Virus record (IMG/VR): IMGVR_UViG_3300006802_000179
Span: 1-43,048 of that record
Direction: 5' to 3' (one strand)
Length of the DNA stretch: 43,048 nucleotides
Source of the DNA: a virus
Made by a program: the position numbers and the translations under genes. Of this stretch, positions 1 through 43,048 are shown in pieces; within the stretch, counting starts at the first letter, position 1, and each line of letters begins with the position of its first letter. A model generated the notes under the pieces. That model had not been told where the DNA came from and did no database searches. It was given only the letters and a program-made list of their open reading frames with translations.

Positions 1-43
1 CGCGCACAATACCCGAAAATTCACACGCAACAAGGACTCTCAT
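1..43 (-). CDS. DNA methyltransferase, N-terminal fragment (gene continues at the right end of the window)
   Basis: An ATG at 43-41 opens a frame reading MRVLVACEFSGIVR and then runs off the left edge. This is the usual start of small phage class I cytosine-methyltransferase-like proteins (VLVACEFSG is the SAM-binding loop with the acidic residue). The missing continuation, typically about ten residues and then WSCD, is found at the extreme right end (43048 leftward: WSCDLLPTES). The ATG overlaps the stop of the NinB-like gene by four bases (ATGA), so it belongs to the same leftward operon. The assignment as two halves of one gene is inference from family knowledge and frame; about 29 bases would be missing at the join. 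Confidence 0.8.
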   Translation of the reverse strand, partial: MRVLVACEFSGIVR

Positions 44-351
44 GAATCAAGAAACACCCCTTTTTCCGCTGCCCACGCCTGAACTTTGTCGAGGAATTCG
101 CCAAATTCAATCGTGTCCAGGTTGTGCGTATCATTGACGCGCGTGATGACCTTACCGGATGGCAGCTCGATTTCTCGCGCACCCAGAAATTTAATTTTCA
201 TCATGTCGTGCCAGTCATCTTTCGAGTAATTCAGATTTTTTTCTTTGCCTTTTTCCATCAGCAGGCCGATCAGAGCCCAATATCGCGCATTCTGATCTGG
301 ACTTCGGTTCGTCTTTCTGCGCCCACATGTAGGGCATTTGTCTCCGATCAT
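40..351 (-). CDS. ninB: NinB-like recombination protein with N-terminal zinc-knuckle
   Basis: 103 residues. The body matches the NinB/Orf recombination-mediator family: RSPDQNARYWALI near residue 17, then a W-rich helix, FLGAREIELPSGKVI, and the C-terminal EFGEFLDKVQAWAAEKGV. Family members bind single-stranded DNA and can substitute for host RecFOR-type loading in phage recombination. Unlike lambda NinB, this one begins with a short CPTCGRRK zinc-knuckle-like motif fused directly to the domain. The start is the ATG after the TAA of the upstream gene (stop, one base, ATG). The stop overlaps the methyltransferase start. The family call is reasonably sure; the role of the N-terminal knuckle is unknown. 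Confidence 0.75.
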   Translation of the reverse strand: MIGDKCPTCGRRKTNRSPDQNARYWALIGLLMEKGKEKNLNYSKDDWHDMMKIKFLGAREIELPSGKVITRVNDTHNLDTIEFGEFLDKVQAWAAEKGVFLDS

Positions 352-352
352 A

Positions 353-580
353 TTACTGTTTGTTGGCCCATTTAATACAAATCGGAAGCCAAGCCTGTTG
401 GTGCATCCAATTTGACCAACCCTTAGAATCAGAATGCTGCCTCATTCGTTTAGACTTGTGTGGGAATGTCGCCTCAAAATGAGACAGCCAATCTTCAGCA
501 TTGGCAAACGCAAAACGGGCGTGTACCCATTTGCCAGCTATGCGCTTTCCCTCAAATTCTATTGATTTGTTAGCGTTCAT
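353..580 (-). CDS. hypothetical protein
   Basis: 75 residues beginning MNANKSIEFEGKR, a basic, aromatic-rich protein with several Trp residues in the C-terminal half and no recognisable domain. An in-frame TTG further upstream (622) is less likely, because the ATG at 580 sits one base after the stop of a 14-codon micro-ORF, the same stop-T-ATG spacing seen before the NinB-like gene. It lies in the leftward recombination/modification operon between a winged-helix protein and NinB. Function not recognised. Confidence 0.6.
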   Translation of the reverse strand: MNANKSIEFEGKRIAGKWVHARFAFANAEDWLSHFEATFPHKSKRMRQHSDSKGWSNWMHQQAWLPICIKWANKQ

Positions 581-581
581 A

Positions 582-626
582 TCACGCCTTTCTGCGCCCA
601 CAGGTGGGGCAACGATCACCAATCAT
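582..626 (-). other. 14-codon micro-ORF duplicating the NinB zinc-knuckle start
   Basis: ATG at 626-624 overlaps the stop of the winged-helix gene (ATGA) and reads MIGDRCPTCGRRKA before a TGA at 584-582. It is nearly identical, in protein and DNA, to the first 13 residues of the NinB-like protein (MIGDKCPTCGRRK). The next gene begins one base after its stop, in another reading frame. It could be a remnant of a zinc-knuckle once fused to the 353-580 protein and broken by a frameshift, a coupling leader, or a product of programmed frameshifting. Confidence 0.5.
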
Positions 627-820
627 TTTAACGAATATCGAGCCACCCGCTTGCCGCTCGGCAAAGACACCATGCGGCTGATGACGTGGATTTCACCCTC
701 TCGGTTCAGCTCTCCCACGCGTTGACTCAGAGCATAAATGTTGAATTTTTGAATCGCCCCGAGTACCGTCAGACTGTTACCACTTTGGAAATGTCGCTTT
801 AAGACTTCTTTTTGATTCAT
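623..820 (-). CDS. small winged helix-turn-helix protein
   Basis: 65 residues: MNQKEVLKRHFQSGNSLTVLGAIQKFNIYALSQRVGELNREG followed by a beta-hairpin ending GKRVARYSLK. The pattern (QK..L..H...G.SLT.L.A...F.I..LS.R..EL...G..I) fits the phage winged helix-turn-helix family often named HTH_39, small DNA-binding proteins found among Nin-like genes. Both ends overlap neighbours by four bases, so translation is probably coupled. Whether it regulates transcription or assists recombination cannot be told from sequence. Confidence 0.7.
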   Translation of the reverse strand: MNQKEVLKRHFQSGNSLTVLGAIQKFNIYALSQRVGELNREGEIHVISRMVSLPSGKRVARYSLK

Positions 821-1056
821 CGTTCCTCTTTCTTTGCCAATTTTACTGACTCCGGCTCATGAATAAATTCTGCCCCAAGATGATCCAAAATCATTTCAAT
901 CGCCTGTTGAACAGGCATGGTTTTGTTCATTGTGGAATCAAGGTCAGATCGGTTATAAACAAATTCCGACCTGCCACTTTTCAGGTTTTTAATCTCTTTC
1001 CGCAAATCTGCAATTTCTATCCACAAATCTTCAAGCGCTTTATTATGCCATGCCAT
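817..1056 (-). CDS. hypothetical coiled-coil protein
   Basis: 79 residues. The first 30 form a heptad-like amphipathic helix (ALEDLWIEIADLRKEIKNL), followed by a polar linker and a second helix near AIEMILDHLG; the tail is Lys/Glu-rich. No known domain. The ATG at 1056 overlaps the end of the upstream gene by 14 bases and its stop overlaps the next start by ATGA, so it is part of the leftward operon. Confidence 0.6.
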   Translation of the reverse strand: MAWHNKALEDLWIEIADLRKEIKNLKSGRSEFVYNRSDLDSTMNKTMPVQQAIEMILDHLGAEFIHEPESVKLAKKEER

Positions 1057-1294
1057 TTTTCATCCTATCCGTCCATCTGTGCGGGACTCTGTTACTCGGC
1101 GTTACTTTGCGCGGCCTATCGTCGGCCCGACCACCCCAGGCATAAACCAAATCCCCGCGCTCGAAAATTCTGAGTCCGACAGGCTCGCCAAATGCCTCAC
1201 GGATTTCCTGCACGTGAGACTTGACCCAGGCGTGATCCCGCTTGACCTGTTCGACTGTGCGATGACGCTTTCTGGTAATGTCAGTCGGTTTCAT
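1043..1294 (-). CDS. hypothetical protein; start lies in a 25-bp direct repeat
   Basis: 83 residues, MKPTDITRKRHRT at the N-terminus then a basic helix and a C-terminal stretch rich in Arg, Trp and Pro. No domain recognised. The first nine residues, MKPTDITRK, are identical to the first residues of the preceding Mom-like frame because both starts lie inside copies of the same repeat (1269-1293 and 1868-1892). The ATG overlaps the TGA of the Mom-like gene (ATGA). The gene was probably once directly downstream of the 1890-2198 gene. Confidence 0.6.
   Translation of the reverse strand: MKPTDITRKRHRTVEQVKRDHAWVKSHVQEIREAFGEPVGLRIFERGDLVYAWGGRADDRPRKVTPSNRVPHRWTDRMKNGMA
1269..1293. repeat. 25-bp direct repeat, copy 1
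   Basis: This 25-base sequence (beginning tttctggtaatg on the plus strand) is identical to 1868-1892. Each copy covers a gene start on the minus strand and overlaps the upstream stop codon. The two copies bracket a 599-bp unit holding the tRNA-Gly-like sequence and the Mom-like gene. Confidence 0.9.
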
Positions 1295-1893
1295 GTGACG
1301 TTAGGCGACAGGTCTAGTTCCCATCGAATCTTTGGTGTATCAGCCTGCGCAGGTCGATTGTGTCTTCCTAGTGCCGGGCGTGACCACTCTCCACCGCGAT
1401 CCGTCCTGACTGGTTTCCAACCTGCCGCCCTGTAAATCGTGCCTTCATGTACTGCGGTATCCTGATACGAAATCAGAATAGTGGTTCCAGGAATTTCTTG
1501 AGGAACCAGTTTTTTCATTATTCGCAAAACACGACTGGCGGTATTCTTGGGGGCATCTGGTGCAATGGCGAAGCGCCTTAATTCGTAGCGACCTGTGTAA
1601 TTCAGCATCCTAGCTAATGGTGGCGACCAGATGGCTACGGCATACCATCTGTCGGCATATTCCGCACCGAATGCCACACAACGACCCTGCGGACTAGTGA
1701 ATTGAGGCAGTCTCGAATGCCAAACTGAATTTAGTTGCACAGCCAAAGCTACAGTAATTCGACCAACGTGAAGTTGGAGCGGCGAGGTCGGAATCGAACC
1801 GCCTCCCTCCACTTGGAATAGTGGATGCACTACCCTTATGCTATCGCCGCGTGTGTCCATAATCGGTTTTCTGGTAATGTCAGTCGGTTTCAC
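1291..1893 (-). CDS. Mom-like DNA modification protein (GNAT-type fold)
   Basis: The frame is open from a GTG at 1893. The recognisable protein runs from about residue 42: LNSVWHSRLPQ, AVAIWSPPLARMLN, YELRRFAIAPDAPKNTASRVL, ISYQDTAVHEGTIYRAAGWKPV. These are hallmarks of the Mu Mom / XF1762-like family, acyltransferase-fold proteins that modify adenine in phage DNA to block restriction; the RRFAI...NTASR segment corresponds to the cofactor-binding loop. The first ~40 residues translate a tRNA-Gly-like sequence, so the true start is unclear: no ATG, GTG or TTG lies between the end of the tRNA and the conserved region. Either the protein carries a translated tRNA segment (from GTG 1893 or ATG 1860) or it starts inside it (a GTG near 1808). 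Modification activity is inferred from family. Confidence 0.7.
   Translation of the reverse strand: MKPTDITRKPIMDTRGDSIRVVHPLFQVEGGGSIPTSPLQLHVGRITVALAVQLNSVWHSRLPQFTSPQGRCVAFGAEYADRWYAVAIWSPPLARMLNYTGRYELRRFAIAPDAPKNTASRVLRIMKKLVPQEIPGTTILISYQDTAVHEGTIYRAAGWKPVRTDRGGEWSRPALGRHNRPAQADTPKIRWELDLSPNVT
1775..1850 (-). tRNA. tRNA-Gly(UCC)-like gene, irregular
   Basis: Minus strand: a perfect 7-bp acceptor stem (GCGGCGA with TCGCCGC), discriminator U and encoded CCA; D-arm GCAT-AAGGGTA-GTGC as in bacterial tRNA-Gly; T-loop TTCGATT. The anticodon stem TCCAC/GTGGA encloses an eight-base loop, TATTCCAA, containing UCC, instead of seven bases. The T-stem has a G-A mismatch and one extra C precedes the acceptor strand. 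It is clearly tRNA-Gly derived; it may be a degenerate gene or an unusual decoder. It lies in sense orientation inside the open frame of the Mom-like gene. Confidence 0.6.
1868..1892. repeat. 25-bp direct repeat, copy 2
   Basis: Identical to 1269-1293. Here it includes the TGA of the 1890-2198 gene and the GTG (1893-1891) that opens the Mom-like frame, mirroring the stop/start overlap at copy 1. The pair is what an insertion by duplication or recombination would leave around the tRNA/Mom unit. Confidence 0.9.
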
Positions 1894-2198
1894 TTGAGCG
1901 CCTCCCGCATTGCGGCGAGGGCTGAAAGCATTGTTTCACGTGGAACAACCGGCCTCGGTTCTTCTTGCTGAGTCACCATGCGGACTTGGGGCTTGAGGCG
2001 GCAGTCCCGACGGATCCAGTTCCCCAGAAAAGCCCTCAATCCCCTTCGAGTCTTTCGTTTCTGAGGGTTGTCCAGACACCACAGACGGGCTTTCTCTATG
2101 GCTACTGTAATGTCGTCCTGCCAGTAAAGGGAAGCCCACTCATGTATCCAGGCGTCTTCTACTTTGGCTTCTGTTCCGTCTTTCAATAGGATTTTCAC
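1890..2198 (-). CDS. hypothetical protein with phage replication-type C-terminal motif
   Basis: 102 residues. The central segment ARLWCLDNPQKRKTRRGLRAFLGNWIRRD resembles the helical module found near the C-terminus of phage replication/helicase-loader proteins (W...NP.KRKT.RG...F..NW). The usual N-terminal winged helix or ATPase domain is absent, so it may be a free-standing version or act with another protein. It overlaps the GIY-YIG gene upstream (ATGA) and the repeat-borne start downstream. The replication link is inference. Confidence 0.6.
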   Translation of the reverse strand: MKILLKDGTEAKVEDAWIHEWASLYWQDDITVAIEKARLWCLDNPQKRKTRRGLRAFLGNWIRRDCRLKPQVRMVTQQEEPRPVVPRETMLSALAAMREALK

Positions 2199-2896
2199 AT
2201 TTGCCCCTGTTCATATAAGGATCGGCAAGCGGCCACTAACTCCTGCTCGAATTCGTCAACGCCTTCTGCGACCAAAACATCATCAAACAGTGGAACCTGC
2301 TCCAATGGAGCAACGGCAGGACGGATACCTTGCCGGTTAAATGCTGGCTGGAAAAGACTAATTAGCGACCTTTCCACAGAGTCTAATGCTTCGTTTTCAA
2401 TCGGGATATAGGACACAGAATCAAATTCTTTCGCCCCTTCGCTGATATGCTGATTTATCCTGCCAGCAATATCTACAGACTGGCCTATATAGACAATTTG
2501 ATTTTTCAAGACAAGAAAATAAATGCCGCGAAGCCGTATCCTACAGAAATTCTTTCCTGCGGCCTCCAATACGGCCTTTCTTATCTCCTTCATTCCTTCT
2601 CTTACAGTTACTTCAGCTTCCGGAATCAAGGAAATAGCATCACCACTGATTGCTTCCAGCATCCTGTCTTTATATGCCCTGAGCATTTCAGTCTCTCTAT
2701 TTAGCCGCTTAACCGCACTTATGTGCTTTTTATAGGCTGTCTCCACCGATTGAACAATCTTCGTTAGCAATCCCCTCGTATCGCTGATCCTTAAAAGCCT
2801 CTCTTCCAGAGAAAGAGCGTCCGCCTCCAAACGAGAGGCTACAGACTCAAATTCCTCCAGCGCCGCATTCAGTTTGTTAATCGTTTGTTCTTTCAT
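2195..2896 (-). CDS. GIY-YIG nuclease-domain protein with N-terminal coiled coil
   Basis: 233 residues. Residues 1-110 are a long Glu/Lys/Leu-rich coiled coil. A GIY-YIG domain follows, with GIYFLVLKNQIVYIGQS (the two motif strands), a downstream Arg in AGRINQH and a Glu in the ESVERSLI helix-type region. Such domains cleave DNA in homing endonucleases, UvrC and some phage proteins. The gene is first in the leftward operon, with an ATG after an AT-rich upstream segment. Length and the coiled coil suggest a DNA-acting phage protein rather than an intron homing enzyme; substrate unknown. Confidence 0.75.
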   Translation of the reverse strand: MKEQTINKLNAALEEFESVASRLEADALSLEERLLRISDTRGLLTKIVQSVETAYKKHISAVKRLNRETEMLRAYKDRMLEAISGDAISLIPEAEVTVREGMKEIRKAVLEAAGKNFCRIRLRGIYFLVLKNQIVYIGQSVDIAGRINQHISEGAKEFDSVSYIPIENEALDSVERSLISLFQPAFNRQGIRPAVAPLEQVPLFDDVLVAEGVDEFEQELVAACRSLYEQGQM

Positions 2897-2990
2897 AACC
2901 TATATATCTCTATATAGTTACTAAGTATGCCCCTGAGTTCAGACGGACCTAGCCTATAGCCTAGAACTAGGTTCCTTCACCATGCCCCTT
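2897..2990 (-). promoter_or_regulatory. probable leftward promoter/operator region
   Basis: Directly upstream of the GIY-YIG gene the minus strand is AT-rich (TATATAGAGATATATA, near 2903-2920) and could hold a -10 element; no good -35 is visible. Next to it lies an inverted repeat ACCTAG/CTAGGT (2947-2952 and 2967-2972) enclosing a tandem heptamer TAGCCTA (2950-2963). The arrangement suggests an operator, but the binding protein is unknown. Confidence 0.4.
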
Positions 2991-3221
2991 GAGACGAGAC
3001 TGGACCCGACAGCCTTTTCGGTCAAGGGGTGCTATCTTCGCCGCCCCTTCTACTTTCTCAGACCTGCCCCACAGTAGCAGCTATCCCCGCAACGCTGGCT
3101 CGTTTCAACGCCCATTGCGGCGGCACAGTTTGCCGGTTACGCCGTCCGGCGGCATCCTGCGGAACCCTCCTTCGATCACAAAGCAGAGTTGTGCCCGATT
3201 TCTTTAACAGTTCTTACGCGA

Positions 3222-3316
3222 ACAAAAAAGCCCAACTAAGAGTTTTGAAGGCGAGAATTCTGTTCGGGCGGGTTGGTGGCGCACCTGCAGAACCTTCAAA
3301 ACCCTTGCTTGGGCTT
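3222..3316 (-). terminator. long nested hairpin ending in a U-run (terminator or small structured RNA)
   Basis: Four nested inverted repeats: AAGCCCAA (3228-3235) with TTGGGCTT (3309-3316), GTTTTGAAGG (3242-3251) with CCTTCAAAAC (3293-3302), TTCTG (3258-3262) with CAGAA (3288-3292) and GGTG/CACC (3275-3285). On the minus strand the outer stem is followed by TTTTTTG, the layout of an intrinsic terminator, and it lies just downstream of the 3353-3535 gene. The stem is far longer than a terminator needs, so a processed RNA is possible. The rest of 2991-3352 shows no gene I can support. Confidence 0.55.
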
Positions 3317-3352
3317 ACCAACCATACACCACAGATTCTCGACTGTGCTCAA

Positions 3353-3535
3353 TCATTCTATATCAACTTTTGGGCTTTTGTCTAGCGGCGCAGTCATTTC
3401 ATACGCTTCACCACCGCATTTCGAGCAGAAAGCGTCGTGATCGCCTGGCTCGGCATAGGCGTCCAGTGAGCAAAAATCCACCCACTCCCACTCAATCGGG
3501 CCACATTTTTTGCATAAATACCAGTCACTTATCAT
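3353..3535 (-). CDS. small zinc-ribbon protein
   Basis: 60 residues with two paired-cysteine motifs, CKKC (residues 8-11) and CSKCG (about 37-41), separated by an acidic, aromatic-rich stretch; this is a probable one-zinc ribbon. It stands alone on the minus strand between two hairpins, one just upstream of its ATG and one downstream of its stop, so it forms a separate transcription unit. No specific function recognised. Confidence 0.6.
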   Translation of the reverse strand: MISDWYLCKKCGPIEWEWVDFCSLDAYAEPGDHDAFCSKCGGEAYEMTAPLDKSPKVDIE

Positions 3536-3543
3536 AATTTCTC

Positions 3544-3597
3544 AAAAAATAGGGGGTGACGAACAACGCCACCCCCTTGAAAGCCCCAAGAAGGGGC
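3544..3597 (-). terminator. tandem hairpins with U-run in the leader of the zinc-ribbon gene (possible attenuator)
   Basis: On the minus strand, GCCCC-TTCTT-GGGGC (3597-3583) is followed by GGGGGTG...CACCCCC (3576-3552) and then a run of six T (3549-3544), only nine bases before the ATG at 3535. It is an intrinsic-terminator shape placed in the leader of the 3353-3535 gene, so a transcript entering from the right would often stop before the coding region. Confidence 0.6.
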
Positions 3598-3618
3598 GGG
3601 GGAGGACTCAGAAACTGT

Positions 3619-3646
3619 TTGCATTACAGAAATTCTATGCTATGAT
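3619..3646 (+). promoter_or_regulatory. sigma-70-type promoter for the left rightward operon
   Basis: TTGCAT (3619-3624) and TATGAT (3641-3646) are separated by 16 bases, a reasonable -35/-10 pair. The first gene starts at 3677 with a clear AAGGAG Shine-Dalgarno (3666-3671). Confidence 0.6.
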
Positions 3647-3676
3647 GCAATTGATGTCAACAGATAAGGAGTAAAA

Positions 3677-3856
3677 ATGGCTGCACGAGAATTACCGGAA
3701 ACCGCTGCCGCCGCTGAAGCGGTAATGGCTGGCAAGGCGGTACACGAAGCCGCCCGAGAAGCTGGAATCAGTCCAGCGACTCTGTATCGAGCTGTAGAGC
3801 GGCGACAACCTGGTTGGTTCAAAGCCAACCCACTTACGCGAAAGGTGGAGAAATGA
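3677..3856 (+). CDS. small helix-turn-helix protein
   Basis: 59 residues: an Ala/Glu-rich N-terminal helix, then AVHEAAREAGISPATLYRAVERRQPG, a helix-turn-helix of the resolvase/Fis-like kind in which the recognition helix follows GIS. The C-terminus is basic. It is the first gene after the rightward promoter and its stop overlaps the next ATG (ATGA). Size and position suit a Cro-like regulator, but no repressor partner is seen. The reading frame is shorter than 60 codons. Confidence 0.65.
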   Translation: MAARELPETAAAAEAVMAGKAVHEAAREAGISPATLYRAVERRQPGWFKANPLTRKVEK

Positions 3857-4062
3857 ACAACGATCTTGTCATTGAATTTGGGATAGACCAGTATAAAAAC
3901 TTTCGATTTCCAAAAGAACTAACAGACGAAATGCGCGACTGGCTTGCCAACGCCGATCACCCAACCTTGTGGGACGCACTGAGCGCATTTCGTCGTGAAT
4001 TTGATTTAACCGGCTATGAATGCGGAAGAATCATTGGAAAATGGACAACGGAGGTCATGTGA
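3853..4062 (+). CDS. hypothetical protein
   Basis: 69 residues, acidic, beginning MNNDLVIEFGIDQY; aromatic residues are spread along the chain and no motif is recognised. The ATG overlaps the stop of the HTH gene (ATGA), and its own TGA overlaps the probable GTG start of the next gene. Part of the early rightward operon. Confidence 0.6.
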   Translation: MNNDLVIEFGIDQYKNFRFPKELTDEMRDWLANADHPTLWDALSAFRREFDLTGYECGRIIGKWTTEVM

Positions 4063-4340
4063 TTATCGAAAACGGAATGGTCGTCGGCGCAGAGGCCGAG
4101 TACGACAGGAAGTGCGAAAAATCAGCGGCGGTGCAAGCAAAGGCTGATTATTTATTGTCAACCATTGATGTAGCGGATTTAAGGGATGTTCTGGACACCG
4201 CTCCAACGCAACTACTCAAGTCAATGTGTGAAGCTATCAAACAGGGCGACTATATGGAAGTCGGGCTGCTGGTGGCTGACATCATCGAACATCACGTAGA
4301 GGAGGCCGAATATGATGAACCCTTTATCACTGAACTCTGA
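4059..4340 (+). CDS. hypothetical protein
   Basis: 93 residues from GTG 4059, giving MIIENGMVVGAEAEYDRK. The GTG overlaps the preceding TGA (GTGA) and is preceded by GGAGG at 4050-4054, although the spacing is short; an in-frame ATG at 4041 is an alternative. The protein is acidic and mostly helical in appearance, with no known domain. It overlaps the next gene by 29 bases. Confidence 0.55.
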   Translation: MIIENGMVVGAEAEYDRKCEKSAAVQAKADYLLSTIDVADLRDVLDTAPTQLLKSMCEAIKQGDYMEVGLLVADIIEHHVEEAEYDEPFITEL

Positions 4341-4608
4341 TGAAGTCGAGCGGGAAATCGAGGAGGCCGAGGAGTTTTTCGCGTGCAAAGTCGATCACGG
4401 TTCGCGCGAACACATCAAATTCTTGCTTCGGGTAGGTGATGCCAAAGCGAGAAACTTGGTTTGTATGTGGAAACTCGGGGTGCTAGACGGGAAAATGCAA
4501 TCGCTAAAACGACAAATCGATGCACTATCCACAAGAAGCGGCAGACCCCTGGTGGGGGATGCAGCAGGACTTACAGGAACAGGAGGAAACAGTGGGAATC
4601 ACAGTTAA
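4312..4608 (+). CDS. hypothetical protein
   Basis: 98 residues: an acidic N-terminal helix (SDEVEREIEEAEEFF), a middle section with a single Cys, a helix near GKMQSLKRQIDAL, and a Gly-rich tail. Preceded by GAGGAGG, a strong Shine-Dalgarno within the preceding gene. The last 17 bases overlap the start of the SSB-like gene. Function not recognised. Confidence 0.55.
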   Translation: MMNPLSLNSDEVEREIEEAEEFFACKVDHGSREHIKFLLRVGDAKARNLVCMWKLGVLDGKMQSLKRQIDALSTRSGRPLVGDAAGLTGTGGNSGNHS

Positions 4609-5179
4609 AGAGGGTGGGGAGTTTCGGCAAGCACCAACCGGAACGCATATTGGCATTTGCTACAGGATTATTGATCTGGGCACACAGGAGCCGAACAACC
4701 CAAATTATGACCCGGCCAGAAAAATTATTCTGGAATTTGAATTACCGGGCGAGACTTTGGAGATTGACGGTATTAAAAAACCGTTCACAATTTCAAATTG
4801 GTACACAGCGTCATTGTCTGAGAAAGCAAATTTAAGGCGTGACTTGCAGGGGTGGCGCGGGAGGCAATTTACCCCAGAGGAGTTACAAGGTTTCGACCTC
4901 AAGAACATACTCGGCAAGGCTGCAATGCTATCTGTTGTAGCCAGTGACAAGGGAAAGTCCTATATTTCCAGCATTTCAGCTCTCCCAAAAGGAATGCCAG
5001 TACCAGAGCAATTCAACGTAAACACGTTCTTCAGCCTTGAGGATTTTTCACGCGGGGTGTTTGAGGAACTACCAGCAGGCATCCGCAGGATTATTGAAAA
5101 ATCCCCTGAATATCAGTCCATCAATGGCACAGCGTCGAAAGACGAAATCCTGGAGATGAAAGACGACATTCCGTTCTGA
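4592..5179 (+). CDS. SSB-like phage protein with C-terminal DDIPF tip
   Basis: 195 residues. The start chosen is GTG 4592, preceded by AGGAGG (4581-4586) at ideal spacing, and it matches the usual family start (ITVKEGGEFRQAPTGTHIG); an ATG at 4520 would add a segment inside the upstream gene. Conserved blocks include GICYRIIDLGTQ, KIILEFELPGE, FTISNWYTASLSEKANLRRDL and WRGRQFTPEEL. This conserved phage family often sits with replication/recombination genes. The last residues, EMKDDIPF, copy the acidic tip of bacterial SSB (DDDIPF), through which SSB recruits repair proteins. A single-stranded-DNA-binding role is inferred from that tip and the setting. Confidence 0.7.
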   Translation: MGITVKEGGEFRQAPTGTHIGICYRIIDLGTQEPNNPNYDPARKIILEFELPGETLEIDGIKKPFTISNWYTASLSEKANLRRDLQGWRGRQFTPEELQGFDLKNILGKAAMLSVVASDKGKSYISSISALPKGMPVPEQFNVNTFFSLEDFSRGVFEELPAGIRRIIEKSPEYQSINGTASKDEILEMKDDIPF

Positions 5180-5183
5180 TCAA

Positions 5184-5264
5184 TGGCGGCTGGTAGCATG
5201 GGTTAGTCCTGTGTAACACCGGTTCACGAAATGGCGTGGTAAATGCAGCCCGGTCCAGCCGCCA
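5184..5264 (+). ncRNA. structured intergenic module 1, closed by a 10-bp stem
   Basis: A perfect inverted repeat TGGCGGCTGG (5184-5193) and CCAGCCGCCA (5255-5264) encloses 61 bases lying between the SSB-like gene and module 2. The 3' arm continues into ACCCTTTTTTGGAGGA, shared with two other places. Only an eight-codon frame begins here (ATG 5183). The pattern suggests a folded RNA. It contains GGTAAAT like module 2, hinting at common origin. Confidence 0.45.
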
Positions 5265-5279
5265 CCCTTTTTTGGAGGA
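5256..5279 (+). repeat. leader repeat, copy 1
   Basis: CAGCCGCCACCC, six T, then GGAGGA. The same sequence recurs at 5397-5420 and 5685-5707. Here it follows module 1 but no gene starts within Shine-Dalgarno distance (the next ATG, 5294, is 15 bases away). Confidence 0.8.
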
Positions 5280-5294
5280 TACAAGTCTAACCAA

Positions 5295-5405
5295 TGGCGG
5301 CTGCGGCGTGGAAGGACACGCAGTTGTGGGTGAGCTACAAACCCTCTGCTCCGAGCTATATGCCGGTAAGGGTAAATAGTCGGTTTCGATTCCGGCCAGC
5401 CGCCA
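5295..5405 (+). ncRNA. structured intergenic module 2, cloverleaf-like (class II tRNA-like)
   Basis: Closed by TGGCGGCTG (5295-5303) and CAGCCGCCA (5397-5405). Inside lie, in order, GCGTG/CACGC around GAAGGA (5306-5321), TTGTG/TACAA around GGTGAGC (5324-5340), ACCCT/AGGGT with a long loop (5341-5373), and GTCGG/CCGGC around TTTCGATT (5379-5396). The order matches D-arm, anticodon arm, long variable arm and T-arm, with UGA at the anticodon place, but base 33 is G, the T-loop is one base long and no CCA is encoded. It may be a decayed tRNA-Ser or another folded RNA. A 51-codon frame from ATG 5294 also crosses it; I do not favour it. Confidence 0.4.
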
Positions 5406-5420
5406 CCCTTTTTTGGAGGA
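5397..5420 (+). repeat. leader repeat, copy 2 (ribosome binding site of the 5424 gene)
   Basis: Same 24-base unit as copy 1. GGAGGA (5415-5420) is the Shine-Dalgarno for the ATG at 5424. CCACC in the repeat could pair imperfectly with GGAGG across the U-run, which would partly hide the site. Confidence 0.8.
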
Positions 5421-5423
5421 TAG

Positions 5424-5639
5424 ATGAGAATCAAATCTATTAAGTCACAACACCGCCGAGACTTTTGGGCAGTGTATGAATGTCAGCATTGCGGACATAA
5501 TCAGGAGGATTATGGATACGATGACGCATACTTTCACAATGACGTGATTCCAAATCTTAAATGTTGGAAATGTGGTAAGAAAGCGGGTGGCGACTATCGT
5601 CCATTGGCAACGAAGTACCCTGAAGGACACCAAATCTAA
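5424..5639 (+). CDS. small zinc-ribbon protein
   Basis: 71 residues with CQHCGHNQEDYGYDD and CWKCGKKAGG, two CxxC knuckles about 24 residues apart, typical of single-zinc ribbons of phage early proteins. The N-terminus is basic and begins with a beta strand (WAVYECQHCGH). Translation starts at ATG 5424, three bases after GGAGGA in the repeated leader. Function unknown; a nucleic-acid or protein contact role is possible. Confidence 0.65.
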   Translation: MRIKSIKSQHRRDFWAVYECQHCGHNQEDYGYDDAYFHNDVIPNLKCWKCGKKAGGDYRPLATKYPEGHQI

Positions 5640-5684
5640 TGAAAGTAGATGGCTCGTTGAAATTAGCATCCCGTAAAGAGCAAA

Positions 5685-5707
5685 CAGCCGCCACCCTTTT
5701 TGGAGGA
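5685..5707 (+). repeat. leader repeat, copy 3 (ribosome binding site of the 5711 gene)
   Basis: CAGCCGCCACCC, five T, GGAGGA, matching copies 1 and 2 except for one T. The Shine-Dalgarno at 5702-5707 serves ATG 5711. No matching 5' stem arm (TGGCGGCTG) is found upstream, so the full stem-loop of modules 1 and 2 is absent. Confidence 0.8.
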
Positions 5708-5710
5708 CAG

Positions 5711-5929
5711 ATGAAAGTTAAAGTTGAACCACCAACAGCAGAAGATGAGGCGAACTTTGCGCTTACGGAAATGAAGCGATGCTGGGAGAAAGTAAACGAT
5801 CAAATCGCAATCGCCGCATTTCTCTACAAGAAACTGGAAGAAGCAGATATTGATCCTGCCGTGAAGCAGGAAGTGTGGTTCGAGTTCAACGCAACGCAAC
5901 GACGACTAATGAAAGAGGCCATGAAATGA
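5711..5929 (+). CDS. hypothetical protein
   Basis: 72 residues from ATG 5711 (MKVKVEPPTAEDEANF), chosen for the GGAGGA four bases upstream; an in-frame ATG at 5639 lacks such a site. Mostly helical, acidic, with a C-terminal FNATQRRLMKEAMK helix. No domain recognised. The stop overlaps the next ATG (ATGA). Confidence 0.6.
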   Translation: MKVKVEPPTAEDEANFALTEMKRCWEKVNDQIAIAAFLYKKLEEADIDPAVKQEVWFEFNATQRRLMKEAMK

Positions 5930-6162
5930 AAGACGGCGGACCGGCGTTTCCATATACAAATTGTGAGGACCACGGTATCAACGGCGCATATGGCATGTCC
6001 TTGCGCGATTACTTTGCAGCGAAGGCGCTTGCGACAATCGAGTTGCGTTTTGAGATTATGGCGGATGATGCGCGCCTGCCAGCCCATATGACTCGATCAT
6101 TGGCGTATGCCAAATACGCTTACGAAATCGCAGACGCAATGCTGAAAGAGAGGGAAAAATGA
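5926..6162 (+). CDS. conserved phage protein, GGPAFP...GMSLRDYFA family
   Basis: 78 residues starting MKDGGPAFPY, then GAYGMSLRDYFAAKALA, a signature found in many small phage early proteins of unknown function. Ends in ADAMLKEREK. The start overlaps the upstream stop by ATGA; an upstream GTG would extend into the previous gene and is unlikely. The last 35 bases, including the next start codon, are duplicated at the end of the following gene. Confidence 0.65.
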   Translation: MKDGGPAFPYTNCEDHGINGAYGMSLRDYFAAKALATIELRFEIMADDARLPAHMTRSLAYAKYAYEIADAMLKEREK

Positions 6163-6164
6163 AA
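6130..6164 (+). repeat. 35-bp direct repeat, copy 1
   Basis: This stretch, encoding ADAMLKEREK plus the stop/start overlap, is identical to 6348-6382. The match continues a few bases further upstream with mismatches. Confidence 0.9.
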
Positions 6165-6380
6165 AAGGAACTTGCGGCAACCGAATTGCGTTTACTGCGA
6201 GAGATACCTCATTACATTCTTAATGAAGATCAAACTGGATTTATTTGTTCGGCTTGTGGGAAGGAACAATCATCTTATTCATGCCGACCATCTGAACATG
6301 AAGCAAATGATTGCCCAGTAAAAGAACTGGAAGAACTATATGAAATGGCAGACGCAATGCTGAAAGAGAGGGAAAAATGA
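6159..6380 (+). CDS. hypothetical protein with zinc-binding cysteines
   Basis: 73 residues. FICSACGKEQ gives one CxxC pair, and Cys/His residues follow (YSCRPSEHEANDCPVKELE), enough for one zinc site. The C-terminal ADAMLKEREK is shared exactly with the preceding protein through a DNA duplication, so its original C-terminus was probably replaced. ATGA overlaps at both ends. Confidence 0.6.
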   Translation: MKKELAATELRLLREIPHYILNEDQTGFICSACGKEQSSYSCRPSEHEANDCPVKELEELYEMADAMLKEREK

Positions 6381-6382
6381 AA
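6348..6382 (+). repeat. 35-bp direct repeat, copy 2
   Basis: Identical to 6130-6164; ends in the ATGAAA start of the next gene, so both the C-terminus and the coupling junction were copied. Confidence 0.9.
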
Positions 6383-6496
6383 GCCCTGGCCTACTTTTTT
6401 CTCGGGTCGTGGCTCACACTGATGTGTTTATGGCTCGGCTACTACACGGAATGGTTCGTGATCGAATATTTTTCTAGCGCACTGAGGGGGTGGTGA
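6377..6496 (+). CDS. 39-residue membrane protein
   Basis: Begins MKALAYFFLGSWLTLMCLWLGYYTEWF: one hydrophobic segment of about 20 residues after a single Lys, rich in Leu, Trp and Tyr, with a short polar tail. Fits a single-span inner membrane peptide. The ATG overlaps the upstream stop (ATGA) and its TGA overlaps the next ATG, which supports it as a gene despite its size. Confidence 0.55.
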   Translation: MKALAYFFLGSWLTLMCLWLGYYTEWFVIEYFSSALRGW

Positions 6497-6702
6497 TGCT
6501 AACCGTTGCAGACCTCATCAAACTTTTGGAAGCCATGCCGCAGGAATTGTTTGTTGCAGTCGGGGTTTTCAGCGAACATCGCCTGCTTGAGCCAAGCGGG
6601 TTTGGGGTGGAAGAACTGTGCAAGCCTAGACCTGATGGATGGATACAAGACAAGCGTCCAGACAAAGAATCACAAAATTATTTAGTGTTTTATGGGAATT
6701 GA
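6496..6702 (+). CDS. hypothetical protein
   Basis: 68 residues from ATG 6496 (MLTVADLIKLLEAMPQELFVAVGVF), sharing its A with the upstream TGA. The Shine-Dalgarno-like GGGGGTGG lies in the preceding codons. The start pattern (L..LL..MPQ...V.V) is common among small phage early proteins with an alpha/beta fold; no function is known. The same 16-base stop/start leader recurs before the next gene (6483-6498 and 6700-6715). Confidence 0.6.
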   Translation: MLTVADLIKLLEAMPQELFVAVGVFSEHRLLEPSGFGVEELCKPRPDGWIQDKRPDKESQNYLVFYGN

Positions 6703-6712
6703 GGGGGTGGTG

Positions 6713-6916
6713 ATGACCAAACGAAAACTTGATGGTGATTTTGAATGGAACTCGGGAGAGGCCAACGTGAACGTAACCCTTACTTCATTTATCCTGTCTG
6801 ATTTGCAGATGTGGAAAGAGCGCGCCGAGAAAGCGGAGAGAAAGCTGCGCGCGATCACTGACACGCTCGAATCTGGTCCCGCAGGGTCACCCAATCAGCC
6901 AGAGCCGCCGAAATAG
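6713..6916 (+). CDS. hypothetical protein
   Basis: 67 residues from ATG 6713 (MTKRKLDGDFEW). Beta-rich start, then a helix MWKERAEKAERKLRAITDTLE and a Pro-rich tail. Its 3' end overlaps, tail to tail, the Rz1-like gene on the other strand by 62 bases. No domain recognised. Confidence 0.55.
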   Translation: MTKRKLDGDFEWNSGEANVNVTLTSFILSDLQMWKERAEKAERKLRAITDTLESGPAGSPNQPEPPK

Positions 6917-7040
6917 CCGGACAGTCGCACGAGTCGAGTTCGGCTATTAGTTCTTCACGCTGGTCGAACTCCACCAGGGGTGGGCAGGCAGTGGTGGCGC
7001 ACCCACCCAAGAGCAGGCAAATTGAAAGGATTTTGAGCAT
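6855..7040 (-). CDS. Rz1-like outer-membrane spanin lipoprotein
   Basis: 61 residues from ATG 7040: MLKILSICLLLGGC is a short signal peptide with a lipobox ending at Cys14, followed by ATTACPPL and an acidic helix; the C-terminus (ALADWVTLRDQIRAC) matches phage Rz1-type lipoproteins. Such proteins sit in the outer membrane and join an inner-membrane spanin to fuse the envelope at lysis. It is the last gene of the late leftward operon, separated from the other lysis candidates by an antisense gene. Confidence 0.7.
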   Translation of the reverse strand: MLKILSICLLLGGCATTACPPLVEFDQREELIAELDSCDCPAISAALADWVTLRDQIRACQ

Positions 7041-7058
7041 AATCGACAACTCAAGAAA

Positions 7059-7158
7059 AGTGGGAATAATGAAAGGGAATGAAAGGGGTTGTGCTCGTCG
7101 CTTTCGCGTGTCCTACAACTGCCACCCCTTTAAGGCCCGTCTAATCGAGATTCCCACT
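7059..7158. ncRNA. 100-base structured intergenic element
   Basis: AGTGGGAAT (7059-7067) and ATTCCCACT (7150-7158) form a perfect outer stem; AAAGGGG (7082-7088) and CCCCTTT (7125-7131) form an inner one, with TTGT/ACAA inside. No T-run follows on either strand, so it is not an obvious terminator. It lies between the Rz1-like gene and the 7284 gene, and nothing else is visible in 7041-7283. Confidence 0.4.
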
Positions 7159-7283
7159 CGCTACGACGACAGATTTTTAAATTCAACTAGACCTCAAATA
7201 ACAGGCTCTGTCAACCGAATTTTGCCACCGAGGGAAAAAAGGGCGCAAAGTGACTAAACCTTCTTCTTGAAAGGATTCTAAAC

Positions 7284-7562
7284 ATGGCCGAGAACGTCCT
7301 CCGTAAGCGATTATCAGGCGACCGGAACCAATGCCCTACCTGTGGGCTGTATTTCAACTCAACGTCCGCGTTTGACAAGCATAGAGTGGGTAAACACAGC
7401 ATCCCCGACGGCAAGAAATGGAAGTTGCTCCCCAGGCGGTGCCTGACCCCTGAAGAAATGATGCAGCGCAACATGTTTGAGCGGGACGGGTGGTGGTACG
7501 GGTCGGCTAGACCTTCTTCTTCAATCTCGAAATCAGCTCCCGCTTCGTCCGAGGGCGCTTGA
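7284..7562 (+). CDS. FDxHRxG putative zinc-binding protein
   Basis: 92 residues with CPTCGLYFNSTSAFDKHRVGKH (residues 17-38), the C2H2-type knuckle of a common phage family, then RRCLTPEEM and GWWYGSARP, also family hallmarks. Probably binds one zinc; cellular role unknown. Preceded by AAAGGA. It lies wholly antisense to the late leftward transcript and overlaps the 7507-7692 gene tail to tail by 56 bases. Confidence 0.75.
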   Translation: MAENVLRKRLSGDRNQCPTCGLYFNSTSAFDKHRVGKHSIPDGKKWKLLPRRCLTPEEMMQRNMFERDGWWYGSARPSSSISKSAPASSEGA

Positions 7563-7692
7563 CCGCCGCCTGCTTTCGGGAGATTTTGGCGTTCCGTTCG
7601 GCCTGATCCTTCTTTTCGTCGGTCTTGCCCAACAGGAACGCCACCGCTACCAGTGCGCCAGCCCCAATAATTGCGATAATCGCCTCAGTCAT
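7507..7692 (-). CDS. small membrane protein, possible inner-membrane spanin
   Basis: 61 residues: an N-terminal transmembrane segment (AIIAIIGAGALVAVAFLLG) followed by a highly charged, Lys/Arg-rich tail (KTDEKKDQAERNAK...). One N-terminal span and a charged extramembrane helix is the layout of Rz-type spanins, though it is short. The partner lipoprotein gene lies downstream at 7040. The stop lies inside the antisense FDxHRxG gene. Confidence 0.5.
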   Translation of the reverse strand: MTEAIIAIIGAGALVAVAFLLGKTDEKKDQAERNAKISRKQAAVKRPRTKRELISRLKKKV

Positions 7693-7907
7693 CGCCTCTC
7701 CAGTATCAAGTCCCGCAGGGAGTCCAACTTCTCTGAATTTGACTTGACCCCCTGCTTGATTTCATCGGCGGTTTTTTCGCTATTAGCCAGCTTGACCTCG
7801 ACCACCGCCACCCGCTCGGTAAGGGTCTGGTCACTGACAAGAGAAGTCCCGCCAGTGCCCACCCCGACGGCCGCCAAGGCAGCAACAGCGTATTCGCGCG
7901 GGGTCAT
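7689..7907 (-). CDS. small membrane-associated coiled-coil protein
   Basis: 72 residues: MTPREYAVAALAAVGVGTGGTSLV, a weak hydrophobic segment, then a heptad-like helix (ERVAVVEVKLANSEKTADEIKQGVKSNSEKLDSL). Overlaps the 7904-8080 gene and the 7507-7692 gene by ATGA junctions. The position in a run of small membrane proteins suggests a lysis or envelope role, but no family is recognised. Confidence 0.5.
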   Translation of the reverse strand: MTPREYAVAALAAVGVGTGGTSLVSDQTLTERVAVVEVKLANSEKTADEIKQGVKSNSEKLDSLRDLILERR

Positions 7908-8080
7908 TTTTTGGCGATACCAGCCCTGAGTGTACCCAGGCCGAGCGAGGCGATCACACCCGAAATGGCTTCTGCCATCGTCAGTTCGCCTGTAGCCAGT
8001 CCAGCCAGAGCCGCTGTGACACCAGCGATCATCACCAAATAAGTCTTTTTGCCTGCGAGCATTTCCTGAATTTTATTCAT
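7904..8080 (-). CDS. holin-like two-span membrane protein
   Basis: 58 residues: MNKIQEMLAGKKTY, then two hydrophobic stretches (LVMIAGVTAALAGLATG and AISGVIASLGLGTLRAGI) around a short polar turn (ELTM). The GKKTY...SLGLGTLRAGIA pattern is shared by small phage membrane proteins often placed in lysis cassettes. Holin activity is inference from topology and neighbours. Shine-Dalgarno GGAG lies just upstream of the ATG at 8080. Confidence 0.55.
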   Translation of the reverse strand: MNKIQEMLAGKKTYLVMIAGVTAALAGLATGELTMAEAISGVIASLGLGTLRAGIAKK

Positions 8081-8129
8081 CTCCTGCCTCCGTACATGGT
8101 TGAAAATAGTTCCTGCTTTTCACCGAGTC

Positions 8130-8408
8130 TCATATGTGATGCCTCACGTAATTCCATAGACTGACCCCGACCAGCACAATCGCGCCCCAGACAATTCCAA
8201 TCACGGATTTTTCAATGATCGCTTGTCTGAGTTTATCGTGCGCCTTTTGCGTCTGGTTCATTTCGTCCAGCATGGGCTGATATTTGCGGAAATGCACACT
8301 GAGGCAGCGAATGTCCTCGCCGTTTTGCTCGACCTTCTGCATCACGGCATCAATGCGCGCCTCAATGCGCTCGCACGGGTTCGGGGTGGGGCAGTTATTT
8401 TGCTCCAC
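8130..8408 (-). CDS. coiled-coil protein with C-terminal membrane anchor
   Basis: 92 residues from GTG 8408 (AAGGAGG upstream). Residues 1-60 form a coiled coil (ERIEARIDAVMQKVEQNGEDI...), and SVIGIVWGAIVLVGVSLWNYV is a C-terminal transmembrane span. This layout is common in phage holin-accessory or XhlA-like proteins. It overlaps the preceding small gene by 14 bases. Role inferred from topology only. Confidence 0.55.
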   Translation of the reverse strand: MEQNNCPTPNPCERIEARIDAVMQKVEQNGEDIRCLSVHFRKYQPMLDEMNQTQKAHDKLRQAIIEKSVIGIVWGAIVLVGVSLWNYVRHHI

Positions 8409-8565
8409 CCTTTACCTCCTTGAGAGGCGGGTCATTCGTTTTTTTCAAGCCGTCGATCTCATCTTGCAAAGCGGCCAGCTTGCCCGACAGGAGCACAACC
8501 TGGTTCATTGCGTTGTCGCGCTGCTGAATGAGCGCCTGAATACGTGCGTCGATTTCTTTATCCAT
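8395..8565 (-). CDS. 56-residue coiled-coil protein
   Basis: MDKEIDARIQALIQQRDNA followed by a continuous heptad pattern (MNQVVLLSGKLAALQDEIDGL) and a short basic tail. It ends inside the start of the 8130-8408 gene. It resembles the short coiled-coil proteins seen next to phage tail-fibre and lysis genes. Function unknown. Confidence 0.55.
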   Translation of the reverse strand: MDKEIDARIQALIQQRDNAMNQVVLLSGKLAALQDEIDGLKKTNDPPLKEVKGGAK

Positions 8566-8567
8566 GT

Positions 8568-8789
8568 TCACACCTTGAATGGTTGACGACCTTTTGCTGC
8601 TTCTCTCATTGCCATTTGATCTTCGCCTGTGTTCACTTCTGATTCCAGCAGACGAGTCAGACGGTCAACAATTTCCTGATCGGTTGCAGGTTCCTGCCCA
8701 CTCTGCCCGACTTCTTTGCCTATACGGGCACCAAATGCCTTGCGGCAACGCGCCTCAAGGGCCGGTGGTACGGTAATCGTGTAGTCCAT
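8568..8789 (-). CDS. hypothetical protein downstream of the tail fibre
   Basis: 73 residues, MDYTITVPPALEARCRKAFGARIGKE then a polar linker and a helix with DRLTRLLESEVNTGEDQ. The pattern (tIt.P....r...Af) is typical of small phage proteins just after fibre genes. Starts at the last base of the fibre gene, so translation is probably coupled. Function unknown. Confidence 0.55.
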   Translation of the reverse strand: MDYTITVPPALEARCRKAFGARIGKEVGQSGQEPATDQEIVDRLTRLLESEVNTGEDQMAMREAAKGRQPFKV

Positions 8790-11047
8790 CAGTTTTTCTC
8801 CAAAAGTTTGAGTTTGGCTTCCAGCGCGGCGTTGTGTCCACGCACTTCTTGCAGTTGTCTTGCGAGTTGTCGAATCGCGCCATGATGCAGCATGGTGACG
8901 CGAGACATATTGGCAAAGTGATGCCCATCCTCATTGAATGAGATGATGGGCTTGCCGGGTAGGTTTTCCAGCACACTGCGGGATTGTTCCAGCGATTCCA
9001 CAAACTGATTCCTGACTGGATCATCACGGTTCAGCGTCATTGCCACCGCATCCATCAGCATCAAGTCATCGTGCGCGTCGAAGTTCGTCCATGCAGTTCC
9101 CACGTCTTGGTGGCTGTCGCCATCGGCGTCAAGAATAAAGCGACATGTTGCGTTATTTGTTACCGCAAGGATGTTGGCGTCTGCCCCCAAGTCAGTAACG
9201 GTCGCGCCAGTTTTTAATTGACCACGAAGAACCGTGGCAGCGTTTGCGGATGTAGTCTTGGCGGTATCGTCGGTGGTATGCACTCCGCGCATCTCTACCC
9301 CGTTAGTACCAGAAGAATAACCGCGCAGCATTACCCCCCCTGTGGCCGCAGCAGACTTAGACAGAACGCCATACGTGTCGGTTTCAGCAACGCCGGTTAT
9401 ACCATGAGCAACGTCGCTCGACTTCAGCGCGATGCACTCGTCATCATTGGAACCCATGTTGATCGTCAGGCCAATGGTCATGTTGGCGTTGGCGGTGTCG
9501 TTGATGCTCACCATCCCATTTGCATCAATGTCCAATCCAATTGTGCCGCCTTTACCAATGATTAAACCATCAAACCGTGACGTTCCATCATCGACAAACA
9601 GGGCGTAATTGTTGGTGGCTTCGGTGGGGGCACCACCAATGTATACTGACGCGCCAGTAGTAGTTGTCGCGGCATTGTCAGTAATGTCTAACGCATCAAC
9701 ACGCAATCCGGCGAGAAGGGCATGTGTACCGGAGCCAGCTTCAACAACAGTGCCAACGATTCGCGCTATATGGCCCTGTCCATTCGTTACTGCGTTGTGT
9801 GTGGAATTGACGTAGAGGTTAGAGGAACCATCAATTGATGAGGTCCATGTGCCAGCAATATAGACCTGTGCGCCAGCATATACATTTGCGCCTATACCAA
9901 CATCGCCGCCTATATTTACATCCTTAGCCACACCCAGACCACCATCAGTTTGAATGCTGCCTGTAGTGGTAGAGGTGGAATCGGTGGTGTCATCGGTATA
10001 AATCTGCGCAACAAAACGCGCATTTTGCGTTCCGGCTGGAACAAGCATTACGCCACCGCCACCATTGGCAAAAATGGCGAAATCATTACTAGAGCCTGTT
10101 TTTCCCCAAATCGCCACTCCATTGGTCGCATCACTGTAAATGCTTCCGGCTACGCCAGTAGCCGCACCATCGAAATCAATGTAGCTGCTATTTAGTACAA
10201 GATTTCCACCAGCAAGCGTCAGGGCGTTGGACGAATGAGTGAGCGTTACATCACCAGCAGCGAAATTGATGACCGCTCCCGAGGCCAAGAACAGGTCTGA
10301 CCATGCGGTTCCAGACGCACCGAGAGCGCCTACATCATTACTATTTGGGACAAGGGCATTGGCAGTCAGTGTGCCGAGAATCGCCGCAGAGCCGGCGGTA
10401 AGGGCACCAGAAGCCGTGATAGCGGACAAGGTGGCCCCACCAGAAACATTAAGCGCACCACCAACCCAGAGGTTCTTGACAATACCCGCGCCACCATCAG
10501 TCTGAATGCTCCCCGTCAGGATGGACGTGGAATCAGTAGTGTCTTGAATCGTCAGCTTGCTACTGCCCCTGCTTAATATCTCAAACCCGTCTTCATTGGC
10601 GTTTACAATGAATGAGTAGGTTTCGCCAGGGACGATAACAATAGTCCCGTTACTGACGCTATCCAGAGAATCTGTTGCGGTAGCCAGATCAACCGTAACA
10701 TTCCCGATACTCGCAGCCAGGGACTTAATGGTTGTGATAAACCCCGCTGCAAGCGTTCCGGCGTCGGCAAGGCTAATCGTAATTCCGTCAGTAGTGGCGG
10801 TACATTCAAGGGTTCTCCAATGGTCCGTAGCGGCAACCGTAGTGCTTGCGCTGACAGACCTTGAAGCCGTATTCAAAACGGCAACAAGGGCCGTATCTAC
10901 AGCCTCAATTGCCGTTTTCAGCGGATCGCCAAGTTTTTCCTTTGGCTTGGCCCATGTAATCTGGTTGTCAGCAGATACGGTTCCATCATCAGGGGGCGGA
11001 GAAGCGTTGTATCCACTAACACTTACGGTTGAATATTTGGTTCCCAT
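8789..11047 (-). CDS. tail fibre or spike protein
   Basis: 752 residues, rich in Gly, Ala, Ser, Thr and Asp with short beta-strand repeats, typical of trimeric phage fibres. A segment DTTDSTS..TGSIQTDGG occurs twice (around residues 171-190 and 352-370), an internal duplication. The C-terminal ~100 residues differ: a basic/aromatic segment (NMSRVTMLHHGAIRQLARQLQEV) and a coiled coil ending EAKLKLLEKN, which could trimerise the fibre. No enzymatic motif or chaperone signature is clear. Expected to bind the host surface; receptor unknown. Confidence 0.7.
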   Translation of the reverse strand: MGTKYSTVSVSGYNASPPPDDGTVSADNQITWAKPKEKLGDPLKTAIEAVDTALVAVLNTASRSVSASTTVAATDHWRTLECTATTDGITISLADAGTLAAGFITTIKSLAASIGNVTVDLATATDSLDSVSNGTIVIVPGETYSFIVNANEDGFEILSRGSSKLTIQDTTDSTSILTGSIQTDGGAGIVKNLWVGGALNVSGGATLSAITASGALTAGSAAILGTLTANALVPNSNDVGALGASGTAWSDLFLASGAVINFAAGDVTLTHSSNALTLAGGNLVLNSSYIDFDGAATGVAGSIYSDATNGVAIWGKTGSSNDFAIFANGGGGVMLVPAGTQNARFVAQIYTDDTTDSTSTTTGSIQTDGGLGVAKDVNIGGDVGIGANVYAGAQVYIAGTWTSSIDGSSNLYVNSTHNAVTNGQGHIARIVGTVVEAGSGTHALLAGLRVDALDITDNAATTTTGASVYIGGAPTEATNNYALFVDDGTSRFDGLIIGKGGTIGLDIDANGMVSINDTANANMTIGLTINMGSNDDECIALKSSDVAHGITGVAETDTYGVLSKSAAATGGVMLRGYSSGTNGVEMRGVHTTDDTAKTTSANAATVLRGQLKTGATVTDLGADANILAVTNNATCRFILDADGDSHQDVGTAWTNFDAHDDLMLMDAVAMTLNRDDPVRNQFVESLEQSRSVLENLPGKPIISFNEDGHHFANMSRVTMLHHGAIRQLARQLQEVRGHNAALEAKLKLLEKN

Positions 11048-11056
11048 TGATATTCC

Positions 11057-13936
11057 TTATATCCCATATTCCATTTCTTTTGGATTCCAAACAGGAGAGC
11101 GTTCCCTGCCCTCTTCCAGTGGAGTAAGCCATTCAGGTGGGTTTGACTTTTCAAGTTTTTCAGGTGCCGTTAATCCGGTATTGGCAAGCCAAATTCTTAT
11201 CCTGTTGGCAATTTCTGCTTTTCTTTTTGGAGAAGGTGTTCTTTCTAAAAGCATTGCCATTATTTCAGGATTTTCAATCGCCTCTATAAATACATCTTGT
11301 ATTTTTGATTGAGGAACCTTTTCAAACAATTTTCTGGAAAACTCTGATCCTCTTTGAGCGGCCAAAAGAGAAGAGCCGCCTTCTCCTAATCTAGCTCCAA
11401 TTCTTGCTCCAACCAGTCTCGACAAAAGATCATACAAACCCTCTGTATCTATCGCTGTTTTTAATTGAGCGCCAACTTTTAAATTTGTATCCAAATTTTC
11501 AAGAGACCTGATAAGTTTGCGTAACTGAACAGCTTCTCTTTTTGTCATTACGCCATGACGCACCATCATCTCAACTGGACTAGGCCCACTAGTTCCAGCG
11601 GTTCCCCATAAAGAATTTTTAAATTTCAGTACGTTTAATGTACCGTCATCATTTAACGCCTTTTTAAATGCGTATTCCAAAGTTGCGGCTTTAAGACCAC
11701 CAAGAGCGCCTTTAGCATTTTTACCGGACTGCCTTGCGGCTTTTACAAGCCTGAAGTAGTCTTTTTGAGGCGTAATGCTTGAAAACACTTTTCCAACAGC
11801 AGCAGCAGAATCTTCTCCATTAATGACCAATTCAAAAGCGGCTCTTTGTCGCATCCTGAAACTTTCCCAGGTTTTTCCGGATTTACCAAGAATTGCTTCC
11901 GCTTTTCTCAAATCTATGAGGTTGTTTTTTAATTCTGGGAACCTGTTCAATGTTTCTTGGTTGTTTTGCAAAAATCTTGTTAATTTATCTGGGCTAAACG
12001 AACCGTCATTATTTCTAGCCGCAATCGCAGCAGACCTTAAAAATTCTTCCTGTTGCTGCATCATGGATTTATTGGAAAAGTTTACGGCATCCTCCAATTC
12101 GCCTAGCTGAATTGAACCTCTTTCTCCTCCTTGACCAAAAGCCCTTTCCAATAACAAACTTGGTCTAATAGTAGCAGCGCCCTGCCTTGTTACGGAAAGA
12201 GCTGTTCCGGCAAATGTTCTGGAAAACTTATCATTAAGTTGTTTTGAAAATTCTCTTGCTTCAGCATAACCTGGCGCATTGATATTATTTAAATCAGAAA
12301 GAACGCCATCAGCCATTTCTTCATAAATTCTCGCGGTTGCCCAATCTTTTGCGCCCCTTGATTTTCTGGCCTCTTCCAAAAGTCTTGACCTGAAAGTTAT
12401 CAATTCTCCAGTTGTCAACGGGCCTTTTTCAAGTTCTTTTAATCTATCCGCTCGAAGTGAAGTTATTGCATCTTCTTTGCTAAGACCAGATGCAACAAGA
12501 TCATTAACGTCTTCAACATGAATACCGGCCAACAAACGCATTCTTCTCATTTGCTCCCGAATTGTCACTGGAAGCGCATCAGAAGGAATCTTTAATCGCT
12601 CTGATTTTAACTTTGTAAATTGTTCAAATGTATTTGAAGCATTTTCGACTCTAACTGTTTTGTCTACTTTGTCCCAATATTCAGTTTTTTCAATTCTTCT
12701 GACATCCGTAAGCGCATCCTCAAGCATTTTGTAACTTGCCGCAGAAGGAGAGCCAACATCTTTTATTTCAGGGAACCTGCCCCTTTCTACAGTTGCCGCA
12801 TCTTTTACTATTTGCAATCTTGCGTCTACAAGATCATCAATATATTCAGTCTTCATTCTTGCTGCTGCGCGCAATAACTCCTTATTCTCAGACGCCGATA
12901 ATGCCTGAATTAAAGCCTGTATATCTAATCTTGTTGCCTCAATGGCTTTTGAATAACGCATTCCAAAATCTTTATCCAGCTTTCTTAATTTTTCCTCAAG
13001 CGCCAATATTGTTGGACTTCCGCTTTTCATGCCGGCAGTTTGTCCAATATCAAACCCTTTCTTTCTAAGGGCTGCGGCAATAGCGCCAGGGTCTTCACCA
13101 GCTTCATTTAAGGCGTTTACCAACAAAACTGCTGCGCGATCCCTTCTTCCTTCAGGAGTCAAGGTATTAATAAGATGCTTAACATTCTGAACCTGTTGAG
13201 CAGCAAGTCTGTAAAAAATACCAACTGGATTGGCAAAGCCTCCAACTAGCTCACCAACTAATCTTCCGTACCCGCCAGGGTCCAAAGCCTCACCAAAAAA
13301 CGCCCCTTGCATTGCCCCCAAAGTAGAGCCTGCTTCAGCAGCAGCAAGGCTTTTTTTGTGCTTTAAAATATTTTCGCCAACCTTGCCAAGAGTTTTTGCT
13401 TTTGCCAAAGTCCCAATTCCGCCGGCTAATACAATATTGCCGCCAGCAACCTCTCCGGCAGCGGCAACCGGCCTATCCGACAATGGCAAATCTTCCAAAG
13501 AATCATAAGCAAAATTATCGCCAGCAAGTTTATTAATGCCTGACCGGACTGTATCGCTTCCCAATGGCACATCAACTAAAGTATCAGAGCCATCGTTAAA
13601 AAGTCTGGTTTTGTCGGCCCGTCTTTCAATACTATTGATGCCATATTGAAAAATATCTGATGGAGCGCCCAGAATTTGAGAAACGCCGGTAGCCATTCCA
13701 CGATTAAACGCACGCAATGGATCGTGTGGTGGAAGGTCACTGCCAGTTACAAGAAAATGAATAATGCCTTCATCAGATATGCCGCTATCCCGCATTTTTT
13801 GTAATTTTTTAACATTAATTTCACCAGACGCCATAATAGTGTCAACAATATCCTTGTCGGTATATCCAGCGTCTTTCATTTTCTTGATATTATCTAGCTT
13901 GTTAGCTAGAGGTCCAGCATACTTTGGCTCTGTCAT
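11057..13936 (-). CDS. large internal virion / DNA-ejection protein
   Basis: 959 residues, the longest gene. The N-terminus has tandem helical units with DAGYTDKDIVDTIMASG-like repeats (residues 28-70), then a Gly/Ala-rich segment (about 155-225, GGNIVLAGGIGTLAKAKTLGK) that could be membrane-active, and a long Lys/Glu/Leu helical body. No transglycosylase motif seen. Size, composition and place between two other large proteins and the fibre match podovirus internal core proteins ejected with DNA. Overlaps 13936-15381 by one base. Confidence 0.55.
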   Translation of the reverse strand: MTEPKYAGPLANKLDNIKKMKDAGYTDKDIVDTIMASGEINVKKLQKMRDSGISDEGIIHFLVTGSDLPPHDPLRAFNRGMATGVSQILGAPSDIFQYGINSIERRADKTRLFNDGSDTLVDVPLGSDTVRSGINKLAGDNFAYDSLEDLPLSDRPVAAAGEVAGGNIVLAGGIGTLAKAKTLGKVGENILKHKKSLAAAEAGSTLGAMQGAFFGEALDPGGYGRLVGELVGGFANPVGIFYRLAAQQVQNVKHLINTLTPEGRRDRAAVLLVNALNEAGEDPGAIAAALRKKGFDIGQTAGMKSGSPTILALEEKLRKLDKDFGMRYSKAIEATRLDIQALIQALSASENKELLRAAARMKTEYIDDLVDARLQIVKDAATVERGRFPEIKDVGSPSAASYKMLEDALTDVRRIEKTEYWDKVDKTVRVENASNTFEQFTKLKSERLKIPSDALPVTIREQMRRMRLLAGIHVEDVNDLVASGLSKEDAITSLRADRLKELEKGPLTTGELITFRSRLLEEARKSRGAKDWATARIYEEMADGVLSDLNNINAPGYAEAREFSKQLNDKFSRTFAGTALSVTRQGAATIRPSLLLERAFGQGGERGSIQLGELEDAVNFSNKSMMQQQEEFLRSAAIAARNNDGSFSPDKLTRFLQNNQETLNRFPELKNNLIDLRKAEAILGKSGKTWESFRMRQRAAFELVINGEDSAAAVGKVFSSITPQKDYFRLVKAARQSGKNAKGALGGLKAATLEYAFKKALNDDGTLNVLKFKNSLWGTAGTSGPSPVEMMVRHGVMTKREAVQLRKLIRSLENLDTNLKVGAQLKTAIDTEGLYDLLSRLVGARIGARLGEGGSSLLAAQRGSEFSRKLFEKVPQSKIQDVFIEAIENPEIMAMLLERTPSPKRKAEIANRIRIWLANTGLTAPEKLEKSNPPEWLTPLEEGRERSPVWNPKEMEYGI

Positions 13937-15381
13937 TATTCGTTCCAGATTTCAGTTGCGGTTTTGCGCGGCTTGCCTTTGCGCTCCATTTCGCCAATGG
14001 CCCAATCGTATGTTTCAATAATGTCATTTAATTTAATACGACTAAAAGCCATGTCATTTACTTGTTTTTGTGTAAACGCTGATGGATAACGCAGTAGTCC
14101 ATTAATTCTAGCCACTTCATCTTGCAAAAAAGCCTGTAAGTCGCGCATTTGTTCCAAAACAGCAGCATCGCCTTTCATAAGTTTTCTTGGGTCAATTGTT
14201 AATTTTGCCCTAAGTTGAAGCTGCCAATCTGTTCTCCTTCCAACAATCTCATCACTACCGGCAAGAATTGTAGAAGTTTGCAATTGCTCCAAAATATTAG
14301 TTGCTTTTTCTGCATCACGGAAAATCAATCCACCGCCAAACAATCCAACGAAAGCGTTCATGGTGCGCTTAAAGGCACCACTTACACCAGTACCGGCCTC
14401 TATATCAAGCGCTTCCCTTGTGGCTTTTGGAGCTTTATCAGGGATAACAACAGGGTCCAAACCATAAACGCGCGTTCCGGTTCCAAGATCAATAATATAA
14501 TCCCTTCCCTGACTATCTGTTACAACTTTATAAACATTATCTGCAATCTTCACCGCCGTTCTTTTTGGTATCCCGATTTCAACAAGTCGTTCTATTTTTT
14601 TCTCTTTGTCTGAAAGTTTTAAGGCCGCTTCAATGTCCCGCCTTTTTTGTTGGTCAGACTCGGCTATTGCCCGATAAGACGCAGCCAATCCATTAGCACC
14701 AAGAGCTGCCGCTGACTTTGAAAAGTCAAGATAGGCTTTTTCTCTTTGTTCCAGACTTTCGATTTGATTCTGAAGGATAACCGTTGGAGATGCCGTAACA
14801 GCTTCGCCGGGTTCAACATCAACATCAACTCTATTTTCATCCTTTTTACCACTAAAATTTTTTGCTTGTGCTGGCGCAGTTGAAGGATCGGCATCTGGCG
14901 GGATTTTCTCAAATTGCAATTGATTTGGATCTCCTGCGTTAGCATGATAACCAGCGCCAGAAGTTGTCGGCTCATCACTCAAAGGTCTTGAAGTTTCGTA
15001 TGCCAAAGAAGGCGACTGTGAACTTTGCTCGTTAATTGATCTTTCATATTCAGCAACAGCGTCTTGTAACTGTCCAATTTTTTGGAATTTTTCTCGTTCA
15101 AGTTGAACTTGTTGAACAGCAGGATGAACGCCAACATCAATGCCGCCCATACCGAGATGTTCAGTGTATTTTTTAAGCAAAGCGGTAGCTTCTGCGCTTC
15201 CATTTTCCGCACCTTTTGCAAGCAACCCAATAACCAGTTTGTGCTTGTCAATGTTCATTGCTTGTTGAGCTTGGTTTTGTCGGTTGTATTCCTGAAAGTT
15301 ACCAGCGCTGGTTACGCTGCCCATTGCGCGCAACCCTTCACCAAGACTGGCAAGGAATCCCTTCATTCGATCACTAGCCAT
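13936..15381 (-). CDS. internal virion / ejection protein
   Basis: 481 residues. Starts MASDRMKGFLASLGEGLRAMG, a Gly-rich amphipathic helix as in podovirus ejection proteins, followed by a Gln/Asn-rich segment, a disordered Ser/Pro/Asp middle (about 130-190) and a helical C-terminal half. No enzyme motif. Neighbours on both sides are also large virion-type proteins; role inferred from order. Confidence 0.5.
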   Translation of the reverse strand: MASDRMKGFLASLGEGLRAMGSVTSAGNFQEYNRQNQAQQAMNIDKHKLVIGLLAKGAENGSAEATALLKKYTEHLGMGGIDVGVHPAVQQVQLEREKFQKIGQLQDAVAEYERSINEQSSQSPSLAYETSRPLSDEPTTSGAGYHANAGDPNQLQFEKIPPDADPSTAPAQAKNFSGKKDENRVDVDVEPGEAVTASPTVILQNQIESLEQREKAYLDFSKSAAALGANGLAASYRAIAESDQQKRRDIEAALKLSDKEKKIERLVEIGIPKRTAVKIADNVYKVVTDSQGRDYIIDLGTGTRVYGLDPVVIPDKAPKATREALDIEAGTGVSGAFKRTMNAFVGLFGGGLIFRDAEKATNILEQLQTSTILAGSDEIVGRRTDWQLQLRAKLTIDPRKLMKGDAAVLEQMRDLQAFLQDEVARINGLLRYPSAFTQKQVNDMAFSRIKLNDIIETYDWAIGEMERKGKPRKTATEIWNE

Positions 15382-15398
15382 TATTCAATCCTAATCAA

Positions 15399-17084
15399 TT
15401 AAGGGTTGTACGGAGAAGTCCACGGACTTTGCGGAGAGAGAATGTTTCCTGACGCCATCAATGCTCGTCCATACGCATCGTGACTGCCGGTAATTTGCTG
15501 CATATTCAACCCAGCAACATTGAGCAAGTTGTTAATGGAGCTGTTATTCAGACCAAGCATTTGCAGTTCTTGTGCCGCCATTTGGGCCAACCCTGCTTGA
15601 GTTCCACGATCCAGAGTAGAAAGGTTATTGACGTAATTTGTCGCAGCATTAAGCCTTTGTTCGTCAATTCCCAACCTTTGTGAAAGTTGGGCCTGCGTGG
15701 TCTGTGCCGCCCTGTCACTGATTGCTCTGGAATACAATCGGTTTGCATTACCAATCTGGTTGTTGGCAATGGACGAACCCATTATCCCCCTTCGACCCAT
15801 ATCAGCAGTGAGCCGGCCAATGTCTGCGTCCCGCTGCTCCCTTATTGGATTAAGGGATGCTTCCATCAACCGACTTTCATTGCCAATAAGGTCTTGTCTG
15901 ATCTGATTTGTCCTATCGTCAAACTGATTGAAACTATCAGTCAGGGAAGACTTATACCCTGGGAGATTTTCAAGAAGCGCCTGTTGCTGGTCTGTTATTG
16001 ATGGCGCAAGGCCAGACTGACCCGCAACAGGATCAATGTAACTACCCGTATCGGTAGCCATTGGCCTGTTTGCGATGGCGGCGGCTTGGTCAAGGGCAGA
16101 TTGCAAGTCATTGCTCTGCCTGTTCGCCATGTAGATAGAACCGCCAACACCAAGCAATTTATCCCAATTGTTTCTTAAGAAATCAAGTGCGCTCATACCT
16201 GTTCCAGCGGCGGTAGCACCCGCTGCTGCTCCTGTAGTGTTCGTCAAAGCGGCTGCACCACTCGCAGCGGCACCACCAGCGGTGGCGGATGCTCCTGCAG
16301 GGTTCATCAAAGCATTGCTGGCATCAAAACCAGCTTGGGGCCACACAGAGCCACCAGCGGCACCAGCGGCAGTGCTTGCCGCCGGAACTCCCATATTCGC
16401 AGCACCAGTAGTGCCCACAACATTTCCTGCGCCCCCTGCGGCCCACGGTGATGTAGCACCAGCAGTGGGAGCAGTAGTGGCAGCAGGGGCGGCAGTAGTA
16501 GTGGCAGCAGGGGTTGCAGTTGGAGCGGCGGTGACGGCAGTAGGGGCAGCACCAGCTTTGGCTATGTCACCCCAAAAACCACCAGCAGTAAGCCCACCAA
16601 GAACCGCAAGAAACCCCGGGTTTGAAAACGCAGTTTTTAGCGAATTCCCGATTCCGCTCGGCTGATTCTGTATCTCTTGCCACAATTCAGGCAGGTTTTG
16701 CTGCGTCCAATCTCTTGCCTGCGCTCTAATCCCCGCCCTTGCTCCTGAATCATAAGGAGATGTACTTTCTCCCCGACCAGAGGTCATTGGCTTCCAAACG
16801 GGTTCTTTTTGGGTGCCGCCGTAAAATCCCGGCGCATCCATCATTGGAATAGGCAAGGCACCCCTGTAATCGCCAAATTGCATGGCGTTGTACAGGGCAT
16901 CCATGTCAGCTTGGGAAGTCAATCTCCCGCCAACGACATTTGGCGCACCATTAACGCCCCAAAGACTAGGGGCTACGGCAGCATCATATTGTTCTGGCGA
17001 CCATTGCCACTCCATTCGTGTGCCGCCCCAACCATTGCTTACCGGTACTCGCGTCCAGCCGGGTTGTGAATAATCAAGAGCCAT
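15399..17084 (-). CDS. virion protein with Ala/Thr/Pro-rich low-complexity region
   Basis: 561 residues. N-terminal ~170 residues are Trp/Gly/Pro-rich (MALDYSQPGWTRVPVSNGWGG); about 175-300 is nearly pure Ala, Thr, Pro and Gly; the C-terminal half is helical, Gln/Asn/Arg-rich (residues ~340-520), like other podovirus internal proteins. It precedes the other two ejection-type genes in transcription order. Not recognised by a specific family name. Confidence 0.5.
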   Translation of the reverse strand: MALDYSQPGWTRVPVSNGWGGTRMEWQWSPEQYDAAVAPSLWGVNGAPNVVGGRLTSQADMDALYNAMQFGDYRGALPIPMMDAPGFYGGTQKEPVWKPMTSGRGESTSPYDSGARAGIRAQARDWTQQNLPELWQEIQNQPSGIGNSLKTAFSNPGFLAVLGGLTAGGFWGDIAKAGAAPTAVTAAPTATPAATTTAAPAATTAPTAGATSPWAAGGAGNVVGTTGAANMGVPAASTAAGAAGGSVWPQAGFDASNALMNPAGASATAGGAAASGAAALTNTTGAAAGATAAGTGMSALDFLRNNWDKLLGVGGSIYMANRQSNDLQSALDQAAAIANRPMATDTGSYIDPVAGQSGLAPSITDQQQALLENLPGYKSSLTDSFNQFDDRTNQIRQDLIGNESRLMEASLNPIREQRDADIGRLTADMGRRGIMGSSIANNQIGNANRLYSRAISDRAAQTTQAQLSQRLGIDEQRLNAATNYVNNLSTLDRGTQAGLAQMAAQELQMLGLNNSSINNLLNVAGLNMQQITGSHDAYGRALMASGNILSPQSPWTSPYNP

Positions 17085-17093
17085 TAAGGAGTC

Positions 17094-17558
17094 CTATTCT
17101 CTGGGGTTCTTTCGCCGCCCAGACAGGCACCAGACGTTATTCCCCACATTCCACAACTTGTGCCCATAACGTCGTTGCCTTGAAAAGAGTTTGTATTCAC
17201 TGTCTACACCGTAAATTACACATAAAGAGATTTCACTTGAATATTTTGCATATTGCAGAAACCCTACAATAGTGCGCAAGATGTTGCGTTTTGAGGCCCA
17301 CGAAAAAAAAGCAGCAAACGGCTTGATTACTTCCCCATCATTCACAATGGTAATAACAGCAACAGGGCCGCGTTTTTTGCTGAATGCAGATGTTCGGTCT
17401 TCGACGATCAACACCGCCTGGAAACGACGCAACCACTTTACAATTACCTCTGCGAAGTCTTCTTGCTCAAGATTTTCTGGCAATTCAGAAAATCCGCCAT
17501 TCTTGTAAGAGGCCCAGAGAACACCCATATCCTTGCCGTAACCATTGCCGGAATCCAT
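17094..17558 (-). CDS. hypothetical virion-region protein
   Basis: 154 residues if started at ATG 17558 (MDSGNGYGKDMGVLWASYKNGGF). The C-terminus has a compact alpha/beta look (GPVAVITIVNDGEVIKPFAAFF ... WNVGNNVWCLSGRRK). The frame is open back to GTG 17813, and the charged segment just upstream of the ATG also looks coding, so the true start could be further upstream; that would overlap the 17638-19176 gene by up to 176 bases. Proteins of this kind occur between stabilisation and internal-protein genes of podoviruses; function unknown. Confidence 0.5.
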   Translation of the reverse strand: MDSGNGYGKDMGVLWASYKNGGFSELPENLEQEDFAEVIVKWLRRFQAVLIVEDRTSAFSKKRGPVAVITIVNDGEVIKPFAAFFSWASKRNILRTIVGFLQYAKYSSEISLCVIYGVDSEYKLFSRQRRYGHKLWNVGNNVWCLSGRRKNPRE

Positions 17559-17637
17559 TGGGCGAATATTTGGCCTGTCTTTCAGAACAAGATTCCGGCG
17601 CTTTGATTCAAGCTCTCGTTTTTCATGTAACTCAGCT

Positions 17638-19176
17638 TCAGACTTTCGGTATTTCGACCTCGAAGATGTTGAAGTCTTTTGTCGAGTCAACTTCAACCGA
17701 GAAGTAGAACCCCGGCCCTCGTCCCGTTGGCGAAAATCCTCTACTGCTGATTCTATTGGCGAAGGTAAATCCTTCGTTGTAGTAGTTGGCTCCGGCGTAG
17801 TAGTTTGTTCCACTATAGTAATTCTCCGAATTGTTCGGAGAACCTTTCAAGGTGATCGCACAGGTCGGGTTGTGATATGAATCACCCCATTCAAACGTCA
17901 ATACTGCCTCTACCTCATCACGCCTGATGTACGAAATACGCCCCAACAACGGGGTATGCCTGAAATCGACTCCGATTTGCTCGTTTTTTAAATAATATGT
18001 TTTCCTGACAGAAAAAATACTGTCTGTACCACCATCTCCGCTTTTGCCTGTTCCATTCAAATCAAAAATCTTTCCAGCACTGTCACCCCAATAAACCGTG
18101 TAATTAGTGGTGCCAGGTATTCTCAAATACAGCGCAGAACTCGCATTAAAGTTATTGCTTAATTTGGTCCTGTAAACAGACCATGCGGAACGCTGCGTTG
18201 GCAACAGGTTCTTGAACAAAACAAGGCATTTGTTTGCAACAAAATATAAAACCTTTTGGTTGCTCTGGTCATACACGGTAATTGCGCCAGTCAGGTTCTT
18301 TACCGTATCCGGTATCCATTTGGAAAGATCATCTGCGCCAACGTCACCAAATGTGTCTGTTGCAATCAACGATTCAATAACTCCGCCGCGCTTCATAAAG
18401 GTCACGTCATTACCAATGTTTGCCATTGATTCAGTGCCTACGGCAGAAGAACCTTTGTAGAAATTGTCTACAATGTAATTAGACGAATCATCCCCACTAA
18501 TGCGGTATAACTGACCTTCTACAGTGGAAAAAATGATTACGTTCTTGAATACGGCAACCCCGTTTATAGGCTTCAAATCTGGCGCTAACAGATAAAACGC
18601 CTCCAGACCCGTTAGAAAACTGGAATCTCCTGCTCTTAGCGAGGTTGTAAAATCTGTTGGGTTTTCAAAGGCTGACGCGACAATCATGTGCGACAAATCA
18701 ACCCCGTTTTCAGTCAGGTTGAACAGCCAAACCCTGTTGTTAAATACAACGCTGTACTTGGCAAACGGGTTAATAAGACCAGTGCCAAGAGTTGTAAAAC
18801 TGGAACCATCCCATTTTTTTAACTCGGTCGCCTTGTTTATATCCGTGATTACCATGTAATCATCAAGTGCCCAAGTCGTTCCTCGCAATTTGGACGTGGT
18901 GGCACAAGTTCCAACGGTAGTAAACGAAGACCCATTCCACGAATACACATCACCACTAGCCTGAACAAGCGTTGTAAACGTGTCATCACGCTTAACAAAC
19001 TGCATCAAGCCGCGAACATCACCTGAATTGGGCGCAGTTGTCACCAAATCCAAAGGGCTTCTTGGCTCAAAGTCAGTAGTGTTCAGCTTGAGTTCAAAGT
19101 TATATGAACCCTTGTAGGCTTCTTCCGGCGTTGTGTCGTCGTTTTCATTGAGGCCGAAAGGGAAAAGTAACCTCAT
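17638..19176 (-). CDS. tail hub/stabilisation-type protein, beta-propeller-like
   Basis: 512 residues. Repeated short strands with Asp/Trp turns (SGDVYSWNGSSFTTVG, KKWDGSSFTTLG, VEGQLYRISGDDSS, YWGDSAGKIFDLNG) look like propeller blades, as in P22 gp10-type packaged-DNA stabilisation proteins. Overlaps the adaptor gene upstream by four bases. Expected to close the portal channel below the adaptor and connect to the fibre. Family placement is inference from fold pattern and order. Confidence 0.55.
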   Translation of the reverse strand: MRLLFPFGLNENDDTTPEEAYKGSYNFELKLNTTDFEPRSPLDLVTTAPNSGDVRGLMQFVKRDDTFTTLVQASGDVYSWNGSSFTTVGTCATTSKLRGTTWALDDYMVITDINKATELKKWDGSSFTTLGTGLINPFAKYSVVFNNRVWLFNLTENGVDLSHMIVASAFENPTDFTTSLRAGDSSFLTGLEAFYLLAPDLKPINGVAVFKNVIIFSTVEGQLYRISGDDSSNYIVDNFYKGSSAVGTESMANIGNDVTFMKRGGVIESLIATDTFGDVGADDLSKWIPDTVKNLTGAITVYDQSNQKVLYFVANKCLVLFKNLLPTQRSAWSVYRTKLSNNFNASSALYLRIPGTTNYTVYWGDSAGKIFDLNGTGKSGDGGTDSIFSVRKTYYLKNEQIGVDFRHTPLLGRISYIRRDEVEAVLTFEWGDSYHNPTCAITLKGSPNNSENYYSGTNYYAGANYYNEGFTFANRISSRGFSPTGRGPGFYFSVEVDSTKDFNIFEVEIPKV

Positions 19177-19886
19177 AGATAAGCCCTGCCATACGTCCTG
19201 CGGGGATTAACGGGCCTTAAAAGACCATACAGGCGGGACTTGCTATCCCGATAGATCATGTCCCGATCAAGGGACAATTGCATGTTCTCGGCTCGTTCAA
19301 ACAGGTATTTGAATCGCCTTTCTGCCATGTGACAAAAAGCGTCCGCTTCTTCCTGATTATGGAAGGGCATCTCATCCGTGGCTATGGTTACATATACCGA
19401 CCTTTGATAATCATAGGTATAGGTATAGTTGCCATTGGGAACTTGATAAAACGCCACTTTCTTTTTTGAAGATGGCTCCCAATACCACCAATTCGGCTCC
19501 CCATTCTGGGATTTGTAGTTATAAATCTCTTTTCTCAGGCGGCGTTGTCCGCCAGGGTATTCGGTAATAATCCTGTTTGAAGACGACTTGTAAAAGAACG
19601 CATCCCACGCAAACCGAATAAAATCAGACGGCATGTCATAAACGCGCACACCATTGCTGGTGGTCAAGGTGCCAGACGTAAATTCCAGATCAAGCATTTC
19701 ATCAGCAGTGATACTGGTCAACTCATCCTGAATGGCAATCTTGGCAAGGTTCAGGTTTGCGCTATGTTGCGTATCGCTAAAACTGGTGATGTTATCGTCG
19801 TCACCACGGATAATGGTGGCAGTTCTCAAGACGCGATTAATGGCGTCAAGAAACGTGAAATCTAGGGAGTCGGATTGAACCGCCAT
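19173..19886 (-). CDS. head-to-tail adaptor-type protein
   Basis: 237 residues: helical N-terminus (FTFLDAINRVLRTATII), a segment with EMLDLEFTSGTL and YDMPSDFIRFAWDAFFY, then a WYWEP region and a helical C-terminus with AERRFKYLFERAE. Composition and place right before the propeller-like protein match podovirus adaptor (tail tubular A / gp4-type) proteins that bind the portal ring. No exact family recognised. Confidence 0.55.
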   Translation of the reverse strand: MAVQSDSLDFTFLDAINRVLRTATIIRGDDDNITSFSDTQHSANLNLAKIAIQDELTSITADEMLDLEFTSGTLTTSNGVRVYDMPSDFIRFAWDAFFYKSSSNRIITEYPGGQRRLRKEIYNYKSQNGEPNWWYWEPSSKKKVAFYQVPNGNYTYTYDYQRSVYVTIATDEMPFHNQEEADAFCHMAERRFKYLFERAENMQLSLDRDMIYRDSKSRLYGLLRPVNPRRTYGRAYL

Positions 19887-20143
19887 CTGCCAAATTCCTT
19901 TGTGACAAAACCGGAAACCAGTTCTTTATAAGCATCCCCTCCTCTTTGAGAGGCAAGCCTGTGGTTTCCAATGTTTTCAACGGTAAAGTGAAACGTGTAC
20001 TCCCTTTCGTTATCACGAATAAAAATGGAGCACACGTCAGGTTTTTTTGGTACTACTGGTTCAGCCCTGTTTGCTGCTGAACGCGCAACTTGTTCTTGAC
20101 GCTTCTCTCTACGTTTTTTGGCTCTTTCAAATTCTGATTCCAT
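19862..20143 (-). CDS. hypothetical protein
   Basis: 93 residues. The first 30 are a highly basic helix (FERAKKRREKRQEQVARSAANR), followed by a small beta-rich domain (CSIFIRDNEREYTFHFTVENI). It is the first gene after the terminator downstream of the capsid gene and overlaps the adaptor gene by 25 bases. Function unknown. Confidence 0.55.
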   Translation of the reverse strand: MESEFERAKKRREKRQEQVARSAANRAEPVVPKKPDVCSIFIRDNEREYTFHFTVENIGNHRLASQRGGDAYKELVSGFVTKEFGRWRFNPTP

Positions 20144-20153
20144 AAATCCTCTT

Positions 20154-20186
20154 TAAAAAAAGGGTGGGACCATTGCGGCCCCACCC
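20154..20186 (-). terminator. intrinsic terminator after the major capsid gene
   Basis: Minus strand: GGGTGG...CCACCC-type stem (20186-20162) followed directly by a run of eight T (20161-20154). It lies eight bases after the capsid stop, so it would lower expression of the following tail genes relative to capsid. Confidence 0.8.
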
Positions 20187-20193
20187 GTATTGC

Positions 20194-21264
20194 TTACAGC
20201 GACGATGCGCCTGTACGCAGGTGTTGAATCCAGTTTGCATTCAGCACTTTGCCAGCGAAGAAGGACTTCCAGGCAATGGTGCCAAATTCATTATATGGAT
20301 CAAATACACCTGAAGACCCCGGCGGGTGGTAAATCAGCTCCACCGCAGGCGGCTTGACAGGGTTGTACATCTCATAGGCCGAAGAAGCGTGCATATTTCC
20401 AAGACCAACGCTGCCTACCGCCTCTTTACCATAGATAAAGGACGAATAAACGTCGAGGTTATTGGAAGTCATGCGCAGGCCACCGTTTGAAACACCTGAT
20501 GCGCCGGCATCAATCGTGGCAATCTCTGTCGAGCACCAGCGAACACCGCCAACAGCACCAAACTCAAACGGCTCCACTTGGGTATAACCGCCGTACTGCT
20601 CTACCGGAATAAATCCAGTCAGACCGCGAATGTCTTCTTCGACATCGTGGTGACATACTCCGTAGTAGCTTGAGCGAATGGGCTGGTTGTTATACACATC
20701 AGCGCCAGTGCCCATCGGGGTAAATACCATTGCGGAATTACGATTAAGCTGGTTGACGCAATACTTGATGTCATTGAGCGTAATCGCGCTTGCAACAAGC
20801 GAATTGCTTGCCACACCACCAGCGTAACGGTAGTTAGTCGCGCCAGCCGAAAACACTTGGCTCATCAGCGTATTCAGGGATTCACCGGCATTTGCGCCGA
20901 GGGTATCCATGAGTTGTGCCGACTTGCTGTTGACGTTATACAGATCGACTTCTTCCGTTACGCCAATAGCGTTACCGTGCTTGGTGACAGCTTCCGTCAC
21001 ATCCGTAATCACCGGCTGAACCAGATCGCGGCCCAAAAAGGCAGCGGCGGTGCCGTTGACTTCAGACAGTGCAGTGGTTACTGCGCCCAGGTTTTCAATA
21101 CGACGCCACTTAACAGACGCGGAGCCTTTTGACTTCTCCAGCGTCCCTGGCAACGTCCCATTGAACCAGACACACTTCTTTCTTGCCGCACTCAGCAGTC
21201 CTCGCATGAGGACAAAGTTTACTGGTGCGGCAATGTTACTTAGGTTGGTAGTATTTGCAGCCAT
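20194..21264 (-). CDS. major capsid protein, N4-gp56 type
   Basis: 356 residues. The start MAANTTNLSNIAAPVNFVLMRGLLSAARKKCVWFNG, the segment KGSASVKWRRIENL, the central FTPMGTGADVYNN and GLTGFIPVEQYGGYTQVEPFEFGAVGGVRW, and the C-terminal PYNEFGTIAWKSFFAGKVLN are typical of the N4 gp56 family of HK97-fold capsid proteins. Followed by a strong terminator and preceded by a scaffold-like gene, as expected. Forms the icosahedral head. Confidence 0.9.
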   Translation of the reverse strand: MAANTTNLSNIAAPVNFVLMRGLLSAARKKCVWFNGTLPGTLEKSKGSASVKWRRIENLGAVTTALSEVNGTAAAFLGRDLVQPVITDVTEAVTKHGNAIGVTEEVDLYNVNSKSAQLMDTLGANAGESLNTLMSQVFSAGATNYRYAGGVASNSLVASAITLNDIKYCVNQLNRNSAMVFTPMGTGADVYNNQPIRSSYYGVCHHDVEEDIRGLTGFIPVEQYGGYTQVEPFEFGAVGGVRWCSTEIATIDAGASGVSNGGLRMTSNNLDVYSSFIYGKEAVGSVGLGNMHASSAYEMYNPVKPPAVELIYHPPGSSGVFDPYNEFGTIAWKSFFAGKVLNANWIQHLRTGASSL

Positions 21265-21308
21265 TTCTGTTCCTTAACAAAAACAATGAACGGCCAAATA
21301 GCGATTAA

Positions 21309-21974
21309 CTACCCTTTGGTAAGCTCATCCCAATAATGCTGGAATTGACTTGGACTTGCTTTAGCCCACTTTTCATCGGCGTCAGGGGTCCGAGTTGTCG
21401 CCATTTGGTCCCTAGATGCCTTTGCTGCTCTTGTGTTTTCAGTCAACTGTGGGTCTGCCTTGAAATCAATATCCTTTGCCATTTGTTTTGTAATGACAGA
21501 AAGAGTCTTGTTCCACGCGGCGGGATTCTGTTTCCTGTTCTCCCAGACTTTCAGAACCCGCTGGTCTTGTTGGGCAAAAACGCCCAAATAAGCCTTTACA
21601 AGTCCCTCTTTTCCGGCAAGTGCTGGCACAGAATCCTGTATTTGTTTCACAGTTTGCGAAATGTCCGCTTCTTCAGCCGCTCTCTGGCGCTCTTGTTTCA
21701 TTCCCTCAAGCTGCTCAGATACGCGATTTAGAGCTGTTTTGACTTCCCAATCATTGGTATGCAATGACTTCACAACATTCTTGAACCCGTCTGGATCATA
21801 CGAAGGATCGGGAACCGAAATGTCAGGAGGCGGTTGCTCTACGTTTTGTCTGGGTTGAGCCGCAAAGGAGTTTGCAGCCTGTTCAACCGGAAATTGCCTG
21901 AAAACATCTTCAAGCGTTTCATCCTGTGGCTGCTCCTGACTAGAAACATTGTTCAATTGTTCCTGTTCTGCCAT
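21309..21974 (-). CDS. scaffolding-like protein
   Basis: 221 residues, very acidic and Gln-rich, with a disordered N-terminal third (QPQDETLEDVFRQFPVEQAANSF, DPSYDPDG) and a long central helix (AALNRVSEQLEGMKQERQRAAEEAD type). Position immediately before the capsid gene and composition fit a head scaffold that guides capsid assembly and is removed on packaging. No direct sequence signature, so inferred. Confidence 0.65.
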   Translation of the reverse strand: MAEQEQLNNVSSQEQPQDETLEDVFRQFPVEQAANSFAAQPRQNVEQPPPDISVPDPSYDPDGFKNVVKSLHTNDWEVKTALNRVSEQLEGMKQERQRAAEEADISQTVKQIQDSVPALAGKEGLVKAYLGVFAQQDQRVLKVWENRKQNPAAWNKTLSVITKQMAKDIDFKADPQLTENTRAAKASRDQMATTRTPDADEKWAKASPSQFQHYWDELTKG

Positions 21975-22177
21975 TCGTCGTTACCTCTTAAATAATTTAC
22001 TAGATCATCAAAACCCTGCCGCCGACCTGTTTCATAAAGCAATTTTGTTGCTTGTTCCTGCAAGTCTTTGGAAGGAACCAGCAGAAGCAATGAAGGCCGA
22101 CGATCTAAAAGAGCCTCCATTACTACCGCAAATTCTGGGCGCATACGAAGTTTTATCAAGGCTTCTTGTTCTGTCAT
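21953..22177 (-). CDS. hypothetical head-region protein
   Basis: 74 residues, all-helical in appearance (EQEALIKLRMRPEFAVVMEALLDRR), overlapping the scaffold-like gene by 22 bases and the 22174 gene by ATGA. Small proteins in this place are common in phage head modules; function unknown. Confidence 0.55.
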   Translation of the reverse strand: MTEQEALIKLRMRPEFAVVMEALLDRRPSLLLLVPSKDLQEQATKLLYETGRRQGFDDLVNYLRGNDEWQNRNN

Positions 22178-23085
22178 ACCACTTTTGCAAGAAATCCGTT
22201 AATGTAAGCAGTACATTCAATATTGGTTCCGCTAGACAAAGCCCGTATTCGCACATCAGCATTCGCTGGAACTATATAAAACGGGTCAAAATCAGCACCG
22301 CCAAAACTTGTATTGGATGCACTAAAAAACGCCTTTGGCTTGAAAACACTTCCTTTATCGCGGATCTCAAGCCGAAACTCCGCGCTGGAACTTGTTTTTT
22401 CAATTACATTTACATGAACACTGGTGATAAACCAGTAATCAATATTGCTCAATGTAGTAGCGCATTTTTCAGACTGGTTTCTGCCAGCGGCAACAATGCA
22501 ATGAACTTTTGTTCCATCAGAAGGAACCCCGCTTGGAGCATCTTCACCTAACTGATAAACAGAGATTGTTCCAACATTGTCGGCATTACCCAGGTTCTCA
22601 ATGCGGTTACACCTTGCCATTGGCGTTCCAAGAGAAACGGCTGTTTGCCCATTGGCAACCACGTTTTGAGAAACAAACGTAAAGTTTCCAGAGCCATCAA
22701 CCGTATGGCCTTCTACACCATAAGTGGTCGAATCTGACCCGCTTGAACTGACAAGCAGGCCAATACTGTTAGCCGCAACGTATGTCTCGTTATCAACGCT
22801 TGATGGCAGAGTCATCACGGTTGCAATGTCTCCGCTAACAGAAGCGTTTCTGCCAAACTTCAACAGATTCTTTTTCTTGGCATCAACGCTGACTGTTACA
22901 CCATATTGTTCCTTGACAACATTGATTGCTTGCGTAATTCGTGGATCGGCACCCATATTGATTATGTTGTCCCTGCTATCAAGAATGTATGGCGAACCAT
23001 CAACAACGATAATTCGGCAAAGAGGCGATCTGTAAAAGTTGCTGCGCGTTGCCTCGTCAACAACCTGAGCGTATCCGTCCCTCAC
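22174..23085 (-). CDS. putative head-associated structural protein
   Basis: 303 residues. After a short helical start the chain is beta-rich (ATVMTLPSSVDNETYVAANSIGLLVSSSGSD; FRLEIRDKGSVF), with Gly/Ser/Asn-rich turns and a C-terminal ADVRIRALSSGTNIECTAYINGFLAKV sheet like jelly-roll or Ig-like decoration folds. It lies between portal and scaffold genes. A capsid decoration or minor head role is a guess; no family recognised. Confidence 0.5.
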   Translation of the reverse strand: MRDGYAQVVDEATRSNFYRSPLCRIIVVDGSPYILDSRDNIINMGADPRITQAINVVKEQYGVTVSVDAKKKNLLKFGRNASVSGDIATVMTLPSSVDNETYVAANSIGLLVSSSGSDSTTYGVEGHTVDGSGNFTFVSQNVVANGQTAVSLGTPMARCNRIENLGNADNVGTISVYQLGEDAPSGVPSDGTKVHCIVAAGRNQSEKCATTLSNIDYWFITSVHVNVIEKTSSSAEFRLEIRDKGSVFKPKAFFSASNTSFGGADFDPFYIVPANADVRIRALSSGTNIECTAYINGFLAKVV

Positions 23086-25004
23086 TCATTTTTACCCTGA
23101 GAAGCCATGCTTTGATTTGCTTGCGCCATGAGTTTTGCGTATTCCACATCTTCTTTCGTGGACAAATCCTGAGCATGTTTGATGAAATCAATGATTGTTT
23201 CGCTTTCTTTTTGCTCGGCATCCCGAACAGACGCTTTCTCCTTTTGTGCAATTGCAGCCATCTTGATCTGCCTGTCTTTAGACAATTCCTGAATCTGCGC
23301 CTGCAATTGCTGGATAACTTGCTGCATCTGCATTACCTGCGGGTCTTGCTGTTGCTGAGTATTTACATATCTCTCTGGATTCTTTGTTCCAGCATCCTTG
23401 TACATATTCAGCAACAAGTCTCTTGGCTTGAGCAGCGGAGCAAACATCGGATTTGCAGAAGCAAAAGCCGTTACTTGTGTCTGCCTCATCATTCTCTGTT
23501 CTTCTCCAAGAATGCCCTTTGCCCCAACAACGTCAAAATGGATAACTGACAGTTCGTTGTACTGATTCCCGCCAATACGGACAAAATCTTTTGTATCCAT
23601 ATCATCTGAATAAAACGTATATTCAGATAGCCATTTCAGGTTAAGGGCATGTTGCATGTAAAGAAAAGTTCTCAAGGAACCTGTCAACTTCTCAATAAAG
23701 TCAACCGTCCTGACTTCAGCACCCTGAGCAATCTTCTGGACTTCAGTGGCAGTCTGCCTGTCTGAATTGGGCACCCCACTGCGAACGGCGGAAACACCCG
23801 TTCCCTCCTGCATGTTCCTCAAAACCATCTCAAGGCCGCGCAAAGCCGCCATAGGATCACCAATAACAACCTGCTTAAAATCAGCACCACCTTTGGACGG
23901 AACGGAAGCGCCAGGGAATATCGTAGGCCCACCGTTTATGGCAAATGACGGATCAGAGCCGTCATAGACGATAGGCGGCTGAGTGTTCAGCCTGACCGAA
24001 TCAAGAAACTCGTTTGCCAGCACAGAGGCCAACTTGCCCGTTGCCGAGAGCTTGATAATCGGAGAAGTGTAATAAGGGTCGCGCGGGTCTTGTTTTTCAT
24101 AACCGCCGTAAATAATCGGCGGATATGGAAGGTCATTGGTATCCCAGAATACCAACACACCATTGGCAAGGATTACCTTGCTGTTTGGCAGATAAACGTC
24201 TTCCCTTGCGCGCTTAACAACCACGTCACCCCAATAGGTAATAATCTCAAGGTCTTTGGTTGTCCTTTGCTCTCCGTGATCGCCTATTTGATGCTCATCT
24301 TCTGGAACCTGTCCAAACTTGGACTGCATCCAGCCTTTGCCCTTTTGTATGTCCAGCTTCCAGCGGGGCATATATGACCGGATAATCATGCTTCCGGTAT
24401 AGAACATATTCTGGGCAACGCATCTCGGAGAGGGGTCTGGAAAGCAGTTCCACATGCTGTGTGGAATCCAGACAGGGGCACCAATCATCTTGACCTTTGT
24501 GCCGTCCATAACGTGCATGTCTTCGTACCAGTCAATTTCTGCTACGAACCCGCCATGATGGAGTGCTTCCTTCTGGGACAGCTCAAAACGCCGCTTAAAC
24601 CCAAAATCCTGATGCTGTTGGGAAAACAGGTTCTTTATCAGGTTGTCAGCAATGGTCTGTTGAGGCTCCTGCGGCTGCTGACCTTGAGCCATAGGCAATT
24701 CAACGTGCGGCTCAAACCAGTCACGCTCTGCCGGAAACGTAATTCTCATAACATCGGCAGAAATGATTTCAGAAACCTTTGAGATTTCCCCAAGTTCAAT
24801 GGTGGATTGCCAGCCAGGGCCAAGCGTCTGACCATCAATGGCAATCCTTTGAAGCGGCTCCATCTTTAGTTGACGGTCCACCTCTTTCCATTTCTTCTCA
24901 TGGGACTTGCGAAATTCAGAGGTTTCACGATTATGCAACTCGTCTTTTACAAACTGTTCGACTGTTGCCCAATCGCTTTTGCTGATTTTGCGTTGCTTTA
25001 CCAA
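23082..25004 (-). CDS. portal protein
   Basis: 640 residues. Long N-terminal helical region, central motif-rich segments (SMWNCFPDPSPR, PPIIYGGYEKQDPRDPYYTSPI, MQEGTGVSAVRSGVPNSDRQTATEVQ) typical of podovirus head-to-tail connector proteins, and a Gln-rich C-terminal coiled coil (QQQQDPQVMQMQQVIQQLQ). Directly follows the large terminase and precedes head genes. Forms the dodecameric ring for DNA entry and exit. It ends with an ATGA overlap. Confidence 0.85.
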   Translation of the reverse strand: MVKQRKISKSDWATVEQFVKDELHNRETSEFRKSHEKKWKEVDRQLKMEPLQRIAIDGQTLGPGWQSTIELGEISKVSEIISADVMRITFPAERDWFEPHVELPMAQGQQPQEPQQTIADNLIKNLFSQQHQDFGFKRRFELSQKEALHHGGFVAEIDWYEDMHVMDGTKVKMIGAPVWIPHSMWNCFPDPSPRCVAQNMFYTGSMIIRSYMPRWKLDIQKGKGWMQSKFGQVPEDEHQIGDHGEQRTTKDLEIITYWGDVVVKRAREDVYLPNSKVILANGVLVFWDTNDLPYPPIIYGGYEKQDPRDPYYTSPIIKLSATGKLASVLANEFLDSVRLNTQPPIVYDGSDPSFAINGGPTIFPGASVPSKGGADFKQVVIGDPMAALRGLEMVLRNMQEGTGVSAVRSGVPNSDRQTATEVQKIAQGAEVRTVDFIEKLTGSLRTFLYMQHALNLKWLSEYTFYSDDMDTKDFVRIGGNQYNELSVIHFDVVGAKGILGEEQRMMRQTQVTAFASANPMFAPLLKPRDLLLNMYKDAGTKNPERYVNTQQQQDPQVMQMQQVIQQLQAQIQELSKDRQIKMAAIAQKEKASVRDAEQKESETIIDFIKHAQDLSTKEDVEYAKLMAQANQSMASQGKNE

Positions 25005-26467
25005 CTTGAATATCCTCTGGCTATAACCTGTTTTTTGGTTTTGACTACTTTGGTATGGGCATGTCTAAGCATCATGTGCGCGTACCGGGTAGCCGAAATC
25101 AAATCATCCATGAGGTCAACAATCTTGCCGTTTTCGTCACGGTGATACATTCTGATTTCTTCCAATAAAAGCCTACAGGTTGAAAAAATAAATAATTTGC
25201 CATTTTCAAAACGGTTAAACATATCCAGAAGGGACTTTTCCCTTGAGTTTCCACCTTCGCCTTCTTTTTGCTTCAAGGCAAAGTCAGGCGGGTTTGTCGC
25301 CTTGTCGTTAAGCATGTTCAGGCCGGCATGTTCGTATTCCTGCCTGATCTGCTTGCCCGTTCCCTTTTCTGTGTTCAGCCCGTCATGGGGCCATGCAACA
25401 GGTATCCAGTCACCCCATTTCTTTATTTCGTCCGCATGTTGGGTGGGAACGCGGGACTTCACCCTGTACTCGGATGCCACATAAACAGCGTCGGAATCCC
25501 TGTCCCAAGCAAGGCGAACGGCGGCAAACGGGTGATTCCAGCCAAAATCAAGCCCGACAATCTGCGCCCAATGAATCGGTATCTCGAAAGGCTCGACAAC
25601 AAACGATTCTTCGGAAAACGGGAAAATAAGGCCAGAACCCATCATCGGGGTGCCTTTTGAGCGCATTTCCCGCTCATGGGGAGGAAACGCCGACAGACGC
25701 TGTTCCTTTTCATCGTCAGTCAAATGCGGCGCGTCATCCCAAGTGGCCGTTACAAGCGCCTGACCACGTTTGAGGTCGTTGGTAAAGTTAATAACGACCT
25801 GCGTCATGCCTTCTTCTGGTGTCGCCGTGATATACAAAATGGCGTCTTTTCTGGACAAAGTGCCACGAATGAACTGCGACCAGATTTCTACTGGAGGTTC
25901 TTCGTCAAGCCACCCAACATCAAACCTTGTTCCCATGAAAGCCTTTGGCTTCTGGTCATAAGACATGATTGAAATCTTTGACCACCTGCCCGTAGGAACA
26001 TGCTTTACCAGAACATCCGAGATGGCCCCAGGCACACCAGGCTTCATCTTGAAGGTCTTGTTGATGTATTCATACGGTATGGCACCAGTCCCAAGTTGGG
26101 TCTTGTCCATGATTTCGCCAAACAACTCCTTTTGCACGACCTTGACGGCGGCATCGTTTGTTTTGGCACCAACAATGATTTCTACCGGACGATGGAATCT
26201 TGTCCCTTCCCACCAATCAGGGTAAAGCCCTGTGGCATGAAATGCAGTCTCGGCAGCGGCACAAAACGTCTTGCCGGTTCCATTTCCAGCCATCAAAAAC
26301 CGTTGCATTGCAGGGGCGTGTGTTTCATGCCCCATAGCATTGTGGAACTGAAGTTGATATGGATATGGATCGTAGCGTTCAAGTTTTGAGGTTTTCTTCT
26401 GAAACTCGTAATCCTCAAACTTTTGTACCAGATCACGAAGAACTTCTTCCCTACTCATAAGCAACAC
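24998..26467 (-). CDS. terminase large subunit
   Basis: 489 residues. ATPase domain with Walker A GNGTGKT (about residue 60), Walker B FDVGWLDEEPP (about 180) and a coupling segment YITATP; C-terminal RNase H-like nuclease with VGLDFGWNHPFAAV, GDWIPVAWPHDG and a final acidic DLMDDLISATRYA. The packaging motor that translocates and cuts DNA. Unusually, nine kilobases of glycan genes separate it from the small subunit gene. Confidence 0.9.
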   Translation of the reverse strand: MLLMSREEVLRDLVQKFEDYEFQKKTSKLERYDPYPYQLQFHNAMGHETHAPAMQRFLMAGNGTGKTFCAAAETAFHATGLYPDWWEGTRFHRPVEIIVGAKTNDAAVKVVQKELFGEIMDKTQLGTGAIPYEYINKTFKMKPGVPGAISDVLVKHVPTGRWSKISIMSYDQKPKAFMGTRFDVGWLDEEPPVEIWSQFIRGTLSRKDAILYITATPEEGMTQVVINFTNDLKRGQALVTATWDDAPHLTDDEKEQRLSAFPPHEREMRSKGTPMMGSGLIFPFSEESFVVEPFEIPIHWAQIVGLDFGWNHPFAAVRLAWDRDSDAVYVASEYRVKSRVPTQHADEIKKWGDWIPVAWPHDGLNTEKGTGKQIRQEYEHAGLNMLNDKATNPPDFALKQKEGEGGNSREKSLLDMFNRFENGKLFIFSTCRLLLEEIRMYHRDENGKIVDLMDDLISATRYAHMMLRHAHTKVVKTKKQVIARGYSSW

Positions 26468-26497
26468 ACACTTCGCACATGGTTCCTTTCAGATTTT

Positions 26498-27187
26498 TCA
26501 GTTATCATCTTTTGCGCTCAACATTCTTTCCTTGCATTGATGCCAAAGCCACGAATACGGGCCATTCTTGTATTTGTCAAAACACGGCGTTCCAAGCGTG
26601 TAGTGATACAACTTTGGGGGCTTTTCAGGCTTTGGGTATTCGCCAACAAGGTAATTCCACTCTTTAGGCAGTCCGCCTATTTGCCACGGAGTACACCAGG
26701 TAAACTGATGCAGGTCCAAACCGTGCGTCTTTTCTACATATTCCGGCGTTAATTTCCGGCACAAAGCGTTGTTAAACAGCATTACGGAAGACCAGTTTTT
26801 CTTCTCATACTTTGTCTGGACGTGGCCTAAAAACTTCTTTTCAGTAGTCGGCGTGTATTCGTGCTTTACAACCCTGACGGCGATGTTGTAGTGATCCATC
26901 CTTGTCAGGTAATTCGCCAGTTCGCCAACATCTCCAGTGCAAAGCATGTCGCAGTCCATAAATACGGCATAACCTTGAAAGTCGCATAAATATGGAACAA
27001 GAAAACGGGTAATCGCAAAATCAGTGGAGTCATATTCACCACGTTTGCGATTAAAAAAGCCCCTGGAAAGTTCTTTCTTCAGGGGCGCTATGGACACCGG
27101 AACGCTGGCGTTTTCAAGAATGGAGTGACTGAGCACATGATATGCCACAGTCTCCGCTTCATCATAACCTATCCATATTCGGACCAT
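26498..27187 (-). CDS. glycosyltransferase, GT8-like
   Basis: About 229 residues from ATG 27187 (MVRIWIGYDEAETVAYHVLSHSI); the first Met of the longer frame lies in the upstream gene. YAVFMDCDMLC contains a DxD nucleotide-sugar/metal motif; IWIGYDE at the start and the WCTPWQIGGLPKEWNY region match GT8-like and related phage/host glycosyltransferases. C-terminal YHYTLGTPC is also characteristic. Last gene of the glycan cassette, directly before large terminase. Sugar and acceptor unknown. Confidence 0.7.
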   Translation of the reverse strand: MVRIWIGYDEAETVAYHVLSHSILENASVPVSIAPLKKELSRGFFNRKRGEYDSTDFAITRFLVPYLCDFQGYAVFMDCDMLCTGDVGELANYLTRMDHYNIAVRVVKHEYTPTTEKKFLGHVQTKYEKKNWSSVMLFNNALCRKLTPEYVEKTHGLDLHQFTWCTPWQIGGLPKEWNYLVGEYPKPEKPPKLYHYTLGTPCFDKYKNGPYSWLWHQCKERMLSAKDDN

Positions 27188-27933
27188 CCGGCGTATTCCT
27201 TCCATATTCCATTTTTCAATTCATCCTTTGTCCACTGCTGATAAGCAAGACTCCAGAACAACCTTTCACGGTCATCTGGGTACTTGGGACTTTCAATACT
27301 GCTCAATTCTTCTATTGGCAAAGCCATTGGGCTGACAGCACACTTCTTGTCACAAAACACCGGAACACCCATTTGCAGGGCATCCAGACCCGCCATTGAC
27401 ATATAGGTAATCAAGGCATGGCAATTGAGAAGTTGGTCCTCTATGCCGCCTTTGGCGTCTTTTGGCCTGACAAGTATCGGGCGCTTTGTATGCCGGCGTA
27501 TTTCCTGAACAACCCCGCTTAACCACTTCTGCAAGGACTGTCCATGAAACTTGAAAGCCCATTCAGTCGATAGGGCAATCAGGATATGATGACCCGTTGT
27601 CCACGGTCTTATTTCACCGCCAAACTTCTTTGTAATCGCTTCCCACCGATCCGGCGGTCTGTCATCAAGGGCTACATACTGGTCAAGGTTTTTGGTTATG
27701 CGGAAATACCTGTTCCTGCCACGATAACCATTGTCCATCTCATAGACATTGCAATTTGCGCCCCATACTCTTGCGTTCAGCTCTGGGGCACCCCTGATTT
27801 TTCCCCATACAATGGCATCACCGCCACGGTAGCCAGGGTTTGCCTCGGGGTGGAACTTTGCATTAACGCTCGTTGCAGCCGCCTCTACATAAGGCTTTCT
27901 GATTGGAGAGCCACAAGCATAAGCGTGAATCAT
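27169..27933 (-). CDS. putative glycosyltransferase or polysaccharide-type protein
   Basis: 254 residues: alternating alpha/beta segments (HAYACGSPIRKPY, AIVWGKIRGAPEL, HHILIALSTEWAFKFHG), and HALITYMSMAGLDALQMGVPVFCDKKCAVSPMAL, which is like the sugar-donor site of GT-B enzymes (G.....A...GVPVF). Proteins with this pattern occur in capsule and O-antigen loci. It sits between the GT2-like and GT8-like genes with ATGA overlap. Precise family uncertain. Confidence 0.55.
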   Translation of the reverse strand: MIHAYACGSPIRKPYVEAAATSVNAKFHPEANPGYRGGDAIVWGKIRGAPELNARVWGANCNVYEMDNGYRGRNRYFRITKNLDQYVALDDRPPDRWEAITKKFGGEIRPWTTGHHILIALSTEWAFKFHGQSLQKWLSGVVQEIRRHTKRPILVRPKDAKGGIEDQLLNCHALITYMSMAGLDALQMGVPVFCDKKCAVSPMALPIEELSSIESPKYPDDRERLFWSLAYQQWTKDELKNGIWKEYAGWSEYG

Positions 27934-28550
27934 ACGAGCGTCTTGATTTTGTCTGCCATTTTCTGCCGTTTATCGACAGTTTCATTCAATATTTTCATGG
28001 CATTTGAGCCATCGTTGTTTTCCCTTGCTCTTTTGTAGGTTGCGTCACCCACCTTTGCATGAGAAATATGGACATTCTTGACAAAAATCAGCGTGCCGGC
28101 ACGTCTGGCCACATCAATCATCCATGTATCAGGCCCGAAATGCTGAAACCTTTCATCCCAATAACCGATTTCTTCCACAAACCGTTTTGTAAACGCGGGA
28201 GACATACTCTTGTTCTTCCCGTTTGGAAGATCGGAAGGGCATAACACGGACAGGCCATGAGAGGGCATCGTTTCCTCAAAAATCGTATTCCAGAAACGGG
28301 TTTTCCACTCAAAATCATCGCAACCAAAAAACAGAATATCGCCTTTGGCAATATCTACAAGATGGCGCATTGCCTTACCCGAATGAAGCGGCTTGCCTAT
28401 GATTACGTCCCGATATTCATTCTTTAACGGGTCATCCTCGTCAACATAAACAAGAACCTCAATCTGGCCTTCTGCCATGTCTATCGCCTGCTGGCGCGAC
28501 TTGTGGCACATATCCGGCCTTCCCCTGCTTGGCATTAGTACACTTAACAT
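27930..28550 (-). CDS. glycosyltransferase, GT2-like
   Basis: 206 residues starting MLSVLMPSRGRPDMC, the beginning of GT-A family 2 enzymes (SV..P..RP). EVLVYVDEDDP and GDILFFGCDDFEW provide the acidic nucleotide-binding and DxD-like residues; RFVEEIGYWDERFQHFGPDTWMID matches the acceptor-side region. Shorter than most GT2 proteins but complete in motifs. ATGA overlaps both neighbours. Confidence 0.7.
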   Translation of the reverse strand: MLSVLMPSRGRPDMCHKSRQQAIDMAEGQIEVLVYVDEDDPLKNEYRDVIIGKPLHSGKAMRHLVDIAKGDILFFGCDDFEWKTRFWNTIFEETMPSHGLSVLCPSDLPNGKNKSMSPAFTKRFVEEIGYWDERFQHFGPDTWMIDVARRAGTLIFVKNVHISHAKVGDATYKRARENNDGSNAMKILNETVDKRQKMADKIKTLV

Positions 28551-29263
28551 TCCCAGATTATTGTGCTGTAAGCGTTATGCATCAATCCACATATTTGAGA
28601 ACGACCTTTATAAATTATCTTGCCGGGTATGCTTTCCAGCAGACCCTCTACATAGCCTTTTTTCTTGTGCCACTGCATTGCAAGATAATCATAAATATTT
28701 AAAGGGTCATAAAACTCATAAACAGGTTCTATGTGAACACATTTATCGTAGTGTCTTTTCAGGAACTCAAGAAACGGGCGTGGATTCTTTAACTGCTCAA
28801 GGGAGTGAACAGTCAATGCTATTTTTTGATCTGCATTGTAGTTGCGCTCCGGCTGAAACGCAGCGCCTTCCATATCAAAAACATGAGCATCGATTCCCTT
28901 TGCCCTGACTTTCATTGCGGCCATTTGCGAGAAATCAAACCCTTTTAACCTGTTTATTCCAAATTCTTTCAAAAAAACAAGATTCTCACCAAGACCACAT
29001 CCATATTCATGTATTTCCAAGTCTTCGCCATCAGAAGTGATCAGGGATTTAATGGCGTCCCATATCAATTCTTCTTTTATCTGCCTCTCATATCCTTTCA
29101 GGTGATAAAACGAATCATCAATACGAACATATTCCCTGAAATACGGAGCCTCGTCTTCTTCGCTCCATATTTTGTCCCACTTTTTCTGGTCAGGCTTGGG
29201 CGAGGCGTCGTTCAACTCCTGAAGGATCATTCTCAACGCCGCTTTCTTTTTGACTTTTTTCAT
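28544..29263 (-). CDS. SAM-dependent methyltransferase
   Basis: 239 residues. EIHEYGCGLGENLVFLKEF (about 98-116) is motif I, GFDFSQMAAMKVRAKGIDAHVFDME gives motifs II/III, and HSLEQLKNPRPFLEFL a post-motif region. Start ATG 29263 has GAGGAA upstream and overlaps the preceding gene by 74 bases. Within a glycan cassette it most likely methylates a sugar or a lipid-linked product; a DNA substrate is unlikely as no target domain is seen. Confidence 0.7.
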   Translation of the reverse strand: MKKVKKKAALRMILQELNDASPKPDQKKWDKIWSEEDEAPYFREYVRIDDSFYHLKGYERQIKEELIWDAIKSLITSDGEDLEIHEYGCGLGENLVFLKEFGINRLKGFDFSQMAAMKVRAKGIDAHVFDMEGAAFQPERNYNADQKIALTVHSLEQLKNPRPFLEFLKRHYDKCVHIEPVYEFYDPLNIYDYLAMQWHKKKGYVEGLLESIPGKIIYKGRSQICGLMHNAYSTIIWEC

Positions 29264-30020
29264 ACATTCCTCTTATGGCTTCTACTACCATTTCCACTGT
29301 CACAAGTTCTAACGCTTTTTTACAATGTCCACACTGTTTGTGGTTTCCACAAGATTCCACTCCAGCACCTCTAAGATTAACGTGTTGGTCATATCCCAGG
29401 ACTTCTGGCCCAACAAGTCCTCCCCATATAACCACTGCGGGGATTCCAAGCGCGGCGGCGGCGTGATGTAAGCCTCCATCTGTTCCAACAAAGAAAGAAC
29501 TTCTTGATAGGAGGGAACAAGCGTATCGGAAACTTGATGTGTCAACCTGCTGAACACCATCAAGTTTTCTGCCTCGTCCCTGTATGAACTCATACGGTAA
29601 ACGCTTGACGACTTCCTGCCACGATTTGAATCCCCAATCTTTGTTGCCACCGAATGACCCCTTTACGTTTGGCTCAATATAAATGAAATCCTTGTATTGC
29701 CCATATTTAGCCAATTCTTCTTCCGTGAAGAACAGTTCGCCCGGTTCCGGCCTGTAAGACTTCTTGTAAACGACCCTTTCGCCGTTCGCTTCCTGCGTCT
29801 TGTAGTAGTCAATATAAGGCCGATTGCCCTTTATTTCATGTACCCAGATCGCGCCAGCACCAGGATTGCGGTCTATCTTCGGGTTGTTCTCGAACACTTC
29901 TCCCCAAAGAACCTGTTCCATATAGTTTTGACCGAATCGGCCAAGAGCCACAGGTTTTTTATGTTTCTGGTACGCTTTTTTGACGATACCAGATAGCATA
30001 ATTTCGTCACCGTATCCCAC
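29190..30020 (-). CDS. glycosyltransferase, GT9 (heptosyltransferase-like)
   Basis: 276 residues from GTG 30020. N-terminal GYGDEIMLSGIVKKAY is the acceptor-side loop of GT9; FVGTDGGLHHAAAALGIPAVVIWGG (about 190-215) is the family's donor-site signature (G.DGG..H.A...G.P.V..WG). Such enzymes add heptose or related sugars to lipopolysaccharide. The first strand usually preceding the G-G-D loop is very short here. The 3' end overlaps the methyltransferase gene. Confidence 0.7.
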   Translation of the reverse strand: MGYGDEIMLSGIVKKAYQKHKKPVALGRFGQNYMEQVLWGEVFENNPKIDRNPGAGAIWVHEIKGNRPYIDYYKTQEANGERVVYKKSYRPEPGELFFTEEELAKYGQYKDFIYIEPNVKGSFGGNKDWGFKSWQEVVKRLPYEFIQGRGRKLDGVQQVDTSSFRYACSLLSRSSFFVGTDGGLHHAAAALGIPAVVIWGGLVGPEVLGYDQHVNLRGAGVESCGNHKQCGHCKKALELVTVEMVVEAIRGMYEKSQKESGVENDPSGVERRLAQA

Positions 30021-30022
30021 TA

Positions 30023-30931
30023 TCAGACATTCCCGTAACGGGTGTTTTTGAGCATTTTGTAGCCCTTGACCAGCTCAATAATCCCGTCATCAAGCGTGTG
30101 CAAGAACTCATAATTCGTGTTCAGAAGTTTCTTGCTTGAAACCTCGTAATTCCTTTGGTCTGGGTCTTTTCCGGCATCCATTTCTACATAGGAAAACGGA
30201 ACATGATTCTTGATCGCCTCGCAAATCTCGATTTTTGAAGCACTAAACGCCCCTACGTTATATACCCCGTCAGGCAGCTTGAAACCATGAATAATGGCCC
30301 TTGCGGCGTCCCTGACGTGCAAACAGGTGCGCTTGAAATGCCCCTCATAAATGACGATTGTCCCTTCTTTAACGGCTTTCCAGACAAAATCATTTATCAG
30401 AAGGTCAAGGCGCATCCTCGGAGACATGCCAAATACCGTGGCAAACCTCAAACTAACTGAATTGCTGCGCTGCAACAGGGCAGTTTCAACGATTGCCTTG
30501 TCTTTTGCGTAAGTAGAGAGCGGATTGATCGGTGTGCCCTCTGAGCACTCCCCTGACGAATTTGAGCCATAGGCGCTCTCGGTGGTAGGCATGATGACCT
30601 TCTGATCGTTAGAGAGCGATCTGAGCAGCCTCAGGGGGTGTTCCAGATTAACCAGGCTGGCGTCTATCGGGTTGCGGTCGCACAATGGCGCGCCGACCAG
30701 ACCGGCAAGCGGGATGATTATGTCCGCTGAAGAAACGTGGTGCTTGATTGCATCCCAATTCCTTACGTCTGCCTTTTCGACGTTAAACAGGGAATTGTTG
30801 CAAATGCCGGCAAGGCTGTTCTGGTCATAGATAAAGTTATCCACAACCTTAACCCTGTAATTCTCCGCAAGCAATTCAGGAACAAGGACGCTACCAATGT
30901 AGCCAGCGCCACCAAGAACAAGCACGTTCAT
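30023..30931 (-). CDS. NAD-dependent nucleotide-sugar epimerase/dehydratase
   Basis: 302 residues, extended SDR family. GGAGYIGS (residues 7-14) is the NAD-binding glycine motif; PLAGLVGAP follows the fourth strand; TTESAYGSN and YAKDK (about 142-146) supply the Ser and YxxxK catalytic residues; RFATVFGMSPRMRLD is the substrate-binding loop. Probably converts an activated sugar by epimerisation or dehydration. Second of two such genes in the cassette. Confidence 0.75.
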   Translation of the reverse strand: MNVLVLGGAGYIGSVLVPELLAENYRVKVVDNFIYDQNSLAGICNNSLFNVEKADVRNWDAIKHHVSSADIIIPLAGLVGAPLCDRNPIDASLVNLEHPLRLLRSLSNDQKVIMPTTESAYGSNSSGECSEGTPINPLSTYAKDKAIVETALLQRSNSVSLRFATVFGMSPRMRLDLLINDFVWKAVKEGTIVIYEGHFKRTCLHVRDAARAIIHGFKLPDGVYNVGAFSASKIEICEAIKNHVPFSYVEMDAGKDPDQRNYEVSSKKLLNTNYEFLHTLDDGIIELVKGYKMLKNTRYGNV

Positions 30932-31209
30932 GCTAGATTAGTCTCTACTTCTTTATCATTATCTTTAATGAATTTTCTTAACTTATTGTCCATAGGTTCG
31001 CCATAAAGCCAACCACCTTCATGCTCTTTCCATAAAACAAAATCTTCCCAATCCCCTGCATTACTCAAACACCACTCAAATGTGTAATCATAAAAATGAT
31101 CTAATTTCTTCTTTGACGGCTGGCCATACCAACCCAAACCAAGATTCTTCCCAAGCATTATGCCTACTTGTGAAGGACGGTGAATTAACCACATCCTGTT
31201 ATTAGCCAA
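30928..31209 (-). CDS. hypothetical protein in the glycan cassette
   Basis: 93 residues rich in Trp, Tyr and charged residues (NNRMWLIHRPSQVGIMLGKNLGLGWYG; FEWCLSNAGDWEDFVLWKE). No motif recognised. It lies between the thiamine-diphosphate enzyme and the second epimerase with short overlaps on both sides, so it is probably co-translated; a small accessory role is possible. Confidence 0.5.
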   Translation of the reverse strand: MANNRMWLIHRPSQVGIMLGKNLGLGWYGQPSKKKLDHFYDYTFEWCLSNAGDWEDFVLWKEHEGGWLYGEPMDNKLRKFIKDNDKEVETNLA

Positions 31210-32320
31210 GATTCGCCTCCATTTCTTCCCTCGGCAGCGGGGGGTCTTGGTCGCATAAATCCTGATCGAATCGGTTAATTCTTGGCAGGTATTCGTAGAA
31301 GTCGTGGTGGATTACATCAAAAATAACTGCTTCGTCAGATTTAAGACTTTCAACCATCCACGGCGCTAAGTCATCCCATCCTTTAATAACAAATGGGGCA
31401 ACTTTATATGCTTTTGCTATCTCAAAGAAATCCGGCGGGTTATAGCCATCAGGGCCGCAGGCATAGAATCTTGAGTCAAAGTTGTACTTCTGGAATAACT
31501 TGGTGTTCCCGTAACAGTGGTTGTTCAGGATAAATACCTTGATATTTATTCCGTAGTTCACGATGGTCTGGAGTTCTTGCAGGTTCATGTTGAACCCGCC
31601 ATCGCCTATGAAACAGACTATCGGTCTGGTCTTGTCGGCAAACCATGCCCCCATAGCGCCGCACATGGCAAAGCCCATCGGGGAGTTTCCGTTGGAGCTG
31701 AATATCTTCTGGCCGCGCTTTGGCTTGAAGGCATGACCCATCATTATTGCGCTGCCACCTGTGTCATAAACAATGATGGCATTGCTCGGAATGACTTCGG
31801 AAATCTTTCGCATAAACCCGTAGTGATGGAAACCTTCAAACATTTCCTCTTTTACGGGGTCATACTTGATTACCCATTCCTTGCACTTTTGAAGCCACGC
31901 TTCAGGCGTTTTCTGGGGAATTTCAGCAAATTTTGCCCAGAAAAGACCCGAATCCATGCGGATTTTAACGTCAAAATCCACCGAATCCAGTACGGCTTGA
32001 TCTGCATCAATGATGTATTTTTTGGCTCTGGGGGCGAAGTTTTCAGGCATTCCGCCCGTAATCCGGCCTGAAATACGGCAACCAACCGCTACCAGAAGGT
32101 CACAAGCCTGTACGGCAAAGTTGCGACCAGGTCCACCGTAAGTCCCGACTACGCCGGCATAGCAATCCATATCCGGCGTTACCTTGTCTAAGGCATTCCA
32201 TGTAACGACGCATGGATATTCAAGATCAAACGGCAGATTAGATACGTCACCAGCACCGCCACCAACCAGAAAGAGCGGCCTTTTGGCATTGTGGAGGTCT
32301 TCAGCTAGATTTTTGAACAT
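31202..32320 (-). CDS. thiamine-diphosphate enzyme, central and PP domains (C-terminal subunit)
   Basis: 372 residues from ATG 32320 (MFKNLAEDLHNAKRPLFLVGGGAGD). The first half is the Rossmann-like central domain of acetolactate-synthase-type enzymes; the second is the pyrophosphate domain, with GDGGFNMNLQELQTIVNYG...ILNN, the GDG-X(26)-NN cofactor motif. The matching PYR domain is in the overlapping upstream gene, so an active enzyme requires both. Cassette context suggests carbon-carbon bond chemistry on a keto-sugar, as in YerE-type enzymes, rather than amino acid synthesis. The longer frame from 32368 is less likely. Confidence 0.75.
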   Translation of the reverse strand: MFKNLAEDLHNAKRPLFLVGGGAGDVSNLPFDLEYPCVVTWNALDKVTPDMDCYAGVVGTYGGPGRNFAVQACDLLVAVGCRISGRITGGMPENFAPRAKKYIIDADQAVLDSVDFDVKIRMDSGLFWAKFAEIPQKTPEAWLQKCKEWVIKYDPVKEEMFEGFHHYGFMRKISEVIPSNAIIVYDTGGSAIMMGHAFKPKRGQKIFSSNGNSPMGFAMCGAMGAWFADKTRPIVCFIGDGGFNMNLQELQTIVNYGINIKVFILNNHCYGNTKLFQKYNFDSRFYACGPDGYNPPDFFEIAKAYKVAPFVIKGWDDLAPWMVESLKSDEAVIFDVIHHDFYEYLPRINRFDQDLCDQDPPLPREEMEANLG

Positions 32321-32855
32321 CTGTCGGCAAGTCCAGCACAACAGGGCCGGGGCGACCCTCCCGCGCAACCGTTATGAGGTAATCCAGCGTCGGCAAGACA
32401 TTGGACGGCGTGAGAATCGTCATTGCTGCTTTGGAAATCGGACGGAAAATACCCACCGTGTCCGTTTCCTGAAAACCCAATTGCCTGAGTTTTTCGTCCT
32501 GCCGCATGAACCGGCTGTTTACTTGCCCGGTTATGAACAAGACAGGAACAGAGTCATAAAAACAATTACCAATACAAGTCGCCACGTTAAGAGCGCCAGG
32601 GCCACTTGTGACAATACAGACTCCGAAACCGTTGATTCTGGCGTATCCCTCCGCCATGAAACCGGCGGCTTGTTCGTGCATTGGACAAACGTAATCAAGA
32701 TTATGGCGAGGCAAAGCATCCCAAAGATTGCTGATAGCACCACCATAGACGCCAAAAACAACGTCAACTTCCTGTTTTAGCCTCTTTGCGATTCTATCCG
32801 ATACCAGTCCAAAGTCTTTTTTAAGCCCTGTTTCATGCTCGTTTTGGGTCTCCAT
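32301..32855 (-). CDS. thiamine-diphosphate enzyme, PYR domain (N-terminal subunit)
   Basis: 184 residues from ATG 32855, preceded by AGAGGA; a TTG at 32879 would extend it by eight. VFGVYGGAISNLWDAL, MHEQAAGFMAEGYAR (with the catalytic Glu of ThDP enzymes), SGPGALNVATCIGNCFYDSVPVLFITGQV and GRPGPVVLDLPTDVQ are the complete PYR domain of acetolactate-synthase-like proteins. The stop falls exactly at the domain boundary and the next gene starts 20 bases earlier in another frame. Either a true two-subunit enzyme or a split by frameshift. Confidence 0.75.
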   Translation of the reverse strand: METQNEHETGLKKDFGLVSDRIAKRLKQEVDVVFGVYGGAISNLWDALPRHNLDYVCPMHEQAAGFMAEGYARINGFGVCIVTSGPGALNVATCIGNCFYDSVPVLFITGQVNSRFMRQDEKLRQLGFQETDTVGIFRPISKAAMTILTPSNVLPTLDYLITVAREGRPGPVVLDLPTDVQKSS

Positions 32856-33640
32856 CCGTATCCTCTTAGCTTGTCGCAATTCACTCTGCGTGCGGCAATC
32901 GCCGTTGGCTTGCCAGGGTCATACTTTATATCAGGGTCGTAGCCTTCTTCTTCGATCAGGATGGTAGCAATTTCGTTTACGCTCATTTCCTCGCCTGAGC
33001 CTACGTTATAGGCACCAGCAGGCAAATCCATGAGCATTGCGTCCACCAGATCGTCAATATAGACAGCATCCCTTGTTTCGGTGCCATCGCCCCAGATAAC
33101 GAAGGGGTCTTGCCTTTCGGCGACTTTCCTTACTGTGGCTTCGATGACGTGGGAGTACTGAGGATCGAAATTGTTTTCAGGCCCATACACGTTTGAAGGT
33201 CTAAAGAACAATATGTCCATTGGGTACATTTGGGCGAGTCTGTAAATGAAACGGTGCGCCGTTCCGGGGCAAAAATACTTTGGGTGGAGATCACCCGTGT
33301 CGTAATCTTCTTCATCTACAGGTTCTCCAGTATTGGGGTATCCGGTGGTGCTCTGTATACATACAACCCTCTTTACGCCAGCCTGCCGGCAAGCCTCGAA
33401 TACGTTCATGTGAATGCGCACATTGGGCAAAACGAAGGAAAACGGGTCTTTAGCCATCCTGCCGACCCCTCCGGTCCTTCCGGCGCACAAATACACCGTA
33501 TCGCCTTCCCCGATGTGCTTTTCGATGCCTTCGCCGTCAAGAAAGTAACCATGTGAACTTGACGGGACGTGCCACGCATCAGGCAACCTCTTTGAAACAG
33601 CACTACCAATGAACCCCATGCTTCCAAACACAACATCCAT
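32777..33640 (-). CDS. NAD-dependent epimerase/dehydratase (GDP-fucose-synthase-like)
   Basis: 287 residues from ATG 33640 (MDVVFGSMGFIGSAVSKRL); the ATG shares its A with the upstream TGA and follows GGAAGGAAG. G-S-M-GFIGS is the nucleotide-binding motif; YLCAGRTGGVGRM and ANVR-type region match sugar reductases/epimerases; QSTTGYPNTGEPV gives the Ser site and RPSNVYGPENNFDPQYSHV the substrate loop. The usual YxxxK Tyr appears replaced in the H-R-F-I-Y-R-L-A region (HRFIYRLA), so activity is uncertain. Confidence 0.7.
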   Translation of the reverse strand: MDVVFGSMGFIGSAVSKRLPDAWHVPSSSHGYFLDGEGIEKHIGEGDTVYLCAGRTGGVGRMAKDPFSFVLPNVRIHMNVFEACRQAGVKRVVCIQSTTGYPNTGEPVDEEDYDTGDLHPKYFCPGTAHRFIYRLAQMYPMDILFFRPSNVYGPENNFDPQYSHVIEATVRKVAERQDPFVIWGDGTETRDAVYIDDLVDAMLMDLPAGAYNVGSGEEMSVNEIATILIEEEGYDPDIKYDPGKPTAIAARRVNCDKLRGYGWRPKTSMKQGLKKTLDWYRIESQRG

Positions 33641-34212
33641 CAGTTTCTTCCTTCCCACAATCTGTAATTCTGGTATCTCGGTTTCAGGAAATTCTGCATC
33701 AACCTGTCGGCAAGCCTTATATCCACTGAGTACCTTGTTCCACCCTTCATGGTGCGGTGCAAACAAGAGGTGCTGACGATGTGCATATAGCCCTCTTCCA
33801 TCTTTCCAATGTATTCAGGCCCGAAATCCGGCACATCCCGATAGTCATTATATTCCACATTTAGAATATCGAGGTTCTTCGTTGGGCGAAAAAATTCCAC
33901 CCCGCCGGCCTCGAAATCCCCACAAATGGGGAACATGATGATCTTTCCGGGTGAATTACCGCTCCAAACGTCCGAATGAATATAGGAGCTGTCGTATCTT
34001 CCGGTGTTTTCGGTGGGTTTTTTCCTCAAAATAGGCTTTCCAACGTATTTCAAGTCAAAAAACTGCTCCAAAATCCCGAAAACCATGTCTTTAAAGGACT
34101 CCGGCGTTTCAACCTCACCGTTAATGCGCGCTTCATTGGCAAAGTGCTTCTTCGATCCCTCAATCAATTCAGAGAGGTCAAGCGGCACTTTTTTCAACAA
34201 ATCTTCGGACAT
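33640..34212 (-). CDS. 2-oxoglutarate/Fe(II) oxygenase-like protein
   Basis: About 190 residues from an internal ATG at 34212 (MSEDLLKKVPLDLSELI); the longer frame overlaps the upstream gene. YIHSDVWSGNSPGKIIMFPI holds an HxD metal pair, GGVEFFRP a core strand, and HIVSTSCLHRTMKGGTRYSVDIRL the distal His and the 2-oxoglutarate-binding Arg. This pattern (HSDxWxGNS) resembles StrG-like proteins of sugar loci. Likely hydroxylates or oxidises a sugar intermediate; substrate unknown. Confidence 0.65.
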   Translation of the reverse strand: MSEDLLKKVPLDLSELIEGSKKHFANEARINGEVETPESFKDMVFGILEQFFDLKYVGKPILRKKPTENTGRYDSSYIHSDVWSGNSPGKIIMFPICGDFEAGGVEFFRPTKNLDILNVEYNDYRDVPDFGPEYIGKMEEGYMHIVSTSCLHRTMKGGTRYSVDIRLADRLMQNFLKPRYQNYRLWEGRN

Positions 34213-35326
34213 GTTTTTTTGCCTTGACGGCAACATCCCATTCATTGAGGTTTCTGTAGATTCTTGCGGAACCATACCACGGGGAGGTTCTGACATTACC
34301 CCCACGCCAACGCCAGTTAATCATGTTGTCAGGGTGCCTGGTGCTTTGAGGGGCAAGAATAACGCTCAAATCCTTCCCCAGAGCACCCGCAATGTGGGCA
34401 AGGGTCGTGGAAACACAAACAATATTGTCCAGAACGCTCACAAGGGCGATCATTCCTTCAATATCGTTAATCATGTCAATATGGACAGGACTTGGCTCCT
34501 CGTCCCATCTCTGGTCGTACTGCAAGGACAAGCCCTTGAAGTCGCTTTGGCTGTAGTAACCATTTCTGCCCCGCCAAGACACTCCCGTGCCGCCATAAGG
34601 GGCCATTTCAGGCAGTCTGGCAGGATCAGGGGTAATGAACGGAGTGCCCGGAAAATCGCCCACAGAGCGCCTGAACAGCCTCGGAAGCTCCCCCAGAGGG
34701 AAATACGAGTCAAACTGGTCTTTTACCTTGTGGATTTCGTCCAGTTCCTTGCCGATAACCCTCGGAATGGCGGAAATACCCATTCTGTTGAACATGGGTA
34801 TTAGCCTTTTATCGCACATTATGGTGATTTCAGTCCCGTAGGAGAGCATATCCGGTATACAAGACCCGAACATGATTTCATCTCCAAGACCTTGTTCACC
34901 AAGAAGGAGGACTTTTTCAGATTCTCCGTCCCACAGGCGCATTTTCATGGCTTCCTGATTGTAGAAGCACATCTGCGCCCACGTAGAGCGGTATTCCCAA
35001 CCCCACCAACTATAGTCCCCCATATACAGGAGGGCGTTGGAGAGCCGGAATAACCATTCACGGTTATCTATCTCGTTTCTGGCCTGTAAAGGGGCTTTTT
35101 CCCGCCAATCAGGGTCAAAAACCTCTATTACCTGCCCATTTTTGAACTTCTTGGACAGGAATTTCTTGTGTTTTTCCTTCTTGAAGGATGAACCATCCGC
35201 TAAATCGGTAATCGTCCTCAAACACTCATAAGTAGTGAATTTAGGCCGACTTTTTAACCTCTGTAAGAGTTTTTCCACGGGCACTGTCACCAAGAATCTT
35301 GGATACCATTTCGGGATTGTCTTCAA
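34178..35326 (-). CDS. glycosyltransferase-like protein (GT9-type C-terminal motifs)
   Basis: Frame of 382 residues from TTG 35326; this start overlaps the small terminase gene by 86 bases, so a later start (for example GTG 35290 or TTG 35218) is likely. KVLLLGEQGLGDEIMFGSCIPDM matches the GT9 acceptor loop; DNIVCVSTTLAHIAGALGKDLSVILAPQS is the donor-side block. The N-terminal ~100 residues are basic/aromatic without known motif. First gene of the glycan cassette. Confidence 0.65.
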   Translation of the reverse strand: MKTIPKWYPRFLVTVPVEKLLQRLKSRPKFTTYECLRTITDLADGSSFKKEKHKKFLSKKFKNGQVIEVFDPDWREKAPLQARNEIDNREWLFRLSNALLYMGDYSWWGWEYRSTWAQMCFYNQEAMKMRLWDGESEKVLLLGEQGLGDEIMFGSCIPDMLSYGTEITIMCDKRLIPMFNRMGISAIPRVIGKELDEIHKVKDQFDSYFPLGELPRLFRRSVGDFPGTPFITPDPARLPEMAPYGGTGVSWRGRNGYYSQSDFKGLSLQYDQRWDEEPSPVHIDMINDIEGMIALVSVLDNIVCVSTTLAHIAGALGKDLSVILAPQSTRHPDNMINWRWRGGNVRTSPWYGSARIYRNLNEWDVAVKAKKHVRRFVEKSAA

Positions 35327-35627
35327 TCAATTGACGCAATCGGGAAACCAACTCGCCTTCATTCATCTTCTCGGTCAAGTCCCGCGTCGTGGAGTCAACC
35401 GCACTGAGGTTGGGCATGATCTTGTCCAACAGGGTCCTGGAAGCAGCCACAACAGCAGTTTCATTGGGGGAGTCCTCAATAATCTGGTGCAGCCGGCGCA
35501 GAATCATTCCCTGAGAAATCGCCTGTTTTGTATGCGGGTGAGAAGGACCACGGTCCGAATACTTCGGCCAGCCAGCATCACCTTTCTTCAGCCCCTTCTT
35601 CTTCGCTTCCGTGTACTGGTTACCCAC
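35241..35627 (-). CDS. terminase small subunit-like protein
   Basis: 128 residues from GTG 35627. A basic Lys/Gly-rich N-terminus (QYTEAKKKGLKKGD), then ETAVVAASRTLLDKIMPNLSAVD, a helix pair typical of phage small terminases, and a C-terminal helix with RLRQLIEDNPEMVSKIL. Expected to recognise packaging sites and hand DNA to the large subunit, which is encoded nine kilobases downstream. Overlaps a small gene upstream by eight bases. Confidence 0.65.
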   Translation of the reverse strand: MGNQYTEAKKKGLKKGDAGWPKYSDRGPSHPHTKQAISQGMILRRLHQIIEDSPNETAVVAASRTLLDKIMPNLSAVDSTTRDLTEKMNEGELVSRLRQLIEDNPEMVSKILGDSARGKTLTEVKKSA

Positions 35628-35796
35628 GCTTGTTCCCCATCTTCAGGCCAGTCTTCATCTTGGGCGCAGAAACGTAGTTTCCAGTGCTCATCTGACCTTT
35701 GGAAGTCTTGGCAGAACGGACATTCTTGTTCCCGCTCATGCCCCCAGGACCACTAACCAGCGTGTGTCCAGTGCAATCAGTTCCCATGTGTGCCAT
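35620..35796 (-). CDS. 58-residue Gly/Met/Lys-rich protein
   Basis: MAHMGTDCTGHTLVSGPGGMSGNKNVRSAK..., basic and Gly-rich, with seven Met and no hydrophobic core. GAGAT-type Shine-Dalgarno (AAGGAGAT) precedes the ATG at 35796. Its last codons overlap the small terminase start. Function unknown; could be a small virion or DNA-binding peptide. Confidence 0.55.
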   Translation of the reverse strand: MAHMGTDCTGHTLVSGPGGMSGNKNVRSAKTSKGQMSTGNYVSAPKMKTGLKMGNKRG

Positions 35797-35797
35797 T

Positions 35798-36145
35798 TTA
35801 AATCTCCTTTATCTTGAGGTTTCCGGTGTAGCATTCACCAGTATCAGGGTTATACAAAGACCCCGTCACTACGTCAGCAAGGACGATTAAAGGTCGGACG
35901 ATACGACCATTAGGGTCAGGGTCATAAACTTCCAGAGGGACAAACTTGCGCTCAGAGGAACCACAGATCGTCTTGACCCAATGGACCTCAGGAACCAATT
36001 CCTTGCGCTTTATCAGCCTCTGGAGACTCTTGATCGTATGTCCGCGTAACTTTGTGATTCTCTCATCATACAACTCATGCGCCAGACAGAACCATTCTGT
36101 GGATAACCTGCCTTTAAGCATCGGCGGGGTCCATCGCTTTTTCAT
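35798..36145 (-). CDS. hypothetical protein
   Basis: 115 residues. Basic N-terminus with a possible HTH-like segment (AHELYDERITKLRGHTIKSLQRLIKRKELVPEVHWVK), then beta-rich C-terminal half (KFVPLEVYDPDPNGRIVRPLIVLADVVTGSLYNP). Overlaps the zinc-ribbon gene upstream by 32 bases. At the head of the late operon. No family recognised. Confidence 0.55.
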   Translation of the reverse strand: MKKRWTPPMLKGRLSTEWFCLAHELYDERITKLRGHTIKSLQRLIKRKELVPEVHWVKTICGSSERKFVPLEVYDPDPNGRIVRPLIVLADVVTGSLYNPDTGECYTGNLKIKEI

Positions 36146-36344
36146 AAGAACAATGTGGGCACTTTATAAGAAGTTTTTCATGCGCCACCCATTTTTCGGA
36201 ATGAATGTCATATTCGTCTTCAGATTCGTCTTCAGAACAAAACCACTTTAGCCGCCAAAAATGCCCTTCCGCCACAAATTCACACTTCGGACAGGTATAT
36301 ATATCCTTTTTATGAAACTTTTCAGGAAAATCCTTCTTATCCAC
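36114..36344 (-). CDS. small zinc-ribbon protein at the head of the late operon
   Basis: 76 residues, with CPKCEF (residues 18-23) and CPHCSY near the C-terminus, separated by an acidic stretch (CSEDESEDEYD); the four main Cys make one zinc ribbon. First gene downstream of the presumed late promoter region. Function unknown. Confidence 0.6.
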   Translation of the reverse strand: MDKKDFPEKFHKKDIYTCPKCEFVAEGHFWRLKWFCSEDESEDEYDIHSEKWVAHEKLLIKCPHCSYEKAMDPADA

Positions 36345-36652
36345 TCGGGACCTCTATGTGCATTTTTTCTCGAAAAAGGACTATATCAGGAAAAATATTC
36401 TCATAATCCCTCTTTCAGGAAAAAACTTTTCCTTTTTGTAAAATTGAGGGGGGTGCTAGCAAACGCTTCCGCACTCGATTTGGGGGGCGAACCCCTTCTA
36501 GACCTAGTCTGATTCCTTGATTTAGACTAAGTCTAAGAGTGATTACTAACCTGCTAGCCCTTTAGCCATGCGGCCCCAGGGTGTGAAACGGGTTGTTGGC
36601 TAGCATAAATCTTCCCTGTTGGATTCTCTGTTTTTGCCCCATCTATTGATCA
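36345..36652. promoter_or_regulatory. divergent control region with palindromes and repeats (probable late promoter, leftward)
   Basis: No gene is visible here. It contains three TCAGGAAAA repeats (36322, 36386, 36415), an extended -10-like TGATATAGT on the minus strand (TATAGT at 36385-36380, no good -35), a GGGG-CGAA-CCCC hairpin (36484-36495; UUCG loop in the minus-strand RNA), palindromes TAGACCTAGTCT (36499-36510) and TTAGACTAAGTCTAA (36522-36536), and three GCTAGC sites (36455, 36553, 36599). It separates the leftward late operon from the rightward ArdC-like unit, so it is the natural place for the late promoter and Q site. Confidence 0.5.
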
Positions 36653-36731
36653 ATGGGTTATAGCATTGACTTGCGGCGACTAGTCACCATTACCGGCGAG
36701 TTGTGGCCGGTCTGGCGAGCACTCGCAGCAT

Positions 36732-36747
36732 TGGCACGCAATGTGCA
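36732..36747 (+). promoter_or_regulatory. sigma-54-like promoter 1 (upstream of ArdC-like gene)
   Basis: TGGCACG-CAAT-GTGCA: GG at 36733-36734, ten bases, GC at 36745-36746, the spacing of -24/-12 elements; one mismatch to TTGCA at the -12 block. The first of four such elements in the right early region. Confidence 0.45.
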
Positions 36748-36767
36748 TGTAATGGTGCAGCAGTACA

Positions 36768-36780
36768 CGCTCTTTAACAA
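36768..36780 (+). promoter_or_regulatory. rrn-type boxA antitermination site 1
   Basis: CGCTCTTTAACAA followed by TTCA is the same as the boxA core of gammaproteobacterial rRNA leaders (GCTCTTTAACA), which binds NusB-S10. It lies 22 bases after the sigma-54-like element in the untranslated leader of the ArdC-like gene. Confidence 0.6.
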
Positions 36781-36856
36781 TTCAATCACTTGTCTAGCCA
36801 TTGTGCCGCATTTTGGCACATTGGCTTACCTTTTACGTCACTGGGAGTCTAAAGCC

Positions 36857-37729
36857 ATGAAAGCGAAGGAAGCACAGCAAGCCATTATCAGCGCGATCAT
36901 CGAAGCAATGGAAAACCCTTGCAAGTGGCGGCAATGCTGGCAGGAATACGGGCAACACGCCCCAATGTCAGCAGCCACCGGCAAGCCGTACCAAGGCGGC
37001 AACGCCTTTTACTTATCCGTGCTTCAATTGTCACAAGGCCGCACAAGCCAATATTGGGCGACCTTCAATCAAATCCGCAAGATAGACGGCGCAAAACTTC
37101 GGAAAGGCAGCAAAGGCGCACATGTCATATTTTTTGAGCCAAAAGAGCGGAAAAGCTCCGAAGGCGAAACAGAAAAATATGTGATTCTGCGAACTTATGT
37201 GGTATTCAACCTTGATGATGTAGACTTTGAGCACGGTCTACCAGCTAAATTCCAAGACAATCCACAAGTCTTTGTCAACCCAGACACGGTAGACCAAGAC
37301 CTTGAAGCAAGCATAGACCGTCTTGGTGTGCAGAGAGTCAAAGGTGCGAACCCTTGTTACATCCCATCAAAAGATGTAGTTATGATGCCGGAGTTTGCGG
37401 CTTTTGACAGTGGCGCGGCGTATGCTGCAACACTGTTACACGAAGTCGCGCACTGGACGCAAGGTAAAGGCAGAATGCACCGTGATACTCATTATCACGA
37501 AGCCAGGCACCATAGAGCGTATGAAGAGCTTATCGCGGAAGCAGCCGCAGCACTAACTGCCGCTCGTTTAGGCTATCAAGTAGAGATAAGCCAGCATGGT
37601 GCCTACCTTGCTTCCTGGGCCAAAGACCTAAAAGACCGAGATCGCGAAGTCTCAAAAGCCATTAACTACGCGTGCAAGGTGGCAGACTGGCTGACCGCCG
37701 GTATGGAAAAAAGCCAAAAAACCGCATAA
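36857..37729 (+). CDS. ArdC-like antirestriction protein
   Basis: 290 residues from ATG 36857; the frame is open 68 codons further upstream, but that region holds the boxA and promoter. N-terminal ssDNA-binding ArdC domain (IEAMENPCKWRQCW, SAATGKPYQGGNAFYL, YWATFNQIRKIDGAKLRKGSKGAHVIFF) and C-terminal zincin-like domain with HEVAHWTQGKGRMHR (HExxH). ArdC-type proteins protect incoming DNA from restriction. First gene of the right unit, followed by a strong terminator. Confidence 0.8.
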   Translation: MKAKEAQQAIISAIIEAMENPCKWRQCWQEYGQHAPMSAATGKPYQGGNAFYLSVLQLSQGRTSQYWATFNQIRKIDGAKLRKGSKGAHVIFFEPKERKSSEGETEKYVILRTYVVFNLDDVDFEHGLPAKFQDNPQVFVNPDTVDQDLEASIDRLGVQRVKGANPCYIPSKDVVMMPEFAAFDSGAAYAATLLHEVAHWTQGKGRMHRDTHYHEARHHRAYEELIAEAAAALTAARLGYQVEISQHGAYLASWAKDLKDRDREVSKAINYACKVADWLTAGMEKSQKTA

Positions 37730-37740
37730 ACCTTTAAATA

Positions 37741-37763
37741 ACCCGCTCCGGCGGGTTTTTTTT
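37741..37763 (+). terminator. intrinsic terminator after the ArdC-like gene
   Basis: ACCCGC-TCCG-GCGGGT followed by a run of eight T, just after the stop codon at 37727-37729. Confidence 0.9.
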
Positions 37764-37778
37764 CGCCCTCAATTTGAC

Positions 37779-37794
37779 AGGCATGATTGTTGCA
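37779..37794 (+). promoter_or_regulatory. sigma-54-like promoter 2
   Basis: AGGCATG-ATTG-TTGCA, GG-N10-GC spacing exact (GG 37780-37781, GC 37792-37793). The block GCATGAT occurs twice with an 11-base period, and the downstream TGATGTTAGG is shared with element 3. Confidence 0.55.
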
Positions 37795-37834
37795 TGATGT
37801 TAGGCACCTATTAACCAAACAACGGAGCAAGACA

Positions 37835-38017
37835 ATGCTTACAGAATGGACTGAAGAAAATGACGCAACCTTTGCGCGCGCCGTTCAATACATGGCCGAG
37901 GACCTAGATGAAGGTTATTCGTTTGAGGGCGTTTTAACCCACATATCTGCCTTATGTGGAATTACAGAAGCCGCATTGCGGCATGAATGGAACTTGCGAA
38001 AAAACGACGTACGCTAA
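37835..38017 (+). CDS. hypothetical small acidic protein
   Basis: 60 residues from ATG 37835 (MLTEWTEENDATFARAVQYM), helical and acidic with a GITEAALRHEW segment that could be a weak helix-turn-helix. GGAG lies nine bases upstream. It is a single-gene unit: own promoter-like element before it, terminator after it. Function unknown. Confidence 0.6.
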   Translation: MLTEWTEENDATFARAVQYMAEDLDEGYSFEGVLTHISALCGITEAALRHEWNLRKNDVR

Positions 38018-38024
38018 CCAATTA

Positions 38025-38048
38025 GCCCGCTCCGGCGGGCTTTTTTTT
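38025..38048 (+). terminator. intrinsic terminator
   Basis: GCCCGC-TCCG-GCGGGC followed by eight T. Nearly the same stem-loop as at 37741, so the promoter-gene-terminator unit has been duplicated. Confidence 0.9.
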
Positions 38049-38063
38049 CGCCCGCAATCTGGC

Positions 38064-38079
38064 GGGCATGATAGTTGCA
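38064..38079 (+). promoter_or_regulatory. sigma-54-like promoter 3
   Basis: CGGGCATG-ATAG-TTGCA, with GG 38065-38066 and GC 38077-38078 (N10). Same downstream sequence as element 2 (TGATGTTAGG), and the same distance to the next ATG. Confidence 0.55.
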
Positions 38080-38119
38080 TGATGTTAGGTGCGTGTTAAC
38101 TAAACAGAGGAGCATGACA

Positions 38120-38341
38120 ATGAGTAAATTCAAAGCCTTTAGCATTCACGGCACTATTTCATTAAACGGAAATCCTGTGGGAGCATACACAACGGAAGAT
38201 GATGCAATCCGCGTAATCATCGTAACAGCCGAGATGGGCGCGACCGGTCTCAAAACCCTGACAGCCTGGATCCGGTTTAAATCCGAACTAGAAAATGTCG
38301 GTTACTTGTTTAACGACATTAACCCGCGTTTCGCGCTGTAA
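38120..38341 (+). CDS. hypothetical protein
   Basis: 73 residues from ATG 38120 (MSKFKAFSIHGTISLNGNPVGAY): an N-terminal beta sheet with a Gly/Asn turn, then a mixed C-terminal half. GAGGAG is upstream. No family recognised. Confidence 0.55.
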   Translation: MSKFKAFSIHGTISLNGNPVGAYTTEDDAIRVIIVTAEMGATGLKTLTAWIRFKSELENVGYLFNDINPRFAL

Positions 38342-38434
38342 CAGTATGCACGATTTTACTTGCATCATTCAAAAAAGGCGCGCATACTCGAGACACATCA
38401 ATTGCCGCTTGCGGCGCAACCCGGAGAAAAGACA

Positions 38435-38731
38435 ATGGCGAAAATTACCTTTAAGGGCAAGGTAGAGCAAGTGTACAACATGGACGACACGCCGGCATTC
38501 TTGCGAATAAAAGTGCCTGAATTTAAACGCTCGCATTGTGACATGGCCGCTTTTCGGAAGCATCCTAAATATGGCGGCTTCGCCAACAGCGACTTATTCG
38601 CCGGCATTTTGGCGAGGATTCGCCGTAATACTTTCGGGCAGTATTCAGACTATTTACGGCTTGATCAAGTGCCCGAAGGCGTTAACGTTGACGCTTCCGA
38701 CTTTCTTGCAATTGTCAGCTTTGAAGTCTGA
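38435..38731 (+). CDS. hypothetical protein
   Basis: 98 residues from ATG 38435 (MAKITFKGKVEQVYNMDD), basic, with beta strands at both ends (AFLRIKVPEF, FLAIVSFEV). The 29-base leader ending at the ATG (38409-38437) recurs before the 38804 gene with one mismatch. Function unknown. Confidence 0.55.
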   Translation: MAKITFKGKVEQVYNMDDTPAFLRIKVPEFKRSHCDMAAFRKHPKYGGFANSDLFAGILARIRRNTFGQYSDYLRLDQVPEGVNVDASDFLAIVSFEV

Positions 38732-38803
38732 GAGGCCGCAAACCATCGGGCTCTGCGGAGTCCTTTGGCTTGCCGCTTTGCGGCGCAACCTGGAGAAAAG
38801 ACA

Positions 38804-39004
38804 ATGAAATATGAAGTAATAGTTGGAAACATTGGCACGGTCCATAGCTGCAACAATCCAGTTGAAGCAGCCGCCGTGTATGGCGATTATAAGCGCCAAA
38901 GCGAAACTAACTATGGCCGCGCCGCTGGCGAAACAGTCTATTTACTGAAAAATGGCGAACCAATGTACGAACATCATGGACGTCAGGATTACTCTGAAAA
39001 CTAG
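38804..39004 (+). CDS. hypothetical protein
   Basis: 66 residues (MKYEVIVGNIGTVHSCNNPVEAAAVYGDYK), a beta-alpha-beta look with a tail rich in His, Arg and Asp. Starts after the second copy of the GGCGCAACC...GGAGAAAAGACAATG leader (38778-38806). No family recognised. Confidence 0.55.
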   Translation: MKYEVIVGNIGTVHSCNNPVEAAAVYGDYKRQSETNYGRAAGETVYLLKNGEPMYEHHGRQDYSEN

Positions 39005-39056
39005 GCCGCAAACCATTGCCGCTTACGGGCGGCCTTGACTTGTCGCTTGGCAAGTA

Positions 39057-39136
39057 GGGTGCGGCACAACATTTCGCATCGCGCCGCGCGCGCGGAGGGA
39101 TTGCCCCGACGAACCGCGCAAGGCAACGCCGCACCC
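39057..39136 (+). ncRNA. GC-rich structured leader or small RNA
   Basis: GGGTGCGGC (39057-39065) pairs with GCCGCACCC (39128-39136), enclosing CGCGG/CCGCG (39091-39095, 39114-39118) and a GGG/CCC pair. The interval 39005-39170 has no gene; the element is much richer in G+C than its surroundings and sits upstream of the 39171 gene. Confidence 0.45.
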
Positions 39137-39170
39137 TAAACAGATCACAAGTAACTTGGAGAGCAAGACA

Positions 39171-39422
39171 ATGAAACGAGGCCAAATCGTTACCATGACA
39201 AGCGGCGCCATTGATAACTATGGCGAACAATGGGACGGCGTTAAACTAAGAATTACGCACGTCTCCGATAAATACATGCCTGCGGCAGAGTTTTTCGCTA
39301 AAGGCCGACCCGCAGGCTATCACCCAGGATATGATGAAAGCGGAGGCAAGCTCTTTGATCTTGAGCGGGTCGATACGGGCGAACCCATCGGGTTTTCCCT
39401 TTATCAGTGGGAAGTTGAATAG
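39171..39422 (+). CDS. hypothetical protein
   Basis: 83 residues from ATG 39171, beginning MKRGQIVTMTSGAIDNYGEQW, probably a small beta-barrel; ends YQWEVE. TTGGAGAG is upstream. Its position after a folded leader suggests regulated translation. Function unknown. Confidence 0.55.
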   Translation: MKRGQIVTMTSGAIDNYGEQWDGVKLRITHVSDKYMPAAEFFAKGRPAGYHPGYDESGGKLFDLERVDTGEPIGFSLYQWEVE

Positions 39423-39430
39423 GGGGCACC

Positions 39431-39601
39431 ATGAGACAACCGCAAAAATATGCCGGTCCGTTCGTCGTAACAACACGTCGCGGCAGAACCGTATCTTATC
39501 CACTGTCAATAGAGGCGGCGGAAGATGTCGCGAACTTGAGCAATAACTATCGCGGTCGAGTCATTTGGAAATGGTTTGACGGCAGGTATGTCGCAAAATG
39601 A
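39431..39601 (+). CDS. 56-residue basic protein
   Basis: MRQPQKYAGPFVVTTRRGRTVSYPLSIEAAEDVANLSNNYRGRVIWKWFDG...: two beta strands, a helix and a C-terminal strand, basic overall. The ATG follows the previous stop by eight bases with GGGGG as Shine-Dalgarno, and its stop overlaps the next start (ATGA). Function unknown. Confidence 0.55.
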   Translation: MRQPQKYAGPFVVTTRRGRTVSYPLSIEAAEDVANLSNNYRGRVIWKWFDGRYVAK

Positions 39602-39690
39602 CCAAATTCAGAATCACGTCCGTTTTGCTTGGCACAATCGTTGCTCTACTTTGGTGGAGCTTGTTCGACCTAGCTTTGTCAACACTTTGA
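39598..39690 (+). CDS. 30-residue membrane peptide
   Basis: MTKFRITSVLLGTIVALLWWSLFDLALSTL: one hydrophobic span after a short basic start, hence positive-inside topology. Overlaps the upstream stop (ATGA). Small single-span peptides are frequent in phage early regions; it could equally be untranslated. Confidence 0.45.
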   Translation: MTKFRITSVLLGTIVALLWWSLFDLALSTL

Positions 39691-39701
39691 GGAGACGAAA
39701 A

Positions 39702-39998
39702 ATGAAACTACTTGTTAATAAAGCGCAATTACAAAACATTGCTGATTCAATAATTTCCGCCAGGGACTTTTGCGGCAACGAACGCGAAGCCGCAATTTGC
39801 GCGATATATGAGGAAACGGGCTATTTGCCAAAACACAAAATAACCGGTTTCGATGAGACTATCAGTGCGGCGTTTGCCCTTGCCAATAACGAATGGCAAG
39901 GATATCAAGCGCTAGCCGGGGTGCCTGCGCAATTTCAAGACGGCAAGGGCGGCTTACACGATTGGACGATACACAAGGCGTTGAAATCAAATGACTGA
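39702..39998 (+). CDS. hypothetical protein
   Basis: 98 residues from ATG 39702 (MKLLVNKAQLQNIADSIISARDF), preceded by GGAG. Mainly helical; two Cys in the first half, and a C-terminal FQDGKGGLHDWTIHKAL segment. Overlaps the Rmf-like gene by eight bases. Function unknown. Confidence 0.55.
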   Translation: MKLLVNKAQLQNIADSIISARDFCGNEREAAICAIYEETGYLPKHKITGFDETISAAFALANNEWQGYQALAGVPAQFQDGKGGLHDWTIHKALKSND

Positions 39999-40191
39999 TA
40001 GGTTTGCAGTTGCCGAGCGCAAAGGCCGCGAAGCGTTTGAAGCAGGGTTGCAGGAAAGCGATTGCCCGTATGATGATAAGCGCAAACCGAACGGCAAATT
40101 ATCATGGTCACGCGCATGGCGCAACGCTTGGCTAATGGGGTTTCAGCTAGCCAAATTTGACGCTAAACAAACTGAAAGGGGCGAAAAATGA
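39991..40191 (+). CDS. Rmf/CrpP-like protein
   Basis: 66 residues. AERKGREAFEAGLQESDCPYDDKRKPNGKLSWSRAWRNAWLMGFQLA follows the Rmf/CrpP pattern: G..A...G....CPY, a variable loop, then W..AW..G. Ribosome modulation factor of gammaproteobacteria inactivates 70S ribosomes by dimerisation, and phage members of this family are small and of unknown role. Overlaps the next gene by ATGA. Confidence 0.6.
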   Translation: MTDRFAVAERKGREAFEAGLQESDCPYDDKRKPNGKLSWSRAWRNAWLMGFQLAKFDAKQTERGEK

Positions 40192-40394
40192 CCAGAAATC
40201 AAATCATCAATTCTCTCGAAATCGTGAGCGAAGTTTTATTTGGCTTCGCTGACGCTCAAGGACAAAAAATCACCGAGAGCAGGGCACAAGATGCGGCGCT
40301 GATGGGATTGACGCTCGAAAAAATCCGGCACGAATTGAGCGCCGACGGCGAAGCATCAGGGGCACATTCCGAGGCTGACGCGATCACTTTCTAA
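40188..40394 (+). CDS. hypothetical protein
   Basis: 68 residues, MTRNQIINSLEIVSEVLFGFADAQG, helical with an acidic, His-containing tail (HSEADAITF). Last gene before a strong terminator. No family recognised. Confidence 0.55.
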   Translation: MTRNQIINSLEIVSEVLFGFADAQGQKITESRAQDAALMGLTLEKIRHELSADGEASGAHSEADAITF

Positions 40395-40458
40395 GTGTTG
40401 TTTGAGTGAACGCGGAAACAGCATACACGCGCAAGGCGTTGTTGTCCATACGAAAAAC

Positions 40459-40497
40459 GGCAGATTGTGACAAAAATTGTCACTTTCTGCCTTTTTT
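40459..40497 (+). terminator. intrinsic terminator
   Basis: GGCAGA (40459-40464) pairs with TCTGCC (40486-40491), with GTGACA/TGTCAC inside, followed by six T. Ends the multi-gene unit that starts upstream of 38120. Confidence 0.9.
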
Positions 40498-40535
40498 CGC
40501 GGATTTGCTCCCCAATAAAATCAATGGCTTATGGC

Positions 40536-40551
40536 TGGCACAGCAATTGCA
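40536..40551 (+). promoter_or_regulatory. sigma-54-like promoter 4
   Basis: CTGGCACA-GCAA-TTGCA: GG 40537-40538, N10, GC 40549-40550; the best match of the four to TGGCAC-N5-TTGCA. It stands directly after a terminator and before an isolated gene. Confidence 0.6.
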
Positions 40552-40631
40552 TCATTATAAGCACCGGGCGGGACCAACAGGCGCAGAGCCTGGTACGGTA
40601 TAAACATCGTCGCCGGAGATCGTAACCGGCA

Positions 40632-40646
40632 CGCTCTTTGACAATT
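40632..40646 (+). promoter_or_regulatory. rrn-type boxA antitermination site 2
   Basis: CGCTCTTTGACAATT, one base from the ArdC-leader boxA. A small GCCGG/CCGGC hairpin (about 40613-40629) precedes it, the boxB-boxA order of rrn leaders. Lies 12 bases before the next ATG. Confidence 0.5.
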
Positions 40647-40657
40647 TGAGAGACCCC

Positions 40658-40897
40658 ATGAAACTCAAAAAGGTATGGAATGAAAGACGCGTTGTGTACT
40701 GCATCGACAAAATGAATGCAGATGGCACGATGCAACGCTGGTACTACCCCAACGAGTTTCCTTCGCGAGAGGATGCTCAAGGGTTCCTTGATGAGCACGG
40801 ATTCTGGCTGGCAGAGCACGGATCGGAGAGCAAAGCGCGATTGTCGATCCGCAAAGTAGTGAGACCGGCAGGATATTCGTATCAAGGCACGATTTGA
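40658..40897 (+). CDS. hypothetical protein
   Basis: 79 residues (MKLKKVWNERRVVYCIDKMNADGTMQRWYYPNEFPSREDAQGFLDEHGFWL): beta hairpin then a helix, ending in a basic tail. Long untranslated leader (about 100 bases) after the sigma-54-like element. The segment 40898-41108 downstream contains no gene I can support. Confidence 0.6.
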   Translation: MKLKKVWNERRVVYCIDKMNADGTMQRWYYPNEFPSREDAQGFLDEHGFWLAEHGSESKARLSIRKVVRPAGYSYQGTI

Positions 40898-41108
40898 CAA
40901 TTTGGACCAGCGGCCCGAGTGCCACGCGCGGGTGATCGCCGCGCCGGAAAGGTCGAGATCAAGGGAAACGCAAGCCGCACTCGCAAGCGTATCCCGCAAG
41001 AAAGGTCGGTGGAGAAATGCAAAAGTGGCTTTATTCTAGACGCAGCGCGCAGTCTAAACTATAAAGTTGAGCAAAAACTCTTGGAAGCTGACCAATCGCA
41101 ACCCTTAA

Positions 41109-41130
41109 CCCCGCTCCTGCGGGGTTTTTT
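41109..41130 (+). terminator. intrinsic terminator at the end of the rightward unit
   Basis: CCCCGC-TCCT-GCGGGG followed by six T. It meets the stop codon of the Q-like gene coming from the other strand, so the two transcription units converge here. Confidence 0.9.
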
Positions 41131-41602
41131 ATTTCAATCGCTCCCGCATCTCGGGGGCCACCGCCATCTCGTAAACTGACAACAGGGCCGACACTTTTTT
41201 AAATCGGCCTGCCTGCTGACGATAGCCTTTGAGCGACATCCGCAGGTAGGCCGCTCTGGCGCGGTCGCTGTAGCGCCGCTTGCCGGTGCCATCGCATGTT
41301 TTGCAGTCGATCTTGCGGTCCTCCAGCATCAGCGTGGCTCGGCCACGGCAGGTCAGACAATCCTGACTCATGGCCTCGTGCACTGCCATCTCGGCGAGAT
41401 CGCGCGACACCTCGGCCTCGCCGGCAAGGGCCGATATCAAGGGATCGAGGCAGGTGCCATCGAGCACCCACAAGACGCGCCAGGCCAACGTGCCGGTTCG
41501 CTCCGACAGGCTCAAGGCAAGCAGCCTGTCAATTGCCGACTGCTCGGGCTTGTCGGCAAGGTCACCTTCGAGGTCACCCGCGATGCGGTCCCGCAAGCTC
41601 AA
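41129..41602 (-). CDS. Q-like antiterminator with DnaJ-type zinc finger
   Basis: 157 residues. CLTCRGRATLMLEDRKIDCKTCDGTG (about residues 82-107) is the CxxCxG-x(n)-CxxCxG finger typical of P21/82-type late antitermination proteins; the basic C-terminal helix RARAAYLRMSLKGYRQQAGRFKKV fits their DNA/RNAP-contact end. The N-terminus is acidic/helical. Last gene of the leftward operon, as Q normally is at the end of an early operon. Late target would be near 36345-36652, in the same orientation. Function inferred from motif and position. Confidence 0.55.
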   Translation of the reverse strand: MSLRDRIAGDLEGDLADKPEQSAIDRLLALSLSERTGTLAWRVLWVLDGTCLDPLISALAGEAEVSRDLAEMAVHEAMSQDCLTCRGRATLMLEDRKIDCKTCDGTGKRRYSDRARAAYLRMSLKGYRQQAGRFKKVSALLSVYEMAVAPEMRERLK

Positions 41603-41910
41603 TGGATTGATTCTCCAGCGTATTCGACGCCATCGAGCATAACTGCGGACATCAGGGCGTTAGCATCTCCGGCGCTGCGCAGTATATATATCGCGGCAGG
41701 CCACCGCTCCGCGAATCGGGTCTGGTCTGGCGTAGGGGTGCCGTCCGGTCCTTTGACTTCAATTAACAACGACGCGCCCGTTGGCGAACAAACCAACAGA
41801 TCGGGGCACCCATTGCCCATCGGCGACAGGTCCAGACAGCCCCAGCCTGCATCTCGGAAGGCTTCCTCGACCGCCTTTTGGGTCGAATCTTTCCGCCCGT
41901 ATTTCCTCAC
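41599..41910 (-). CDS. VRR-NUC-like nuclease
   Basis: 103 residues from GTG 41910, which overlaps the upstream TGA (GTGA); longer starts would overlap that gene by over 120 bases. RKYGRKDSTQKAVEEAFRDAGWG, then GNGCPDLLVCSPTGASLLIEVKGPDGTPTPDQTRFAERW: Asp, Glu-x-Lys and Gln in the order of the PD-(D/E)xK core of small VRR-NUC/Holliday-junction resolvase-like proteins. Likely acts on branched DNA together with NinB and Ref-like proteins. Stop overlaps the Q-like start. Confidence 0.7.
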   Translation of the reverse strand: MRKYGRKDSTQKAVEEAFRDAGWGCLDLSPMGNGCPDLLVCSPTGASLLIEVKGPDGTPTPDQTRFAERWPAAIYILRSAGDANALMSAVMLDGVEYAGESIH

Positions 41911-42119
41911 CGCCGCGCCACCGTGCGAATGGGCAATGGCTTCGAGCGCTCGATTTTTCGTAGATTTGTGCCGACCCCAACCCAGGAATAGATGAATTCG
42001 CCAGCGTCGGAATCGGACTTCAGTCGCTCCCAAACCAGATAGACGGGCGACTGCGGCGGCTCAGTTCTGAAAATGTGGAGACTTCGACCTTTTCCGTCAG
42101 TTTTCTTTTCCCAAATCAT
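41907..42119 (-). CDS. hypothetical protein
   Basis: 70 residues (MIWEKKTDGKGRSLHIFRTEPPQSPVYLVWERLKSDSDAGEF), a small beta-rich basic protein. Linked to both neighbours by four-base overlaps, so a real gene is likely. No family recognised. Confidence 0.55.
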   Translation of the reverse strand: MIWEKKTDGKGRSLHIFRTEPPQSPVYLVWERLKSDSDAGEFIYSWVGVGTNLRKIERSKPLPIRTVARR

Positions 42120-42301
42120 TTTGGAAGATCGTTTTTTGATCGATGAAACGTCACTAGATGGGGGAAGATTATGCCCGGCTCACCGTTATCGTACACCAGC
42201 GATGCCCTGTCGCCGACCCATGCAGAAATGATTGCCCTCCGACCGGTTGGCGTGATCACTTCGTCACCGAGAACCAATTTTTTGTCTTTTGAGTCTCTCA
42301 A
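42116..42301 (-). CDS. hypothetical protein with TTG start
   Basis: 61 residues from TTG 42301, preceded by AGGAAGG at good spacing inside the Ref-like gene: LRDSKDKKLVLGDEVITPTGRRAIISAWVGDRASLVYDNGEPGIIFP. Looks like a small beta-barrel of KOW/SH3 type (V..GDEVITPTGR.A.I). A longer frame from 42457 would overlap the Ref-like gene almost entirely and is rejected. Confidence 0.5.
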   Translation of the reverse strand: MRDSKDKKLVLGDEVITPTGRRAIISAWVGDRASLVYDNGEPGIIFPHLVTFHRSKNDLPK

Positions 42302-42551
42302 TGTAGCCTTCCTGAAGCCGCAGGAGCTCGGCCTCGGTTGTTTGGTAGTGTTTTTCCCACCCTCGGCGATTCTGTGAAATCCCGACGACGCCAGGGGCAC
42401 CCCGATGGTGAGGTGGGCAAAGCGCCAACACAACGTCCTTCCCGACTCTCCGGCCACCGCTTAGGGGATGGTGCAGTTCTGCGGGTGACTCTATTTCGCC
42501 ACCGGACAGGTGCCAACACAACATACAGGGCACTTGATCCATCATCCCCAT
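42264..42551 (-). CDS. Ref-like HNH nuclease
   Basis: 95 residues. CMLCWHLSGG, ELHHPLSGGRRVGKDVVLALCPPHHRGAPGVVG and the GWEKHYQTTEAELL tail match the recombination-enhancement (Ref) HNH family: Cys pair, first HH, then C..HHRG. P1 Ref is a RecA-dependent nuclease. Start ATG 42551 overlaps the methyltransferase stop; ATG 42545 or 42542 are alternatives. With NinB and the VRR-NUC-like protein it makes a recombination set. Confidence 0.7.
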   Translation of the reverse strand: MGMMDQVPCMLCWHLSGGEIESPAELHHPLSGGRRVGKDVVLALCPPHHRGAPGVVGISQNRRGWEKHYQTTEAELLRLQEGYIERLKRQKIGSR

Positions 42552-43048
42552 TGATCTGCCATTGCGTGCGCGACACCTTTAAAGAATTTTGAACGCAATT
42601 TTGCCCTTTCTGGGCCGGGCGGAAGTCGATGTTTGACATCTGTTCGCGTCGTTTCTATCAAAGTGGAAATCAGCGGCGGTAAGTTTTTAAGCCACAGGCA
42701 AATGCCTTTTGTCTCGGGATCACCAAATTGCCAGGGTTGCACTTTGTCGTGAAACTTGCCAACTTTTTCAATCACGTAAGGGTGCGGTTGGGGGTTTTCA
42801 ATCGCAATTTTTTGTACAGGCGCAGACTGCAATTTTTGAAAAAACATGATTGCATCATCCCTGCGCTTCAGCCTTTCTGCAACAGTGCTTTGACCAGAAT
42901 CCACGTAAAGCCATTTATTCGCAGCATTTGTCAAATACGTGCATGGCGGGTGAGCAACCATCAAATCCCACCCGTCTGCCAACACGTCCAACACGTCACC
43001 CTCGATGTGATTGCCTGCCGATTCGGTTGGCAACAAATCGCACGACCA
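42542..43048 (-). CDS. phage DNA cytosine-methyltransferase-like protein, partial at the window edge
   Basis: Reads inward from the right edge: WSCDLLPTESAG, HIEGDVLDVLADGWDLMVAHPPCTYLTNAANKW (HPPC is the catalytic PC-type motif), IENPQPHPYVIEKVG, PWQFGDPETKGICLWLKNLPPL, and a C-terminal PPGPERAKLRSKFFKGVAHAMADQWG. All are hallmarks of small phage class I C5-methyltransferase-like proteins. The N-terminus is missing here but is present at 43-1. Likely modifies phage DNA against restriction; the exact specificity cannot be read. Confidence 0.8.
   Translation of the reverse strand, partial: WSCDLLPTESAGNHIEGDVLDVLADGWDLMVAHPPCTYLTNAANKWLYVDSGQSTVAERLKRRDDAIMFFQKLQSAPVQKIAIENPQPHPYVIEKVGKFHDKVQPWQFGDPETKGICLWLKNLPPLISTLIETTRTDVKHRLPPGPERAKLRSKFFKGVAHAMADQWG

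Follow-up and report, generated by a model that had tools for sequence, protein, structure and literature searches.

In the present study, we found that a block of genes in an uncultured bacterial virus carries four elements which resemble the -24/-12 promoters of sigma-54. The window, by which we mean the whole stretch of DNA analysed, is a 43,048-base record, and the elements lie on its plus strand at 36732, 37779, 38064 and 40536, exactly where the initial annotation had placed GG-N10-GC motifs. We think it probable that they are host sigma-54 promoters, whose activation would depend on an enhancer-binding protein of the host and which would feed boxA antitermination in the first and fourth of the units that they head. 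This reading as RpoN promoters, already proposed in the initial annotation, is favoured by the rank and position of the elements, by the absence of sigma-70 alternatives at these sites, by recurrence of the arrangement in other phages with a spacing-specific boxA association, and by the presence of NtrC boxes in two phage lineages.

On the minus strand of the window, late and structural genes (terminase, portal, capsid and adaptor) run from 36.3 to 8.8 kb, and genes for a methyltransferase, a VRR-NUC nuclease and a zinc-finger protein with a weak Q-like match occupy 41.1-43.0 kb; NinB lies at the left end of the window, in which no end repeats were found. Flanked by the late operon on one side and the nin/Q-like operon on the other, and on the strand opposite to both, is a plus-strand block (36.7-41.1 kb) which encodes ArdC plus about ten small open reading frames (ORFs). 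Four strong terminators, at 37740, 38024, 40459 and 41107 (fold z -3.9 to -5.6), divide it into units. The initial annotation assigned this block to an early region, an assignment that was not established. The core divergent control region is at 3355-3660 and contains sigma-70-like promoters (with an 11/12 match), and thus the block is better called accessory or moron-like than early. The features by which morons are recognized are found in it, namely, its own promoter (presumed active) and terminator, absence from relatives, and the orientation opposite to the flanking operons. Like the lambdoid morons, it consists of self-contained units, with their own promoter, gene and terminator, between core modules; unlike in those morons, the promoters are sigma-54-like. 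To our knowledge, the known morons have been described with sigma-70-type promoters. The ArdC block and any strong element were both absent from the close structural relatives G001-G003 (terminase 67-74%), an observation that weighs against the sigma-54 reading. A viral-contig search for relatives of the ArdC of the window found none, and its plasmid homologues are at most 37% identical. Furthermore, the block has no meaningful DNA-level match to known phages or plasmids, and an exact 25-mer from elements 2 and 3 had zero matches in viral contigs.

The features of the block that are described here are all on the plus strand. The first unit opens with element 1 (TGGCACGCAATGTGCA, 36732-36747; score 16.6, third in the window), followed 18 nt later by an rrn-like boxA (CACGCTCTTTAACAATT, 36766-36782) and then by the gene for a 290-aa ArdC-like anti-restriction protein (36857-37729), in which the ArdcN domain (PF08401, 2.7e-21) is combined with a zincin-like metallopeptidase (PF18818, 1.2e-27); the unit ends at an intrinsic terminator (37740-37757, z -3.9). 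Element 2 (AGGCATGATTGTTGCA, 37779-37794, score 15.1) precedes a 60-aa ORF (37835-38017), to which the search assigned no family, and a second intrinsic terminator (38024-38041, z -4.5). Element 3 (GGGCATGATAGTTGCA, 38064-38079, score 15.2) lies in the second copy of an 85-nt cassette, the first copy of which carries element 2 (84% identical, repeat D1); the pair therefore counts as a single origin, and there are three to four independent elements. Unit 3 continues with small ORFs (38120-40394; starts at 38120, 38435, 38804, 39171, 39431, 39702, 39991 and 40188), among which ORF 39991 is RMF-like with a match below the cut-off (E=2.9e-4), and ends at a terminator (40459-40497, fold z -5.6; hairpin 40459-40491). 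An IHF-consensus match (AATCAATGGCTTA, 40519-40531), one of two in the window, comes next, and then element 4 (TGGCACAGCAATTGCA, 40536-40551), which is the top match of the window (score 17.7) with zero mismatches. It is followed by a boxA-like sequence (CACGCTCTTTGACAATT, 40630-40646), a 79-aa ORF (40658-40897) and the terminator that ends the whole block (41107-41126, z -4.6). All four elements are intergenic and in the right orientation; as initially annotated, they lie upstream of genes, and three of them (elements 2 to 4) directly follow intrinsic terminators. The two boxA sequences are 17-mers of one repeat (D8); with respect to the published boxA consensus, GYTCTTTAANA (PMC5725501), the leader of unit 1 has an exact match at 36769 and that of unit 4 has one mismatch at 40633.

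The sigma-54 matrix with which both strands of the whole window were scanned is an approximation, and the scan was therefore repeated with the plain consensus TGGCAYRNNNNTTGCW. The five best matrix matches are all on the plus strand between 36.7 and 40.6 kb, with scores from 15.1 to 17.7, and the sixth best scores 13.2. The initial annotation asked whether its four elements would be the top hits of such a scan. They rank first, third, fourth and fifth; the second rank is taken by a match that it had not listed, TGGCACAATCGTTGCT at 39630-39645 (score 17.0, perfect consensus). This fifth match sits within a 30-aa ORF (39600-39692) and so fails in placement, and it may be coincidental. Equal-scoring matches in coding regions, which according to the initial annotation would speak against promoters if there were many, are limited to this one. 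The plain consensus has two sites with zero mismatches, both in the block, and four with one mismatch, three of which are in the block. In 60 simulated windows (second-order Markov), the mean number of matches scoring at least 15 was 0.57 per window, and two such matches on one strand within 4 kb never occurred, compared with the five in 4 kb observed. The GG-N10-GC core is present in all four elements, and the flanking consensus TGGCAYR...TTGCW is matched with zero to one mismatches; in elements 2 and 3, GG is not preceded by the T. That two of the four are duplicates of each other without this T, and that one equally good match is coding, are points against the sigma-54 reading.

The same arrangement was observed in other phages. 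A scan of viral contigs for GGCAY-N6-TGCA, then GCTCTTTRACAA within 5-35 nt, gave eight stretches, six of them independent, which are apparently intergenic (L028, L029, L030 = L032, L031, L034 and L035). A second scan added L042, so that seven other phages have an element with a boxA. When the spacing was lengthened by one base in a control scan, one stretch was left. At positions which the query left free, the elements also conform to sigma-54 promoters, with T preceding GG in 8/9 and R following Y in 9/9. We disregarded three additional scan matches (L033, L041 and L043), which appear to be coding. As judged from gene names read from the translations, the element adjoins a divergently oriented terminase gene in L029, L030, L031 and L035, and lies at the divergence from the late operon in L034; the terminases of L030, L034 and L035 differ in sequence, and so do the phages closest to them. 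For the family of L030, 80 terminase relatives were taken, 51 of which had enough upstream sequence (357 kb). Strong elements were found in a close clade and in the more distant L088, and most others were without them, including most of the relatives at 70-74% terminase identity. In these 51 sequences, all ten matches scoring at least 17 share the early-directed strand and precede the terminase by 1.0-1.6 kb; since the sequences are related, these ten matches may amount to four or five independent cases. Strong elements were absent from the relatives of L035, among them Sinorhizobium phage phiM5. MW202796, a relative of L034, has one element (score 17.1) upstream of its late operon.

Upstream of 13 elements, 17 dyads were counted, versus 7.3 in shuffled sequences, and 3 of 300 shuffles reach 17. 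The NtrC box has been published as TGCACCAnnnTGGTGCA (PMC8743547). Perfect NtrC dyads, TGCAC-N7-GTGCA, occur twice in the phage represented by L030, L032 and L053 and three times in L088, in both cases upstream of the elements by about 70-220 nt, and among the 93 scanned loci (743 kb) they occur only there. In the window, no TGCAC-N7-GTGCA was found with one mismatch allowed. The nitrogen link suggested in the initial annotation is thus supported for other phages and unsupported for the window, which has no NtrC box. L029 has tandem dyads of its own (TGTGACGTTTTGGTCACA, twice), and L034 has TGACAA-N3-TTGTCA twice. Among the loci that were fetched (about 1.2 Mb, with overlaps included in the count), the latter motif is found elsewhere only at 40468 of the window, where it forms the inner stem (TGACAAAAATTGTCA, 40468-40482) of the terminator of unit 3; this double role of the dyad is a further point against the sigma-54 reading. 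Upstream of element 1, the window contains the tandem dyads TAGACCTAGTCTG and TTAGACTAAGTCTAA at 36499 and 36523 (36499-36537), 24 nt apart, which are the only two TAGAC-N3-GTCTR sequences in the window; like the dyad at 40468, they have no known binding protein. They lie about 200-230 nt before element 1 and are a candidate enhancer (UAS) for it, or may be an operator of the late promoter. No obvious upstream dyad site was seen for either element 2 or element 3. A search for activator genes in the window and in seven other phage records found none, and no phage-encoded sigma-54 gene was found in the window; thus, a host activator would be required. The lack of an activator gene in the searched records and of an NtrC box in the window also counts against the sigma-54 reading.

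A sigma-54 promoter is silent until a host enhancer-binding protein fires. Thus, phage expression from such a promoter would directly read out the nitrogen or stress physiology of the host, as a tight switch. With respect to RpoN binding, activator dependence, antitermination and timing, we infer the following. The four elements would serve as -24/-12 promoters for host RNA polymerase with sigma-54, each with one plus-strand transcription unit (ArdC, the 60-aa ORF, the multi-ORF unit and the final small unit), and three of the units would start directly behind the terminator of the preceding one. The closed complex of the holoenzyme would wait for the host enhancer-binding protein, for which upstream dyads such as 36499-36537 are the probable binding sites, and would be opened by this protein with ATP. 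In the transcripts of units 1 and 4, the rrn-like boxA would recruit Nus factors (NusB/S10) and protect elongation; the coupling of element and boxA suggests that this protection could be achieved without a phage antiterminator. Expression of the block would then follow host physiology and not the sigma-70 early programme of the phage.

It is unlikely, in our judgement, that the elements are instead operators of a phage or host repressor or activator (direct repeats of the GCATGAT type), with transcription from weak sigma-70 promoters that escaped the scan. Elements 2 and 3 (37779 and 38064) each carry GCATGAT twice with 11-base spacing, and L063 and L067, relatives of L030, have extra copies of TTGGCATGATTATTG as well as facing copies near the element, a pattern expected of operators. 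However, 36732 and 40536 are without GCATGAT, the positions conserved across phages are the sigma-54 ones, NtrC boxes accompany the elements in two lineages, and no sigma-70-like promoter pair was found at the four elements. The initial annotation had named a GCATGAT operator with an 11-base period as its alternative. This is disfavoured because the motif is confined, among the four elements, to the duplicated pair, and because a GCA...GCA period of 11 is inherent in GGCAY-N5-TTGCA. We consider it distinctly improbable that the elements are promoters of the sigma-70 type, in which a TTGGCA-like sequence serves as the -35 and TATAAG or TATATG as the -10, and that the likeness to -24/-12 is incidental. 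A TATA-like sequence is present 14-16 nt past TTGGCA in several phages (L029 and L030, and at 40536 of the window), but spacers of 14-16 are irregular, there is no -10 at 36732, 37779 or 38064 or in L031, and the boxA association is lost once the GG-GC spacing shifts by one base. It is scarcely credible that the matches arose by chance in a block whose composition is unusual: when up to two mismatches are allowed, the consensus is no commoner than in shuffles (26 sites versus 29 expected) and one top match is coding, but the clustering, strand, post-terminator position, boxA and recurrence of the elements argue against chance.

The sigma-54 promoter reading can be compared with known systems. 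The phage elements are similar to bacterial sigma-54 promoters of the NtrC regulon in GG-N10-GC, in TTGGCAY...TTGCA and, in L030/L032/L053 and L088, in the 17-bp NtrC boxes; they differ in that they adjoin terminase genes or morons and are often followed by boxA, and the window differs in having no NtrC box. In the record of Pseudomonas phage YuA (NC_010116), three promoter fragments are annotated as active and as having a '-24/-12 consensus sequence'. However, these fragments are located in the region of the structural genes, and none scores above 8.1 on the same matrix, far weaker than the elements of the window. NtcA is a CRP-type regulator of cyanobacteria, which works without sigma-54. 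Cyanophage genes sit behind sites for this host nitrogen regulator (PMC3037559), a parallel in the use of host nitrogen control through a different protein. In the rrn and suhB leaders (PMC5725501), GCTCTTTAACA is similarly located downstream of the promoter, whereas the phage units open with a -24/-12 element.

Phage transcription is usually described in terms of sigma-70, phage sigma factors or phage polymerases. Literature searches, with subscription papers mostly outside their range, found no RpoN promoters for early phage genes and no paper on sigma-54 or NtrC promoters driving phage genes. Our results suggest that, in some phages, part of the gene expression is coupled to the nutritional state of the host. 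A concrete prediction from the NtrC boxes of the uncultured phages is that expression rises under nitrogen limitation. We see about an even chance that the elements form a recurrent promoter class in unrelated phages, with a host sigma-54 core, dyads for host activators (NtrC in two or more lineages, which are probably marine) and, in many cases, a boxA leader, a class which adjoins packaging genes or is located at morons and gates part of the phage programme by the nitrogen or stress state of the host.

In bacterial and archaeal genomes (257 Gb), a slightly stricter pattern (one more T and another gap range) gave only four stretches. The stretches with an element and boxA in genome contigs are mostly not promoter-like and were rejected; the one in L039, a Phycisphaerales MAG, could be real.

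Perfect NtrC boxes were found in two loci around terminase genes of uncultured phages, at L053:3673-3790 and L088:2099-2215, upstream of minus-strand -24/-12 (sigma-54-like) elements at L053:3607 and L088:1990, respectively. Both arrangements of boxes and element lie 5' of the terminase genes and are directed away from them. These boxes make a stronger case for nitrogen control than any evidence within the window. In L034, a phage locus found by the scan for a -24/-12 element and boxA, two strong elements are divergent (11788, minus strand; 11836, plus strand) and are accompanied by tandem TGACAA-N3-TTGTCA dyads (L034:11723-11851); the late-directed element has a counterpart at L049:13102 in the relative MW202796. 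In the terminase loci L063, L066, and L067, several copies of TTGGCATGATTATTG and two -24/-12-like elements, face to face with about 7 bases between them, occur 1.0-1.2 kb 5' of the terminase, an arrangement that looks operator-like. In L031 (G007), also found by the scan, an intein-like insertion apparently splits the terminase large subunit (...DHGKCLVEGELILGADG...).

The window phage likely has two anti-restriction genes, ArdC and a gene for a Mom-like DNA modification protein (1291-1893, minus strand; PF25680, 3.7e-10, above the cut-off). A match to the Rfam RNA RF02932, 'Betaproteobacteria-1' (3004-3122, minus strand; 90.7 bits), is immediately upstream of the minus-strand operon starting at 2896; this RNA is possibly a leader, and its presence gives a hint that the host belongs to the Betaproteobacteria. 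Within the late operon, genes at 30023-33766 (minus strand) encode proteins resembling nucleotide-sugar epimerases and TPP enzymes; they are also kept in the close structural relatives G001-G003 and possibly represent a surface-sugar pathway. The small protein encoded at 39991-40191 (plus strand) weakly resembles the ribosome modulation factor RMF, with a match that falls below the cut-off (E=2.9e-4).
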